53,330 bases of DNA. It comes from a virus. Position 1 is the stretch's first letter. Every line of letters begins with the position of its first letter. Below are positions 1 through 53,330 of the stretch, in pieces. The translations under genes were made by a program, and so were the position numbers. The stretch lies in IMG/VR virus record IMGVR_UViG_3300032323_001444, positions 1 to 53,330 of that record; one strand, given 5' to 3'. The notes under the pieces were generated by a model that was given only the letters and a program-made list of their open reading frames with translations, was not told the DNA's origin and made no database searches.

Positions 1-530
1 ACGCGCAACGCTTCGCGCCTGCTCAAATGATCGTACATTCTAAATACCCTTTCCAACCGGGGCAAGCATCGCCCCGAATGCACATTATACGACAGGTAGA
101 CAAGATGCGGCAAAGGCCACAGCACACGCCAGAAACTGGATGGAATCAATACTAACAATGCGCATTGACGAATCCAACGGCGAATAGATCCCATACCCGC
201 ACCCCCGCACGCGCTAACAATCGCGGCCCGTCAAAACCAACGGCCAGCCACGCGCACACCTAGCGCAATCGCACAGCTTGCCACCTTCCCCCCAAAGCGC
301 CCAAAAAATTTTCCCGGCAGCTGACGTGCTTCCACGCTTAGGCTTGTGTCTATACGATCTGCACCAACTACGTACAGCACGCAATGAGGTAAGCGAGCGT
401 GGGCGCACTGCTGCCGAGAAGAAAAACGAGGCGCTTCGCGCACCTCTTCCCTACTCCACGCTATGTGTGAAGCAACCAGGGGGATACCCAGGCCACAGCA
501 AATTGCAGACCCCCACCCGATACAAACCCA

Positions 531-867
531 CGCTACCGCGTAGCTTTGTGCTAACCCCGCTACCGCGGGGTCGGACCGCCGCTACCGCGACGCTCCGCGC
601 AGACGCCAACCGCCGCTACCGCGGCGCTTCGCGCAGCCCAGCGAGGCACCCGCTTACCTGCGTGTATGTGTTGCCCAGCGAAAAGACGGCTAGGGAATTG
701 GGAGTTGCTGCGCTACGGCTAACACCTGATCCCAGGCAGCGCCTACGCCCAGCCAAGCACGATCGCGCACTGCATGTGGACGCTACCGCGACGCACACGC
801 GCTACCTACGCCTTGTGTGAAAGAGAGCTGGGAGGAAAGCTAGGCAGGGCGTACCGCTGCTACCGCA
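531..867. repeat. Dispersed GCTACCGCG repeats
   Basis: The 9-mer GCTACCGCG occurs at 532-540, 559-567, 581-589, 615-623 and 782-790, with a variant ending in A at 859-867. The copies at 581 and 615 belong to a longer unit about 34 bp apart: each is followed by a CGCTYCGCGCAG-like half that can pair with it. Another exact copy is at 2438-2446 and a near copy at 2539-2547. The pattern resembles REP-like or short interspersed repeats. No family is recognised. Confidence 0.7.
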
Positions 868-1013
868 GCACTACGCGCCAATGCAAAGGGAACCGGAAGG
901 TATGTGTGTATATCTTGTGGAGCCTGATATCGATTCTAGTATCCACAACAGTGTGTCTGTGACATAAATAATCAGGCCGTCACTTTGTGACACTGTGTAT
1001 TACTCTCACCATA

Positions 1014-1042
1014 GGGAGCCTGCGCATACTTGCTAGGCTCCC
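1014..1042. other. 7-bp inverted repeat
   Basis: GGGAGCC at 1014-1020 and GGCTCCC at 1036-1042 form a perfect stem around a 15-nt loop. The loop contains CATACTTGC, a string that also follows or overlaps several -10 boxes elsewhere in the window. No T-tract follows on either strand, so it is unlikely to be an intrinsic terminator. It could be an operator or a structured RNA element. Confidence 0.45.
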
Positions 1043-1058
1043 ATGGCCGCCCAAAAAA

Positions 1059-1078
1059 CAACCCGGTTTCCCGGGCTG
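1059..1078 (-). terminator. Intrinsic terminator of minus cassette
   Basis: Read on the minus strand, CAGCCCGG-GAAA-CCGGGTTG forms an 8-bp stem (one G-U pair) with a GAAA tetraloop, followed at once by a T-rich run (TTTTTT at 1053-1058). It is the last of four copies of the same hairpin (1160, 1493, 1891) and the only one with a T-tract. It therefore probably ends transcription of the three genes at 1189-2289. Confidence 0.7.
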
Positions 1079-1159
1079 TGAAGTTTAGTTGTTATTTAGG
1101 CCGCTGGCCAATACTACGAAAGCGAATATTATAACAAACCATATAAACTCGCGAACCTT

Positions 1160-1177
1160 GGCCCGGTTTCCCGGGCC
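1160..1177 (-). other. GAAA-tetraloop hairpin, copy B
   Basis: GGCCCGGGAAACCGGGCC on the minus strand: a perfect 7-bp stem with a GNRA-class GAAA loop. It sits 11 bp beyond the stop codon of the 1189-1473 gene and has no T-tract. An RNA-stability or processing element is more likely than a terminator. Confidence 0.65.
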
Positions 1178-1188
1178 GCCGTTGCGCA

Positions 1189-1473
1189 TCAATAGATGAC
1201 TTGCCAATACTGCGGAAGAAGCACGCCACGGGCCGCGGCCAATACTTCAATTCGCTGGACCATCAATTGCAAGTCGTTGTATTCGACTCCGAAATCAGCG
1301 GCCATGCAGGCATTGTCAATCAAGGTGTCTGGGCTGTCTGATAGCCAATGCCCAGTATCCTTGGCATTTGCGCACCAATTGCGTACCGCTTCGGCGTGCT
1401 TTTCATCGCTGGCCATAAAGACCAAGGCGGCGAAATCATCGGCCCGCAGGCCTTCAATTTTGAACAGTTTCAT
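1189..1473 (-). CDS. Small hypothetical protein (94 aa)
   Basis: Not recognised. Soluble-looking, acidic, probably helical. The ATG at 1473 is chosen because AAAGGAAA lies 8-10 nt upstream; a longer frame starting at 1518 would run through the intergenic hairpin at 1493-1510. It is the last of three small minus-strand genes that share a hairpin / AAAGG(G)A / ORF layout. Near its 3' end, a short stretch (TTCCGCAGTATTGGC on the minus strand) recurs with two changes at about 1091-1110, beyond hairpin B, perhaps a remnant of a duplicated copy. Function unknown. Confidence 0.65.
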   Translation of the reverse strand: MKLFKIEGLRADDFAALVFMASDEKHAEAVRNWCANAKDTGHWLSDSPDTLIDNACMAADFGVEYNDLQLMVQRIEVLAAARGVLLPQYWQVIY

Positions 1474-1492
1474 ATCTAGTTTCCTTTCTATC

Positions 1493-1510
1493 GGCCCGGT
1501 TTCCCGGGCC
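1493..1510 (-). other. GAAA-tetraloop hairpin, copy C
   Basis: An exact copy of the 18-nt hairpin, placed between the stop codon of the 1520-1867 gene and the Shine-Dalgarno of the 1189-1473 gene. No T-tract follows. In the mRNA it would sit just 5' of the ribosome binding site, where it could stabilise the downstream part of a processed transcript. Confidence 0.7.
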
Positions 1511-1519
1511 TTTCCCACA

Positions 1520-1867
1520 CTAATTAACCGTAGTCCAGTCGTCTTCGTTATCCTTGGCGTAATCTATCAATTCGTCTGCGTCAAACCGATTGAATACCAC
1601 CACATCGTACACTTCGGAATTGTACTGATTATCATCGTGGCCACACGTCCTACGGCAGTCTTCACTATTACAATCAGTGAACACGATTAATTCAAACCGA
1701 ATCAAGTATGTATCGGTAGGCATCAAGTTGTACGACTTCTCAAATGCCGCATAGACAGAAACTGACACAACTTTACACTTATCGTTAGTGCCTTGGCTGA
1801 TAATTCTACGGGTTGTAAAGTACTCGCGCGCCGCGGCAACGAAACTTTGTTTTACATTCTTAGTCAT
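1520..1867 (-). CDS. Small acidic hypothetical protein (115 aa), paralogue of 1918-2289
   Basis: No recognised family. The start at 1867 follows AAAGG with good spacing. It shares a pattern with the product of 1918-2289: an N-terminal AA-x-R-x-YF helix, a DxxCK segment, an ELxVxTxC or similar strand with nearby cysteines, and a C-terminal (D/E)AxELxxxA helix ending in acidic residues. This points to an old tandem duplication. The cysteines (TDCNSEDCRRTC) could bind metal, but this is not established. Flanked by identical GAAA hairpins. Product small and probably cytoplasmic; role unknown. Confidence 0.65.
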   Translation of the reverse strand: MTKNVKQSFVAAAREYFTTRRIISQGTNDKCKVVSVSVYAAFEKSYNLMPTDTYLIRFELIVFTDCNSEDCRRTCGHDDNQYNSEVYDVVVFNRFDADELIDYAKDNEDDWTTVN

Positions 1868-1890
1868 TCTAATTACCTTTCGTTCAAACC

Positions 1891-1908
1891 GGCCCGGTTT
1901 CCCGGGCC
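1891..1908 (-). other. GAAA-tetraloop hairpin, copy D
   Basis: An exact 18-nt copy between the genes at 1918-2289 and 1520-1867, again just 5' of the next Shine-Dalgarno and without a T-tract. Confidence 0.7.
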
Positions 1909-1917
1909 TTTCCTACG

Positions 1918-2289
1918 CTATTCTTTATCTTTCGAAAGAATCCAATGGTTCACACCTTCACCATTGGTTAGCCATTCGGCTAATTCTTCCGCTTCGTCCT
2001 GCGACCAATGAAGTAGCGTGAATGATTGTTGCTCTTCGTATGGCCAGTCGCCGCAGTCGCCGTCAAATTCCTTGAATTCAACATTGCAACAGCAATTGGT
2101 GTAAACAGTCAATTCACACACAACAGCATAACCAAATTCAACCATGCCTTGGCTTTCCGATTGCACGTAAGGTTCGACGTGCGCAAGCCATGATTTACAT
2201 TGCGAATCGGTATGCGAATCAATAAGACCTACACTAACAAAGTAGGCACGGAGTGCGGCCGCGATGGCCAATTTCTCTTTAGTTTCCAT
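1918..2289 (-). CDS. Small hypothetical protein (123 aa), first gene of minus cassette
   Basis: Not recognised. The ATG at 2289 is preceded by AAAGGGAAACTAGT, nearly the same ribosome-binding context as the 1473 start, so the three genes look like copies of one cassette. Sequence shared with the 1520-1867 product: ALRAYF, DSQCK, ELTVYTNC with a CCC cluster, and DEAEELAEW near the C-terminus. Longer in-frame extensions upstream fall in GC-rich repeat DNA and are rejected. No catalytic motif, signal peptide or membrane segment is visible. Possibly a small early protein acting on the host; that is a guess from position and size. Confidence 0.65.
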   Translation of the reverse strand: METKEKLAIAAALRAYFVSVGLIDSHTDSQCKSWLAHVEPYVQSESQGMVEFGYAVVCELTVYTNCCCNVEFKEFDGDCGDWPYEEQQSFTLLHWSQDEAEELAEWLTNGEGVNHWILSKDKE

Positions 2290-2612
2290 ACTAGTTTCCC
2301 TTTCGAAGTGTTCCAACCACCAACAGGAACAGTATCGCATACTTGCTGGGGGGATGGATGATCCTGTTCGCAAGTCGGCTCCGCCGCCTCTTGAACAGGA
2401 CCGCAAACAAGCCGCATCCGCGGCTGGGAAAGATCGCGCTACCGCGCGAGCTACAGCACTGCGCATCCGCGCAGCGCTGCGGCCATGCATACGCATGGCA
2501 TCCGTACGGGCAAAGCCTTGCCCTCCAAGAGAGCAGCGCACTACCGCGCGCCGCCCTACGCACGCGACGCCGTGCCATGCCTCCCCTCCCTCCCTCACAC
2601 ATCCTGTGTGGC

Positions 2613-2656
2613 AGGGGGGTATGGCAAGCCCCCGCCCCCCTATTATTTTTCTCTTA
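2613..2656 (+). terminator. Possible intrinsic terminator
   Basis: AGGGGGG (2613-2619) can pair with CCCCCCT (2635-2641), with an alternative inner CCCCC partner, followed by ATTATTTTTCTCTT. This would end any plus-strand transcript starting in the repeat region before the methylase gene. Low-complexity G/C runs make the fold ambiguous. Confidence 0.4.
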
Positions 2657-2718
2657 CGTCCCCCACGCCTACGGAAGGTCTATGTAAAAATCACTTTCTC
2701 CCGCCGTAGAAGCCATGC

Positions 2719-2724
2719 TATAAC
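2719..2724 (+). promoter_or_regulatory. Extended -10 promoter for methylase
   Basis: TGCTATAAC matches an extended -10 (TGnTATAAt), 14 nt before the ATG at 2739. The predicted start near 2731 leaves a leader of about 8 nt with GAGG partly inside it. No clear -35. Confidence 0.45.
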
Positions 2725-2738
2725 GTACCGAGGTGCAT

Positions 2739-3290
2739 ATGGATTTCCCTTCCGTTCAGTATGACGTTGTATTGTGTGACCCACCGTGGTCGTACACTGG
2801 TAGCCAAGATAAATGGGGCGCCGCCGCTAAGTTCTACCCAACGATGAGCGACGCTGATCTGCTTGCGTTACCTGTTAAGCAGCTCTTGCATTCGCGTAGT
2901 CTCGTGTTCATGTGGGCTACTGGTCCACGTCTGGACGCTGCGCTGGACTTATTGCGAGGCTGGGGCTTAGCGTATAGAGGTGTTGGCTTTGTGTGGGTGA
3001 AGACGAAGAAAGATGGTACCCCTGTGGGCGCCCAGGGCGTCCGTCCTAGCGTTGTAAAGCCTACGACGGAGTTAGTGTTGGTTGGCAGCCCTTGCAAGTC
3101 TGGTAGGCCTTTAAAGCTGTCTGACGAGAGCGTCAGACAGGTCGTTATGGCGCCTAGAATGGAGCATAGCAGGAAGCCTGATGCAGTGCATGAGCGTATA
3201 GATCAGCTGTACCCAGGCATGAGTAAGATCGAATTGTTCGCGCGTAGACCGTACCCGGGCTGGGACGCATGGGGAAATGAAATCGCGTAG
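2739..3290 (+). CDS. MT-A70-family adenine methyltransferase
   Basis: Transfers a methyl group from S-adenosylmethionine to N6 of adenine, presumably in DNA. The catalytic DPPW tetrad is at residues 14-17, after a hydrophobic strand (YDVVLC). The fold continues with a SLVFMWATG strand, a GFVWVKTKK strand and a KPTTELVLVG segment, as in MT-A70 enzymes. At 183 residues it is close to other phage MT-A70 proteins. The ATG at 2739 is chosen because GAGG lies 5 nt upstream; an in-frame GTG at 2733 overlaps that site. No restriction enzyme is adjacent, so it is an orphan methylase. Such enzymes often protect phage DNA from host restriction; that role is inferred. First gene of the plus-strand left arm. 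Confidence 0.88.
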   Translation: MDFPSVQYDVVLCDPPWSYTGSQDKWGAAAKFYPTMSDADLLALPVKQLLHSRSLVFMWATGPRLDAALDLLRGWGLAYRGVGFVWVKTKKDGTPVGAQGVRPSVVKPTTELVLVGSPCKSGRPLKLSDESVRQVVMAPRMEHSRKPDAVHERIDQLYPGMSKIELFARRPYPGWDAWGNEIA

Positions 3291-3307
3291 TACGCGCAGA
3301 TGCATGC

Positions 3308-3313
3308 TATACT
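3308..3313 (+). promoter_or_regulatory. Extended -10 promoter (TGCTATACT)
   Basis: TGCTATACTTGC lies 18 nt before the ATG at 3332. The predicted start near 3320 gives a short leader holding GGAGGA. The same TATACTTGC string occurs at 12703. Confidence 0.5.
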
Positions 3314-3331
3314 TGCGGTGGGAGGATCTAT

Positions 3332-3586
3332 ATGGTCACGATAGGTAAAGCGTTGGAGTGGATGATGCATGGCTATCCAATTCGCATGGACGTCTGGGAA
3401 GACAATGAATACTTGCGGTATTCCGAGTTACTAGGTGTTTTTGAGTTGCACATGCATGGCGATGACGTTCGGATGGAAGTCATGGAGTTGAACGCTGGAT
3501 CGTTTTGCGAGGCGTGTTGGGTCCTTGGTAAGTGGCACCCAATGGGCAAGGCGCCGATCTGGGAGGTAAAGAATGACAGGGCATGA
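3332..3586 (+). CDS. Small protein, possibly DUF2829/Tad2-like
   Basis: 84 residues. The N-terminus (IGKALEWMMHGYPIRMDVW) fits the ALxxxxxGxxxxRxxW pattern I associate with DUF2829, the family of the Thoeris anti-defence protein Tad2. The C-terminus does not end in the usual DDWEV and is less convincing. GGAGGA sits 6 nt before the ATG. It overlaps the next gene by 14 bp in a run of overlapping small genes. If the family is right, it would bind a cyclic nucleotide signal and block Thoeris. The family call is from memory of the pattern and unverified. Confidence 0.6.
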   Translation: MVTIGKALEWMMHGYPIRMDVWEDNEYLRYSELLGVFELHMHGDDVRMEVMELNAGSFCEACWVLGKWHPMGKAPIWEVKNDRA

Positions 3587-3890
3587 GTACATTCGAATAC
3601 GCCGCGTTGCAATTGGTAAGTCACAGCGCAACATAGCTAGTCGTATACGTAGAATAGATGGGGATGGGTCCATATCTCCGCAGATGATGAACTGCATAGA
3701 ACATGGACGTAGGAGCTACAAGCCTTACATCGCAGACCTAGCCGACGCGCTAATGGTCGATGATTGGGTCTTGTATTTCTTCTTGGGAGAATTTCCACCG
3801 TCGTACATTGGCGCCTTTGACGGCGACCTAGAAAAGGTGTCAAATGCATTCGAAGCGTTTAGATCAACATTGCGAGGAAACAATGCCTAA
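3573..3890 (+). CDS. XRE/Cro-like HTH regulator
   Basis: 105 residues with an N-terminal helix-turn-helix of the Cro/C1 type: IRIRRVAIGKSQRNIASRIR, then an SPQMMNCIEHGRR recognition segment (about residues 5-45) and a KPYIADLADAL helix. It probably binds DNA and regulates early or late phage transcription. The C-terminal part is short and acidic, without a known effector domain. It overlaps both neighbours, so it is translated as part of the small-gene operon. No divergent repressor/Cro pair or integrase is nearby, so there is no strong sign of a lysogeny switch. Confidence 0.65.
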   Translation: MTGHEYIRIRRVAIGKSQRNIASRIRRIDGDGSISPQMMNCIEHGRRSYKPYIADLADALMVDDWVLYFFLGEFPPSYIGAFDGDLEKVSNAFEAFRSTLRGNNA

Positions 3891-4089
3891 GACTGTATTG
3901 ACGCATGCCCAGGTTCACGAGGTACGGGAAAAATATTCATCTGGTGTATCTATTAAGCAGTTGGCTAGTACTTATGGGGTTGGCTACGAGCAAGCTAGGC
4001 GAATAGTAAGAGGTAAAACATGGAAGAAAGTATTACAGATGCAGAAGGACCGCGAGGTGCAAGCGGCATCACTGGAGTCGAAGCCCTAA
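3883..4089 (+). CDS. Resolvase-type HTH protein (68 aa)
   Basis: A small DNA-binding protein. HAQVHEVREKYSSGVSIKQLASTYGVG followed by YEQARRIVRGKTW looks like the stand-alone HTH of resolvase/invertase C-termini: helix, SIKQLA turn helix, recognition helix. The ATG at 3883 follows GAGGA and overlaps the stop of the XRE-like gene; a longer upstream in-frame start lies inside that gene. Likely a regulator. No recombinase catalytic domain is present. Confidence 0.6.
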   Translation: MPKTVLTHAQVHEVREKYSSGVSIKQLASTYGVGYEQARRIVRGKTWKKVLQMQKDREVQAASLESKP

Positions 4090-4265
4090 GCGCTATGCGT
4101 GATGGCCGGGTTATGCGTAGGGCAGCCTGGATGACTGGTGTGACAGCTGAGATGTTGGATAAAACGATCATCACAACAAGGCGCTATGGCGCCAAGTGGC
4201 GAGAAGAATCCACCGAGCTTAGAGTGTCGCAATTACTGCACGACGATTGGGAGGTAGTGGAATGA
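4020..4265 (+). CDS. DUF2829/Tad2-like small protein (81 aa)
   Basis: It shows both ends of the DUF2829 pattern: EALSAMRDGRVMRRAAW near residues 20-37 and LLHDDWEVVE at the C-terminus. Tad2, the characterised member, sequesters the signalling molecule of Thoeris defence; the same role here is inference. AGAGGT lies 5 nt before the ATG at 4020. The gene overlaps the preceding HTH gene by 70 bp in another frame, unusually long, but the ribosome site and the family-like sequence support it. It ends in an ATGA overlap with the next gene. About 15 residues precede the conserved domain. Confidence 0.65.
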   Translation: MEESITDAEGPRGASGITGVEALSAMRDGRVMRRAAWMTGVTAEMLDKTIITTRRYGAKWREESTELRVSQLLHDDWEVVE

Positions 4266-4522
4266 AATTTATAGCACGACCAGTGATGAAAGATGACGGT
4301 GACGCACAAGTGTATGATGCAGTCGCTGTAATCTCAAAGTACTTCACCGAGAATCCAGACGAGCCGTACGTAGAGTTAATTGTCGATAATGAAGGTACAA
4401 GAGAGGTTGTTGGCAGGATTAATAATCCGCAATTTACAAAGCTTATATACGATGTAAGTTACGGGCTTGATCAACTAAAACGTAAAAACGCTGTACGTAC
4501 CGTGCAAATAAACACGAAATAA
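4262..4522 (+). CDS. Hypothetical protein (86 aa)
   Basis: Not recognised. Acidic in the first half and basic at the C-terminus (LDQLKRKNAVRTV). No membrane segment or known motif. It starts in an ATGA overlap with the Tad2-like gene, so it is translationally coupled and last in this run of small genes. The next 130 bp hold a promoter-terminator unit rather than a gene. Confidence 0.6.
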   Translation: MKFIARPVMKDDGDAQVYDAVAVISKYFTENPDEPYVELIVDNEGTREVVGRINNPQFTKLIYDVSYGLDQLKRKNAVRTVQINTK

Positions 4523-4548
4523 ACGCGTGTTTAATGTAAGATAGACAC

Positions 4549-4640
4549 GGAATGAATAGAAAGGTTCCAGCCAATCCGGACCTGCCCGACAAACCAAACT
4601 CTGCAAACGAAAAGACCAGTCAGCCACACTGGTCTTTTTT
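4549..4640 (+). ncRNA. Candidate ~90-nt small RNA
   Basis: A -10-like TAAGAT (4537-4542, preceded by TG) predicts a start near 4549, and a strong intrinsic terminator ends at 4640. The interval is about 90 nt, intergenic, and followed by a new promoter for the nuclease gene. A 36-codon frame (4552-4662) exists but runs through the terminator stem, so a non-coding RNA or leader is preferred. TAAGAT may instead serve nothing, with the terminator simply ending the upstream operon. Confidence 0.35.
4611..4640 (+). terminator. Strong intrinsic terminator
   Basis: AAAGACCAGT (4611-4620) pairs perfectly with ACTGGTCTTT (4628-4637) around a 7-nt loop, with six T at 4635-4640. It separates the 3332-4522 operon from the nuclease gene. 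Confidence 0.85.
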
Positions 4641-4646
4641 AATTGC

Positions 4647-4652
4647 TATACT
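4647..4652 (+). promoter_or_regulatory. -10 box for a leaderless nuclease mRNA
   Basis: TGCTATACT is an extended -10. Exactly 6 nt (CGTTTC) separate it from the ATG at 4659, so transcription should start at or next to the A of the ATG. There is no Shine-Dalgarno. It lies directly after the terminator at 4611-4640. Confidence 0.65.
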
Positions 4653-4658
4653 CGTTTC

Positions 4659-5003
4659 ATGAAGACGACCCTGTATCAATATGCTCTAAAAGATATCTCC
4701 GTCGTTGACGGAGACACACTCAAGGCTGGCATCGACTTAGGCTTTAATGTTGTACTCACGACCAAGATACGAATCGAAGGTATCAACTGTCCAGAGAAGA
4801 ATACTCCAGAAGGCGTTGCTGCTAAAAACTTCACCATTGAATGGATGATGCATAAGAAGGAACCAGTTGTCTTATGTGTGAAGAATCATAAAGAAGACAA
4901 GTACGGACGCATCCTTGGTTCCGTTATTTCTGAGGGTCAAAGTCTAACCGATGCCATAAAAATTGCCGGCCATGGTGTAGATTACGATGGAGGTAAACGA
5001 TGA
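4659..5003 (+). CDS. Staphylococcal-nuclease-like (SNase/TNase) protein
   Basis: A 114-residue OB-fold nuclease of the thermonuclease family, expected to cleave phosphodiester bonds with Ca2+. Visible signature: VVDGDT (15-20), KIRIEGINCPE (36-46) and DKYGRILG (80-87). Arg38, Glu46 and Arg84 align with the catalytic Arg35, Glu43 and Arg87 of staphylococcal nuclease. Asn43 and Cys44 stand where Asp40 and Thr41 would be, so metal binding and activity may be altered. No signal peptide, so it acts inside the cell. Predicted leaderless start. It overlaps the next gene by 4 bp. Roles in host DNA breakdown or recombination are possible. Confidence 0.85.
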   Translation: MKTTLYQYALKDISVVDGDTLKAGIDLGFNVVLTTKIRIEGINCPEKNTPEGVAAKNFTIEWMMHKKEPVVLCVKNHKEDKYGRILGSVISEGQSLTDAIKIAGHGVDYDGGKR

Positions 5004-5386
5004 GTAGTGCAGTTAAAAAGGACCCGGCAAAGTGGAAGCGTATCGTTGCAAGTGTAAAGGCTGGCACTAAGGGCGGAGACCCTGGAGAATGGTCTGCGCG
5101 TAAGGCGCAACTGGCTACGCAACAGTACAAGAAGTCTGGTGGTGGGTACGTTGGACCCAAGTCTAGCGACAACAGCCTATCTAAATGGAGCGATCAGAAG
5201 TGGAAGACTAGTGATGGATCTCCTAGTGAAGGCAAGAAACGTTACCTTCCAGAGAAAGCCTGGAGTGCATTGTCATCTAGTGAGAAAGCCGCAACCAACA
5301 AAGCTAAGGCAGCTGGCAACAAAGCAGGTAAGCAATTTGTCGCACAGCCTAAGAGTATTGCCCGTAAGACATCAGGTTACAGATAG
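5000..5386 (+). CDS. DUF5872-like basic protein
   Basis: 128 residues, Lys/Ser-rich. Features recall the DUF5872 family seen in phages and large viruses of eukaryotes: DPAKWKRIVASVKAGTKGG, EWSARKAQLA, then SLSKWSDQKW and RYLPEKAW. Function unknown. The composition suggests nucleic acid or virion association, but that is inference. The ATG overlaps the nuclease stop (ATGA), with AGGT upstream. A similar small basic protein (DUF6321-like) is at 8984-9232. The family name is from memory of the pattern. Confidence 0.65.
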   Translation: MSSAVKKDPAKWKRIVASVKAGTKGGDPGEWSARKAQLATQQYKKSGGGYVGPKSSDNSLSKWSDQKWKTSDGSPSEGKKRYLPEKAWSALSSSEKAATNKAKAAGNKAGKQFVAQPKSIARKTSGYR

Positions 5387-5394
5387 CAATTGAG

Positions 5395-5400
5395 TATAAT
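5395..5400 (+). promoter_or_regulatory. -10 box TATAAT
   Basis: Consensus TATAAT 9 bp after the stop of the DUF5872-like gene, with no clear -35. Predicted start near 5407, ahead of a gene-free interval that ends in a terminator. Confidence 0.45.
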
Positions 5401-5406
5401 GAATTG

Positions 5407-5495
5407 CCGCGGCAAACAAACAATAACAAACCGCTGCGGTATCAACAACAACCAAATGGCAGGGACTACGTAGCGATACGTGGTCCCTGTTTGTT
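5407..5495 (+). ncRNA. Second candidate small RNA (~85 nt)
   Basis: A TATAAT-to-terminator unit with no gene inside. The 5' part contains GCCGCGGC and CCGCTGCGG, which can pair imperfectly across an A-rich unstructured loop. The 3' part is the terminator stem. Layout and size match the candidate at 4549-4640, although the sequences differ. Confidence 0.35.
5460..5495 (+). terminator. Intrinsic terminator
   Basis: CAGGGACTACG (5460-5470) pairs with CGTGGTCCCTG (5479-5489) with one T-G wobble and an 8-nt loop, followed by TTTGTTGT. The T-tract is interrupted but the 11-bp stem is strong. Confidence 0.65.
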
Positions 5496-5520
5496 GTAGA
5501 ATGCCAACAGGAGGTGGACT

Positions 5521-5694
5521 ATGTTTGTCGAATGGATGAAGAAAAAGTTTAAGCTGGTAGACCAAGAATCGACGGCGTTATCTGTACTCATGCTTGGTAA
5601 AGATCTAGACAAAGAAGCTGAACTAATGTCGTTGTCTCAACTCAAACAACTGTTTGCAGCATGCGGTAAGGAACTACGTAAGCGTACACCATGA
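5521..5694 (+). CDS. Small hypothetical protein (57 aa)
   Basis: A short gene starting at 5521 with AGGAGG 6 nt upstream, one of the best Shine-Dalgarno sites in this arm. A TAGAAT -10-like box lies at 5497-5502. The product begins MFVEWMKKKF and is helical with mixed charge, with a C-terminal KELRKRTP. It ends in an ATGA overlap with the next gene. No known family; possibly a small regulator. Confidence 0.7.
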   Translation: MFVEWMKKKFKLVDQESTALSVLMLGKDLDKEAELMSLSQLKQLFAACGKELRKRTP

Positions 5695-6029
5695 CCTTTG
5701 TAGATATCCAGCCTTACATTATTGCTGGTAGGTTTTGCCACAGAATGTCGGATGATGGATTTCTATATTCCATATTCAATGGCAAGAATCTGCATAGCGG
5801 GTTGTTTGTTTCTGATGAGGACTTCGAGCTGGAACTGGACCAGGGAATATGTATTAGAAGTATTCCCCAGGAAAACATCATAGCGATAAGTCCTGATGCT
5901 CCTGATCTCCCTCTCTTTGAGTCTTGGGATTGGATTATCAGCTTAGAAGACCTAACAGCTACTGACTGGCAAGTTTGGCCAGACGTGTTTTCACAAGAGG
6001 ATCCAGATGAGTCGAACACTAGCTCTTAA
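5691..6029 (+). CDS. Acidic DUF2829/Tad2-like protein (112 aa)
   Basis: The C-terminal half contains WIISLEDLTATDWQVW, close to the S-x-x-DLLAxDWxV ending typical of DUF2829. The start has IAGRFCHRM where that family has GxxVxR. It would be the third such protein in 2.7 kb. The product is acidic with a D/E/S-rich tail. It is coupled to both neighbours: ATGA at the start and a 23-bp overlap with the endolysin gene. If it is a Tad2 relative, it would sequester Thoeris signals; this is inference. Confidence 0.6.
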   Translation: MTFVDIQPYIIAGRFCHRMSDDGFLYSIFNGKNLHSGLFVSDEDFELELDQGICIRSIPQENIIAISPDAPDLPLFESWDWIISLEDLTATDWQVWPDVFSQEDPDESNTSS

Positions 6030-6543
6030 GACTGTAGAAGTAGCCAAGCGTTATCTGCACGTACGTGAAGATGGCGAGAATCGCGGCGATGATGTCGAGG
6101 TATTCCAGAAGATGGCTGTACCGCCATTGACTCCAGGATCTCCGTACTGCGCAGCTTTCGTGCGTGCCTGCATGAAGATCGCAGCTACAGAGTTAAACAC
6201 AACGTACATCACTGATTTCCCACGATCTGGTTACACACCAGATTGGGAGCGTTACGCAAAAGCTAAAGAGTTATGGATCCCGCGCGCGCAGTTAGCCATG
6301 GATCACACACCTGCTCGCAGAGGTGACTTAGCGCTGTTCTATAGTCGCACCAAATGCCGCATTGCACACATCGGTATTGTCACTCAGTCTTTTGAGAATG
6401 GTGTCTGGACAATTGAAGGTAACACTGGCCCAGAGCCTTCTGATGGGACAGAGATTAACCGTGATGGCGATGGTGTTTACCGCAAAATGCGCGAATGGAA
6501 CGAGCTTGGCCAGTTCGGTGGGATCCTGCGCGTAAACTTCTAG
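6007..6543 (+). CDS. CHAP/NlpC-like cysteine peptidase, putative endolysin
   Basis: 178 residues with the Cys-His-Asn arrangement of CHAP amidase/endopeptidases: SPYCAAFV with Cys48, RIAHIGIVT with His121, and IEGNTG with Asn139. The block RRGDLALF (105-111) before the His strand is typical. It probably cleaves peptidoglycan peptide bonds during lysis. No signal peptide or separate wall-binding domain is visible, so export needs a holin. No holin is adjacent; the membrane-protein pair at 21441-22014 is the only candidate. AGAGGA precedes the ATG. A virion-associated or host-modifying peptidase is the alternative. Confidence 0.8.
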   Translation: MSRTLALKTVEVAKRYLHVREDGENRGDDVEVFQKMAVPPLTPGSPYCAAFVRACMKIAATELNTTYITDFPRSGYTPDWERYAKAKELWIPRAQLAMDHTPARRGDLALFYSRTKCRIAHIGIVTQSFENGVWTIEGNTGPEPSDGTEINRDGDGVYRKMREWNELGQFGGILRVNF

Positions 6544-6610
6544 TAATACTTGCTAGGTGTGGTATCATGTTTACGTAAGGTGAGTACACTTTACTGTTAA
6601 AGGATACCGA

Positions 6611-6895
6611 ATGATTACAATCTGTAAGACTGGGAGGGATAGTGAAGTCACAATCCGTCTCAGTCACCGCAATGGTCTGGCAGAATACTCCGTGGAGTAC
6701 ACAGATTCCAACAACCAACCCGTGAACTTGCAGCAGCTAAGCCCGGTTGCAACCTGGAATCTGCTTCTTACTATGAGTACAAATATGGTTCCAACATACA
6801 AGGTTCCAAACCGTGTGTTGTTAGAGTTGGCAGATGACGTTATTAAGTCGTTCGCTGCTGTTATTAGTTCAAGTGTTTTGGATGGTGAAGAATGA
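6611..6895 (+). CDS. Hypothetical protein (94 aa) upstream of SSB
   Basis: Not recognised. Mixed alpha/beta with no motif. AAAGGA lies before the ATG. The 68-bp spacer upstream contains a hairpin, GTAAGGTG-AGTA-CACTTTAC (6575-6594, one G-U pair), directly 5' of the ribosome site, plus AATACTTGC near 6545 that may be a -10 region. It ends in ATGA overlapping the SSB gene, so it is coupled to SSB and may also act on DNA. Confidence 0.6.
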   Translation: MITICKTGRDSEVTIRLSHRNGLAEYSVEYTDSNNQPVNLQQLSPVATWNLLLTMSTNMVPTYKVPNRVLLELADDVIKSFAAVISSSVLDGEE

Positions 6896-7278
6896 ATAAT
6901 GTAGTACTAGCCGGCCGCTTGGTCGCAGATGTCGAATACAAGACCATGAATGACGGTAAGGGTATCGCTAAGATGCGCCTGGCTGTCGATCGTGGCAAGG
7001 ACCAACCATCGGACTTCATTGACCTTACTGCCTTCCAGGCTACTGCTGACTTCGCGTCTAAGTACCTTGCTAAGGGACGTAAGATTGGAGTCATCGGTAA
7101 GATCCGCACGCGTGAATGGCAGGCTGAAGACGGTTCAAAGCGTCGTGGATTTGAGGTCGTATGCGATCAGTTGTACCCACTCGATAGCAACAAGACCGGC
7201 GGTGGAGATGCGCCAGCGCAGCCACAGAACCGCCCACAAGCGGGAGGATTTGATGACATCGAAGACCCATTCGGATAA
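6892..7278 (+). CDS. ssb: Single-stranded DNA-binding protein
   Basis: 128 residues of the bacterial SSB family. An OB fold begins with MNNVVLAGRLVADVEYK, followed by IAKMRLAVDRG, SDFIDLTAFQATADFASKYLAKG, KIGVIGKIRTREW and FEVVCDQLYPL. The tail is Gly/Pro/Gln-rich and ends in the acidic tip DDIEDPFG, resembling the DDDIPF tip that recruits partner proteins. It coats ssDNA during replication and ERF-mediated annealing. It lies in the left arm, far from the main replication operon at 46.6-53 kb. Confidence 0.93.
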   Translation: MNNVVLAGRLVADVEYKTMNDGKGIAKMRLAVDRGKDQPSDFIDLTAFQATADFASKYLAKGRKIGVIGKIRTREWQAEDGSKRRGFEVVCDQLYPLDSNKTGGGDAPAQPQNRPQAGGFDDIEDPFG

Positions 7279-7552
7279 TCCTGTAGTCGAGCTAGTTATT
7301 GAATTAGCTGACGAAGATGCGTTGTACATCGACGGATTCGAAGAATGCTTGATTGGTATTGCAGACATCTGGCGCGATAATTCGCGCCGGGTGGTTCCTG
7401 TTTATGACCACACACTGATGGTGCAGTCGATGGTTGGCGAGGATTGTACGGCTGAAGATGCTGCCGAGTACATTGAGTTCAACATATCAGGCGCCTATGT
7501 AGGGCCTTATCAACCAATCATTATTCAGAGATTCAGGGATCTGACAGACTAA
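7253..7552 (+). CDS. Acidic hypothetical protein (99 aa)
   Basis: Not recognised. The ATG at 7253 is chosen because GGGAGGA lies 6 nt upstream, inside the 3' end of ssb (26-bp overlap). A longer frame from 6950 runs antiparallel in quality through ssb and is rejected. The product is acidic, with VVELVIELADEDALYIDGFEECLIGIADIW suggesting a beta-alpha arrangement. Last gene of the plus-strand left arm, directly before a bidirectional terminator. Confidence 0.6.
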   Translation: MTSKTHSDNPVVELVIELADEDALYIDGFEECLIGIADIWRDNSRRVVPVYDHTLMVQSMVGEDCTAEDAAEYIEFNISGAYVGPYQPIIIQRFRDLTD

Positions 7553-7553
7553 G

Positions 7554-7577
7554 AAAGGGGAGTGAAAACTCCCCTTT
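7554..7577. terminator. Bidirectional intrinsic terminator
   Basis: AAAGGGGAGT-GAAA-ACTCCCCTTT: a perfect 10-bp stem with a 4-nt loop. T-runs follow on the plus strand (TTTTG) and A/T-rich sequence precedes it for the minus strand. It lies between the convergent genes ending at 7552 (+) and 7581 (-). Confidence 0.9.
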
Positions 7578-7580
7578 TGT

Positions 7581-7844
7581 TTATTTGATTAAGCCTAGTG
7601 ATCGGCCCTTTTTAACGGCCCTGTCCTTGGCATTCAATCCCGATACGCCTAGCTTCCAATATAGGTTATCCATATGGAATTGCACCGTACGGTGACTAAT
7701 CCCCATAGAGACGCCCATCATCTTTGCTGTGCGGTTACGCGGCAGCATCTCGAGGACTTCGAGTTCGCGTTCAGACAACGGATACTGTAACTCACTGTTA
7801 GCAGTAGCGACGTCTTTGACTTCTGTGACTTCTTGTTCTTCCAT
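7581..7844 (-). CDS. LuxR/GerE-type HTH protein (87 aa)
   Basis: A stand-alone DNA-binding domain: LSERELEVLEMLPRNRT, AKMMGVSMGISHRTVQFHMDNLYWKLGV, then a helix ending RSLGLIK. This is the four-helix GerE arrangement. There is no receiver or ligand-binding domain, so regulation would be by abundance or partner. The start at 7844 is 2 nt beyond the thyX stop; an in-frame ATG at 7868 would overlap thyX. Last gene of the dut-thyX-HTH operon. It probably regulates phage or host transcription. A related HTH-only protein lies at 46232-46609. Confidence 0.75.
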   Translation of the reverse strand: MEEQEVTEVKDVATANSELQYPLSERELEVLEMLPRNRTAKMMGVSMGISHRTVQFHMDNLYWKLGVSGLNAKDRAVKKGRSLGLIK

Positions 7845-7846
7845 AA

Positions 7847-8464
7847 TTATTCCCATACAGTAGGGCATTGTTGTCTCAGTATGGCCTGAATGATTGTGGC
7901 AACATGCTGATGTTCGTCTTGCGCCCCTTCTTCAAGACGGCTTTCAAGATAATGGATCCAGCTGCGAAGAGTTCCATTAACATACATAGTTGTTGGAGTA
8001 CACATCGGCAGCACGTTACGAGCTGTTTCAGGTGCGACACCAAACGCAATCATCTTTTCATATGTATCAAATGCTAATGCTACGGATTCATCAGCCAGGC
8101 ACTCCATCTCTCGGAGTTCAGGGTTGTCATCGTCAACGAGTGATGATTGTCTATTAGTTGGATGCTTCAGCCTAAGCTGGATAGGCATAGGCCTATCCAC
8201 AACCGGAGAATAGCGTTGAGAGAACACTTGAAAAGCCATCGACCGATGACGCTGCATTTGCATCGCTACTGCAATTGATGTTTTGACTTCAAGGCAGGCG
8301 TTTGCCATCTCAAACACTGACCAATGCTTCTTCCGCTTGCAATACTTCAGTAGCTTGGCAAAGTCTGGGTTGTCTTGATTACTAGGATTACTAACACGCG
8401 CACAGTACGCAATGTGAGCTTCGGCGTCAGGTGTTATCCATATAAGTCTAGCTTGCATCCTCAT
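7847..8464 (-). CDS. thyX: Flavin-dependent thymidylate synthase ThyX
   Basis: Makes dTMP from dUMP using methylene-THF, NAD(P)H and FAD. The family signature RHRX7S is present (Arg72-His-Arg, Ser82, then QRYS), with HWSVFE (47-52) and ARNVLP and NGTLRSWIHYLESR in the C-terminal half. 205 residues is typical. It starts in an ATGA overlap with the dUTPase gene, so the two steps dUTP to dUMP to dTMP are coupled. Presumably it supports thymidylate supply for phage DNA synthesis. Confidence 0.95.
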   Translation of the reverse strand: MRMQARLIWITPDAEAHIAYCARVSNPSNQDNPDFAKLLKYCKRKKHWSVFEMANACLEVKTSIAVAMQMQRHRSMAFQVFSQRYSPVVDRPMPIQLRLKHPTNRQSSLVDDDNPELREMECLADESVALAFDTYEKMIAFGVAPETARNVLPMCTPTTMYVNGTLRSWIHYLESRLEEGAQDEHQHVATIIQAILRQQCPTVWE

Positions 8465-8919
8465 GCACCAGTACTCCCAAATCCACCCGCACCACGCTTG
8501 GTGTCATCGAACAATGATCCAGTCTCAATCAAAACAAGCTCTGTATCCAAAGCTGACTTGAACATAAGTTGTGCTATCCGCATATTTGGAAGGACAAAGA
8601 ATGGTTCGTCGCCATGATTGATAAGTAGTACTTTAATGGACCCACGGTAATCGCTGTCAATCAAACCTGGCGCATTCAGTACTGTAATCCCATTCTTCCA
8701 AGCCAATCCACTACGTGGCATTACGTAAGCTGCCATCGTAATAGGCATCTTAACCTTCCAGCCTGTTTCAATCAACACACGTTTTCCTGGCTGGATCGGT
8801 ATTGGTTTTTCTACACATGCATAAAGATCGTACGCAGCAGCACCCGTCGTTGCCTTTGTTGGTAACGTTGGGTGCATATTATCTAGGGGCCAGAATGTGA
8901 CCTTGATTGTTTCATCCAT
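8461..8919 (-). CDS. dut: Trimeric dUTPase
   Basis: Hydrolyses dUTP to dUMP and pyrophosphate. All five motifs are visible: AAYDLYA (28-34), PRSGLAWKNG (68-77), LNAPGLIDSDYRG (81-93), RIAQLMF (114-120) and RGAGGFGSTG (142-151). 152 residues from the ATG at 8919. That start is preceded by TATAAT at exactly 6 nt and no Shine-Dalgarno, indicating a leaderless mRNA. A longer frame from 8976 would cross this promoter and is rejected. First gene of the minus-strand nucleotide operon, feeding ThyX. Confidence 0.95.
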   Translation of the reverse strand: MDETIKVTFWPLDNMHPTLPTKATTGAAAYDLYACVEKPIPIQPGKRVLIETGWKVKMPITMAAYVMPRSGLAWKNGITVLNAPGLIDSDYRGSIKVLLINHGDEPFFVLPNMRIAQLMFKSALDTELVLIETGSLFDDTKRGAGGFGSTGA

Positions 8920-8925
8920 GAGTTG

Positions 8926-8931
8926 ATTATA
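8926..8931 (-). promoter_or_regulatory. TATAAT -10 of leaderless dut operon
   Basis: On the minus strand TATAAT-CAACTC-ATG: a consensus -10, 6 nt, then the dUTPase start. No convincing -35 (ATAAAC at 17 bp). Divergent to the promoter at 8972. Confidence 0.7.
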
Positions 8932-8971
8932 CCTGCTTACTTGCGCGTGTTTATAGAACACATGTTTGACG

Positions 8972-8977
8972 TACAAT
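8972..8977 (+). promoter_or_regulatory. TACAAT -10 of leaderless DUF6321-like gene
   Basis: TACAAT, 6 nt (CATGCC), then ATG at 8984. No Shine-Dalgarno. It forms a 64-bp divergent control region with the dut promoter and probably starts the late operon. Confidence 0.6.
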
Positions 8978-8983
8978 CATGCC

Positions 8984-9232
8984 ATGGGCGTCACTAAGAA
9001 GATGCAGAATCCTAAAGGTGGTTTGAACTCCGCTGGCCGCGCGTACTTTAAACGCACGACTGGCGCAAACCTTAAACCACCGGCTCCGCAACCTAAGACA
9101 GCCAAGGATGCATCGCGACGTAAATCGTTCTGCGCACGTATGTCTGGTATGAAGGCAAAGCTTACATCAGCTAAGACAGCCAAGGATCCAAACAGTCGCA
9201 TTAACAAGTCGCTTAGGGCGTGGAACTGCTAA
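8984..9232 (+). CDS. DUF6321-like small basic protein (82 aa)
   Basis: Matches a pattern I associate with DUF6321, found in phages and large eukaryotic viruses: NPKGGLNSAGRAYFKR, GANLKPPAP, RRKSFCARMSGMK, DPNSRINKSLRAWNC. Strongly basic; function unknown. The start at 8984 rather than the upstream 8966 frame is chosen because of the -10/6-nt/ATG spacing. First gene of the long plus-strand virion arm. It shares a TAATG junction with the next gene. Together with the DUF5872-like protein it suggests phage families shared with nucleocytoplasmic viruses. Confidence 0.75.
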   Translation: MGVTKKMQNPKGGLNSAGRAYFKRTTGANLKPPAPQPKTAKDASRRKSFCARMSGMKAKLTSAKTAKDPNSRINKSLRAWNC

Positions 9233-9471
9233 TGAATAAACACTTGTTCCATAGGAACTTATACTTGCGTGACCTCCCTGGAATCGAGCGTAAGGAACAT
9301 GGACTCAAGGAGAATCCTACTAGAGCTGAACTACTTACAATGGAACAGAAAGAACATCAGCTCAAACGGAAACCGACCATGTCTCAACTCCTTAAAATGG
9401 AGAAGGTAGAACATGAACGGGATGGGAAGATAATCATCGGTCGTGGTCACGAAGGAAGGGCGAGAAAATGA
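9232..9471 (+). CDS. Small repeat-containing charged protein (79 aa)
   Basis: Not recognised. It consists mainly of a roughly 18-residue repeat: GIERKEHGLKENPTRAELL, then TMEQKEHQLKRKPTMSQLL, then a partial KMEKVEHERDGK. Each unit has (M/I)ExxEHxLKxxPTxxxLL and is predicted helical. The ATG overlaps the preceding stop (TAATG), and its own stop overlaps the next gene (ATGA). Possibly a virion or DNA-associated scaffold peptide; this is a guess. Confidence 0.65.
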   Translation: MNKHLFHRNLYLRDLPGIERKEHGLKENPTRAELLTMEQKEHQLKRKPTMSQLLKMEKVEHERDGKIIIGRGHEGRARK

Positions 9472-9599
9472 AGAAGAGTATGCCAGAGATGTTTGGTAAG
9501 AAGACGACGGGCAAGAAAAGCATGTCTGACATGATGGGTATCAAGAAAGCTCACCCATCTGGTTGTAAGTGTGCAAATTGCAAGAAGGGCAAGTGCTAA
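9468..9599 (+). CDS. Tiny Lys/Cys-rich protein (43 aa)
   Basis: 43 residues, Lys- and Met-rich, containing a repeat (KKSMPEMFGKK, then KKSMSDMMGIKK). It ends HPSGCKCANCKKGKC, with cysteines spaced C-x-C-x2-C-x4-C, which could hold one zinc with the histidine. It is coupled by ATGA to the preceding gene with GGAAGG upstream, which supports translation. Similar tiny C-rich tails occur in phage small virion proteins, but I cannot name a family. Confidence 0.6.
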   Translation: MKKSMPEMFGKKTTGKKSMSDMMGIKKAHPSGCKCANCKKGKC

Positions 9600-9602
9600 G
9601 CC

Positions 9603-10469
9603 ATGCCTGGGCGCGCACCAGCGGGTGTACCAATAACTACTCTGTTTCTTAGGCCTGTTGATACTGCCGGTAGAAATCAGTACGCGTTAGATATGTTAGC
9701 CCGTAAGTACAGAAAAGCGAAACGTGGAGACGCGGAGGAAATATCGCGTTTACAGTCCCGCCAAAATCGCGAGAAACAAGATGCTAATCGTAACGACCCA
9801 CGTAACATTGGCACGGGTGGTAGACGTTCTTCAGGATCTGTAACAACCAATACTGATTCTGAAGTTCAACGTTTTCAGTCCCGTCAAAATCGCGAGAAAC
9901 AGGAATCTAATCGTAACGATCCACGTAATACAGGCGGTAAAGGTAAAACCTCTACTGCAAGCGTAACCGCGCCCAAGTATGACAAAGCTACTAAGTTTGC
10001 TATTGGCTTGACAAGTATGGGTCAAGCGATGAGCGATTACAAGAAGTTAAACTCAATCAAAGCAAGTTCTCCTCCAAAGGCGGCAGAGAAAGTGAAGACC
10101 GATGGGTCTGCTTTGTCGTCAATGAAAGAGGACATGAAGACAAGTGCTAAAGTTGTTCGAGGCGGTCGCGACTACATGGGTGAAACTTTTGATGCAACAC
10201 TGCGACGCGGTGTATCAAAGGGACGAGATTACCTAAAGTCACAAATGGCTAAGGATAATGTATCTGACAAGGAACAGAAGGCAATGCTTGGTCGATTCGA
10301 AGCTAAATTTGCTAAAGATCAGGCTCTTACTTCTAAGGAAGATGGTCTTGTTGCTGGATACGAAAAGGGCGGCGATGCAAAGAGATTGCTTGACGCTTAT
10401 CGTAAAAAAGGCGGCTACCGTAAAAACGCTACAGCTTCCGAAGTTGCTAGTTTAGCGAGGGGTAAATAA
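9603..10469 (+). CDS. Hypothetical protein (288 aa), paralogue of next gene
   Basis: No known family. The N-terminal half holds a direct duplication: RLQSRQNREKQDANRNDPRN and RFQSRQNREKQESNRNDPRN about 37 residues apart. The C-terminal ~115 residues resemble the C-terminus of the 10471-11454 product: (R)DYMGETFDATLRRGVSKGRDYL versus SYLGEAFDATVQKGVATGRKHL, then a shared RLLDAYRKK/ALLSAYRGK ending. Basic, Gln/Asn/Ser-rich and probably partly disordered. The location before terminase in an arm of virion genes suggests a structural, ejection or packaging-related protein. The start has only a weak ribosome site. Confidence 0.65.
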   Translation: MPGRAPAGVPITTLFLRPVDTAGRNQYALDMLARKYRKAKRGDAEEISRLQSRQNREKQDANRNDPRNIGTGGRRSSGSVTTNTDSEVQRFQSRQNREKQESNRNDPRNTGGKGKTSTASVTAPKYDKATKFAIGLTSMGQAMSDYKKLNSIKASSPPKAAEKVKTDGSALSSMKEDMKTSAKVVRGGRDYMGETFDATLRRGVSKGRDYLKSQMAKDNVSDKEQKAMLGRFEAKFAKDQALTSKEDGLVAGYEKGGDAKRLLDAYRKKGGYRKNATASEVASLARGK

Positions 10470-10470
10470 T

Positions 10471-11454
10471 ATGGACGGCTTCGATGACTTCTTAGGTGCT
10501 GTGCGCGGCTCAGTTGAAGCTGTTCGCAGAAATGCTGATCGCGCAAGAATTTTAGCTGCTGCTCGTCGTCAAGGTGCCGCACGTCGTTCAGCAGAACGTC
10601 GAGCTGATACTAATCTTAATGCAGCACGTCGGCAAGGCGCAGCACGAAGCGCAGCAGAACGTGGTGCGCGCACACAACTGGCTAATACAGTTCGTATTGG
10701 CCAAGAGCGAAATGCAGAACGCGCAGGCCGTGTAGCAGCTGAATTAGCTCGTGATTCGGCGACGCGTATTGCAGAAACCAATAAAGGACGCGCCGCTAAA
10801 GTACTTAAACTAGCCGGTAAGCTTAAGGTCGGCAATAAGAAATTACGTCGCGGACTTATTTTTGGCGTACCTGCCGCTGGTATTGTAGCTGGAGCAGCTG
10901 GGTTTGCCGGAGGTTATGTCAAGGGCAAAAAGGATGCACCAACTAAGGTCATTAGCCCACCATATGAGGATATAAAACGGCCTGGAGTAAATGCTCCAAG
11001 TTTTCGAGGAGCAGACACTGACGGATTGATCGCTGGTGGATCTTCTCCATCTTCAGCTGTGGGTGGTGGCGGAGGTGGCTACCGTGGTGGTCAGTCGTCA
11101 ATGACAGACACCATGAAGCGTAATCAGCGAGCCGTACGAGACGCTAAGTCTTATCTAGGCGAAGCGTTTGACGCTACCGTACAAAAGGGTGTTGCGACTG
11201 GACGTAAACATCTCGCTGCTATGCTTCAACGCGACGGTGTAGATAGCGACACTGGAATGCGACTAATGAAGCGTTATGACAAAGAGATTGGTAGCCAGGA
11301 ATCACTAAAGGGTTACAAGACTAGCGGAGTAACTGAAGAGTTTGACGCAGAGAATCCTAACAAGCGTGGCGCTCTGTTGTCTGCATATCGTGGTAAGTAC
11401 GCTAGTGGTACTACACTTCAGCAGATGAGGGAGAAGGCTAGTGCCTCAAGATAA
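10471..11454 (+). CDS. Ala/Arg-rich protein (327 aa) with one membrane-like segment
   Basis: The first ~100 residues are an Ala/Arg-rich probable coiled coil with repeats (ARRQGAARRSAERRA, ARRQGAARSAAERGA). A hydrophobic Gly/Ala stretch follows at about 127-150 (LIFGVPAAGIVAGAAGFAGGY). Then comes a Gly/Ser linker and a C-terminal domain shared with the preceding gene's product. GAGGGG lies upstream and only 1 bp separates the genes. Coiled coil plus a membrane-like helix would fit an ejection protein, but there is no direct evidence. Function unknown. Confidence 0.65.
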   Translation: MDGFDDFLGAVRGSVEAVRRNADRARILAAARRQGAARRSAERRADTNLNAARRQGAARSAAERGARTQLANTVRIGQERNAERAGRVAAELARDSATRIAETNKGRAAKVLKLAGKLKVGNKKLRRGLIFGVPAAGIVAGAAGFAGGYVKGKKDAPTKVISPPYEDIKRPGVNAPSFRGADTDGLIAGGSSPSSAVGGGGGGYRGGQSSMTDTMKRNQRAVRDAKSYLGEAFDATVQKGVATGRKHLAAMLQRDGVDSDTGMRLMKRYDKEIGSQESLKGYKTSGVTEEFDAENPNKRGALLSAYRGKYASGTTLQQMREKASASR

Positions 11455-12478
11455 CCTTCTTGGTCAACTACTAGGCTTGCCTGGTCAAATTGCGCAAGGT
11501 ATGTATGACGATGCGCGAGATGACGTAAGAGGTTTCGTAAAAGGTATCAATCCCGGCTACATTGGAGCTGGGATTGGTGCTGGGTTAGCTCAATCTGGCA
11601 TAGAAGGTGGAAAGGCTCTTGTACGCGGTATTACTGGCGGTAGATACGCTAAAGCTGCTGCTGACATTGTGCCTAAGATGGCCCGATCAAAAGGCGTCAT
11701 GCAAACCATTGGCAACGCTGGTAAGTTTGTTGGCGATTCAGCAAAGTTTGCCGGCAATCAGCTAGGTCGTATCGGGCCTGTAGCTCAAATTGTTGCTGGT
11801 GAGATACTTAATCCACGTCCTGCTGATATGAGTGCTGAATACGAAAAGATGTTATTTAACGTCACGGAACCTCTTTCAAAATGGCAAGCTGAATATAGAA
11901 AACGCGGTGAAGCGTTTGATCCTAATTTTGAAAAACTTCATAACCTAATGCAGCCATTGAAGACGATGAAGTTTAATGGTGGCTACATTGATAGGAATAT
12001 TTTAAACACTATCTATAAAGAACTTTACAATGATCCATCTATGGACATTAAGTCGTTTATGGACAAAGCATTCGTCGAAAAGAAGCCAGGCTTTAACGCA
12101 GGTAAACTGCAAGACTGGAAGCGTGTTCTTGATAACCCAGATGAATTGGATCAACCACGGATTACTCTTCCTGTGCTTAAATCGCAGCGTACAGATGAAG
12201 AACGTGGCATGGCATTACCTCAAGACAGATATGCACCTATGCCACAAATTGCACCTAATTACAGCCAGATAGATAGCGTTCGTGATCTGACTGCAATGGC
12301 AGGCGCACGCGGTAGGGCGAATACCTTGACAAAAGGTATACCAAATCGTTTTACACGTACACAGGGTGGATTGAATGCAGCACGACAGGCGGTATACGGA
12401 AAGCCTGCTGGAGCAACAGGTGGCAAGGCGAAGACATTATTCGCGCGTGCGACCAGAGCGATCAAGAAAAACTTTTAG
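11441..12478 (+). CDS. Hypothetical protein (345 aa) before terminase
   Basis: Not recognised. The GTG start at 11441 follows GGAGAAGG and overlaps the preceding gene by 14 bp. The N-terminal ~130 residues are Gly/Ala-rich with amphipathic stretches (NPGYIGAGIGAGLAQSGIEGG). The middle is helical with YEKMLFNVTEPLSKWQAEY, and the C-terminus is basic (RATRAIKKNF). Third of three unknown proteins ahead of terminase. Its 3' end overlaps the opposite-strand gene 12437-12694 by 42 bp. Probably virion-related by position. Confidence 0.65.
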   Translation: MPQDNLLGQLLGLPGQIAQGMYDDARDDVRGFVKGINPGYIGAGIGAGLAQSGIEGGKALVRGITGGRYAKAAADIVPKMARSKGVMQTIGNAGKFVGDSAKFAGNQLGRIGPVAQIVAGEILNPRPADMSAEYEKMLFNVTEPLSKWQAEYRKRGEAFDPNFEKLHNLMQPLKTMKFNGGYIDRNILNTIYKELYNDPSMDIKSFMDKAFVEKKPGFNAGKLQDWKRVLDNPDELDQPRITLPVLKSQRTDEERGMALPQDRYAPMPQIAPNYSQIDSVRDLTAMAGARGRANTLTKGIPNRFTRTQGGLNAARQAVYGKPAGATGGKAKTLFARATRAIKKNF

Positions 12479-12694
12479 TACATCGTCCGCAGCAGTGTGG
12501 TCTTTAGTCACATCGTAGACTAGGTACCACACTGCTTTTTGTATGTCATCTAGTTTAGATTCCTGACTCTTCTTCCCAGCTCGTTGAATATACTTCAGTG
12601 ACATGGTTAGCCACCGGCTAAGGTCCCATGCGTCTGCAACCGTGCATGTATCAATAGATGTTTGCCGGTAATGGTCTGGTGCTGTTTTATTCAT
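12437..12694 (-). CDS. DUF3310-like protein, antisense within the late arm
   Basis: 85 residues with the pattern of phage DUF3310 proteins: H-Y near the N-terminus (DHYRQ), ADAWDLSRWLTMSLKYIQRAGKK, then LDDIQKAVWYLVYDV. In that family the LKYI.R..KK and DL.KA.WYL blocks are the hallmark. Function is poorly known; nucleotide metabolism links have been proposed. It is the only minus gene within 8984-46184. It converges with and overlaps the 11441-12478 gene, and diverges from the TerS-like gene from a shared palindromic -10. The ATG is exactly 6 nt past TATACT with no ribosome site, so it is predicted leaderless. Confidence 0.75.
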   Translation of the reverse strand: MNKTAPDHYRQTSIDTCTVADAWDLSRWLTMSLKYIQRAGKKSQESKLDDIQKAVWYLVYDVTKDHTAADDVLKVFLDRSGRTRE

Positions 12695-12700
12695 CGGTCC

Positions 12701-12708
12701 AGTATACT
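12701..12708. promoter_or_regulatory. Palindromic -10 driving two divergent leaderless genes
   Basis: AGTATACT is its own reverse complement, so it presents TATACT on both strands. On the minus strand TATACT, 6 nt (GGACCG), then the ATG of the DUF3310-like gene. On the plus strand TATACT, 7 nt, then the ATG at 12716. It overlaps a second perfect palindrome, ATACTTGCAAGTAT (12704-12717), reaching into the plus start codon; this could be an operator. Confidence 0.65.
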
Positions 12709-12715
12709 TGCAAGT

Positions 12716-13507
12716 ATGTTCGACTCAAAAGGTGTTGATGACCCATTTTTCATAGAGAAAGATGACGGCCTATATCGGAAAACTGGAAACGGTTACGCTA
12801 AGTGCTGCACTGCCATCATCCGAGATGGTGACGTAAATCGTCATTGTAAAAACGTAGCGTTACGCGGTAAGGAATACTGTTCACATCATGGGTCAACTCA
12901 CCTTAAAAAGTCAGAGAAACCACAGTACCTTCAACACATATTCCAGAAAGAACGCAACAGATTTAAACGTGTAGGCACAGAACTACTTGCGAAAGTTGAT
13001 AACTATCGAGACGATCCAGACTTATTCAGTTTGCGTGATGACACAGCCTACGTCACGGCGCTAGTTGACGTTAGGGCTGAAGCAGCTGCTGAAGGTGTGG
13101 GTTTAGAACAATACCGTAAGATTGAGTCTGCTTATCACCTTGCAAAATCTAAGTTAGGTTCCCCTGACTTTATAGATGCGTTTGAGCAGATTGGTGATTT
13201 ACTTAACGAGCGCATGAACGAGTACGATGCAAGTAAGGATGTACTCGAACTTATTAGTCGTCGCGCGGCATTAGTTGAATCAGAACAACGCATGATGCAG
13301 ACAAAGGCGTATACAATTGAAGCTGACCAGGCACTCATGCTTGTGATGCAAATTGTTGAAGTTGTTAAATCATCTATTCGCGATCAGGAAGAGTTAATTG
13401 CAATTCGAAGCGGTATCAATAAACTTCTACGGATGTATACATCTGGAGATGAAGACATACAGGAAGCGGAAGTAGTAGAAACAAATGGCATTCCCGAAAG
13501 TACCTAA
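12716..13507 (+). CDS. Putative terminase small subunit with zinc-finger-like N-terminus
   Basis: 263 residues from the ATG at 12716; a longer frame from 12662 would read through the promoter and is rejected. The N-terminus has a Cys/His cluster (C30, C31, C44, C55, H57, H58, ending YCSHHG), as in other phage proteins next to TerL. The rest is helical with acidic segments, ending EAEVVE. It lies directly upstream of TerL with a 23-bp overlap, the usual TerS position. A small subunit would recognise the packaging site. The assignment rests mainly on position and the Cys/His motif. Confidence 0.65.
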   Translation: MFDSKGVDDPFFIEKDDGLYRKTGNGYAKCCTAIIRDGDVNRHCKNVALRGKEYCSHHGSTHLKKSEKPQYLQHIFQKERNRFKRVGTELLAKVDNYRDDPDLFSLRDDTAYVTALVDVRAEAAAEGVGLEQYRKIESAYHLAKSKLGSPDFIDAFEQIGDLLNERMNEYDASKDVLELISRRAALVESEQRMMQTKAYTIEADQALMLVMQIVEVVKSSIRDQEELIAIRSGINKLLRMYTSGDEDIQEAEVVETNGIPEST

Positions 13508-15206
13508 GGAGTTTAAACAGTTCACGCGTAGTGATAAGCCATTGTCTGTCGCATTACTTGAAGCATTAGACGCACAGATTTCAGATGTCATAAAGACTGG
13601 TGACTACGACAGTGGGCGCGCATTCGCTATAGATGGAGCCAAATTGGATTACAGCACATGGTTGAGAACATATGCTCCACACGCTATGTCATCGTCTCTT
13701 GGTGAACATCACAAGCGCGCGTGGGATTGGGCTGAGGGTATAACGCCTGGAGTCGCTCCGCCAGCATTGATCGAGTGCTGGTTTCGTGGTGGTGGCAAGT
13801 CTACTACCATGGAGCATATTGCTGCTCGCATCGCTGTAAAAGGTACTCGCCGTTTTCTCCTATACGTCTGTTCAACACAAGAAGCTGCCGACCGCCACGT
13901 ATCAGATATTGGCCACACGATGGAGCGTTGTGGAATTGAAAGAGCGCTTAATAAGTATGGTTTTTCAAAGGGATGGAATGCTTCGAAACTTCGGACCGCT
14001 AACGGATTTAACGTGTTGGCGTTTGGGCTGGATACTGGCGCTCGCGGTGTCAAGCTCGATCACTTGCGTCCTGATTTCATCATTCTTGACGACATTGATG
14101 AACTTGATGACAGTGTTAATCGTGTTGATAAGAAGATCTCTACGATAACACAGACTATTCTTCCGGCTAAAAGTACAGACTGCGCAATCGTATTTGTTCA
14201 GAACAAGATTCATGCAAACAGTGTTATGGCCCAGGTTCTATCTGGTGAGTTGGACATGCTCCAGTATCGCGTTCAATCTCCTATTGTCCCTGCTGTCAAA
14301 GGTCTTACATACGAACCGTTTGAACGCGAGGATGGTCGTACTGGTTACAGGATTACAGGTGGAACAAACACATGGTCTCACAAAAGTATGGAAGTTTGTC
14401 AACGTGAAATCGATGACTATGGCATCATTTCGTTTTTACGTGAATGCCAGCATGAAGTAGGTGTTGGTGGTAGATTCTTCCCAGAATTCCAGGAGTACGA
14501 TACGTCTGGTAAACCATGGCACGTTGTCGATCACGTTCAGGTGCAACCATGGTGGCGTGTATGGGCATCCCATGACTTTGGTACTGGAGCGCCGGCTGCC
14601 ACATTATTGTACGCATCGGACGAGAATGAAGACATCTATGTCATTGGTGAGATATACGAAGCTGGCCGGGTAAGTTCTAAGCAAGCCGAAGATACGTTAC
14701 AGTTACTCAAAGAGCGTGGATATGCAGCCCCTGTCAATAAAGACAAGCCTGACGGGCCTTGGTTGACGAAGCTTGAGGCTATTGCTTTCGACTGGGCAAA
14801 CACTTTTCCTCCGAAGAATCACGAGCAGCGCATCGGTGAATATCCTGTCGAGGTTTGGTGGCGCCGTGGACTTCCAGCTGTTGCTGCCGTTAAAGATCGT
14901 AAAGCTGGATGGAGACGATTGAAAGAATGGTTAGCGGCAGTGCGCGTGAAGGACGGCCAGCACAATCCACGTTTTAAGATTGTGCGACGCGCATGTCCTA
15001 ACTTGATTCGAGAACTAACCGCAGCAATGGCAGATCCAAAAGATCCGGAAGATCTCGATAGTGGGACAAAGTCCGACCACGCCTTGGACTCATGTCGTTA
15101 TGGTGTTATGTGGCGTGAATATCCTGTCACTTGTCCAGAGACACAAGGTAAGACTCCCTGGAAACCAATATGGATGCAGGACAACAATGAGGACAAGTTC
15201 GTATGA
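13485..15206 (+). CDS. terL: Terminase large subunit
   Basis: Packaging motor ATPase and nuclease, 573 residues. Walker A variant RGGGKST (101-107), Walker B FIILDDID (198-205), and a nuclease domain with SHDFGTGAP near residue 360, AFDWANTFP, and DHALDSCRYG at about 531. It translocates DNA into the prohead and cuts the concatemer. No intein or frameshift. The stop overlaps the start of a 47-aa membrane gene (ATGA). The packaging type cannot be decided here: no terminal repeats are visible at the window ends. Confidence 0.95.
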   Translation: MAFPKVPKEFKQFTRSDKPLSVALLEALDAQISDVIKTGDYDSGRAFAIDGAKLDYSTWLRTYAPHAMSSSLGEHHKRAWDWAEGITPGVAPPALIECWFRGGGKSTTMEHIAARIAVKGTRRFLLYVCSTQEAADRHVSDIGHTMERCGIERALNKYGFSKGWNASKLRTANGFNVLAFGLDTGARGVKLDHLRPDFIILDDIDELDDSVNRVDKKISTITQTILPAKSTDCAIVFVQNKIHANSVMAQVLSGELDMLQYRVQSPIVPAVKGLTYEPFEREDGRTGYRITGGTNTWSHKSMEVCQREIDDYGIISFLRECQHEVGVGGRFFPEFQEYDTSGKPWHVVDHVQVQPWWRVWASHDFGTGAPAATLLYASDENEDIYVIGEIYEAGRVSSKQAEDTLQLLKERGYAAPVNKDKPDGPWLTKLEAIAFDWANTFPPKNHEQRIGEYPVEVWWRRGLPAVAAVKDRKAGWRRLKEWLAAVRVKDGQHNPRFKIVRRACPNLIRELTAAMADPKDPEDLDSGTKSDHALDSCRYGVMWREYPVTCPETQGKTPWKPIWMQDNNEDKFV

Positions 15207-15346
15207 GTGCGTTTGATATCATCCAAAGTATATTGATGTTAATTACGGCTATTTTTACTGGATTGACTTGGCGTGAATTACACACGATTCGCAAGCGCCA
15301 GGAAGTACATGTTGAATACCATCGCACTAAGGATTACTACATCTGA
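15203..15346 (+). CDS. Small membrane protein between TerL and portal (47 aa)
   Basis: The product starts MSAFDIIQSILMLITAIFTGLTW, a single N-terminal membrane segment, followed by a basic, polar tail (ELHTIRKRQEVHVEYHR). The gene is fully coupled: its ATG overlaps the terL stop (ATGA), and its TGA overlaps the portal ATG (TGATG). The tight fit strongly supports that it is translated. Function unknown. Options are a holin-like or spanin-like accessory or a membrane anchor for assembly. Confidence 0.75.
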   Translation: MSAFDIIQSILMLITAIFTGLTWRELHTIRKRQEVHVEYHRTKDYYI

Positions 15347-17553
15347 TGGAACCCAAGCAGCAAAAGATACCAAACGATCTGTTTCCGCAGATGTTGGCTA
15401 ATATCACAGCTAAGTTACGTAAGCCGCCTCAGATGGCAGCCTTGCAACGCCCTGAATCAACAGGCATGCGCGGTAGCTTTAAGGTAACCTCTACCGAAGT
15501 AGAAGACGACGATATCCTTGGTATCGACATTGAACCTAACCAGTGGTCAGTAGATCCAAAAGAACAACCCGAAGAAGCCAAGAAGGTAATCGGTTATGTT
15601 CGCAACCAGTTTGATGAAGCATATCGTGCGCGACAGGAGATGGAAATCGAGTGGGCGCAGGCTTTGGCCTTCTTTGAAGGTAGGCAGTGGTTTCGCATTA
15701 ACAGTCAGACGCGCAACCTTGTAACACTTCAAAGTGACAGAGATCCACCGCACCGCTACATGACCGTCAATAAGATGAGACCCCTTATCGATGGTGTTGT
15801 TGGGAAACTGACTCAAGTAGCTCCGGACTGTCGCGCTGTACCTTTGTCTTACAATCCTAAGGACCAGCAAGCTGCTGATGAAGCTAACTTTATTGCCGGC
15901 CACTATACACGAAAGTTCTCGCGCGAGACACAGACTAAAGAACGAGTACGATGGGCTTGTATTACTGGCACCAGCTTTGTAAAGATGAGCTGGAATGCAA
16001 AGTCTCCAGTAGTCATACCAATGCGTGACTTGGATAGCGGTGAGATTACTGGTTACAAAGAACTACCGCTTGGTGACGTAGACGAAGAGATCGTCCCATG
16101 TTTCAATGTATTCTTGGATCCTAAAGCACTTCGTGACGAGGATGTTCGCTACATTATTCATGCATCAATTAAGCCGCTTTCATGGTTCGTAGACAACTAT
16201 GGTGACGCTGGTAAGTTAGTTCAACCAGATGCCATTAGTGGGCAGAATGCCGGCTACGTAGACGCATACCTAGAAGGCGCTAACGCAAGTGGTACGGGAT
16301 GGGTTCAACCGTCAACATCCAGGCTGAACAATGTAGACATAAAGAAAGCTAGTTCCATTGTCTATGAGTACTGGGAAAAACCTACTGCTATCTATCCAAA
16401 CGGACGCTACATTGTAAGTACAAACACAGCCCTTTTGTACGCTGGGGATTGGCCATATAGCAAGAAGGACAAGTTTCCTTTTATCCCGCTTCGATGGCAA
16501 CCTAGATCTGGTACTCCTTACGGTCATAGCTTGGCGTTCGATTTGTGTCCATTGCAACTTGGGTACAACCGCGTTTACAGTCGCATGATTGAGCAGTTTG
16601 AACAGAACAAAGACTACATCATGGTTGAGCGTGGGGCGAACATTGGCGCCGATGCTTTCCAGCAGTCAAGTGATGACATTGATGACAAGGGACGTATATA
16701 CCGAAAGGTCTATTACAACCGGGGTACACAGCCACCTCAAATCCAAAGAGCGCCTGGAATCTCCAACGAGATCTTCCCGATGCTTCAATCATTTGAGAAA
16801 GACATGATGGATATTGCTGGCCTGCATGACGTTAGTCAAGGACAGGCACAAGCCGGCACGCCAGCTGAAGCAGTTAAGTTACTGCAAAGAGCTGACAACA
16901 CACAGCATAGTTACATCCGGGCTGACATTGAACGGAGCATTGCGGCAATCAAAGAGTGGGAGATTTCCCTAGTCGAACAGTTTGCTGTTGCGCCATTCAT
17001 TGGATCAGTCGATGACAACGTGAATCCACGCAATGAGATTCAACAGGGAATCATTAGTTACGATTCAATCCGATCTGGTGGACAATACCGAGTTGTTTAC
17101 ATACCAGGTTCATCACAACGTGAGTCGGATGATCAGAAACTACAGAAGGTTGTCATGCTTCGTCAGATGGGCTTATTCGGTGACCCGAATGACCCAGAGA
17201 CAAACGCTATGGTTGTCCGTATGTTACAGTTGCCTGAAACATCTGACATCCTGCAAAACCTTGCATATCAAGCTCAGAAGCAGCAGGCTATGCAGCAACA
17301 GATGCAGCAGATGCAGCAAGCACAACTTGCAGCACAACAGAAATTTAATCCTGAGGCAGAGCAGATGAAGTCGCAACTTCAGATGCAGCAGGATCAAGCT
17401 AAGGCAATGCTCGACGTTCAGAAGATGCAAGAGCAAGCCAAGATTGAAACTAACAACTATGCGGCTAAGGCCATCACAGATGTTAGTAAGGACCTAATCT
17501 CCGATAGAGGAGCAGGGGAAGCGCAGCAACAGGGTACTCGCGTACCAAAATAA
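15346..17553 (+). CDS. Portal protein
   Basis: 735 residues, the size of P22-type podovirus portals. The dodecameric ring at the capsid vertex is where terminase docks and DNA passes. Recognisable stretches are the N-terminal ARQEMEIEWAQALAFFEG helix, MRPLIDGVVGKLTQVAPD, a HYTRKFSRETQTKERVRWA helix with TGTSFVKMSWN, and a C-terminal barrel-like Gln/Met-rich coil (about 640-700, QQQMQQMQQAQLAAQQ). Position after terL and before scaffold and capsid fits. It is translationally coupled to the 47-aa membrane protein. Confidence 0.93.
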   Translation: MEPKQQKIPNDLFPQMLANITAKLRKPPQMAALQRPESTGMRGSFKVTSTEVEDDDILGIDIEPNQWSVDPKEQPEEAKKVIGYVRNQFDEAYRARQEMEIEWAQALAFFEGRQWFRINSQTRNLVTLQSDRDPPHRYMTVNKMRPLIDGVVGKLTQVAPDCRAVPLSYNPKDQQAADEANFIAGHYTRKFSRETQTKERVRWACITGTSFVKMSWNAKSPVVIPMRDLDSGEITGYKELPLGDVDEEIVPCFNVFLDPKALRDEDVRYIIHASIKPLSWFVDNYGDAGKLVQPDAISGQNAGYVDAYLEGANASGTGWVQPSTSRLNNVDIKKASSIVYEYWEKPTAIYPNGRYIVSTNTALLYAGDWPYSKKDKFPFIPLRWQPRSGTPYGHSLAFDLCPLQLGYNRVYSRMIEQFEQNKDYIMVERGANIGADAFQQSSDDIDDKGRIYRKVYYNRGTQPPQIQRAPGISNEIFPMLQSFEKDMMDIAGLHDVSQGQAQAGTPAEAVKLLQRADNTQHSYIRADIERSIAAIKEWEISLVEQFAVAPFIGSVDDNVNPRNEIQQGIISYDSIRSGGQYRVVYIPGSSQRESDDQKLQKVVMLRQMGLFGDPNDPETNAMVVRMLQLPETSDILQNLAYQAQKQQAMQQQMQQMQQAQLAAQQKFNPEAEQMKSQLQMQQDQAKAMLDVQKMQEQAKIETNNYAAKAITDVSKDLISDRGAGEAQQQGTRVPK

Positions 17554-17587
17554 AAAGTTGATGTGCTAAGATAGGAGTAACTGATAC

Positions 17588-18472
17588 ATGCCTGAAGAGA
17601 TGGTGACACGGACCGCTGACTCACCAGCAGCGGCGACGGGCGAGTCAGGAATGATGAACGCGGTTCGGGACTTTATCCAGGAGAACGCCGCTCCCGGAGA
17701 TAACTCGCAATGGGCGACAAGCGAGCAAGATGGTCAGGCTGCGAGTCAAGATTACGATGGTGGTTACGAAGATGCTAACTACGACGACATCCTAGATGAA
17801 GTCTTAGGTATCAATCGGAATGTAACACCTGAAGCACCCGAGGAGCAGCCGGGCGCTGTACCCTACGAAAGGTTTCGTGAGGTAAATGAAAAGGCACGGC
17901 AGCTTCAAGACGTTGAGTCGAAACTTAGCAAGTGGAGTTCAGTTATTGAACAACTTGAAAGTCAGGGGTACGGAGACGCTGAGGCAGTGCTTGCCGCGCA
18001 AGCGGAACAGGCAGCAAAAGCCGAGGAAGCACAACTTCGCCAGTACTATCAAGGCTTAGTAGACCAACAAGGTGTAGATCCAAACGTTGCACAGATGCAG
18101 ATGGAAGCTCAGCTTTCTAAGATGCAGTATGAGCGACAGATGGAAGAAGTCAACAACTATATGATGATGCAACAGAGAGATGTTGCATTGGACCAGTTCC
18201 CGTTGGCCGCGCGCGCACCTGCGCTCGTAGACAATCTCATTGCCGCTGGATATGACCCATATCAAGCAGTAGAGGCTGTACACGAACAGGTTCGCACAAT
18301 CGTTTCTTCACTCGTACCCGAAGTTGCTGCTAAAGTAAGTCAGGGCCGTCGCGCACCACAACCTATTGGACAGAGCGGATCGCCTCGTATGGCGCCTGCG
18401 AACAATGGCCAACAGAAGCGTGGTGGATGGTCAGATCTTCTTGGTATCAACCGAGGACGAAATTCGATCTAA
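17588..18472 (+). CDS. Scaffolding protein
   Basis: 294 residues, acidic and Gln/Glu-rich. The N-terminal ~75 residues look disordered (AAPGDNSQWATSEQDGQAASQ). A long helical region follows (EKARQLQDVESKLSKWSSVIEQLE, then Ala/Gln/Glu-rich to about 200). The C-terminus is short and basic, as expected for binding the capsid interior. It sits between portal and capsid. AGGAG lies before the ATG; TAAGAT at 17567-17572 may be a promoter but would exclude that site. No protease gene is visible, so scaffold exit may be P22-like. Confidence 0.82.
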   Translation: MPEEMVTRTADSPAAATGESGMMNAVRDFIQENAAPGDNSQWATSEQDGQAASQDYDGGYEDANYDDILDEVLGINRNVTPEAPEEQPGAVPYERFREVNEKARQLQDVESKLSKWSSVIEQLESQGYGDAEAVLAAQAEQAAKAEEAQLRQYYQGLVDQQGVDPNVAQMQMEAQLSKMQYERQMEEVNNYMMMQQRDVALDQFPLAARAPALVDNLIAAGYDPYQAVEAVHEQVRTIVSSLVPEVAAKVSQGRRAPQPIGQSGSPRMAPANNGQQKRGGWSDLLGINRGRNSI

Positions 18473-18484
18473 GAGGATTAAATT

Positions 18485-19510
18485 ATGCCAGACGCAAATG
18501 CATTGACACTTGCTGACCAAGCTATTATCTCGAACGACCCATTGGTGAAGGAGATCACAAAGTCTCTTCACCAGACATGGAACGCTTTGAAGGATATCCC
18601 GCTTGTCACGAACCCTTCTCTCCGCCAGGTTGGCACTCGTATGATCAACCAGGCTAACGCTTTCCCAACGATCAACTGGGCTACGATTAACGAAGAACCA
18701 GTTGTTTCCAAGGGTAAGCCGAAGCAGTACGAAGAATCCATGTACCTGATCCGTAACAAGATCCAGGTTGACCATGTTCTTCTTGATCAGCCAAACAACA
18801 TTGTTGACCCTGTTCAAATGCAGATCAACTACTTCATGGAAGCACTCGCCTACGATTTCAATCAGAAACTGATTGATAATGATCCGACGTCAACTGCCGC
18901 TGGCAACGACGTGGATTGTTTCCCTGGACTTCGTTATCGCCTGACAAACCCAGAGCAGTTTGACATTCCAGCTGAAATGTCTATCAATGGTAACGGAGCT
19001 TCCGGTGCTGACTTGACGACAACTGCTGGTACAAACCGTTTCATGGAGCGCCTACAAGCTCTCCTCGATAACATGAACGCTCCAGACGGAGATGGCGTCG
19101 TCATTTACGTATCTGAAGCGCTCAAGCGTGCTATTGAGTTCGGTATCCGTACTATGGGTATCGGCGCTGGATTTGACGTTACCAAGGACTCATACGACCG
19201 TCCAGTCGAAATGTACAAGGGTGCAAAGATTCGTTCTGTCGGACGTCGATCTGATGGTGTGACGCACATCCTTGGTCCTGAAACAGCCGCTGGTGTTCCT
19301 ACTACTGGCACTAACTTCCAGTCGCTATTCGCCGTTCGTTACGGTGATGGTTACTGTACAGGATGGCAGCCAGGCCCATTCAAGCCAACTTACCTTGGTT
19401 TGTCAAAGGAAAACGGCGTCCTTCACAACATCGTATTCGACTGGGGTGTCGGTCTTTGGGTCCCACACACGCGTGCGATCGGTCGCGTCTTCAACGTTAA
19501 GATTGCTTAA
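18485..19510 (+). CDS. Major capsid protein
   Basis: 341 residues. It follows the scaffold gene and has strong GAGGA-type translation signals. HK97-fold hallmarks are plausible: a helical N-arm (LADQAIISNDPLVKEITKSLHQ), an E-loop-like basic segment (KGKPKQYEESMYLIRNK), a long spine-like stretch (QMQINYFMEALAYDFNQKLI), and a conserved C-terminal A-domain region (GVVIYVSEALKRAIE, then GAKIRSVGRR). Closely related proteins are usually annotated as podovirus major capsid. No cleavage site is evident. Confidence 0.88.
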   Translation: MPDANALTLADQAIISNDPLVKEITKSLHQTWNALKDIPLVTNPSLRQVGTRMINQANAFPTINWATINEEPVVSKGKPKQYEESMYLIRNKIQVDHVLLDQPNNIVDPVQMQINYFMEALAYDFNQKLIDNDPTSTAAGNDVDCFPGLRYRLTNPEQFDIPAEMSINGNGASGADLTTTAGTNRFMERLQALLDNMNAPDGDGVVIYVSEALKRAIEFGIRTMGIGAGFDVTKDSYDRPVEMYKGAKIRSVGRRSDGVTHILGPETAAGVPTTGTNFQSLFAVRYGDGYCTGWQPGPFKPTYLGLSKENGVLHNIVFDWGVGLWVPHTRAIGRVFNVKIA

Positions 19511-19520
19511 GGAGTAAATT

Positions 19521-20051
19521 ATGGCAAGAGATGGATTGCTTTTGTTTCCTACGTTTGCTGGAGGATCCGCCGCTGTAGGTGGTACCAAGCAAACTTCAGC
19601 TACTCTGACTATTGATCCTTTTATTCAAGGTCATCGTCGTGAGCTGATCGTTCGTTTCACAGTTAACGCAACAACAGTTACTGGTTCGCCAACTGGTATT
19701 GCTTGGGTTTTCAGTGTAGAAGCATCTAAGGATGGAACTAACTTCTTCACTGTTGCCGGCACTCCAGGTCAGGTACTTGGTGCAGCAACCACTGGAACAT
19801 TTGCACAACTTGCAGATGGATTCAAAATGACGGTTGGTGCCGTTACAGCGAATATTCCTGATGGTGGCGTTACGGCGTTCCTTCCAGTAATTGTCCCACA
19901 GAGCTTTGTTGATTCAACGGGTGCTGTTGTTGACAACTACAACAGACTGCGTGTAACAGCTACTCCAGTCTTCAACGGTGGTACAACTCCTAACGTGACA
20001 TATGTCTCTGCGGCAGCCATCGTTTCCGGTAAGGATGGGGCTTACTCGTAA
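19521..20051 (+). CDS. Probable head decoration or accessory protein (176 aa)
   Basis: An all-beta, Gly/Thr/Val-rich protein directly after the capsid gene (10 bp), with AAGGAG before the ATG. The sequence alternates hydrophobic strands and loops (RELIVRFTVNATTVTG, GIAWVFSVEASKDGTNFFTV, NRLRVTATPVF) and looks like a jelly-roll or Ig-like fold. By position it may be a decoration or cementing protein; there is no recognised family. It joins the next gene by TAATG. Confidence 0.7.
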   Translation: MARDGLLLFPTFAGGSAAVGGTKQTSATLTIDPFIQGHRRELIVRFTVNATTVTGSPTGIAWVFSVEASKDGTNFFTVAGTPGQVLGAATTGTFAQLADGFKMTVGAVTANIPDGGVTAFLPVIVPQSFVDSTGAVVDNYNRLRVTATPVFNGGTTPNVTYVSAAAIVSGKDGAYS

Positions 20052-20698
20052 TGACTAGGGGAGAGATCAAACGGAGATTCCGGCTACTAGGTCGGCATTA
20101 CTTCGGTTCGGATGCGGACCAAGATCCGTTTGGTCTCGAACTCCTAATCGTTGAGACGACCAACCAGATTGCTCGAGCTACCGACTGCTACTTTGGCCGT
20201 CGGTATCTCGATCTGGTCGCAGATACAAAAGAGTACTGCGCTCCGGATCTATATAAGATCCGTAACATACAAGCCAAAAACAACCTTGGCGAGTATCGAC
20301 GTATGCGTTTGTTTGATGCGTTCGATCAAAAGGTTGACCAATTTAGAAGTGATGCAACCGCTTCATATCCTGAATACGCTGTCATGCATGGAATGAATAG
20401 GATTGGTGTTTACCCAATTCCTAATGCAGCCGTAACACAAGGATTACTTGTTGAGGGATATGCTATCCCTGGTGATTACTGGGTTTACTCGACTACTGGC
20501 GTAGCACAGACGCCTACTGACAATGACGAATGTCCATTGCCAGATGTAGCTCACGATTGCGTTGTTTATGGAATGTTGGCTAACAAAGCTGCCATGATTG
20601 GTAACGAGGCTGGATTTGTTATCTACAACAATCAATACAACGAGCGCCTTGGACTGGTAGAGTCCTACGCGGCTACGTACTCCAGGAGAACACCGTAA
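20051..20698 (+). CDS. Head-tail connector (adaptor) protein
   Basis: 215 residues. The N-terminal helical region (GEIKRRFRLLGRHYFG... ELLIVETTNQIARATDCYFGRRYLDL) and the beta-rich centre (MNRIGVYPIPNA, LLVEGYAIPGDYW) resemble podovirus adaptor/tail-accessory proteins (gp4/gp8-type) that sit under the portal. The C-terminal ALANKAAM-like helix fits. The next gene has a similar layout. TAATG junctions on both sides. Confidence 0.7.
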   Translation: MTRGEIKRRFRLLGRHYFGSDADQDPFGLELLIVETTNQIARATDCYFGRRYLDLVADTKEYCAPDLYKIRNIQAKNNLGEYRRMRLFDAFDQKVDQFRSDATASYPEYAVMHGMNRIGVYPIPNAAVTQGLLVEGYAIPGDYWVYSTTGVAQTPTDNDECPLPDVAHDCVVYGMLANKAAMIGNEAGFVIYNNQYNERLGLVESYAATYSRRTP

Positions 20699-21444
20699 TG
20701 GCGCAAACTATACAGACTATACGCAAAGAGGTCTACAAGCTCCTAAACGAAGCCACAAACAGTACTGTAGGCGCATTGTCTACAGGTCTTGGCACGGTAG
20801 CGGCTGGTGATGACAGCGACTCCAATATCAATAGATTTATCATGGAGGGTGTCGCCGACCTATGTCGATCATGCGTTGCGATTCCAGCCAATGGAACTCT
20901 TGCTTTTGGGCCTAGTATTCGAACTAAACAACTATCAGATGTATCAATAACGCTGCCGGCTGCTGGTCAGTTATGGTTTCCTTCAGATGTTTACTTGTCC
21001 ACTACTAGACTTACTCATGCAAGTGAATCAAGTATTCGTTCGCACGACCTTGGATACGCTGCAAATATTACGGCTACTACAACCAATGTGACTCATTGGT
21101 ATCGACACGATAACTACGCAATAAGCCTGTATCCATTCTGTAGTTCCGCTCTGACGGTTACTGTATACGGCTACGGTATTCCTGATACCACACTTAGTGG
21201 TATTGCCGGGACCGACAACCTAAAGTCTTTCTCTTTCCTTCCTGATGACATTCTCCGACAATCTCTGGCTGCATATGCTGCCAACAAAGTTGTCATGAAA
21301 AACGTTGATGATCCGACATTAGCTGAAAGGTCATTCTGGAATAACATGTATAACGGCATTCGTATGCAGTTGTACATTCAGTTGGATACTGGTCTTAAAG
21401 GGCCTGGTGGCCCATTTGCAATCCCTCCGGTGCAACCAAAATGA
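20698..21444 (+). CDS. Second connector or tail adaptor protein
   Basis: 248 residues. Same general plan as the preceding gene: an N-terminal helix (IRKEVYKLLNEATN, then FIMEGVADLCRSC), a beta-rich middle, and a C-terminal helix block (PDDILRQSLAAYAANKVVMKN... ERSFWNNMYNGIRMQLYIQ). Proteins of this type often occur in pairs below the portal in podoviruses. Ends by ATGA overlap with the putative holin pair. Confidence 0.65.
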   Translation: MAQTIQTIRKEVYKLLNEATNSTVGALSTGLGTVAAGDDSDSNINRFIMEGVADLCRSCVAIPANGTLAFGPSIRTKQLSDVSITLPAAGQLWFPSDVYLSTTRLTHASESSIRSHDLGYAANITATTTNVTHWYRHDNYAISLYPFCSSALTVTVYGYGIPDTTLSGIAGTDNLKSFSFLPDDILRQSLAAYAANKVVMKNVDDPTLAERSFWNNMYNGIRMQLYIQLDTGLKGPGGPFAIPPVQPK

Positions 21445-21737
21445 ACGTAGCATGGGGCCGCATGATCCTTATCGCAGCAGGTGCGTTTATTGCATCAGCG
21501 GCGCCAGAGTTTGATTCTGCATGGAAGCAACAACATATTCCTGATACAGCATCTTTTGGTACGGTGACTCGCGCTCTACTTCTTTCTGGCATTGAGGGCC
21601 TTCGTGCTGGTATACCCGCTATGACAACCGCGTTGATTGCTTTCTTCATGAGGCAAGATAGCTGTCTTCCGGTTTTCTCGGCAAAACTACCGGAGGTACA
21701 CAAAGTCAGTGAAACGACGAGGGACATCGATGGATAA
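21441..21737 (+). CDS. Small membrane protein, candidate holin
   Basis: 98 residues with two likely membrane helices: MILIAAGAFIASAA (about 8-22) and AGIPAMTTALIAFFM (about 55-70), followed by a polar tail. Coupled by ATGA to the connector gene and overlapping the next membrane protein by 8 bp. Two adjacent small membrane proteins suggest a holin/antiholin pair, though the likely endolysin is 15 kb away. A virion membrane role is the alternative. Confidence 0.65.
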   Translation: MNVAWGRMILIAAGAFIASAAPEFDSAWKQQHIPDTASFGTVTRALLLSGIEGLRAGIPAMTTALIAFFMRQDSCLPVFSAKLPEVHKVSETTRDIDG

Positions 21738-22014
21738 GTTGCATATTGACTGGAATCAATTACTGGCTGGGTTTATTGGCGCAGTAATAGGTACTGATTG
21801 GCCTAAGATTAAGTCGATTATACAAGGCATAATTACTGTTTTGTCTGGCACTGCTTCCGCAATATATTTAACGCCGTTGGTTGCAAAGCAGATTGGTTGG
21901 GACCAACCACATGAAATGATTGGGTTATCATTCCTGCTTGGGACGTTAGGCCTTAGGAGTGTCCAGGCGTTTAATATACTAATTGAGAAGACGCTAACAA
22001 AGGTAAGTCAGTGA
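21730..22014 (+). CDS. Small membrane protein, candidate holin or partner
   Basis: 94 residues from the ATG at 21730 (GAGGGA 6 nt upstream; an earlier in-frame ATG at 21709 lies deeper in the previous gene). Three hydrophobic stretches: LLAGFIGAVIGTDW, IIQGIITVLSGTASAIYLTPLV and MIGLSFLLGTLGLRSVQAFNIL. The short charged N-terminus and size fit class I holins or phage membrane proteins. Ends by GTGA overlap with the next gene. Confidence 0.65.
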   Translation: MDKLHIDWNQLLAGFIGAVIGTDWPKIKSIIQGIITVLSGTASAIYLTPLVAKQIGWDQPHEMIGLSFLLGTLGLRSVQAFNILIEKTLTKVSQ

Positions 22015-22271
22015 CATATCACGAATCTGCGCAGATATTTCGAGCTGATGTGATTCCAGATGGTCGATTGATTATTTGGTGGAATGAATCAGAGTCGCTT
22101 GTTTTTGATAATGAACAAGCATTTGCAGATTATTGCTCGTCCCTTACGCCGCAAATAAAATTGCTGCTTAGGACATTATTACTTTTGGATTATTCAGAGC
22201 AAAGGATCGACGGTAAAACAGCTTCGTTATCGATCAGTGACCCTGATGATATTTGGGTAATAGCGTCATGA
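22011..22271 (+). CDS. Hypothetical protein (86 aa)
   Basis: GTG start at 22011 overlapping the previous stop (GTGA), with AAGGT upstream. Acidic alpha/beta protein with no membrane segment (YHESAQIFRADVIPDGRLIIWWNESESLVF). No family recognised. Its stop overlaps the start of the next gene (ATGA). Perhaps a chaperone or accessory for the fibre proteins that follow; this is only positional. Confidence 0.6.
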   Translation: MTYHESAQIFRADVIPDGRLIIWWNESESLVFDNEQAFADYCSSLTPQIKLLLRTLLLLDYSEQRIDGKTASLSISDPDDIWVIAS

Positions 22272-23362
22272 TCATAAATAGTGTTGGTAGATACAGCACT
22301 GCTTTCCAGCCAGCATTCGGTTACTCCACATGGACGTTCAATGCTGCTAGTCAATACATAGTTAATGTCTATACTGCTGAAGAAAACATGACTATAACAC
22401 AGCTAGGTATGTGTGTGTCTGCATCATCGGGTACGCCTCCTGTGCGTATTGCTATGTGGCAATACGTAAAAGGACAATCACTACCAGCAAACCCATTAAC
22501 CACTAAGACATATACAGATGCAAACCCTATAAGTGTAGCTGCTGGAATTAGTACACCAACATTTATATGGTGGAACTTGACTACGCCACAATCTGTTACG
22601 CGGGGCAATACAGTTGCTATTGGTCTAGAGACATATGGTACATGGAGTGGAAGTTTATCTTTCGTTCAAACACAAGATCAAAGTAAGCGTGACTACACTT
22701 TATTGTCTGGGCAACCATTTGCGAGAACATGGACTCAAGACGCTTCTCCATTTCGATGGGGTGTGGCATCTACAACAAAATCCTATGGGTATCCCGTACA
22801 AAGTCAAAATATTGTAAATATAGGATCTTTTTCAACAAACACGCTTGGTGGCGTTGCATTTACTATTCCCACATCTATGGGGGCTACGTGTTTGTTACAA
22901 GGTGTTCTTCTACCAATAACTGCTAACACAAACTTTATAACAGCATCTCTGCGTTTATATAATGCTACGTCCTATCCACCAACGCTAATTACGTCAAGAG
23001 TTATAGCAGATGGAGGTACGCCATCGTTTACAAATGCATTTTACTCAAATAATGGACAGGTCTACATTCCATTCAATACACCGCAAACACTGACAACTGG
23101 TGTCAAGTATGTAGTTGGAATACAGAGCGGTGGTGACAATTTAAGTTTGGCTAAATTTGTTTACAACAGAGCGCAAGACGCGAACTGCCTTTCAGATATA
23201 CCTACATTTGGAGTTGAGGCCGACATTACGGCTAACACATGGACTGAATCAGGTACGTTTAGGTATGTGATTAGTCTTGACGTAGATAACTTTACGCCAG
23301 CAACTGGATCAAGCACTTTGACGGCAGCTCCTCGGTATACAATAAACCCAGGTATCAACTAA
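22268..23362 (+). CDS. Fibre-like beta-rich virion protein (364 aa)
   Basis: The ATG at 22268 is chosen for its ATGA overlap with the previous stop. Almost all beta, Thr/Ser/Asn/Tyr-rich. Two similar halves each hold a strand pattern like MTITQLGMCVSASSG...VRIAMWQY and CLLQGVLLPITANTNFITASLRLYN, followed by TRGNTVAIGLET or TTGVKYVVGIQSG. This suggests two jelly-roll (carbohydrate-binding-like) domains. Probable receptor-binding or tail appendage protein. No catalytic motif seen. Confidence 0.65.
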   Translation: MIINSVGRYSTAFQPAFGYSTWTFNAASQYIVNVYTAEENMTITQLGMCVSASSGTPPVRIAMWQYVKGQSLPANPLTTKTYTDANPISVAAGISTPTFIWWNLTTPQSVTRGNTVAIGLETYGTWSGSLSFVQTQDQSKRDYTLLSGQPFARTWTQDASPFRWGVASTTKSYGYPVQSQNIVNIGSFSTNTLGGVAFTIPTSMGATCLLQGVLLPITANTNFITASLRLYNATSYPPTLITSRVIADGGTPSFTNAFYSNNGQVYIPFNTPQTLTTGVKYVVGIQSGGDNLSLAKFVYNRAQDANCLSDIPTFGVEADITANTWTESGTFRYVISLDVDNFTPATGSSTLTAAPRYTINPGIN

Positions 23363-24354
23363 TGCAGAAGCTCAAACAGAATGAAACAACAGCTACGTAC
23401 AGGCGCATCTATATGTTTCTGGCTTCTGCTACTGACGGATACACGGCTGTAACTTCATTGGTTGGTGCGACAGTTAACCTGTTCCGAAATGGTGTAGCAT
23501 TCGGTTCACAGCCAACTACACCAGCTTCATTGACTCATATCAGTGTTGGTCATTGGTATTACGAGATACCGCAAATATATCTCAGTGACCTTGGGATACT
23601 TACGGTTACAGTACAGGATACAAATATACGGCCTGTGGTTTTAATGGCTGAGGTGGTCGATTACAACTGGTATTCATCAACTGGTGCAACCGCAGCACAG
23701 GTATGGTCACATGCAGATAGGCAACTTACTGCAAGTCTAGATCCTACAGCTAGTCAAATTTGGGCAGCTGCGACTAGAACGCTTACTGGAGCTGTAACGG
23801 TATCCGGTAACGTAACTGTTGGAGGATTCACCGCAGGATCAATCACTAATGCCGCATTTGCGTCTGGTGCTATCTCATCAACTACAATTGCTAACAACGC
23901 GATCACCATGAGATTAGGTAATGATGCCACAACCAGTAACGCCAGGTTGACAACCTTTGACTCATTTGGTGGTTATCCATTGCTTTCAACTACAGCAAAT
24001 CATCAAGTCGCTGTAAATGCGTCAAATCATGCGGCCGCGAATGTCCATCAAATGCAAAATAATGTAATGACTGCAAATGCTACAGATTCAACATTTGTTA
24101 CGGAATTACAAACTGGCCTGTCGGCCCCAACTGCAATTCAAGTTGCTGATGCCGTATTAAACCGTAAGTTAGACAGTACAGGTGACGGTACAGACACGCT
24201 AAATGAACGCACTGTTCGATCTGCGTTACGTGCAATGCGTAACAAGGTCGTTGTTGCATCTGGTGTAATGACCGTATCTAAAGAAGACGATGCTACAACA
24301 GCGTGGTCCGCTACGCTTTCCAATACTGCTAACGTAACGGTGGACCCAACCTAA
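23362..24354 (+). CDS. Fibre/appendage protein, paralogue of 25693-26820
   Basis: 330 residues. The N-terminal ~100 residues look like a small beta domain (BppU-like: VGATVNLFRNGVAF, HWYYEIPQIYLSDLGILTVTVQD). A shared module follows, VNASNHAAANVHQMQNN (about 218-234). The C-terminal ~50 residues (ERTVRSALRAMRNKVVVASGVMTV... DDATTAWSATL) match the end of the 25693-26820 product. Modules exchanged between two fibres. Likely surface appendage protein; TAATG and ATGA junctions with neighbours. Confidence 0.65.
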   Translation: MQKLKQNETTATYRRIYMFLASATDGYTAVTSLVGATVNLFRNGVAFGSQPTTPASLTHISVGHWYYEIPQIYLSDLGILTVTVQDTNIRPVVLMAEVVDYNWYSSTGATAAQVWSHADRQLTASLDPTASQIWAAATRTLTGAVTVSGNVTVGGFTAGSITNAAFASGAISSTTIANNAITMRLGNDATTSNARLTTFDSFGGYPLLSTTANHQVAVNASNHAAANVHQMQNNVMTANATDSTFVTELQTGLSAPTAIQVADAVLNRKLDSTGDGTDTLNERTVRSALRAMRNKVVVASGVMTVSKEDDATTAWSATLSNTANVTVDPT

Positions 24355-24575
24355 TGACTACGGTACTTAAGAACGTAGAGTACATTCGAGTTACAGCCCC
24401 TGTACCAAACTGGATTGTAAAAGCTGATGTCTATGACACGGAAGGTAACAAGGTTGCTGACTTTGGACTAGATGGCACTGATATAAACTCTTGGTGGAAT
24501 AGTCAGTCTGACGAATTTCAACTAGATATATTGTCAGTGTTTATCAACTATATTAAAGATGAAGTGACTCCTTAA
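24354..24575 (+). CDS. Small hypothetical protein (73 aa) in fibre cluster
   Basis: Not recognised. A beta-strand pair (EYIRVTAPVPNWIVKADVYDTEGNKVADFG) then a helix (DEFQLDILSVFINYIKDE). Fused by overlaps to both neighbours. Possibly a fibre chaperone or small adaptor. Confidence 0.55.
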   Translation: MTTVLKNVEYIRVTAPVPNWIVKADVYDTEGNKVADFGLDGTDINSWWNSQSDEFQLDILSVFINYIKDEVTP

Positions 24576-25696
24576 TGGCTACGTACTATGTAAGAACTCC
24601 AGCAAATGGAGGTAGCGATGCTGCTGCTGGTACAAGTATTGCTACTGCTTGGGCTACTTTTACTAAAGTTTTTTCTGCATCTGGATTTACATCTGGTGAC
24701 ACAGTGTATGTCGAGCCGGGAGTTTATCGTCAAGTTGTATCAGCACTCAATACTTCGCCTACTACGCGAGCATTTGTAATTGGAGATTATAGCGGAGCAA
24801 TCTTTGGGACTCCGGGTGAAATTAGGTGGACAGGATATTCAACTGATGATGCTGCTGGTAGTGGTTCAACACTTTTAAATTTAAATGGTAGAGATAACAT
24901 TACAATTCGTGGAATAAGATTGGAAAATCAGGGTAGATGCATAGATGTACCATCTGGATCAATTAACATTGATATTGAAGACTGTGTTTTAGTAAATCAA
25001 GCTCAAGGCACTATAGCTATGTCATCAGGCGCAAGTGTTGCTTTAGGTTGCAATATTAGGCGGTGCATAATAAGCGGTTTATCGGATGCAATATTGATTG
25101 TTCCAAACTTAAACGGTGGTAGTGACTGGAACTTGAATCTTAATATTGAAAACTGTGTAATAACATCTACTATAAACCGTGGAATATTCTTTTCGTCATC
25201 AGGTTCTGGTCGTGTTGCGTCTGCTGTTACTGTAAAAAACTGCACCATACGTTCAGCCACAGGTATTCAAGCTGCTACAAACGCTTATGGAACTGGCCCA
25301 GCAGGAATTGTAGTGACAAACACTCTCTTTTATCAATGCACTACTGGTATAACAGCTGGGTCAACAGGACAGGTATCTGAAAACTTTAATAGGTTTACAA
25401 TGTGTTCTACTCCTACTACTAACATTGGAACTAACGGTGCTAACACGAACCTTGTTGGAAACCTAAACATAGACATGGGTAAATCATTTCTGTTTGCCCA
25501 TAATCCACGAATGCCTTGGTACATGCCTTACGTTGCCAACATCATTAATGAGGATGGTACTCCTACAGGTATGCCGACCAATGACGTACACGGGACAACA
25601 AGGCCAAACCCACCAGCCATAGGTGCATCAGAACAGACTACACTGTATTCATCTGGTGGCTTAGCTGCTAATCCATTAGCGGGGTACGTACGATGA
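24575..25696 (+). CDS. Right-handed beta-helix (pectate-lyase-fold) tail-spike-like protein
   Basis: 373 residues. The N-terminus YYVRTPANGGSDAAAGTS...AWATFTKV... DTVYVEPGVYRQVV is the classic entry into a parallel beta-helix. Repeated coils follow, with NITIRGIRLENQ, NIDIEDCVLVNQ, LNIENCVITS and VTVKNCTIRSATG. Spikes of this fold often cleave or bind surface polysaccharide, but no catalytic Asp/Glu pair can be assigned. C-terminal region with PNPPAIGASEQ. Probably a tail-spike or depolymerase; substrate unknown. Confidence 0.8.
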   Translation: MATYYVRTPANGGSDAAAGTSIATAWATFTKVFSASGFTSGDTVYVEPGVYRQVVSALNTSPTTRAFVIGDYSGAIFGTPGEIRWTGYSTDDAAGSGSTLLNLNGRDNITIRGIRLENQGRCIDVPSGSINIDIEDCVLVNQAQGTIAMSSGASVALGCNIRRCIISGLSDAILIVPNLNGGSDWNLNLNIENCVITSTINRGIFFSSSGSGRVASAVTVKNCTIRSATGIQAATNAYGTGPAGIVVTNTLFYQCTTGITAGSTGQVSENFNRFTMCSTPTTNIGTNGANTNLVGNLNIDMGKSFLFAHNPRMPWYMPYVANIINEDGTPTGMPTNDVHGTTRPNPPAIGASEQTTLYSSGGLAANPLAGYVR

Positions 25697-26820
25697 GTAA
25701 ATATATTGGCGATTTTAGTAAGAATGACACAATCACTTTTATGTTTACGACATTTAGGCCATCAACGGGTGCGCCTTTTCTCTTAGCTGGAACACCTGTT
25801 GTATCTGTATACAAAGACAATAACACAACTCAGGACACAGCTGGCGTTACGCTTACAACAAACTATGATGGCGTTACAGGTTTAAATTTTGTTTCTATTA
25901 GTACTAGTACTGCGTTTTACGTTGATGGTTCGTCATATGAGTGTGTTATTACAACTGGTACAGTTGACTCGGTAAGTGTTGTAGGCTCATGTGTTGGGCG
26001 TTTTACAATGCGTGATCAAGCGTATTTATATCCAACCACAGCTGGTCGAACACTTGATGCAAATGCGTCCGGACAAGTTATTGTTGTAACCAATAATGAC
26101 AAGACTGGCTACTCTCTCACTACGGCTCCGCTGGATGCTGCCGGAACTGCAGCTGCTGTATGGAATGCATTGCTTGCTTCTTACACAACGACTAACTCGT
26201 TTGGTGCTAGAGTAGTGCGTACAATTGCATCGCCAGTCACCAATGAAGTTTCTATCAATGCAAGTAATCATCTTGCAGCAAACGTTCATCAGATGCAAAA
26301 CAATACAATTACAGCAGCTGCTATTGCCACTGGTGCTATTGATGCTGACGCGCTTGCTACTGACGCAGTAAATGAGATTGCGGATGGAATACTTCTTCGC
26401 AGCTTAGCGACAGCTGGTTCCTCTGGAAATATTGCAATTACATCTATTGTGTCAAGCGTGTTTCAAGCAATTAATACACTGGCCGTTAATGATCAAGTTG
26501 TATTTATAGGAACTGCACCAACAAACTATGTCGTTGGAACCGCTTATTACGTGATGGCAACTGGTTTGACATCGACGACTTTTCAGTTATCTTCGTTACC
26601 TGGCGGTGTAAGTAACGCAACTCCATCAACTGGTGCATTTACTGCACAAAAGTTACAAGACAGAAATGTGTTATCCGCCATGAGGGCAATTCGAAATAGG
26701 TCAGTCATTTCAGGAGGGGTATTGACTGTCTATCAAGAAGACGACACGGCAACCGCTTGGACTGCCACTGTCGGTTCTGATCCGTCGGCTAACCCTATAA
26801 TAAGTATTGACCCCGCTTAG
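25693..26820 (+). CDS. BppU-like fibre protein, paralogue of 23362-24354
   Basis: 375 residues. The N-terminal ~115 residues resemble BppU-type beta domains (FTTFRPSTGAPFLLAGTPVVSVYKDN, SSYECVITTGTVDSVSVVGSCVGRFTM). Next come INASNHLAANVHQMQNN (about 190-206) and Ala/Asp repeats (TGAIDADALATDAVNE). A VVGTAYYVMATGLTSTTFQLS module (about 274-300) also occurs in the nozzle protein. The C-terminus is shared with the earlier fibre. Likely part of the same appendage, with module exchange. Confidence 0.7.
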   Translation: MSKYIGDFSKNDTITFMFTTFRPSTGAPFLLAGTPVVSVYKDNNTTQDTAGVTLTTNYDGVTGLNFVSISTSTAFYVDGSSYECVITTGTVDSVSVVGSCVGRFTMRDQAYLYPTTAGRTLDANASGQVIVVTNNDKTGYSLTTAPLDAAGTAAAVWNALLASYTTTNSFGARVVRTIASPVTNEVSINASNHLAANVHQMQNNTITAAAIATGAIDADALATDAVNEIADGILLRSLATAGSSGNIAITSIVSSVFQAINTLAVNDQVVFIGTAPTNYVVGTAYYVMATGLTSTTFQLSSLPGGVSNATPSTGAFTAQKLQDRNVLSAMRAIRNRSVISGGVLTVYQEDDTATAWTATVGSDPSANPIISIDPA

Positions 26821-26828
26821 GAGGAATC

Positions 26829-27257
26829 ATGGCAGCATTCTCGAACTACTTGGAAGACGCAATTATTGCTTGGGCATTTACTGGAACTGCATTTCCAACT
26901 CCTGCACTCACTAGTGTATGGGTATCGTTACATACAGGCGATCCTGCTGATGTTGGATCAAACGAAGTTACTGGTGGTAACTACGCTAGAATTCAGGTTG
27001 CTAACGCCGGTTGGACAAAAACACTTGCTAGTGTTGGCGGTATTGCAAGCGCAACTAATACCGCTGAAATTGTTTTTCCTGCAACAGGCACAGTAACTTG
27101 GAGTGCTAGTGTTCCAGGTGTTACACACGTAGGTATATGGTCAGCATCTACTGCTGGTAACTTCCTGTATGGTGGTGCGTTGACTACTGCTAGAGTTGTT
27201 GCAGTTGGAGACGTTTTTAAATTTCTGGCAACCAACCTAACTATTAGTGTGACCTAA
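26829..27257 (+). CDS. Small tail fibre-family protein (142 aa)
   Basis: Contains VWVSLHTGDPADVGSNEVTGGNYAR, the SLHTGDP-x-x-G signature of a widespread small phage tail-fibre family. The beta-rich remainder (VTHVGIWSASTAGNFLYGGAL) also fits. GAGGAAT lies before the ATG. TAATG junction to the next gene. Likely part of the appendage or a fibre cap. Confidence 0.72.
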   Translation: MAAFSNYLEDAIIAWAFTGTAFPTPALTSVWVSLHTGDPADVGSNEVTGGNYARIQVANAGWTKTLASVGGIASATNTAEIVFPATGTVTWSASVPGVTHVGIWSASTAGNFLYGGALTTARVVAVGDVFKFLATNLTISVT

Positions 27258-28894
27258 TGGCTGACGGTTATATATCCTGGTGGGGCAAATGGGCCTTTGG
27301 TAAAGGTAGTACCGCCGGGGCCATATCAGCCAGTGCATCACTTGTTGCACTGGCTACTATTACGTCAGTTGGTTTAGTCGAAAAGCGAGCAACATCTAGC
27401 ATATCTGGTGTTGCGACCGTTACTTCAACTGGTCAAGCAAATAAGTTAGGCGCATCATCACTTACTGGTGTCGCAACCGTTACATCATCTGCGGTAGTTG
27501 AAAAACGCGGTAATAGTTCACTCACTGGTGTTGCCACCATCACTAGTGTTGGCGTTGTTGAAAAACGAGCCACATCATCGATATCTGGCGTTGCAACAAT
27601 TACAGCCAATGGCACCATTGCTGGAATCGTAAATGGCACAGCAAATATCAGTGGCATTGCAACCGTTACTAGTGCGGGTGTTGTTCAGAAACTTGGCAGT
27701 AGTTCACTTGTAGGCATTGCGTCTATTACATCGGTAGGTGTTGTTCAAAAACTTGGTAGTAGTTCACTTACTGGTACAGCAACCGTCACATCATCTGGCC
27801 AAGTAAACAAGTTAGGCGCATCAGCTCTTACTGGCGTTGCTTCAATAACATCCGTCGGCCTAGTTGAAAAACGAGCCACGTCATCAATGTCGGGCATTTC
27901 TACAGTCGTAGCAGATGCAATAATCTCCGGCATCGTAACGGCTACGTCTAATATCAATGGTGTTGCGTCCATAACGTCCGTTGGTACTGTTGAAAAACGA
28001 GCGACGTCTAGTATCAGCGGCATTGCATCTGTTACAGCAAACGGAACCATTGCTGGAATAGTAACTGGTACAGCAGGTGTCACTGGTGTTGCTTCTATAT
28101 CGGCCGTTGGCACACCTGAAAAACGAGCTACATCGAGTCTTACAGGTATAGCATCTGTTACTGGTACGTTTACAAAAGAAGTACAAGTAACGTCATCTAT
28201 TACTGGTGTTGCATCAATAGTAGCCGTAGGTATATGTGAGAAGCGAGCAAGCTCTAACATAACCGGCGTTGCAGTAATCACTAGCACTGGACAATGCGTT
28301 CTATCAAGTGCCTCAAGTATTACTGGTGTAGCCACGATTAATGCTACTGGTACATCTGGATCAGTAGAATTATGTACATGTCCACCATGGCAGATTATCG
28401 ATGAGACTGCATGTGGTTGGATACAGAATGGATACGGAGTAAGCCAACAACCTTACCCATTCCCATTCACTATCCCTGTATACAGAATCTATGACCTGTC
28501 TTTACCGTTCAATGCTGGAAGCTGTAATTGGACCGTCAATACATGTGTTGTACCAACATACAATGTCGAGCAAACTCTAGTTAATGCGTTCGCTGAATCT
28601 GGCACACTGACATCTGCATTCAAACAACCACAGACATTGGCTTACCTGTTTACAAGTGGTGGGACCCTCATCGATAACTGGCTTCCAGATGGCAATTTAA
28701 CTGGAAGTCTTTATGTATTACCTTACACGCTACCAATATTCAGGTTACATATCCTTGGCTACAATCAACCAGTAAACGTTTATACGGTAGCTAATAACGT
28801 TTCATGCAATTACACCAATAATAATGTCCCATTGTCTGTGTACAAACAGGAACCACCTAGTGCAATACAATGGAGTCGAGGACCCTGTGACTAA
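27257..28894 (+). CDS. Repeat fibre protein: 17 twenty-residue repeats plus C-terminal domain
   Basis: 545 residues. After a short N-terminus (ISWWGKWAFGKGSTAGA), about 17 tandem repeats run from about residue 26 to 370. The consensus is x-SSITGVATITSxGxVEKRA, 20 residues; three units are 22. Strict alternation of small, Val/Ile and Thr residues suggests a beta-solenoid or triple-stranded fibre shaft. The C-terminal ~175 residues are different, with several cysteines (CTCPP, SCNW, NTCVV) and aromatic, Pro-rich strands; this is a likely receptor-binding or capping tip. Unrecognised by family. Confidence 0.8.
   Translation: MADGYISWWGKWAFGKGSTAGAISASASLVALATITSVGLVEKRATSSISGVATVTSTGQANKLGASSLTGVATVTSSAVVEKRGNSSLTGVATITSVGVVEKRATSSISGVATITANGTIAGIVNGTANISGIATVTSAGVVQKLGSSSLVGIASITSVGVVQKLGSSSLTGTATVTSSGQVNKLGASALTGVASITSVGLVEKRATSSMSGISTVVADAIISGIVTATSNINGVASITSVGTVEKRATSSISGIASVTANGTIAGIVTGTAGVTGVASISAVGTPEKRATSSLTGIASVTGTFTKEVQVTSSITGVASIVAVGICEKRASSNITGVAVITSTGQCVLSSASSITGVATINATGTSGSVELCTCPPWQIIDETACGWIQNGYGVSQQPYPFPFTIPVYRIYDLSLPFNAGSCNWTVNTCVVPTYNVEQTLVNAFAESGTLTSAFKQPQTLAYLFTSGGTLIDNWLPDGNLTGSLYVLPYTLPIFRLHILGYNQPVNVYTVANNVSCNYTNNNVPLSVYKQEPPSAIQWSRGPCD
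27332..28369 (+). repeat. 60-bp tandem coding repeats
   Basis: Each unit encodes 20 residues (three encode 22). Related but diverged at the DNA level, with recurring strings such as GTTGAAAAACGAGC and ACTGGTGTTGC. Prone to recombination and length variation. Confidence 0.85.
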
Positions 28895-31800
28895 TGGCAG
28901 ATACAACACGTAACGCACAAGCTGTGCGTCAGACATATACGTTTGGCGATCGTCAGTTTATCGGTATCGACACAAACACCACTGCTAACAGATTGCAGGA
29001 TGGGTTGGTTCAAGTTGCAGATAACTTGTGGAATGACGGCGGCGCTTTAACGACCAGGCCTGGGATGCACGCGCAGTTAACTACTCCGGGTGATCCAATC
29101 CACAACATGTTGCAATACAGGCAATCAAACAATACGGCCTCCAAGATACTTGTTATCTCCGGAGACCCAGCTGTACCTAATACTGTAATATCCGAGTGGT
29201 CAGATGGTGCCTCCGCATTGACTCCGATTAGTTCAGTAACTGGGTACCCGCAAGACAGTCGTATTGTTCAACATGGTAAGTACATTTATGGTGTTCCAGG
29301 CGCAAGTGGTGGATCTGTCTGGAAGTACAACGGAACAACAGTGTCTCAGGTTTTTATGCCAAGGCCACCGATGATCAATGGTAAAGATCATATACAACCT
29401 GTAGCTAACCCTAAAACATTTGTCACTAAATCAATTGTAGGCGCTTCTGATATCGACAATGATGCAGCAGGTTCTACATTCGGCTTTGCTTTTAGTACAC
29501 TTGCTGCTTCATATGAAATGATTACAGCAACAGCCACAGCCGATGGTTATACGTTTGAAGCTGACACAGATGGCTCGGTGCCTAATGCAACTGTGTGGCA
29601 AAACAGTGGTGCTGGTCTTGCTACTGTCAAGCAGTACACGAATATAGACGCTGCTCTTAGTGGTGCGGAAAAGATATCTAACTATGCTACACAAACAGGC
29701 AACAAGGCTCTATTACTAGATTCCGGTGGAGACTGGATTCAAAAGACGATGACGGCGCCAACGTACACGTATGATGGCACGACATTTAGAACTGGGATGT
29801 ACAGCCTTAGATGTTTGATGTACAACAATGACTCACTAGACAGCAGACGTAATCATGGAGTGTTTGTTACTGTAACCGGATTAGATGTTTCCAGTAACCC
29901 TATTGTCGGTTGTGTATTTACACAGATAGTTCAACCAACCGTAGCACAATCTGTCACAGACTGGAAAGAGATAAGTCTGTTTGTAGACTTCCGTGCGTTT
30001 GCTGGGACTATGACCCAGGTCCGCATTAAACTACAGACTGCTAACGCCGCTCAGACTACGACAGGTGATAGCCGTGGTGTACTGGTAGATAACATAGCGC
30101 TACATCCGATCTTGTGCAATCTTGCACCCAACTCAGAGGTTGTTAATGCATCTGGTTTAGTTCAGATCAGAACGCGTCAACAGTCTGGCTCATTGTCTCC
30201 CTTACGTGCAGGTTACGTAAAGGGTGTCGCTGTCAGAATCAGCTCTCTAAACGTGACTGACCTAAGTAATCGCGACACGGTTAGTTTACGCGTAGAGTTC
30301 CCAGAGGCATACCGGGCAAACCCTCCGTATATGTCTTTGGGTATAAAGAACACTGGATCCGCTACTATTAACTGGACTGGGTACGGTATTTATGATCCCA
30401 AGTACGGGTATATGTCGTGGAACATATTCGGCATAAACCAGACAAGTCGTAACAATGTTGCGTCTGTTTACGTACGATTAGAGCAAGACTTTGAGACAAC
30501 GCATGACACAGTGTTAATGTCGATAGGTGAACTTACAACCGACGGTGGACTAACACCAGATGTAACCTACGAGTACGTATTTACTAGATGGAAGACAGAA
30601 GGTGGAGCTGAGCGGCCTCCGTATTACATAGAGAACGACGTATACACTCAAGGTGTTGAGGGTTTGCCTAGTTTGGCGAGTAAAAGTATTACAACTACAG
30701 CCGCAATGAGCATGGTTGAGTTGACATTAAATCCAGCGGATACATCTAACAGTAATCTGGATCTACGGTACGACACAACTGAAATCGCTGTAGCAACGCC
30801 GGCTGGTATTGACTTCACTAACACTGTTCCAGCCTTAGATCAATTGCGTGTTGTTTCGGGAGCAACTGGTTCAGTTGTTTATGTTGACACATCAGGAACG
30901 ACACGTACTGTCGCCGTTACTGCTAACGTTCCTACTTCTCTAACGTTTAAGATCCGATCGGTAACGACTGCTCCATTTCCTATATGGGTACAACATACAT
31001 GCGCATACTCTGGATACGAGTATGGTCATATTTGTATATATAGACGTGGACAAGGTGTATTTCCAGACGGCCGATTAAGGTTGATTGCCGTCATACCTAC
31101 AGATGCTGCAAGTGCAACGATAGGTAAAAACTGGAGAGCTGAGTACATATCTGTAACTGTTGGTTCTGCATTCAAACGCATCAAGTTTATCGACCGAGTT
31201 CCTGATGGTGACATACTTTACGAAGCTGGCCCATATGAACCTGGTTATCCATTTGAAAGCGGTAGGGACAATCTCCCAATTGGTTGTACTGCTATCACTG
31301 AGCATGCACGTAGATTGTTCCTTGCCAAGGACAATACTGTATACGCTACGTGGATGCTAAACGGTATCAACGAGGCTCCTGTATATACGACGTTAGTACC
31401 AGATCAATCCGACCCAAACATATTTACTAAGGGTACATCGTTTACTGTAAGTAGTAAGTATGACAATGAGAAGATAACAGCTCTGCTTAGCTATGCTGGC
31501 GATGGGATGATCGTTAGCAACACAACAAGTGCTGTATTGCTTGTTCTTAGGGAAAATTCTGTATTACCAGTACTGGGCTTTGACCCAACAAACTTTACTA
31601 TCCAGTCAATGCTTCGTGAACCATCTGTTGGATGCGTATCGCCGCGTGGGACAGTAAGTCTGTTTGGCCGCCTTATGTGGATGTCTCCTCAAGGTGTACT
31701 TGAATTCAATAATGGTGTTCCTGAAAACAAAAGTATTCAGCTGCGTAAACTCCTAAGCATGAATAGCAGTATGAATAGTGCTGATATTCAAGCGGCGCCT

Positions 31801-32676
31801 TTCAAGAACATATCGTTCTTTGCGCATGACATGCGGTTGTTTGTGTTTGCACCAACGACATACGACACATTGAATTCTGCGGCGTATGTTTATGATCTAA
31901 GAACTGGTGGATGGACTAGATGGTTTGCTCCTGAATTGACATCTACTACTACAGGTTTCTCAGCAGCAGCCGCTTTGACTGGCGGTAATGATACATCCAC
32001 TATGTACATAGGTACAGAGTACGGACAGATATACAAACTGGTCGGTACTGCTGACAGAATACTTTTGCCGACATCAAACCCAACTCCTATTAACTGGACT
32101 CTGACAACCAGGCAGTACGGTCAAACTTACAGCGAAGGAATTGCTTACTATAACCTCAACCGTGTGAGTCAAGTTAATGTCCACTATGAGTCAAAAGCGG
32201 AGCTGTTCAAGTATACACAGCCATCATCTGGTAATGATTTCTTCGCTACACAGGACTTACAGGCTGGTGACCTCATCCGGTTTACACGGACATCGGGAGT
32301 AGTAACGTTAGGCACTAACTACTATGTACTGGCCACAGGCCTTACAAGGAGTAAGTTCCGTATCTCGTTGACGGTAGGAGGTGCTGAGGTAGCTAATCCT
32401 GGCTTCTCAAACGATGGCGCCTTCGTTCAGCTTATTGATCACACTGTTGGTTATAACGTTCAGTCAGTGTCAGCTGATGGAGTGTTTAGTCCTGTTGCTA
32501 CACCAAGTACGTTTGTGTTTGCCGGTGGCCAGAATAAGACTGTTGCGCTACGTGATGTATATCGCGATGTATTTTCACAATGTGTGCAAATTAGTCTTTC
32601 CGGATCCGGGCGCACGCCCGGAGTTATATATGCCACCCATGTGCATTCTTCGGATGCAAGGATTCCAAGAGTATGA
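28894..32676 (+). CDS. Tail nozzle-like protein (T7 gp12 type)
   Basis: 1260 residues. The N-terminus DNLWNDGGALTTRPGMHAQ is a typical start for nozzle/tail tubular B proteins: an early RPG and a beta-propeller-like layout with repeated RLFLAKDNTVYATWMLNG, GTSFTVSSKYDNEKITAL, GDGMIVSNTTSAVLL, SPRGTVSLFGRLMWMSPQGVLEF and LFVFAPTTYDTL. It would form the distal tail channel below the connectors. A module near 1120-1190 (IRFTRTSG...NYYVLATGLTRSKFRISL) resembles one in the fibre at 25693, probably an inserted appendage domain. Confidence 0.83.
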   Translation: MADTTRNAQAVRQTYTFGDRQFIGIDTNTTANRLQDGLVQVADNLWNDGGALTTRPGMHAQLTTPGDPIHNMLQYRQSNNTASKILVISGDPAVPNTVISEWSDGASALTPISSVTGYPQDSRIVQHGKYIYGVPGASGGSVWKYNGTTVSQVFMPRPPMINGKDHIQPVANPKTFVTKSIVGASDIDNDAAGSTFGFAFSTLAASYEMITATATADGYTFEADTDGSVPNATVWQNSGAGLATVKQYTNIDAALSGAEKISNYATQTGNKALLLDSGGDWIQKTMTAPTYTYDGTTFRTGMYSLRCLMYNNDSLDSRRNHGVFVTVTGLDVSSNPIVGCVFTQIVQPTVAQSVTDWKEISLFVDFRAFAGTMTQVRIKLQTANAAQTTTGDSRGVLVDNIALHPILCNLAPNSEVVNASGLVQIRTRQQSGSLSPLRAGYVKGVAVRISSLNVTDLSNRDTVSLRVEFPEAYRANPPYMSLGIKNTGSATINWTGYGIYDPKYGYMSWNIFGINQTSRNNVASVYVRLEQDFETTHDTVLMSIGELTTDGGLTPDVTYEYVFTRWKTEGGAERPPYYIENDVYTQGVEGLPSLASKSITTTAAMSMVELTLNPADTSNSNLDLRYDTTEIAVATPAGIDFTNTVPALDQLRVVSGATGSVVYVDTSGTTRTVAVTANVPTSLTFKIRSVTTAPFPIWVQHTCAYSGYEYGHICIYRRGQGVFPDGRLRLIAVIPTDAASATIGKNWRAEYISVTVGSAFKRIKFIDRVPDGDILYEAGPYEPGYPFESGRDNLPIGCTAITEHARRLFLAKDNTVYATWMLNGINEAPVYTTLVPDQSDPNIFTKGTSFTVSSKYDNEKITALLSYAGDGMIVSNTTSAVLLVLRENSVLPVLGFDPTNFTIQSMLREPSVGCVSPRGTVSLFGRLMWMSPQGVLEFNNGVPENKSIQLRKLLSMNSSMNSADIQAAPFKNISFFAHDMRLFVFAPTTYDTLNSAAYVYDLRTGGWTRWFAPELTSTTTGFSAAAALTGGNDTSTMYIGTEYGQIYKLVGTADRILLPTSNPTPINWTLTTRQYGQTYSEGIAYYNLNRVSQVNVHYESKAELFKYTQPSSGNDFFATQDLQAGDLIRFTRTSGVVTLGTNYYVLATGLTRSKFRISLTVGGAEVANPGFSNDGAFVQLIDHTVGYNVQSVSADGVFSPVATPSTFVFAGGQNKTVALRDVYRDVFSQCVQISLSGSGRTPGVIYATHVHSSDARIPRV

Positions 32677-33062
32677 GTTCAGTACTAATAGGTGGTTCAT
32701 CTGGAGATACAGCCAGCACAACACTGACTGTTGGTGTGGCTCCAGAGAATTACAGTTTTACGTTATCTAGACAACTAAACGTAACAGCAACCAGGACTCT
32801 AGTTGATTACAACAGTCTAGTTGCAGTAGATGCTACAGCCGGCGCCGTCGTATTGACGTTACCTTCTGGTAGGGCTGCTGGCGGTAAACTGCTAGTTGTG
32901 GTGAAGACTGATACAACTGGTAACACTGTAACGTTTACTCCTATTTCAGGAGAAAGTGTATTTGCGCCCACAGGCTTTAGTAGTCTCTCAACGAGGTACG
33001 CAACAGTAATGTTTATTGGAGTAACTATAGGAGCAACCAGCGGCTGGTTGAAGGTGGCGTAA
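32673..33062 (+). CDS. Small fibre/tail protein (129 aa)
   Basis: 129 residues, all-beta. TLTVGVAPENYSFTLSRQLNVTATRTLVDYNSLVAVDATAGAVVLTLPSG is a common short beta-sandwich found in phage fibres. It starts in an ATGA overlap with the nozzle gene. Likely a small appendage or nozzle-tip protein, perhaps a fibre-binding adaptor. Confidence 0.65.
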   Translation: MSSVLIGGSSGDTASTTLTVGVAPENYSFTLSRQLNVTATRTLVDYNSLVAVDATAGAVVLTLPSGRAAGGKLLVVVKTDTTGNTVTFTPISGESVFAPTGFSSLSTRYATVMFIGVTIGATSGWLKVA

Positions 33063-34420
33063 TGAGTTTAGACTTTTACAACGATTATTACAAATCCGGT
33101 TTGGAGGAAAGCTATGATGAAAATGGCTTACCTATGCAACCATATGTACAACCACAACAAGCAGTTGGACAACCACAACAAGCAGTGCGTGGGTCATCTA
33201 ATGGACTGATGGGGCAACTCGGTAACTTCGCTCGCCAATCTGCTCCTCAATACTTGATGAACCAAGCGTTTGGTAGGAATCTAGGCGGTGCAGGTCAACT
33301 AGGCCAATACGCTTTGCGTCAGGGTCTTGGTGGAGCTGGTATGAAGGCTCTCGGTATGGCCATACCGGGTGTAAATTCAGTTCAACTTGGCATGGCCGCT
33401 TTACCATTCCTTTCTAAGGGTTTGTCATCACTAGGTAAGAACCTATTCGGTGGCGGTAACCGTGGACCTAGCCAAGAGCAGTTAGCGATGGGTGAGTCTA
33501 AGGCCAACATCGGCAATATGCGTGGCGCATACGGTGCCGATATTGGTACTGGTCAATCTATGCTTGATCGGTACAACCCAATGATGGATGAAACCATCGG
33601 TCGGTTGCGTGATCTTTCCAATCGTGGACTTAGTTCCAGTTACGGCACAACACAGATGGCCGGCGCTGCGGCTGGTACGGAGGCTGCGCGACGTGCAGCT
33701 GAATCACGTATGCGTGCTACAGGCGGAATGCTTGGTGGCGGCCAGGCTTTATCTGGATTCGGAGGCATCAACCAAGCTGCTATCTCTGGAGCCGCTCAAG
33801 GTGCATATGATGTTGCAGGTCGTAACATGGCGATGCAACCTCAGTTAATAGGCCAATTACAAGGTGCTGTTGGTAACCAGATCAATCGTGGTGACCGCTA
33901 CGTGAATACTGGACGGCAAGGCATGTTTAATGTTGATCAGAATCTGTACAACATGAACTCAGCTGAACAGCGACAGAATCAAGCTATCAGTCAAGCTAAC
34001 CGCGATCGCGAGGCTATGGCGCTCGGTGGTGTTGCAAACTTGGCTGGTACAGCGATGGGTATGGAACAGAGTCGTCGTGACATGAATCGGTTTATGGACA
34101 TGTACGGTAATCAAGATGATGATCTAACCGCAGCGTTTGATCCATCAGGTGGTATGCCAATCCAACAACCTCCAATTTTTGGTCGCGGTGGAAACACTGT
34201 TAATCCAGGAGTAACCGAAGGAATGATTCAAGGTGGAAGTGGATTCAGGCCTGAAATATCTGGAGCGCTTCCATATCCATACGATCAAATACAAGTACCA
34301 TCTATGCCACGTAAACCTATGTTTACAAATCCTAGTAGGCTTGGCGGAGTATCGTCTAGGCCGTTTATTCCATTAGATGCTAATCGTGGTATCGGTTCAG
34401 TTGGGCAGATAAGGTTGTAA
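33062..34420 (+). CDS. Candidate ejection (internal virion) protein 1 (452 aa)
   Basis: Gly/Met/Gln/Ala-rich. After a Pro/Gln N-terminus come amphipathic Gly-rich stretches (GNFARQSAPQYLMNQAFGRNLGGAGQLGQ, MALGGVANLAGTAMGM) and a helical centre with Arg/Glu/Gln. Such composition is typical of podovirus proteins packed under the portal and ejected before DNA. It sits between nozzle and giant gene, as T7 gp14-gp16 do. Family not recognised; assignment is positional and compositional. Confidence 0.65.
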   Translation: MSLDFYNDYYKSGLEESYDENGLPMQPYVQPQQAVGQPQQAVRGSSNGLMGQLGNFARQSAPQYLMNQAFGRNLGGAGQLGQYALRQGLGGAGMKALGMAIPGVNSVQLGMAALPFLSKGLSSLGKNLFGGGNRGPSQEQLAMGESKANIGNMRGAYGADIGTGQSMLDRYNPMMDETIGRLRDLSNRGLSSSYGTTQMAGAAAGTEAARRAAESRMRATGGMLGGGQALSGFGGINQAAISGAAQGAYDVAGRNMAMQPQLIGQLQGAVGNQINRGDRYVNTGRQGMFNVDQNLYNMNSAEQRQNQAISQANRDREAMALGGVANLAGTAMGMEQSRRDMNRFMDMYGNQDDDLTAAFDPSGGMPIQQPPIFGRGGNTVNPGVTEGMIQGGSGFRPEISGALPYPYDQIQVPSMPRKPMFTNPSRLGGVSSRPFIPLDANRGIGSVGQIRL

Positions 34421-34424
34421 CGAC

Positions 34425-36242
34425 ATGGCAACATCAACAGGATTAGCGAGTGTTTTCAAGGGCATCGGTAGTGGTTACCTTAACGCTGTAAACCAAGGTC
34501 GCCGCGAACGCATGTCCACGATGACTAACATGCAACGCATAAAGTCTGATCGATCACGCAATGCTATTGAGGCTTTAAAGCTTCAGGCTATGCAGGATGA
34601 GAATAGACTTAAGCGCTTAGATGCTGCGTCTGACCGTGACTTCAAATACGCCGGCTTAAATCAGAATGCACTAAACGCTGCGCTTGGTGAGATCAATAGG
34701 TCCAAGAAAGAATGGGAAGGTCTAGACGAGGATAGTATCAGTACTAACGTCGCTGCTCTGCGTAACTCCCTGTTCCAAGCGTTGGGTTACAATGAGGAAG
34801 CACGACCATACGGTTTGAAGATGGAACAGATTGCAGGCATGGTACCGATGCCTGGCGAACAGATCCCGGGGCAGTTTACTACAGGTAACGTGCCTGGAGC
34901 AGTCATAGATCAGGGTCAGGGCCGTGGCGCAATCGAAGGGCTTATGCCTCTCGATAAAGCCGCTAAGGAATTCCCTGGCGTTATGGGTTTGCAGTCTGGT
35001 AATGAGTTCAACCCACAGACCGGACGATTCGAAACGTTTGAACGCAAGACCTTGAATCCTGCGCAACAAGGCATGGTCGGCATGTACGGTCCACCAAACA
35101 TTGATGCTCTACCACAGGATCAACGGGACCTCGGTACTGCTGCATTCAACATGCGCGGTGTACCTGACTCACGCTTCCGTAAACCCGGCGCTCAAATCCC
35201 AAAGGATGTTGTAGCATTCGGTGAGCGTGAAGCAAAGCAGGGACAGATACCTCTCACGGCTACGTACGGAATGCGTGAGCAAACGCGCGCAAAGATTGAT
35301 CAACAGAAAGCTTCTGCTGCCCTAACAAAGCAGCGCGCTACTGACCTACAGACAACTCTTACTCCAAGGCTAAAGATACTAGAGCAGAAGGGTCTTGGGC
35401 TTGCGTTAGACAATAAGTACAGACCTTTCAATGAGGCTTTGAAGCAAGCAACATTAGCAGTTCGCCAATTCTCTGCACAGGTTGCAGCAAATGCTGAATC
35501 TGGCCGTATGTCACGATTCACTGTTGGCCAGAATTTCAAGGAGCGCCAATTTACCGAACAACAAAACATGAATCAAATTGGAGTTGTCCAGAAGGGTATG
35601 GATACTCTAGGTAATCTTAAGTTGACACTTAGTACGAATGCACAGGCTTATGCTACAGCACTGAAAAGCGGTGATAAGGCAGGAGCTGCAAAAATCCTAG
35701 AGGCTGGTAATGAAGTTCGTGGACTTTACGGTCAAGTAGATAAATGGCTTAAAGAAACTAGTGGGAATCCACAAACAGCAATGGTAAACGTAGCCAATGC
35801 AATGGCGTCAGCCGAAAAAGCAAAAGAACGTCTGTCATGGGATCCAACAAATCAACAAGCACAGGCAGCATTGGCTGCGGCGAATAGCGTAATTAATACC
35901 CCGTACAACAGTATGAACTTTGGTTCGCCAGCTCCATTGCCTATGGCACAGTTCATTGGTACACAGCCAGGTCTTAGCCCAGAAGCATTGCCGTATGTCC
36001 AACAGATTATCAACAGTGGCAACTTCGGTAATGGCCGTCAACCAGACTCTGCTGGTGCATTTGGTGGCGGTGGTGGGTATATGCCAGGATTTGATAGGCC
36101 TGTTGGACCTAATATTAACCCACAACGGATAAACACAGGCGGTGGAGGTAAACCAAAACCAGTAAAGCCTACAGGTGGGCCTGGGCCAAAACCTAATAAA
36201 CCAGGACCTAAGCCAGGTACACCAAAGTTTTTAGATCTGTAA
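34425..36242 (+). CDS. Candidate ejection (internal virion) protein 2 (605 aa)
   Basis: 605 residues, largely helical and Lys/Gln/Glu-rich. A coiled-coil section (about 275-430, REQTRAKIDQQKASAALTKQRATDLQ) suggests oligomerisation. The C-terminal ~70 residues are low-complexity Pro/Gly/Lys (GGGGYMPGFDRPVGPNINP, then KPKPVKPTGG). It lies between the 452-aa protein and the giant. Likely a second ejection protein. No enzyme motif is visible. Confidence 0.65.
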   Translation: MATSTGLASVFKGIGSGYLNAVNQGRRERMSTMTNMQRIKSDRSRNAIEALKLQAMQDENRLKRLDAASDRDFKYAGLNQNALNAALGEINRSKKEWEGLDEDSISTNVAALRNSLFQALGYNEEARPYGLKMEQIAGMVPMPGEQIPGQFTTGNVPGAVIDQGQGRGAIEGLMPLDKAAKEFPGVMGLQSGNEFNPQTGRFETFERKTLNPAQQGMVGMYGPPNIDALPQDQRDLGTAAFNMRGVPDSRFRKPGAQIPKDVVAFGEREAKQGQIPLTATYGMREQTRAKIDQQKASAALTKQRATDLQTTLTPRLKILEQKGLGLALDNKYRPFNEALKQATLAVRQFSAQVAANAESGRMSRFTVGQNFKERQFTEQQNMNQIGVVQKGMDTLGNLKLTLSTNAQAYATALKSGDKAGAAKILEAGNEVRGLYGQVDKWLKETSGNPQTAMVNVANAMASAEKAKERLSWDPTNQQAQAALAAANSVINTPYNSMNFGSPAPLPMAQFIGTQPGLSPEALPYVQQIINSGNFGNGRQPDSAGAFGGGGGYMPGFDRPVGPNINPQRINTGGGGKPKPVKPTGGPGPKPNKPGPKPGTPKFLDL

Positions 36243-36249
36243 TGCAAGT

Positions 36250-36287
36250 CATACCTGCAAAGTACTCTACAGTACAATGCAGGTATG
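36250..36287. promoter_or_regulatory. 38-bp palindrome over the promoter and start codon of the giant gene
   Basis: CATACCTGCAAAGTACT (36250-36266), a 4-bp centre, and AGTACAATGCAGGTATG (36271-36287): 15 of 17 positions pair. The right arm contains the -10 TACAAT (36273-36278), 6 nt, and the ATG (36285-36287). It could be an operator for a repressor. In RNA read through from upstream it would form a hairpin that buries the start codon, so only the leaderless transcript would be translatable. Confidence 0.65.
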
Positions 36288-39200
36288 AATGAACGTCAAC
36301 TCAGACAATATCAATCAATTGCTCCCACTGTTAAAGCTCTGCGGGATTCCCCAGACTTAAGTACTAAAGCAGGTGCGCGAGATTATATTGCTAACGGTAG
36401 TCAGTACGATGACGTCTTATTCTCTAAATCATTCACGCGTAATGTAGATAGGCTCTTCAAGGAAGGCTTAGTAACACGCGACGATAAAGTTACTCTCGCA
36501 AAGTTTAAAGCTAGTCGTGCAGTAGAACTTGTCAACGATCAAGACAAGCGGCAGTACTTCACTCCTGACAATGAGTATCGTCCGGACCTTTCACCTGAAG
36601 CCATCTATGGTCTTCGTCAGTCTGCTAAGCAAGACTTTGGTAAACAGATTCAACAGACTCGCGAAGACGAAGAAGAATATCTAGGCAAACTGAAGTACAC
36701 GCGCGATGACGTGCAACGGTGGAATGATCAACCGTACACATTCCGTGATTTACAGACAGGTTTTGAACAACTTCCAGATGCTGGCGCTGGTGTCATATCT
36801 GGCATGAATAAGCCTATACAGGCAATGATTGAAGGTCGGCAGTCTGGAGATCCTAGCCTAGCCTATCAACAAAGTAACAACCCTCTTGTCGCGGCAGGAG
36901 AAGCATTCGGTACACCATTCCAAGAGCGTGTAGCTTCGATGCCTGGGACTATCTTCGGAGGAACACTCGGTTTCCGTGGAGCCGGCGGTCTAGCTGCGAT
37001 GCTCGCACCAAAGAAGTACAAGGGCGCTGCCTACCTCATGGCTGGCCTAGTTGGTGCTGCTGGTGGTGGAACGTTAGCCACAGACCTTAACTCCAATGTG
37101 AATGATAAAGCATTCGAGTTGATGCTTGGTTCAGCTGCCCTCAAGGCAAAGGAAGATTACAAAGGGCAACTAGCTGCCGACTATCCATTGATGTCGCGTG
37201 CTGGATCTATTGCTGGCGACCTGATGTTCTTTGCACCTAGCCTGAAGATTCCAGGTGTTGGTCTGCGTGAAGCCGCACGTCAGATATCGCAACGCGGTGT
37301 AACTAAAGCGCTGAAGAATACACAAGTACAAGCAACTGTCAGTGATATTGGCGACCGATCCATTGAAGCTGCACAGGGTATGTTTGAATCGTATCAACAG
37401 AGCGAGGCGGCAAAAGCTAAGGGTGGATTTGGATTGTCTCCTCAGGAGATTCTCTTTAATGGTGCAATAGGTGCATTGCTTGGTGGTGAGACACCATTGG
37501 GTAAAGCTTCGTTTGAATTTGCTAACAAGGTAACAGACCCAGCCTACGCACTTAACAAGCTTACAGAACTTCGACAGTCTAGAGAACTAGGTAAGCCAGC
37601 ACGCCCAATCGAGTCAGATATCACACCTTACGGTGGAGATGGACTCGAGCGCCTGAACCTTGGTGGTCGATACACGCCGGGTGTGGACTCTGCGGGTAGA
37701 CCAATACTTGCGGGTGCTGAGTATGCAGTTTATGACCGTGCTAATCGTAAGGCAAGCATAGTAGAAGATATGGCGTTACCTCTCGAGGGACGCCGATCTC
37801 AATATGCCGCCGAGCAATTGCAGACTATGACTGCTTTGTTCCAGCGCCAACCTGTCATTGCATACAGTGATAGGAAGTCAGGTGTAACTCGTAACATCAT
37901 TGGTATATCCAGAGACGCTGGTGTAGTAGTACGTGATGTAACTCCTGATGGCCGAAGCAAGATTATGGTCGTCCCAGTTAGTGCTATCTCCAACAAGAAG
38001 ATTGCAGAGAAACTGGTAGACACAATGTCGGCCCAGGGTGTAGCACCTAACGAACGACCGTCACAGTTTAATCCAGACAACTTTGATAACGCTGACCGAT
38101 ACGTTTACAAGCAGAACATCTATCTTGAAGAAGGCTTGGAGCCAGTTCCTGGTCGTGTTATTAAAGCTGTTGGTGATCCACGCCAGGGAATGTATATTGT
38201 TGGTTTGCCTGATGGTACACACATCCGTGTCAATGAGGGTCAGATCAATATCGATGACACGTCTGGTGCTAAGCCTGAAGTATTAGGCAACATCCGTGAC
38301 GAATACTTCCCTACGTATCTTGGAGAACTTGCACCACAAGAGCGCGTAGGTCGAATGCAATGGAAGTTCTATGATCCAGATTCCAACACAGCTGACGTAA
38401 TAGAACTCACACCAGAACAGAACCGCGCTGTTTCTCGTGCTAGGTCCGCAAAGAGTTACCTGTTCGATAACGCTCGGGCTATTACTGATAAGAAGTCTCG
38501 TGACCTAGCCATCGAGGCAGCACGATCTGAGATAGCTGCTGACGTAGAAGAGGCTATGGGATTTGAGCCTGCCGACGGTAGATTCAAGCGCGCTGATGTA
38601 ATCGACGTTATGACTGCTGAGTTTGGCCAACAGACTGCAATCGTGACGGAACTAACTCCACGCGGATATAAAGTGCGACTCGTTGATTATCCACGTAAAG
38701 CCGCCTTTGTCGTGCAGAATCCCATGGTTGTCGCCGATCAACTAGGTAACCCAATCACTCCAGCTGAAGCAGAGACAATGATTGGAGAGGATGTAGACGG
38801 AGATGGTAGCATTGGATCCGTTTCCGCGCGTACACCTACGGAAGGGGCCGAAGATACTGCTGTAGAGCCAGAGATGACTCCAGTTGAATCACGGGCTACT
38901 GAAGATGTTGATGTTATTGAACTAACATCAGCAACAAAGGGTCGTGTCAACAGCGCATTGCGTAACCTGTTGGAGTCAGAGGACTTCACTGATATGTTCC
39001 CTGAATTGGGAACCGCCGAGCCGGCTGTTGAACCTGAATCCCCTATAGTTGAAGATACTACCGCCGTAGAAGGTGAACCTGCCGATGAAACAGTTGTTGA
39101 GGGTGAACCAGAAATCCTTGGTAGCGATGTATTGCCAATGCGTGAATCAGTTGATACTGATGTCGCAGATACTGAGGCTACGACAGAATTTACATCAGCC

Positions 39201-42200
39201 AGGACATTCAATGTCCGAACCAGATACAAGCACGTATACGGAACTATAGATCGTAACGATAACGGTACCGTCTCTCTACAACTGCGTCTACAAGAGTTTA
39301 ACCCAAAGGGTGAGGTCACTGGCGACTACCGTACAACGTACGCGCTTCGTGGTAATCCAGACGGAAGCTTTAATCTTTACAACTCCATGTCGAGTCCTGA
39401 TGCTACTGGTACTCCAGATGCTGTATATACACCAGCAACCTCTCTGGGGCGTCGTGACGCCATTAATAAGGCTATTCAGTACTCAGTTGCGTACGCTACT
39501 GGCCAGGCAGTACGAGATCGAACGTTTGTCATTACTGCTCATCTTGCAGATTCGACAGCAGATGATGCCGAGAAGGCACGCAAAGCTGCTGAACTTGCAG
39601 ATAAGGCTGAAGCCCGTAAGCGTGAGCGCGAGGAAGCTGAAGCAAAACGTGAGGCCGAGCGCGAGCGTGAGCGTCAGTTCCGTCGTGAGTTGCTTGATAA
39701 GCAATTGGAAGCACGTCGTATTCAAGAAGAAGCTAATCGTGAATTACGTCGCCAACAAATTGAAGTAGACAGAATGAAGGCAGCTAAGACTGCTGAACTT
39801 GAAGCAGCCAAACTTGCTATCGATGAACTTACTGCCAAGTTAGCAGCAGAGCAGACTCGTGCGTCTGACCAACAGCAAGAATTACGCGACGAGTTGGCCA
39901 AGATTAGAACAGAACTTGGTCAAGCAGCCGCTGCGGCAGCAGCTGCGCGTAGCGAAGAGGCGCGTCAGATTGCTGAGGACCTACGTAAGGAGTTACTGGA
40001 CCAGAAGGCGCAATACGAAGCGGCGATCGCAAGTCTACAACGCATCATCGAGAATGGCCGACCACAAACAAGTACAGACCTATCGTCAATGCAGGACTTG
40101 ATTGAGGCGCTTACAAAGGCTATTACAGATGCCAATGAACGATCGGCAAACATAGCGGCTGCGTCAAGTATAAGCGACGCTGCACTGGCAGAGCTTACGG
40201 ATAAGCTAAATAAGTCAATTGAAGAGGCTAAGCGTCGCGAGGAAGCTTACCTAGCTGAGATACAGGCCGCTAAGGACGAACTCGAAAGACTTAAGCGTGA
40301 ACTGGAAGCAGCACGCAATAATGCTGATGATGCTGGTCGTTCAAGAGGTCGGTCACGTCGTCGTGTACGTGAGCGCCCAATGATCGACGAAGCGCCATCT
40401 GATGTCGTTAATAGTCGTGTCATTGAGACTGTATTACTTGATATAGGCGGCGATGTGATGGAGGTTGAGGCAACACCAGTTGCAAACCAACGACAACTAC
40501 AAACTGTACTAGTAGAGCAATATAAATTCAGTAGTGACGGCGCTTACTTCTTTAGTGGTATTGTTGACAACTTTGCCCGTGCGTGGGCTGTGCGACAAGT
40601 CGAGGCAGGTGGCCGTACGGTTTTAGGTACACACTCTGACTTAATGACATCTGGCCGATCTGGTGAAACAGTAGTCGAGGTGACTGATGAAGAAGGAAAC
40701 CTCATTGATGAGATGGTCTACCGGACTATGTTCAACACCGACCCTGCGGTACTAAAAAGCATTGCGTCGTACATGCGCGTGTTCTACAAAGAGCGCCTTG
40801 CTTCCTTTGCTTTCATTAATGACGCAACAAAACTTGATGCCGAAGCCAAGGGGTTTATTTTTACGCGTGCTAAGCAGACCGGCATGTCAACTAACGTCAT
40901 AGTTGGTTTGGCAGCTAGAGATCAGTTGACAGGTATCCATGAAGTAGTTCATGCCCTCATTCGTGGGATGGATTCCGAATCACGTCGTAAATTAGTCAAC
41001 CAACTTAGTAGGGCTGGCATCAACGAGGTTGTTGATATTGATAATCTGCCTGCACATATCGAAGAACAACTGGTAGCCATGATGGTTGCCGATATTCAAA
41101 ACGGTGTGGCGCCGCGTCGTATAGAAGAAGTACTGCAAAAAGACGGAACAAAGGTCCGTAAACAAGTAGCACCTGCTCAAGGCTTAGGGACTGTTTATCA
41201 AGGTACGCGTCGTTACCTGAACAGTGTTATTCAAACAATTGCTGCTAAGCGTCCTATTCGTCGTGGTCCAGACGGTACATACACAGTACGTTGGAGCGCT
41301 CCATATACAGGTGCAAGAATCTTTGCTGGTACGGGATTGCGTATTGATCACAATGGCAAGAAGCAATGGGTTACAGCTAAGAAAGCTATGACACCCACGC
41401 AGGAAGAATTCGACCGCTTCCCTGGGAGCCGTACTCGCATGGGTTACGTTAGTGTTACTGATGGCACTAACGTATTCGATGTACCTGTTACAAGTGTGAT
41501 TGAGTACGGTGGATTGACCAACGGTATGAATGCAAACTTGATGGATACATTGAGTTCATTCATTGGTTCTTACTACTTCGAACACTTGAAGTGGCTGAAA
41601 GCATCTGAACCACAGATGTTTGAAGGTTTCACAGAGCCAGGTGATGATGGGCTTGGCGATACAGGTGGCGATGGAACAGGAGATGATGGTGGCGGCGATG
41701 GCGATGGCACTGGTGATGATACTGGTGACGATGAAGACGGAACTGGTGACGATGAGGATGGCACAGGTGATGATAACACCGGAGATGGTGTATGGATGCC
41801 ACGCGGTGCCACAGGTATTCTAAAGTACGAATCAAACAAGCCATTAACTGCGCGTGATTATGACTTCCCAATATTCCTGATCAAATCCGTGAATATGTCC
41901 GACGCTACGATTGAAGCGTACTCTGACTTTGCTAAGTCAATGGGCGTACCACGCGAAAACGTATTCGTGTTCTCAAACCCGCCAAGGCTTAAGGACTTTG
42001 GACCACTCAATCCAGACCAACAGATATTCTCGATATCAGGATCAAACACCGCACCAATTGGATACGGTGTTGACTTCCGACGTCAGATCATTGAGAAAAA
42101 TCCACGATTCGGACCCGGCATCAATGTACACACGTTAGGGCAATTAATCCGTAGTCAAGAGACAAAGGATGCATACACTAATTTTGCTACCGCATTTGCT

Positions 42201-45200
42201 GATGTCAATGGTGAACTTTTTGATCGTGTAATCAAGATGCGTTACGCGCAGCCATCCACTACCAGTCGTGTTTACGATCCACTGCAAAGTATGTCTAACA
42301 TCCAAAACCTGGCATACATAATGAAGACTGCTGTCGATGGTGCTAGTAGAGATGTGACACCAGAAATGCTCAATGACCTTGAGCCTGTAACTGTAATCCG
42401 ACGTATGTATCGTAACGAAGGATTCTCAGGTCTCGTTCAGCTTGCTTCATTCTTGCATAACAGCCCGTCATTGCGTAATAGCATTAAGCATCCTGTCCTA
42501 CGTAAGTTCTTGTCGAATATGTCTCCTGTGGCAGATCCAGGTAATACGGTCCAACAAACCTTATTGAAGATGATTAACACGCCTGACGTATTCAATACTG
42601 TTCCAGAATACGCAGACGATAATGCGTTCAATGTAAGAAGCACAGACGTAACTCGTGACCAGCTCGTTGCTTTGTATGCTCCATCTCTGAATGACGCTCA
42701 CCTAAACAGATTCCTAGAGGGTCTTGGTGATAACAAGCGACGTGTAGAAAAGTTCAGAGAACCCGTCAAAGACATGATCCAAACGTTCAGAAAGATGTCT
42801 GGATTCAATGAATACATTAACTCAACGCCGGGATCTCGTGCTGCATTAAACAAGCTTGATACTCTTGTTACCGTTGGTGAAGTAGCGTCTGCATTATCGA
42901 TGCATAAAACCATTGGTGAGATGGGTGTCATCCTTAGCCAGCAAGTCGTCCCAGATGGCGACTACAGTAAGTTACATCGTGCATATATGCAACGGCTTGT
43001 CGCATCTGGAATCGAAGCTAATAAGGCTGTAGCAAACATATGGACTCTCAATACCAAAGAAGGTAGAGGTAGTGACTTTGCCTATGCTCCACGTAGTATT
43101 GATGGAGATACATTCACATACCAACGTGTCAAAGGAAGTAGTGACCTACCAAAGGGGACAGTAATAGTAAGCCGTAGTGGTGATGCAAAGCTACGGAAAG
43201 ACGACGGAACTGTAGTCAATCTTCCAGTAAGCAACACTGTCAAAGCGTTATCTGTCAACTCGGGGATCGCAATCCGTGATACTAAGATGCCTATCAACAG
43301 GTATGTACTGACGGCAGCTCACCTAATGGAATTTGGTGGTGAATTCAATAGCGTTATACCGATGTCTCAGTTCATGTTTGAACGAGTTGATTCCGGTGAT
43401 GACATTGTTGCAGGTGACGCATTCATACAGCAGCCTGACATACTGAAGCAAACCAAGATCGGTATGACCCAACTCGCTAAGTCTGATCGTTTGACGATTG
43501 GTACAAACGGTAGAGTAACAGCTGTTCGCGATTATAGAGGTAACTCATCTCACGCCTTCCGTATGATGACTAATGTCATGGGTATGTCTCCAAACCAGGC
43601 TGCCGCCCATTACTCACGTACAGAATCACCAGACTTCAAACAATGGTCTGGAGGTAATCCTCTGGTTGAGTCTGTTTATAATGCTGACATCAGACCAGAC
43701 GTAACCATTGGAGATGTTCCAGCGTCGTATCTTAGTTCAATCCGTAAGTACATGTCGGGTCAGGATGCATTGGCTATTCTTGACGAGATGGCTGACTCAT
43801 CTGTTATCACTGAAGATGATGTTGAATCATTGTCAGTTGCAATCGATGACTTCTATCGAGGTGAGAAAAAGCCTAAGACAATCAAACAGATTGTTGACTT
43901 TGCATCCAAGGATAGTGTGAAGACTGCATCAGTTAAATTTGCTATCCAACAGGACATGAAACAGTCTAAGTTCGATGTTGCAAGGACAGTACTCAAGGAT
44001 GCTACTGCTTACAAAGAAGCAGCCTTGCGTCCTCGAACTGGCAAGCCTTTAGTTACCATTGGATTCGTACCTGATACTGCTACATCTATCTGGTTGCGGT
44101 CCAGCCAGGGATACATCCTTCCATCTGGTGTAGATCGTCTTACAGGCCAAAACAAGAAGATGAAGTATGTCCGTATGGACAACCCAGTCGTTATTGATCT
44201 GAATGGCGGCGGTATGGATGCAGGCACTGTAAGTAAACTGTTGGTCAAACATAAGAACCGTGACGGCATTGTGTTCCTCAATGTGAAGCACAGTGTGGGT
44301 GGAGACAATGCGTTGCAAAACGTAGCTGTGCCACGCAACTCTTATCCTGCACTCAATGTCGCATCATGGACCAAAAAGGATACAGCAAGTAAGGTTACTC
44401 GTATCGCTGAACCAATGACGGTCATGTATGAGCGTGTAGATTCAACAGATGACATGGCATACGATGCAACGCCGGCGCCTATGCCTATCCGAGTTGATTA
44501 CTCTGATATGCGTGGACCGACAATGCCAGAGAAGTTCATCCCGGTAAAGAAACCGGAGAAGTATCAGGTACTCGGGAACATAGTTGACCAGTTCAACGAT
44601 ATCTCGCGTCTCGTACTATCAGCTGACTTTGCATTTACCACATTGCAGGCTGGCCTTATCCTGCTTACCAACCCAGCTGTTGGTATCAAGGCATTGATTG
44701 CTGGCTTCCGAGGCTTCTTCGCACCAAACATGCAACTTGAATTCAATGGTAAGACCTATGGTACTCGTAAGTTTGGACGCGAGGTCTTTCATAAGATCGG
44801 TAACGAACTTCGTGCGATGGATGTATACGAAGAAGCTCGAGAAGCTCAGCTGCCTTTGACTATGTTCACTATCGATGAGCGGCTACGGGATGCACAAGAA
44901 CTCGAGTTATACAACCTGCGCCGCATAAACCCTAACGCTACCATGGACGATGTCAAAACGACGTTGATGGATATCGACGAGCTGGGTACAAATGACGAAT
45001 GGTTCCTTAAAGGCCGTTGGACCCAACACATTCCAGCTCAGGGTATGTTTGAGCGTTACAACGCAATCGTCCACGATATGGTCCTACTGCTACAGTTCGA
45101 CCACATGAAGAAAGCCATCATGGCTCATGGATACATTCCAGGATCCGAGAAGTACAATACTGCGCTTCGTGATTCAGCTCGTATACTTGCGGTTAGTGTA

Positions 45201-46184
45201 GGTGATATCAAATACTCTACTAACAGTGAGACGGACGCCAAAGCGTCACGTATCTTCAAGGTTTTGTTCACGGCGCCACGATGGTTACTATCTAGGGCAT
45301 TGGTCGATCCAATTATCAATAATGTCTTGTCGTCATCATCATTCGGATTCCTACGTAATGTGATGGGCCAGGATAACCCGGTGTTCGATCTATACAAGGG
45401 TGATAAGGCGGCCGCAGCAATTGGTAAGAAGATGTGGGGCCGTATGGCTGGAGCCTGGTTGTTCCTCATGTTCTTCTCGCAGTTGATTGCAGATCGGCTA
45501 CCTGAAGGTACTGAGGTTGAAACAAACACGGACCGCAACTTTGGTCGCATCCGTGTTGGCGACTTCCGTATTGATCCACCAGCTGGTGTTTACGACCACT
45601 ATCGCCTTGCATTCCGACTAGCACAGGCTGCATGGATGGTGACACCATCCGAGCAGAAGAAAGCCAAGGAAGCTGGTACGACTGTTATGCGAGATACATT
45701 CGATGACTTGCATCGTGAGTTCACGTACAAGGCGAGTCCTCTGTACAACTTCATCAGTGGTGCATTCTTTACAGGACGTACTCCAATCGGTGAGCCAATG
45801 TTTGGAGAAAGTGAAAGCTTCTCGTACGTTTACGATAAGTTCGTGAAACCTCGCCTGATCGAGATCAATGGTGGTTACAAACCATGGATGGATGATGTTT
45901 CGGTTTCGAATGCATTCATTGAGCGCTTCCCGACCGCGGTAGCAACAGTCCTTGACACTATGTCTGCAACAGATAAGTTCGAAGGTAATACAGCGGCTTA
46001 TACTGCTGCAAGTCAAATGCTCAACAGCTTTGGACTCAAGGCTGAGATTAAGCCACAGAAAGCAATCAAGGAACGCAAGCAGGAAACAAACCTTTACACC
46101 GCAGAGGAAACACCTAATATTCTTGACCTACTCAAGGGTGGGAAGTTAGGTAAGGCAATAACAGGAGGTACCTATGACCAGTAA
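36285..46184 (+). CDS. Giant 3299-residue polyvalent ejection protein with metalloprotease motif
   Basis: The largest gene, nearly 19% of the window. Regions in order: mixed helical N-terminus with a Gly-rich hydrophobic part (about 220-265); an acidic linker (about 836-970); long Glu/Arg coiled coils (about 1087-1265 and 1315-1365) ending in an Arg/Ser stretch; a zinc-protease motif HEVVH at 1552-1556 with EEQLVA some 37 residues later as a possible third ligand; a Gly/Asp linker with GTGDD repeats (about 1786-1835); and a C-terminal hydrophobic region (about 2780-3150, TLQAGLILLTNPAVG, then MWGRMAGAWLFLMFFSQL) resembling domains at the ends of large polyvalent phage proteins. It is probably packaged and ejected into the host ahead of DNA. 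Predicted leaderless start. Confidence 0.85.
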   Translation: MNERQLRQYQSIAPTVKALRDSPDLSTKAGARDYIANGSQYDDVLFSKSFTRNVDRLFKEGLVTRDDKVTLAKFKASRAVELVNDQDKRQYFTPDNEYRPDLSPEAIYGLRQSAKQDFGKQIQQTREDEEEYLGKLKYTRDDVQRWNDQPYTFRDLQTGFEQLPDAGAGVISGMNKPIQAMIEGRQSGDPSLAYQQSNNPLVAAGEAFGTPFQERVASMPGTIFGGTLGFRGAGGLAAMLAPKKYKGAAYLMAGLVGAAGGGTLATDLNSNVNDKAFELMLGSAALKAKEDYKGQLAADYPLMSRAGSIAGDLMFFAPSLKIPGVGLREAARQISQRGVTKALKNTQVQATVSDIGDRSIEAAQGMFESYQQSEAAKAKGGFGLSPQEILFNGAIGALLGGETPLGKASFEFANKVTDPAYALNKLTELRQSRELGKPARPIESDITPYGGDGLERLNLGGRYTPGVDSAGRPILAGAEYAVYDRANRKASIVEDMALPLEGRRSQYAAEQLQTMTALFQRQPVIAYSDRKSGVTRNIIGISRDAGVVVRDVTPDGRSKIMVVPVSAISNKKIAEKLVDTMSAQGVAPNERPSQFNPDNFDNADRYVYKQNIYLEEGLEPVPGRVIKAVGDPRQGMYIVGLPDGTHIRVNEGQINIDDTSGAKPEVLGNIRDEYFPTYLGELAPQERVGRMQWKFYDPDSNTADVIELTPEQNRAVSRARSAKSYLFDNARAITDKKSRDLAIEAARSEIAADVEEAMGFEPADGRFKRADVIDVMTAEFGQQTAIVTELTPRGYKVRLVDYPRKAAFVVQNPMVVADQLGNPITPAEAETMIGEDVDGDGSIGSVSARTPTEGAEDTAVEPEMTPVESRATEDVDVIELTSATKGRVNSALRNLLESEDFTDMFPELGTAEPAVEPESPIVEDTTAVEGEPADETVVEGEPEILGSDVLPMRESVDTDVADTEATTEFTSARTFNVRTRYKHVYGTIDRNDNGTVSLQLRLQEFNPKGEVTGDYRTTYALRGNPDGSFNLYNSMSSPDATGTPDAVYTPATSLGRRDAINKAIQYSVAYATGQAVRDRTFVITAHLADSTADDAEKARKAAELADKAEARKREREEAEAKREAERERERQFRRELLDKQLEARRIQEEANRELRRQQIEVDRMKAAKTAELEAAKLAIDELTAKLAAEQTRASDQQQELRDELAKIRTELGQAAAAAAAARSEEARQIAEDLRKELLDQKAQYEAAIASLQRIIENGRPQTSTDLSSMQDLIEALTKAITDANERSANIAAASSISDAALAELTDKLNKSIEEAKRREEAYLAEIQAAKDELERLKRELEAARNNADDAGRSRGRSRRRVRERPMIDEAPSDVVNSRVIETVLLDIGGDVMEVEATPVANQRQLQTVLVEQYKFSSDGAYFFSGIVDNFARAWAVRQVEAGGRTVLGTHSDLMTSGRSGETVVEVTDEEGNLIDEMVYRTMFNTDPAVLKSIASYMRVFYKERLASFAFINDATKLDAEAKGFIFTRAKQTGMSTNVIVGLAARDQLTGIHEVVHALIRGMDSESRRKLVNQLSRAGINEVVDIDNLPAHIEEQLVAMMVADIQNGVAPRRIEEVLQKDGTKVRKQVAPAQGLGTVYQGTRRYLNSVIQTIAAKRPIRRGPDGTYTVRWSAPYTGARIFAGTGLRIDHNGKKQWVTAKKAMTPTQEEFDRFPGSRTRMGYVSVTDGTNVFDVPVTSVIEYGGLTNGMNANLMDTLSSFIGSYYFEHLKWLKASEPQMFEGFTEPGDDGLGDTGGDGTGDDGGGDGDGTGDDTGDDEDGTGDDEDGTGDDNTGDGVWMPRGATGILKYESNKPLTARDYDFPIFLIKSVNMSDATIEAYSDFAKSMGVPRENVFVFSNPPRLKDFGPLNPDQQIFSISGSNTAPIGYGVDFRRQIIEKNPRFGPGINVHTLGQLIRSQETKDAYTNFATAFADVNGELFDRVIKMRYAQPSTTSRVYDPLQSMSNIQNLAYIMKTAVDGASRDVTPEMLNDLEPVTVIRRMYRNEGFSGLVQLASFLHNSPSLRNSIKHPVLRKFLSNMSPVADPGNTVQQTLLKMINTPDVFNTVPEYADDNAFNVRSTDVTRDQLVALYAPSLNDAHLNRFLEGLGDNKRRVEKFREPVKDMIQTFRKMSGFNEYINSTPGSRAALNKLDTLVTVGEVASALSMHKTIGEMGVILSQQVVPDGDYSKLHRAYMQRLVASGIEANKAVANIWTLNTKEGRGSDFAYAPRSIDGDTFTYQRVKGSSDLPKGTVIVSRSGDAKLRKDDGTVVNLPVSNTVKALSVNSGIAIRDTKMPINRYVLTAAHLMEFGGEFNSVIPMSQFMFERVDSGDDIVAGDAFIQQPDILKQTKIGMTQLAKSDRLTIGTNGRVTAVRDYRGNSSHAFRMMTNVMGMSPNQAAAHYSRTESPDFKQWSGGNPLVESVYNADIRPDVTIGDVPASYLSSIRKYMSGQDALAILDEMADSSVITEDDVESLSVAIDDFYRGEKKPKTIKQIVDFASKDSVKTASVKFAIQQDMKQSKFDVARTVLKDATAYKEAALRPRTGKPLVTIGFVPDTATSIWLRSSQGYILPSGVDRLTGQNKKMKYVRMDNPVVIDLNGGGMDAGTVSKLLVKHKNRDGIVFLNVKHSVGGDNALQNVAVPRNSYPALNVASWTKKDTASKVTRIAEPMTVMYERVDSTDDMAYDATPAPMPIRVDYSDMRGPTMPEKFIPVKKPEKYQVLGNIVDQFNDISRLVLSADFAFTTLQAGLILLTNPAVGIKALIAGFRGFFAPNMQLEFNGKTYGTRKFGREVFHKIGNELRAMDVYEEAREAQLPLTMFTIDERLRDAQELELYNLRRINPNATMDDVKTTLMDIDELGTNDEWFLKGRWTQHIPAQGMFERYNAIVHDMVLLLQFDHMKKAIMAHGYIPGSEKYNTALRDSARILAVSVGDIKYSTNSETDAKASRIFKVLFTAPRWLLSRALVDPIINNVLSSSSFGFLRNVMGQDNPVFDLYKGDKAAAAIGKKMWGRMAGAWLFLMFFSQLIADRLPEGTEVETNTDRNFGRIRVGDFRIDPPAGVYDHYRLAFRLAQAAWMVTPSEQKKAKEAGTTVMRDTFDDLHREFTYKASPLYNFISGAFFTGRTPIGEPMFGESESFSYVYDKFVKPRLIEINGGYKPWMDDVSVSNAFIERFPTAVATVLDTMSATDKFEGNTAAYTAASQMLNSFGLKAEIKPQKAIKERKQETNLYTAEETPNILDLLKGGKLGKAITGGTYDQ

Positions 46185-46344
46185 GAAGACTGCTGCACAT
46201 CCCGGATTCAAGGCTGTGCAGCAGAAGATCGCTAAGAAGCAGGGGATTCCAATGGATCGTGCTGGTGCGATTCTGGCGTCAGCATCTCGAAAGGCCGGTC
46301 CCGCCGCCAAACGAAAGAACCCGAGGCTGAATAAGGTTCGATAA
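46174..46344 (+). CDS. Small basic protein after the giant gene (56 aa)
   Basis: ATG at 46174 with AGGAGGT 6 nt upstream, overlapping the end of the giant gene. The sequence is Lys/Ala-rich (HPGFKAVQQKIAKKQG, then ASASRKAGPAAKRKNPRLNKVR), like small DNA- or virion-associated basic peptides and similar in style to the DUF6321-like and DUF5872-like proteins. The last gene of the plus-strand arm. Its 3' 113 bp overlap the minus-strand HTH gene tail to tail. Confidence 0.75.
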   Translation: MTSKKTAAHPGFKAVQQKIAKKQGIPMDRAGAILASASRKAGPAAKRKNPRLNKVR

Positions 46345-46609
46345 GTATTGATATCCCTGGGGCTAGAGCTACTTCATCGACTGCCAAAAAGTCTGGTATG
46401 TCATCATAGTTGATGCGAAGTATCCCTAGCCTTAGGGCTGCATGCCATGGGGTCCTTGTACCTGTCAGGTAGTAGACCTTACTTATGTCATCCCTGATGC
46501 GCCGGTGGCTGATGCCTAACCGTTTGGCTGCCTCAACCCGATCGTTGCATAGCACGCATGTTATAAGGACTATGCGTAGCCAGGGTGTTAGACGTTTTAC
46601 TTCTCTCAT
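46232..46609 (-). CDS. HTH (LuxR-like) regulator, overlaps plus-strand gene
   Basis: 125 residues. The N-terminal HTH (WLRIVLITCVLCNDRVEAAKRLGISHRRIRDDISKVYYLTG, then ALRLGIL) resembles the GerE-like protein at 7581 (shared ISHRT/R core and terminal LGI/LGL). The C-terminal ~60 residues have no known domain, and the last ~37 are encoded opposite the 46174-46344 gene, so they may be constrained or dispensable. ATGA overlap with the helicase gene supports it. Likely a late/early switch regulator at the convergent end. Confidence 0.65.
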   Translation of the reverse strand: MREVKRLTPWLRIVLITCVLCNDRVEAAKRLGISHRRIRDDISKVYYLTGTRTPWHAALRLGILRINYDDIPDFLAVDEVALAPGISILIEPYSASGSFVWRRDRPFEMLTPESHQHDPLESPAS

Positions 46610-47922
46610 AGTCCACCAAAACTCAACTCACTAAACGCACCAATGGCAGGTCTGTATTCAAGGGACACTGTTCCAATCGGGCCGTTTCGATTCTTGCGGA
46701 TGATAACTTCAATCTCATCTACAGGTGATGGCTCTATCGCAGAGTAGTAACTCGCACGGTACAAGAATGCAACGACGTCTGCATCAGATTCAATATCACC
46801 TGACTCTCGTAGATCTGGCAGTGTTGGTCGCTTATCATCGCGCTTATCACTAGCCCTATTCAGTGATGAGAGTATCAGTACAGGTATATCCAGTTCCCTG
46901 GCTAACTGTTTCACACCACGACTAACAGCTCCTATCTCAGTAATTCTGTTCACGCCCTTAGTTTCCACCATCTGTAGAAAGTCTATGACCACAAAGTCTA
47001 GGCCATTCTTTTCTTTGAATCGAATGCATAGACTTCGTATGTCGGACATAGACATTGGATTCTTTGCGGCTACGAATAAAGGCGCATCGAATAAGTTAGC
47101 CCTGGCTCCCCTTAGGTGCAGTATCTCTGACTCTGTAAGCTTGTTGTTTGAGATGCGACGCAAGTCGATGCGCGACTCTAGTGATAGTAACCTATGGATA
47201 GTCATCTGCATCGACATCTCGATAGACATAAACAAAGTCTTTGCGTTCTGATTGCTGGCGTTACGAGCTAACGCCATAGCGAACGCACTTTTACCCATCG
47301 ATGGCCGGGCGCCAAGTACTATCATCTCTCCTTTGCGCCATCCGCCAACCATGTCGTCCAATGCTTTGTATCCACTGCTTATCCCTGAGACTTTATGATC
47401 ATCCTTTCGACTTGCAGTATCATCGATAGCTTCCGCTATATGGTCATCGACATGGTGTACTTCAACGTTACCGCCCTTGGTGATGGAACCCATCAATAAC
47501 GATGACTGGTCGATGATCTCCTGTGGTTCGTGTTCCCCTTTGTATCCAAGGTCTATTATCTCCATCGAATGTTCGATGATTCTGCGTAAGTCTGCGTCAC
47601 GCCTAACGATCTTGGCATAGTACTCAGCGTTAGATGTAGTCGGGACAAACTCGCCGACCTGCATCAAGAATGCAATACCACCTACTTTGTCTAGGTCAGA
47701 GTTTGAGTTTAGTGTGTCGATCGTAGACACAATGTCTATTGGGTTGTTGTCGTTAGTTATCCTTACAAACGCATCGTAGATAACACCGTGTGCGTTCCTG
47801 TAAAAACTGCCACCATCAGGGATGTAAGGTTGTACCTTAGATAAAACAGGCGCTCCCCCCAAAAGGATCGCGCCTAGTAATGCCATCTCACTCTCAATAC
47901 TGTGAGGTGGTGGATTAGTCAT
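46606..47922 (-). CDS. dnaB: DnaB-type replicative helicase
   Basis: 438 residues from the ATG at 47922 (GGGGG upstream; a longer frame to 47985 lies inside the preceding gene). It has the N-terminal DnaB domain (HSIESEMALLGAILL, then SFYRNAHGVIYDAF) and a RecA-like motor: Walker A GARPSMGKS (204-212), Walker B DFVVIDFLQM (309-318), and the DnaB LSSLNR...LPDLRESGDIESDADVV block (351-384). Hexameric 5'-3' unwinding at the phage fork, loaded by the genes just upstream. No DNA polymerase gene is present, so host polymerase III is presumed. Confidence 0.95.
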   Translation of the reverse strand: MTNPPPHSIESEMALLGAILLGGAPVLSKVQPYIPDGGSFYRNAHGVIYDAFVRITNDNNPIDIVSTIDTLNSNSDLDKVGGIAFLMQVGEFVPTTSNAEYYAKIVRRDADLRRIIEHSMEIIDLGYKGEHEPQEIIDQSSLLMGSITKGGNVEVHHVDDHIAEAIDDTASRKDDHKVSGISSGYKALDDMVGGWRKGEMIVLGARPSMGKSAFAMALARNASNQNAKTLFMSIEMSMQMTIHRLLSLESRIDLRRISNNKLTESEILHLRGARANLFDAPLFVAAKNPMSMSDIRSLCIRFKEKNGLDFVVIDFLQMVETKGVNRITEIGAVSRGVKQLARELDIPVLILSSLNRASDKRDDKRPTLPDLRESGDIESDADVVAFLYRASYYSAIEPSPVDEIEVIIRKNRNGPIGTVSLEYRPAIGAFSELSFGGL

Positions 47923-48199
47923 AGAACCCCCATTCGTCGGTCCGATCCTCATGTTGTCCGAAGACGAAACCGTTCCTTTGTGCAAATGAATCTAATGTGT
48001 ATTCCATCTTCATTAAAAGCTCGACTGGGTCTACAATGCCGGCCTTTGCTTTCTTTACCATGGAACAATAATGTCGATGAATCTTCCTACTGCAACAGAT
48101 GGCGGTGAAGTCTAGTAATGCCTCCACCGCCACCAGTTCGTCATGTAAACCCTTTAGGCATACACCAGGACTAACCAAGCAATTTTTCCTTCTGCCCAT
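47915..48199 (-). CDS. Hypothetical protein (94 aa) in replication operon
   Basis: Not recognised. The chosen start at 48199 (GGAG upstream) overlaps the previous gene by 29 bp; a TTG near 48177 is an alternative. The product has three cysteines in the first part (CLVSPGVCLKG, TAICCSRK) and helical segments. It ends 4 bp into the helicase start. Possibly a helicase accessory; positional inference only. Confidence 0.55.
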   Translation of the reverse strand: MGRRKNCLVSPGVCLKGLHDELVAVEALLDFTAICCSRKIHRHYCSMVKKAKAGIVDPVELLMKMEYTLDSFAQRNGFVFGQHEDRTDEWGFYD

Positions 48200-48704
48200 C
48201 GGAGTCTCCAATATGCTTAGCCCAATCATTCATGGGTTTTGTTAGCAATAATTCATACTTATTGGAGTTTAGCACGGAGGCTAGTGCAGATTGAATAACA
48301 GACTCAAAGCGTTCTGGACTTATAGACCCAATGGTTAACCATCCTCCAGCCTGCTTCACTACGTCTGCAACTACTTCGATGTTGGGATTGATCTCCACTA
48401 ATGCTTCAAGCTTCTTCGCACGCATTGCCAATGGCTGATGCAAGATTATCGACCTAATCTCATTTGAGATGCGATTGATATCCATACCCTCAAAGATAAT
48501 GTCAAACGCTATGTTACGCAGCTCGAATGGTGATGGCCTAAAGTTACATCGCGTTACTGCTGCTTTTGTTACAGCCTTGACTACATCATCGGACCAATCA
48601 CTCATTGCTAGGGCATACAGCCCTGACGATCGCTCATCCCATTCTTGCTTAGATGGCATTGCAGACATGAAGTTAGCAAATGCTACAAACGTTTTCTCAG
48701 TCAC
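48171..48704 (-). CDS. Helicase-loader-like protein (177 aa)
   Basis: GTG start at 48704 with AGGAGG 6 nt upstream, inside the preceding gene. The first ~90 residues (EKTFVAFANFMSAMPSKQEWDERSSGLYALAMSDWSDDVVKAVTKAAVTRCNFRPSPFELRNIA) show the short helical repeat seen in loader/inhibitor proteins of phage helicases (G39P-like): aromatic-rich helices ending in RPSPxELR. The rest is helical. It sits just upstream of the helicase, as a loader would. Family call is by pattern. Confidence 0.6.
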   Translation of the reverse strand: MTEKTFVAFANFMSAMPSKQEWDERSSGLYALAMSDWSDDVVKAVTKAAVTRCNFRPSPFELRNIAFDIIFEGMDINRISNEIRSIILHQPLAMRAKKLEALVEINPNIEVVADVVKQAGGWLTIGSISPERFESVIQSALASVLNSNKYELLLTKPMNDWAKHIGDSDGQKEKLLG

Positions 48705-49020
48705 TAATAACCTCCTCGATAATTTCCTTGACTTCAGCCTCATCGTAATCTGTCAGATCCTTGATGAATCTAAGCTCTTCTTCTGTTGGTTGCCTGATTC
48801 CCACTTCAGTGCAAGCAACATCGACGCCTACATTCAAACGCACTAACCGAACAGCATCTGAAACCATCTCGACAATCTCTTTAATGTTGTCGCATTCGAC
48901 TGTAACAGTTCGCGTGAAGTGATCGATATTAGAACTATAGCAATCAACATCGCTTAGCTCCTCCCAACGATAAACCAACCTATGAAACGGATAACTTTTG
49001 TATGTGTCTGGATCGTACAT
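48697..49020 (-). CDS. Hypothetical protein (107 aa)
   Basis: The ATG at 49020 follows GAGAGG (an upstream in-frame start at 49092 lies in the preceding gene). Acidic alpha/beta, with CDNIKEIVEMVSDAVRLVR and a Glu-rich C-terminus (EEELRFIKDLTDYDEAEVKEIIEEV). No family recognised. Embedded between the O-like and loader-like genes; possibly a replication accessory. Confidence 0.6.
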   Translation of the reverse strand: MYDPDTYKSYPFHRLVYRWEELSDVDCYSSNIDHFTRTVTVECDNIKEIVEMVSDAVRLVRLNVGVDVACTEVGIRQPTEEELRFIKDLTDYDEAEVKEIIEEVISD

Positions 49021-49060
49021 ATAACCTCTCCCCATTTGTTTATACACCAGCAGGCAAGTA

Positions 49061-49894
49061 TCAGTCAATACCCTTTGCTGCCCTGATCGCACTAAGCGCG
49101 CTTTGAGATACGACTCCAGATGAACCTAGAGTGTTGGCTGTAGCCCAATGGCTCCAAAGAGCGTGCATCGTTACCATGTCTCTATTCTTCCACTTGCGAA
49201 TCAGTACCGACGTTGCACGTTGTACGTCATCTGCGGTTACACCCTTGTGGACCATCTGTCGAAGCACGATATGCGCTTTCTTCCATTCAGCTAGGGTGTA
49301 CTCATCGTCTAGTTCTGGATACACGGTATGCCTCCAGGCTAAGAACAAAGGCAGCGCTGGATCGTCATCTTTAGGCATAGATGTAGTCTTTTTAGATCTT
49401 GGGGGAATTATAGGGGGTTTATTTATATTTAATAGGCCTACCGAATTACAAGGCTTACTATAGTGTCCCTCAAAATTTAGGGTACCCCCTCCCTCAGAAT
49501 TTACAGGAGGGTCAGAATCTACAGTACCCTCGAACCATTCGACCTCATCTGCGGTCGGCAGTAAGACGTGTAGGTTTTCCATAGGGCTGCCGTCAGAGCC
49601 ATTCCTGTGCTTCACAATCAGAATGCGCTGCTCGCCGATTTTGACCGTACAGAGGCGCTTTATAGCGGATCTGACAGTTGACTCGGATATGCCACAGTTC
49701 TTGGCTATTTCGCCCACAGGGACGACCACAGCGGGTGTCTTCGGTGTCATCTGGTAAATGAGATACGTAAACACCATCCAATCTGTAGGTTGAAAGGACT
49801 TCAAGTGTTCCTTGAAGTCCCCGTACATACTTAGATTCGTAACAGCAATGTCACGGTTATCACCGCGAAAATGCCCGAATGTAACAGCTATCAT
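49061..49894 (-). CDS. Replication initiator-like (O-like) protein with winged HTH
   Basis: 277 residues from the ATG at 49894 (AGGAG, 6 nt; ATGA overlap with the previous stop). N-terminal winged-helix features: TDWMVFTYLIYQMTPKTP and VPVGEIAKNCGISESTVRSAIKRLC, like lambda O/DnaD-type proteins. A Pro/Gly/Ser linker follows (SEGGGTLNFEG, IIPPRSKKTTSMPKDD). The C-terminal helical domain (FLAWRHTVYPELDDEYTLAEWKKAHIVLRQMV, then LIRKWKNRDMVTMHALWSHW) resembles phage replication organisers. It would bind the origin and recruit the loader and helicase encoded downstream. Confidence 0.72.
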   Translation of the reverse strand: MIAVTFGHFRGDNRDIAVTNLSMYGDFKEHLKSFQPTDWMVFTYLIYQMTPKTPAVVVPVGEIAKNCGISESTVRSAIKRLCTVKIGEQRILIVKHRNGSDGSPMENLHVLLPTADEVEWFEGTVDSDPPVNSEGGGTLNFEGHYSKPCNSVGLLNINKPPIIPPRSKKTTSMPKDDDPALPLFLAWRHTVYPELDDEYTLAEWKKAHIVLRQMVHKGVTADDVQRATSVLIRKWKNRDMVTMHALWSHWATANTLGSSGVVSQSALSAIRAAKGID

Positions 49895-50463
49895 CCAATG
49901 CTCCTCAATGGGCAGCGTTCGCACGTCTCAACAACATCCTCGTCACGTTGACACTTCGCGTATGCTTTCAGTACGTCTGTTGCTTCCTTCGGACTGATTC
50001 CAGCCGGGACGATAACCGTCTCGATGTTGCGTGGATTAGCAGGCTTACCGTCAATGTATTCCTTCATCTCATCCAAGGTCCATTCGTGTTGCTCTGCAAG
50101 CGTTAGAGCTGTAATTTGCTCGTCCTTAGGTAACTTAGCTGCCAGCCGGTGATGGCTCCAGGTGATCTCTGTTTTCCTATTCTCAATTGGGACAGCTGCT
50201 GATACCCAAGAGTAGTTAGCAAGTGCTTGATAGGTAAGGCCGGTGACTTCCATAGCCTGCGAATACTTCTCCCCGTACCTTGAGTTTCCGTAGTTAAGTG
50301 CGTCACCAATCGAGAATTGAATTGCTTTCTCGAGGCGGGTAAGCGTACCCATCAACCGGATCCAGTCACTCTCGTCTAGCTGACCGCTAAACGTAACACC
50401 AACGTCGCTGATGTGGATTGCATCAGGGATGCTGGCAATCCGTACGACTTCTTCTCTATTCAT
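49891..50463 (-). CDS. LmbU-like HTH protein (190 aa)
   Basis: ATG at 50463 with GGAAGG 8 nt upstream; alternatives 6 and 24 nt earlier exist. Residue pattern like the LmbU family of actinobacterial regulators: GDALNYGNSRYGEKYSQAM, TYQALANYSWVSAAV, then TEITWSHHRLAAKLPKDEQ and a W-x-L-DEMKEYI helix. The C-terminal end has C-x-R-D-E-D-x4-CERC. In phages such proteins are often next to replication genes. Regulatory or partition-like role is inferred; the family match is from memory. Confidence 0.62.
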   Translation of the reverse strand: MNREEVVRIASIPDAIHISDVGVTFSGQLDESDWIRLMGTLTRLEKAIQFSIGDALNYGNSRYGEKYSQAMEVTGLTYQALANYSWVSAAVPIENRKTEITWSHHRLAAKLPKDEQITALTLAEQHEWTLDEMKEYIDGKPANPRNIETVIVPAGISPKEATDVLKAYAKCQRDEDVVETCERCPLRSIG

Positions 50464-50590
50464 TGTCATACCCTTCCTGTTTTGCATTCATCCATCGGTC
50501 TACACTCGTGGCTATGTAGGCTAGGACGAGAATGGGCGTGAACAAAATGATCACGCCCACTACAGTTACAGCGACTAGTACGCTACTCAC
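50456..50590 (-). CDS. Small single-span membrane protein (44 aa)
   Basis: GTG start at 50590, overlapping the Gam-like stop by 8 bp, and a TAG stop 8 bp into the next gene. One very hydrophobic helix from about residue 2 to 27 (VLVAVTVVGVIILFTPILVL), then a polar tail (TSVDRWMNAKQEGYDNE). No strong ribosome site, so coupling is needed. The DNA also contains a GGGCGTGA/TCACGCCC inverted repeat near 50534-50558. Possible inner-membrane host-interacting peptide. Confidence 0.5.
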   Translation of the reverse strand: MSSVLVAVTVVGVIILFTPILVLAYIATSVDRWMNAKQEGYDNE

Positions 50591-51191
50591 TGGCTATGGT
50601 TTTAATAGCAACGGTCCGCGCTCCACGTTCGACGGACAACCCATGAATAATAGCAAAGCCTTCGTCATCAAACATCTTGGTCTTCATCTCATCAGTCATC
50701 TGACTAACGAGGAAGCTTTTCTTGATTGACACTGCGCTAGGACAAAAGTCCTCAGCCCACAAGATCGCAGACTCAGGGTTTGTTACAACAACCTTGTCCT
50801 TGGTCTCACGCAACACGATGTCACCAAATGGTAACCGCATCGTCTTAGTCTTCAAGTTGCCACTCTTATCGCGTGGCAGGTTTTCTTCAGCCCAGTTCCC
50901 TAGCTGGTCAGCGTACATGGATTCGATGCGCTCGATCCTAGATGTAAGACCGCGCAGCATGCGACTCTCCTGCTCAACGATGCGCTTGATGACCTCGCGT
51001 TGTGCCTTGATCTGCGCACACGTCTTAGCATGCAGGCGCATGACAACATGCACGTCGTCATCTGTTTCAATGCTGGCTGGAAGCCAGCCCCCTTTGGGGC
51101 CGGCCCACTCGCCTGTCTCGGGATGGTACAGGTGTACGCGTCCCTCTTCGTCGGGTATCTCTACCCATTCAATCTCTGTTACTTCTTCCAT
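50583..51191 (-). CDS. Gam-like/host-nuclease-inhibitor-like protein (202 aa)
   Basis: ATG at 51191 with GGAGG upstream, overlapping the ERF stop (TAATG). The central helix (IKAQREVIKRIVEQESRMLRGLTSRIERIESMYADQLGNWAEENL) and then KTKTMRLPFGDIVLRETKDKVVV resemble the coiled coil and LPFGxLxxR segment of Mu Gam-type host-nuclease inhibitors, which bind dsDNA ends and block RecBCD-like enzymes. The N-terminal ~45 residues (HLYHPETGEWAGPKGGW) differ. Placement beside ERF supports a DNA-end protection role. Confidence 0.6.
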   Translation of the reverse strand: MEEVTEIEWVEIPDEEGRVHLYHPETGEWAGPKGGWLPASIETDDDVHVVMRLHAKTCAQIKAQREVIKRIVEQESRMLRGLTSRIERIESMYADQLGNWAEENLPRDKSGNLKTKTMRLPFGDIVLRETKDKVVVTNPESAILWAEDFCPSAVSIKKSFLVSQMTDEMKTKMFDDEGFAIIHGLSVERGARTVAIKTIASE

Positions 51192-51886
51192 TACTTACCT
51201 CCAACTGCTACTACATGGTTTTCCATGAACTGATAGAACGCATCCCATGTCTTATGTGCTGTAACCATAGCGATGGCATCCTGTAAAGCTTTGCCGCCTA
51301 AAGGAACATCGCCCATCAATGTGATGAACACTTCCCTAGCCGTGTCAGCAGTTATGTCCGAATGCAGAGCCTTCAACGCAGCAAAGAATTGTTTGCGCAA
51401 TGTGGAATCATCAATCGCAGGAGTGACATCAGCCTTAGCAGTAACCTTGACTTGTTGTGGTTGCTGTTGTCGATGCTGTGGAACAGCAGCATTACCATCA
51501 TCATCATTGTCAGTACTGATCGCCAGGATGGCAGCAGCACCATAGCGGCGGCCATACGTCAATGCGGATCCTACTGCATGGGCATCCTGCTTGTTGACAG
51601 GTACGTACACATGTGTGGCAATCCATTGGCCAGACTTATGAGCCAGAGTCGTAGTGACTTCAAGGCCGCTAATCTTTTCAGTCTGTTCATTCTTGCATCC
51701 CTGAATCAACACTAGGCCATTCTTAGCAAGGATTGGCCTGACAGTATCAAGGATATTATCCAACGTCGCGTATTGTGACTTGAAGTGTGGGTTCTTTCCG
51801 TCACGTCCAATGCTGCCCATGTCAGCCTGTGCTGAACAAAGCGCACCAACTAATTCACTAATCTCTTCTGACATCTTCTGAATCAT
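51191..51886 (-). CDS. erf: ERF-family single-strand annealing protein
   Basis: 231 residues. ERF core: ISELVGALCSAQADMGSIGRDGKNPHFKSQYATLDNILDTVRPILAKNGLVLIQ (about 9-62), with the hallmark GSALTYGRRYGAAAILAI (107-123). The centre is Gln-rich, low complexity (HRQQQPQQ), followed by a C-terminal helical domain. It anneals complementary ssDNA, as in P22 Erf. Partners here: SSB, Gam-like and VRR-NUC nuclease. AAGGG 8 nt upstream of the ATG. Confidence 0.92.
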   Translation of the reverse strand: MIQKMSEEISELVGALCSAQADMGSIGRDGKNPHFKSQYATLDNILDTVRPILAKNGLVLIQGCKNEQTEKISGLEVTTTLAHKSGQWIATHVYVPVNKQDAHAVGSALTYGRRYGAAAILAISTDNDDDGNAAVPQHRQQQPQQVKVTAKADVTPAIDDSTLRKQFFAALKALHSDITADTAREVFITLMGDVPLGGKALQDAIAMVTAHKTWDAFYQFMENHVVAVGGK

Positions 51887-52617
51887 TTGTTTTTCCCTTC
51901 ATCGATCTTGGAAAGCAAAGCTTCCTCAGGATCACCACCAATATCTTGCATTTCTACTTCAGCGAACAATCTCATATTGATTGCTAAGTCTCGCGCATCA
52001 TAATCAGCGCCACGGTAGAAGATTGTGTTTACCTCATGCTTCATGGCTAGGAGTACTACCTCACCTAAGTTGGTGTTTACGAATTCAAAGTCGTTCCAAC
52101 CAAGTTCGCATTCACCTGACTTACGAATTATCTCCATGCATGCAGCGTAGTCACGAGCATCTGGTGTCAGGTACATGACACTTCCATTACTCACGTACGG
52201 CTTGTTGTTGTATGCGATGTACCCTGCTGGCTCTACTGGACTTGGGAACAGCGGACCGCCCGGCCAGCATCGTAGGTTTGACACAGTGTAATCTGCGCCA
52301 CCCCTGATACAGCGAGGTTTCCCCTTGTAGTACACAGTCCGGAAGAGATGAGAGATGGCGCCCCATTGCACGGGCGTTGCATCATAAATGGATACGTCAA
52401 TGTCGTCTACGACATCGTAGGCGTCATGTTTTTCCATAGCTGTTCTAATGCAGCATTCCTTGTCATCACCAACAACGATCAAAGCATTACCATTGATGCT
52501 GCTTGTTACCGCGCTTGGGTAACCATCTTTAATCGACCCAAGGATATACACCGTCTCCAATGACTTTGGTGTTACGAAGAACAGGTCAGTCTTGTCCCAC
52601 TGCCATAAGGTGTCCAT
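51883..52617 (-). CDS. Hypothetical protein (244 aa) in recombination operon
   Basis: Not recognised. It overlaps the VRR-NUC gene's 3' end by 32 bp and ERF by 4 bp (ATGA). The N-terminal half is beta-rich (LETVYILGSIKDGYPSAVTSSINGNALIVVGDD); the centre holds PVEPAGYIAYNNKPYV and a block ending CMEIIRKSGECELGW. C-terminus acidic (DPEEALLSKIDEGKNK). Might be a nuclease or DNA-processing partner by context; no motif supports a specific activity. Confidence 0.65.
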   Translation of the reverse strand: MDTLWQWDKTDLFFVTPKSLETVYILGSIKDGYPSAVTSSINGNALIVVGDDKECCIRTAMEKHDAYDVVDDIDVSIYDATPVQWGAISHLFRTVYYKGKPRCIRGGADYTVSNLRCWPGGPLFPSPVEPAGYIAYNNKPYVSNGSVMYLTPDARDYAACMEIIRKSGECELGWNDFEFVNTNLGEVVLLAMKHEVNTIFYRGADYDARDLAINMRLFAEVEMQDIGGDPEEALLSKIDEGKNK

Positions 52618-53062
52618 TTAGTTTCTCAAACCTTTCTAGATTCTCTAGGGAGATGTCACTCCCATAAGTCTGTTCCACATCTTTGATGACTTCAAACACT
52701 GCACGTACAGAACGGCAGACTTTTGTCATCCCTAAATTGTCAAGGTGTTTCTGTTGTTCGCGGACGCGACCACCTTTGATCTTTAACTCTATAGCTACTG
52801 CAATTGGATGCTTCCACCAAGGCGCGTGAAAGTACAAGTCAGGAGCGCCAGGTGTGTTACCTTGCCATCCTGTAGCATGAGCCATTGACCCACACTTAGC
52901 GCACTTCAACTTCGCTCTGGTCTTGCCTACCTCAATAACGTAATAGCCCAATGCAGCGAATACGTGACGCACCTGCGCCTGAAGCTGAGCTTCTGTCAAT
53001 GGTATACTTCTTTCTATAACCTCCCCCGGCCAGGCTGACTGCTTTGTACTCCCAGCAACCAC
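52586..53062 (-). CDS. VRR-NUC-domain nuclease
   Basis: 158 residues. PD-(D/E)xK nuclease of the VRR-NUC type: GAPDLYF (72-78), AIELKIKGGRVREQQ (90-104), with the VRR-type GRVR. A CxxC (C54-AKC57) may bind zinc. Family enzymes cut branched DNA or single-strand junctions. The GTG at 53062 gives the longest frame; a strong GGGGGAGG site lies within it, so a later start is possible. Upstream gene of the ERF group. A candidate -10 lies at about 53100. Confidence 0.82.
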   Translation of the reverse strand: MVAGSTKQSAWPGEVIERSIPLTEAQLQAQVRHVFAALGYYVIEVGKTRAKLKCAKCGSMAHATGWQGNTPGAPDLYFHAPWWKHPIAVAIELKIKGGRVREQQKHLDNLGMTKVCRSVRAVFEVIKDVEQTYGSDISLENLERFEKLNGHLMAVGQD

Positions 53063-53111
53063 GTTAGTCTGGCCAACTATCTACTGGTGTAGAATATCCC
53101 AGTAAGTATTA

Positions 53112-53327
53112 TCAATCAACATCCGTGCGTACATTGTGCGCCCAATTCCACAAGTATTTTGCTATCGTTTGATTCATCTTGTGGCGTGTCTTACTCAGTG
53201 TAATCCCACTCAACTTGAATGCGGTTAGCATGCTACGCCAATCAGGTGCGCGTGTAACCAACTCAAGTACTAACGGATCGTCGCTACATAACCGCACCCA
53301 GCTGCTATGAGCCACCGTTGGATGCAT
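53112..53327 (-). CDS. Hypothetical protein at window edge (71 aa, possibly partial)
   Basis: Not recognised. Reads MHPTVAHSSWVRLCSDDPLVLELV, helical and weakly basic at the C-terminus (NQTIAKYLWNWAHNVR). The ATG is 3 bp from the window end; no ribosome site can be seen. If the molecule is circular, the upstream frame continues about 15 codons into position 1-45 before a stop with no better start. It is the first minus gene of the replication arm. Confidence 0.5.
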   Translation of the reverse strand: MHPTVAHSSWVRLCSDDPLVLELVTRAPDWRSMLTAFKLSGITLSKTRHKMNQTIAKYLWNWAHNVRTDVD

Positions 53328-53330
53328 CTC

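Follow-up and report, generated by a model that had tools for sequence, protein, structure and literature searches.

A palindromic -10 element that probably serves two divergent, apparently leaderless genes in uncultured tailed phages of one family

Comparison of a phage junction with its relatives suggests that the 8-bp element AGTATACT, at positions 12701..12708 on both strands, is probably a -10 common to both directions of a bidirectional promoter, which selection has maintained in the narrow space separating two leaderless genes. The window, the whole stretch of 53,330 nucleotides that we analyzed (IMG/VR virus record IMGVR_UViG_3300032323_001444, positions 1 to 53,330), belongs to a family of uncultured tailed phages, and viral contigs searched with TerL, TerS, and DUF3310 provided about 120 distinct relatives for comparison. 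What this comparison shows is the location of the element, the two start codons, the fixed spacing from -10 to ATG in both directions, and the loss of the left half of the element where the left gene is absent. The shared -10 would be recognized by a host-type sigma-A/70 RNA polymerase; in one orientation, melting of the shared TATA and a start at about 12715-12716 would give a leaderless terS-terL mRNA, and in the opposite orientation a start at about 12694 would give a leaderless DUF3310 mRNA. The predicted divergent start sites are 21-22 bp apart (22 bp for leaderless starts at 12694 and 12716), and bidirectional promoters are a class in which divergent start sites, mapped on RNA, lie 7-25 bp apart. 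Two papers on such promoters describe how -10 symmetry allows polymerase to bind in both directions, with starts separated by 18, 10 or 23 bp (PMC12825309, PMC10268837). On our best reading, the mechanism at this junction is one that is already known, a bidirectional promoter of the roughly 23-bp class, here placed between two leaderless genes.

The left gene (12437..12694, minus strand) encodes an 85-aa DUF3310 protein (PF11753), and is predicted to be leaderless with a -10 that ends 6 nt before its ATG. The Pfam match (E=1.2e-6) scores 28.9 bits, above the curated cut-off of 24, and the start appears well placed, given that no earlier start follows the preceding stop than the one at 12694 and that the domain begins at residue 4. 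Substitutions in its own reading frame, moreover, indicate purifying selection on DUF3310 (dN/dS of about 0.05-0.11 against close relatives). The right gene (12716..13507, plus strand), also predicted to be leaderless with a -10 ending 7 nt before the ATG, encodes a TerS-like protein of 263 aa with an N-terminal Cys/His motif that is kept across the family. Searches of this protein against PHROG and Pfam gave no PHROG hit and no convincing family match; its identity rests on its position before a clear gene for the terminase large subunit (TerL; 13485..15206, plus strand; phrog_38, E=8.9e-30), and 38 relatives were retrieved by the TerS search. The homologue of 12716 is the sole possible TerS start in several relatives, and upstream starts at 12662 or 12671 were ruled out because they are missing from several relatives. 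A strong terminator, consisting of a hairpin of -27 kcal/mol and a T-run (12491..12540, plus strand), closes the upstream operon, so that TerS needs its own promoter. This hairpin lies inside the 3' coding region of DUF3310 and is without a T-run on the minus strand. Although a first, sequence-only reading of the window had described DUF3310 as antisense to the terminase, the two genes are head-to-head and divergent, and DUF3310 instead overlaps, tail-to-tail, the 3' 42 nt of the last gene of the upstream operon (11441..12478, plus strand).

The gap between the two genes (12695-12715; cggtccAGTATACTtgcaagt) is bounded by CAT, which is the DUF3310 ATG on the minus strand with its A at 12694, and by the TerS ATG at 12716. 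That reading's account of the element holds in full, in that AGTATACT is its own reverse complement and presents TATACT in both directions, at 12703-12708 on the plus strand and at 12706-12701 on the minus strand, 6 nt from the DUF3310 start and 7 nt from the TerS-like start. The opposite-strand hexamers therefore overlap, as in bidirectional promoters, with TATA in common, and A12701 pairs with the final T of the left hexamer. Because both mRNAs would begin at their start codons, the whole 21-bp gap would be filled by two discriminators of 6-7 nt and the 8-bp element, and the palindromy would be perfect because two TATACT boxes must overlap in such a space. An 8-bp palindrome is unremarkable by itself, since one occurs within a random 21-mer of the same composition with P=0.054, and the window contains one copy of AGTATACT against 0.9 expected. 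The chance of -10 hexamers matching at 5/6 or more positions, at a gap of 5-8, on both sides is P=0.006. It is the placement of AGTATACT relative to both start codons, together with its conservation, that is beyond chance. A possible left-facing -35, TTGAGT (12723..12728, minus strand), is separated from TATACT by a 16-bp spacer and lies inside TerS codons; TTG-type hexamers are found 16-18 bp upstream in several relatives as well, where they are codon-constrained. No canonical right-facing -35 was seen at the junction, and Rfam and tRNA scans gave no matches.

Both genes look leaderless throughout the family, judging from the spacing and letters of the comparison. Of 28 distinct DUF3310/TerS junctions, 25 have a DUF3310 -10 that ends exactly 6 nt before the ATG and reads TATACT, TATTAT, TAATAT or TATAAT; in the other three, all from one lineage, it ends 9 nt before the ATG. 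A -10 is likewise found 6-7 nt ahead of the ATG in numerous TerS relatives, both those that have DUF3310 and those that do not, even where it reads TATTAT, TAATAT or TAACAT, and this retention of spacing where the letters differ argues that the TerS -10 behaves as a promoter rather than as a protein site. Across seven family phage genomes, moreover, 18 copies of TATA(A/C)T end at a distance of 6-7 nt from a following ATG, compared to about one for each other gap. Leaderless genes are marked, according to published work, by a TA-like signal some 12 bp ahead of the start codon (PMC3160421), and in M. tuberculosis TANNNT has been reported to occur with no -35 (PMC3898074). Here the first T of TANNNT is at -13 for TerS and at -12 for DUF3310. 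No Shine-Dalgarno is conserved in the gap, the discriminators differ among relatives, and a GGA found 4-6 nt before the DUF3310 gene of the window is not conserved in them. Two further genes of the window, which belong to the TATA(A/C)T peak at gaps of 6-7, also look leaderless: an endonuclease-like gene directly after a terminator (TATACT+6+ATG, 4647-4661, plus strand, with its start at 4659) and the dUTPase gene (TATAAT+6+ATG, 8931-8917, minus strand, with its start at about 8919). In four relatives (L331, L332, L342, and L343) the DUF3310 and TerS start codons are just 14 nt apart, and TerS seems to use a TATAAT within the DUF3310 coding region.

Comparison of junctions with and without the left gene suggests that left-facing symmetry tracks the presence of DUF3310. 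Within the TerS clade to which the window belongs, AGTATACT is invariant at junctions with a divergent DUF3310 gene (19/19 distinct sequences), and all 16 of the 16 junctions without it carry TGTATACT or CGTATACT instead. These variants keep TATACT for TerS, but the left-facing hexamer becomes TATACA or TATACG, so that its final T alone is gone and the left-facing score falls from 6.9 to 1.6-2.0. The two DUF3310-less groups of the clade differ in the base that replaces this T. On the tree, the state of DUF3310 changes four times, and the two independent pairs on well-supported (starred) branches are both concordant; with just two such pairs, significance is out of reach for co-evolution. The claim that a single -10 is common to two divergent leaderless genes is nevertheless backed by this comparison of relatives. 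Transcription in both directions would accord with the conservation of both genes and the retention of their -10s. We consider it very unlikely that TATACT drives TerS alone, with left symmetry as a by-product and DUF3310 expressed otherwise or hardly at all. Such a one-way promoter would fit the nearly symmetric nature of -10 boxes and the retention of the right -10 in relatives without DUF3310, but not the purifying selection on DUF3310, the exact 6-nt spacing of its -10 in most junctions, or the finding that, in the clade, the final T of the left hexamer occurs only together with the gene.

Outside the clade, DUF3310-containing junctions pack the two boxes in other ways, with an ATAAT/TATTAT overlap (L157), AGTATACAAT (L156), or a second AGTATACT with the TerS -10 at 12 nt (L327 and L330), and the right-facing hexamer at a gap of 5-8 is weak in L175, L223, and L331, which are lineages with DUF3310. 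Counterexamples also exist here, in that L046, L252, and L344 are without DUF3310 yet have good left-facing hexamers; the left-facing hexamers of DUF3310-less relatives outside the clade are a matter of chance or of inherent symmetry. In L099 (332-541), and also in L094, L105, and L114, which belong to one of the two DUF3310-less groups of the clade, a diverged DUF3310 homologue is found on the minus strand, some 4.4 kb upstream and behind a further minus-strand ORF whose end it overlaps, an apparent relocation of the gene. In L156, L158, and L159, a small Lys-rich gene stands between the divergent promoter and TerS, the GTG start of which overlaps the stop of the small gene.

The sequence-only reading had also pointed out a second perfect palindrome overlapping the right start codon, and ATACTTGCAAGTAT (12704..12717, both strands) is indeed a perfect 14-bp palindrome made of two inverted, overlapping copies of ATACTTGC. 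With the start codons counted, a 14-bp palindrome would arise in a random 21-mer of the same composition with P=0.0009, and the 53-kb window has two palindromes of this length. Its conservation is limited to the closest relatives of the window (90-100% TerS identity); the dyad is broken in L141, L142, L152, L155, and the DUF3310-less clades, and a role as a conserved operator was ruled out by this loss in sister lineages. That AGTATACT and/or ATACTTGCAAGTAT might not be a promoter core but an operator bound by a dimeric regulator is a reading we hold to be extremely improbable. The over-representation of ATACTTGC in the window (11 copies against 2.6 expected) and its presence here as two inverted copies speak for such an operator; against it stand the absence of the 14-bp palindrome from sister lineages and the behavior of distant junctions, which swap the 8-mer for other -10-like hexamers with unchanged spacing. 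In the ranking of noncoding-enriched 7-mers of the family, TACTTGC is second and TACCTGC third (about 1e-5, uncorrected). TACYTGC occurs in the window at 1027, 3310, 6547, 9262, and 12705 on the plus strand and at 49054 on the minus strand, and also at loci L115-L128. Lying within -10s or promoter spacers, TACYTGC is a candidate operator, and the motif merits separate study.

Simultaneous binding in both directions is impossible because the two hexamers overlap, and from this the earlier reading had derived a mutually exclusive switch. Published tests do not support that step, since basal firing of all five E. coli bidirectional promoters tested was too low for competition, which was negligible, and one side was repressed only upon strong activation of the other (PMC12825309). 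We therefore think it unlikely that DUF3310 is fired early and that a phage regulator later boosts the right side until polymerase occupancy shuts DUF3310 off, although the early expression or cytotoxicity of DUF3310 proteins in lactococcal and mycobacterial phages makes an early-to-late handover thinkable, TerS is a late-type gene, and an activated direction can repress the opposite one (PMC12825309). The TACYTGC 7-mers, which are enriched in the family's noncoding DNA, overlap the shared promoter, and the phage encodes a possible regulator, a LuxR/GerE-type HTH protein of 95 aa (7581-7868, minus strand; Pfam E=2.4e-12). Its gene lies downstream of those for thymidylate synthase and dUTPase. 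The junction, however, has no conserved regulator site, with TATACTTGC replaced by TATACTTAC or TATACTTGT. A full timing device would place an early, host-directed DUF3310 and the late packaging operon on one -10, with an activator, perhaps one that reads TACYTGC, redirecting polymerase to the right, and the start of packaging would itself shut off DUF3310; this strikes us as decidedly doubtful. For the bidirectional promoter that we prefer, both directions may simply be co-expressed rather than switched. Single-base variants at A12701 and T12708 would provide a clean test of polymerase competition.

The element resembles the bacterial bidirectional promoters of Warman et al. 2021 (cited in PMC12825309; PMC10268837) in its overlapping opposite-strand -10s between predicted divergent starts and corresponds by geometry, with hexamers offset by 2 bp and a predicted separation of 21-22, to roughly the 23-bp class. 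Unlike the promoters described there, it lies in phage DNA as an exact 8-bp palindrome and is associated with predicted leaderless mRNAs, and its symmetry is conserved together with the gene pair. In Actinobacteria and others, leaderless (TA-led) genes similarly have TANNNT about 12 bp upstream and no conserved -35 (PMC3160421, PMC3898074); the present case differs in that two leaderless genes would use one box and in that the host, probably actinobacterial, is predicted from phage relatives. Among the titles and abstracts found, no paper was recognized that connects leaderless genes to bidirectional promoters in phages. The DUF3310 protein has the same Pfam domain as the T7 gp1.7-type nucleotide kinase, SaV of lactococcal phages, and toxic proteins of mycobacteriophages, whereas here it is a stand-alone 85-aa form beside the terminase. 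An actinobacterial host is likely, given that the portal relatives among named phages are from Microbacterium and Cellulosimicrobium phages and that TerL matches are mostly in Arthrobacter phages; a search for TerL relatives in genome contigs, made to find the host, returned none. If correct, our assignment provides an example from nature of promoter symmetry in two directions that is kept or lost with the gene that it serves, which bears on whether such promoters are functional or noise. It also indicates how far a promoter and its start codons might be compressed with leaderless mRNAs (21 bp, and 14 in some relatives), and points to leaderless expression as common in an uncultured phage family. 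Elsewhere in the window, a single ORF of 3,299 aa (36285-46184, plus strand) is present within this 53-kb phage.
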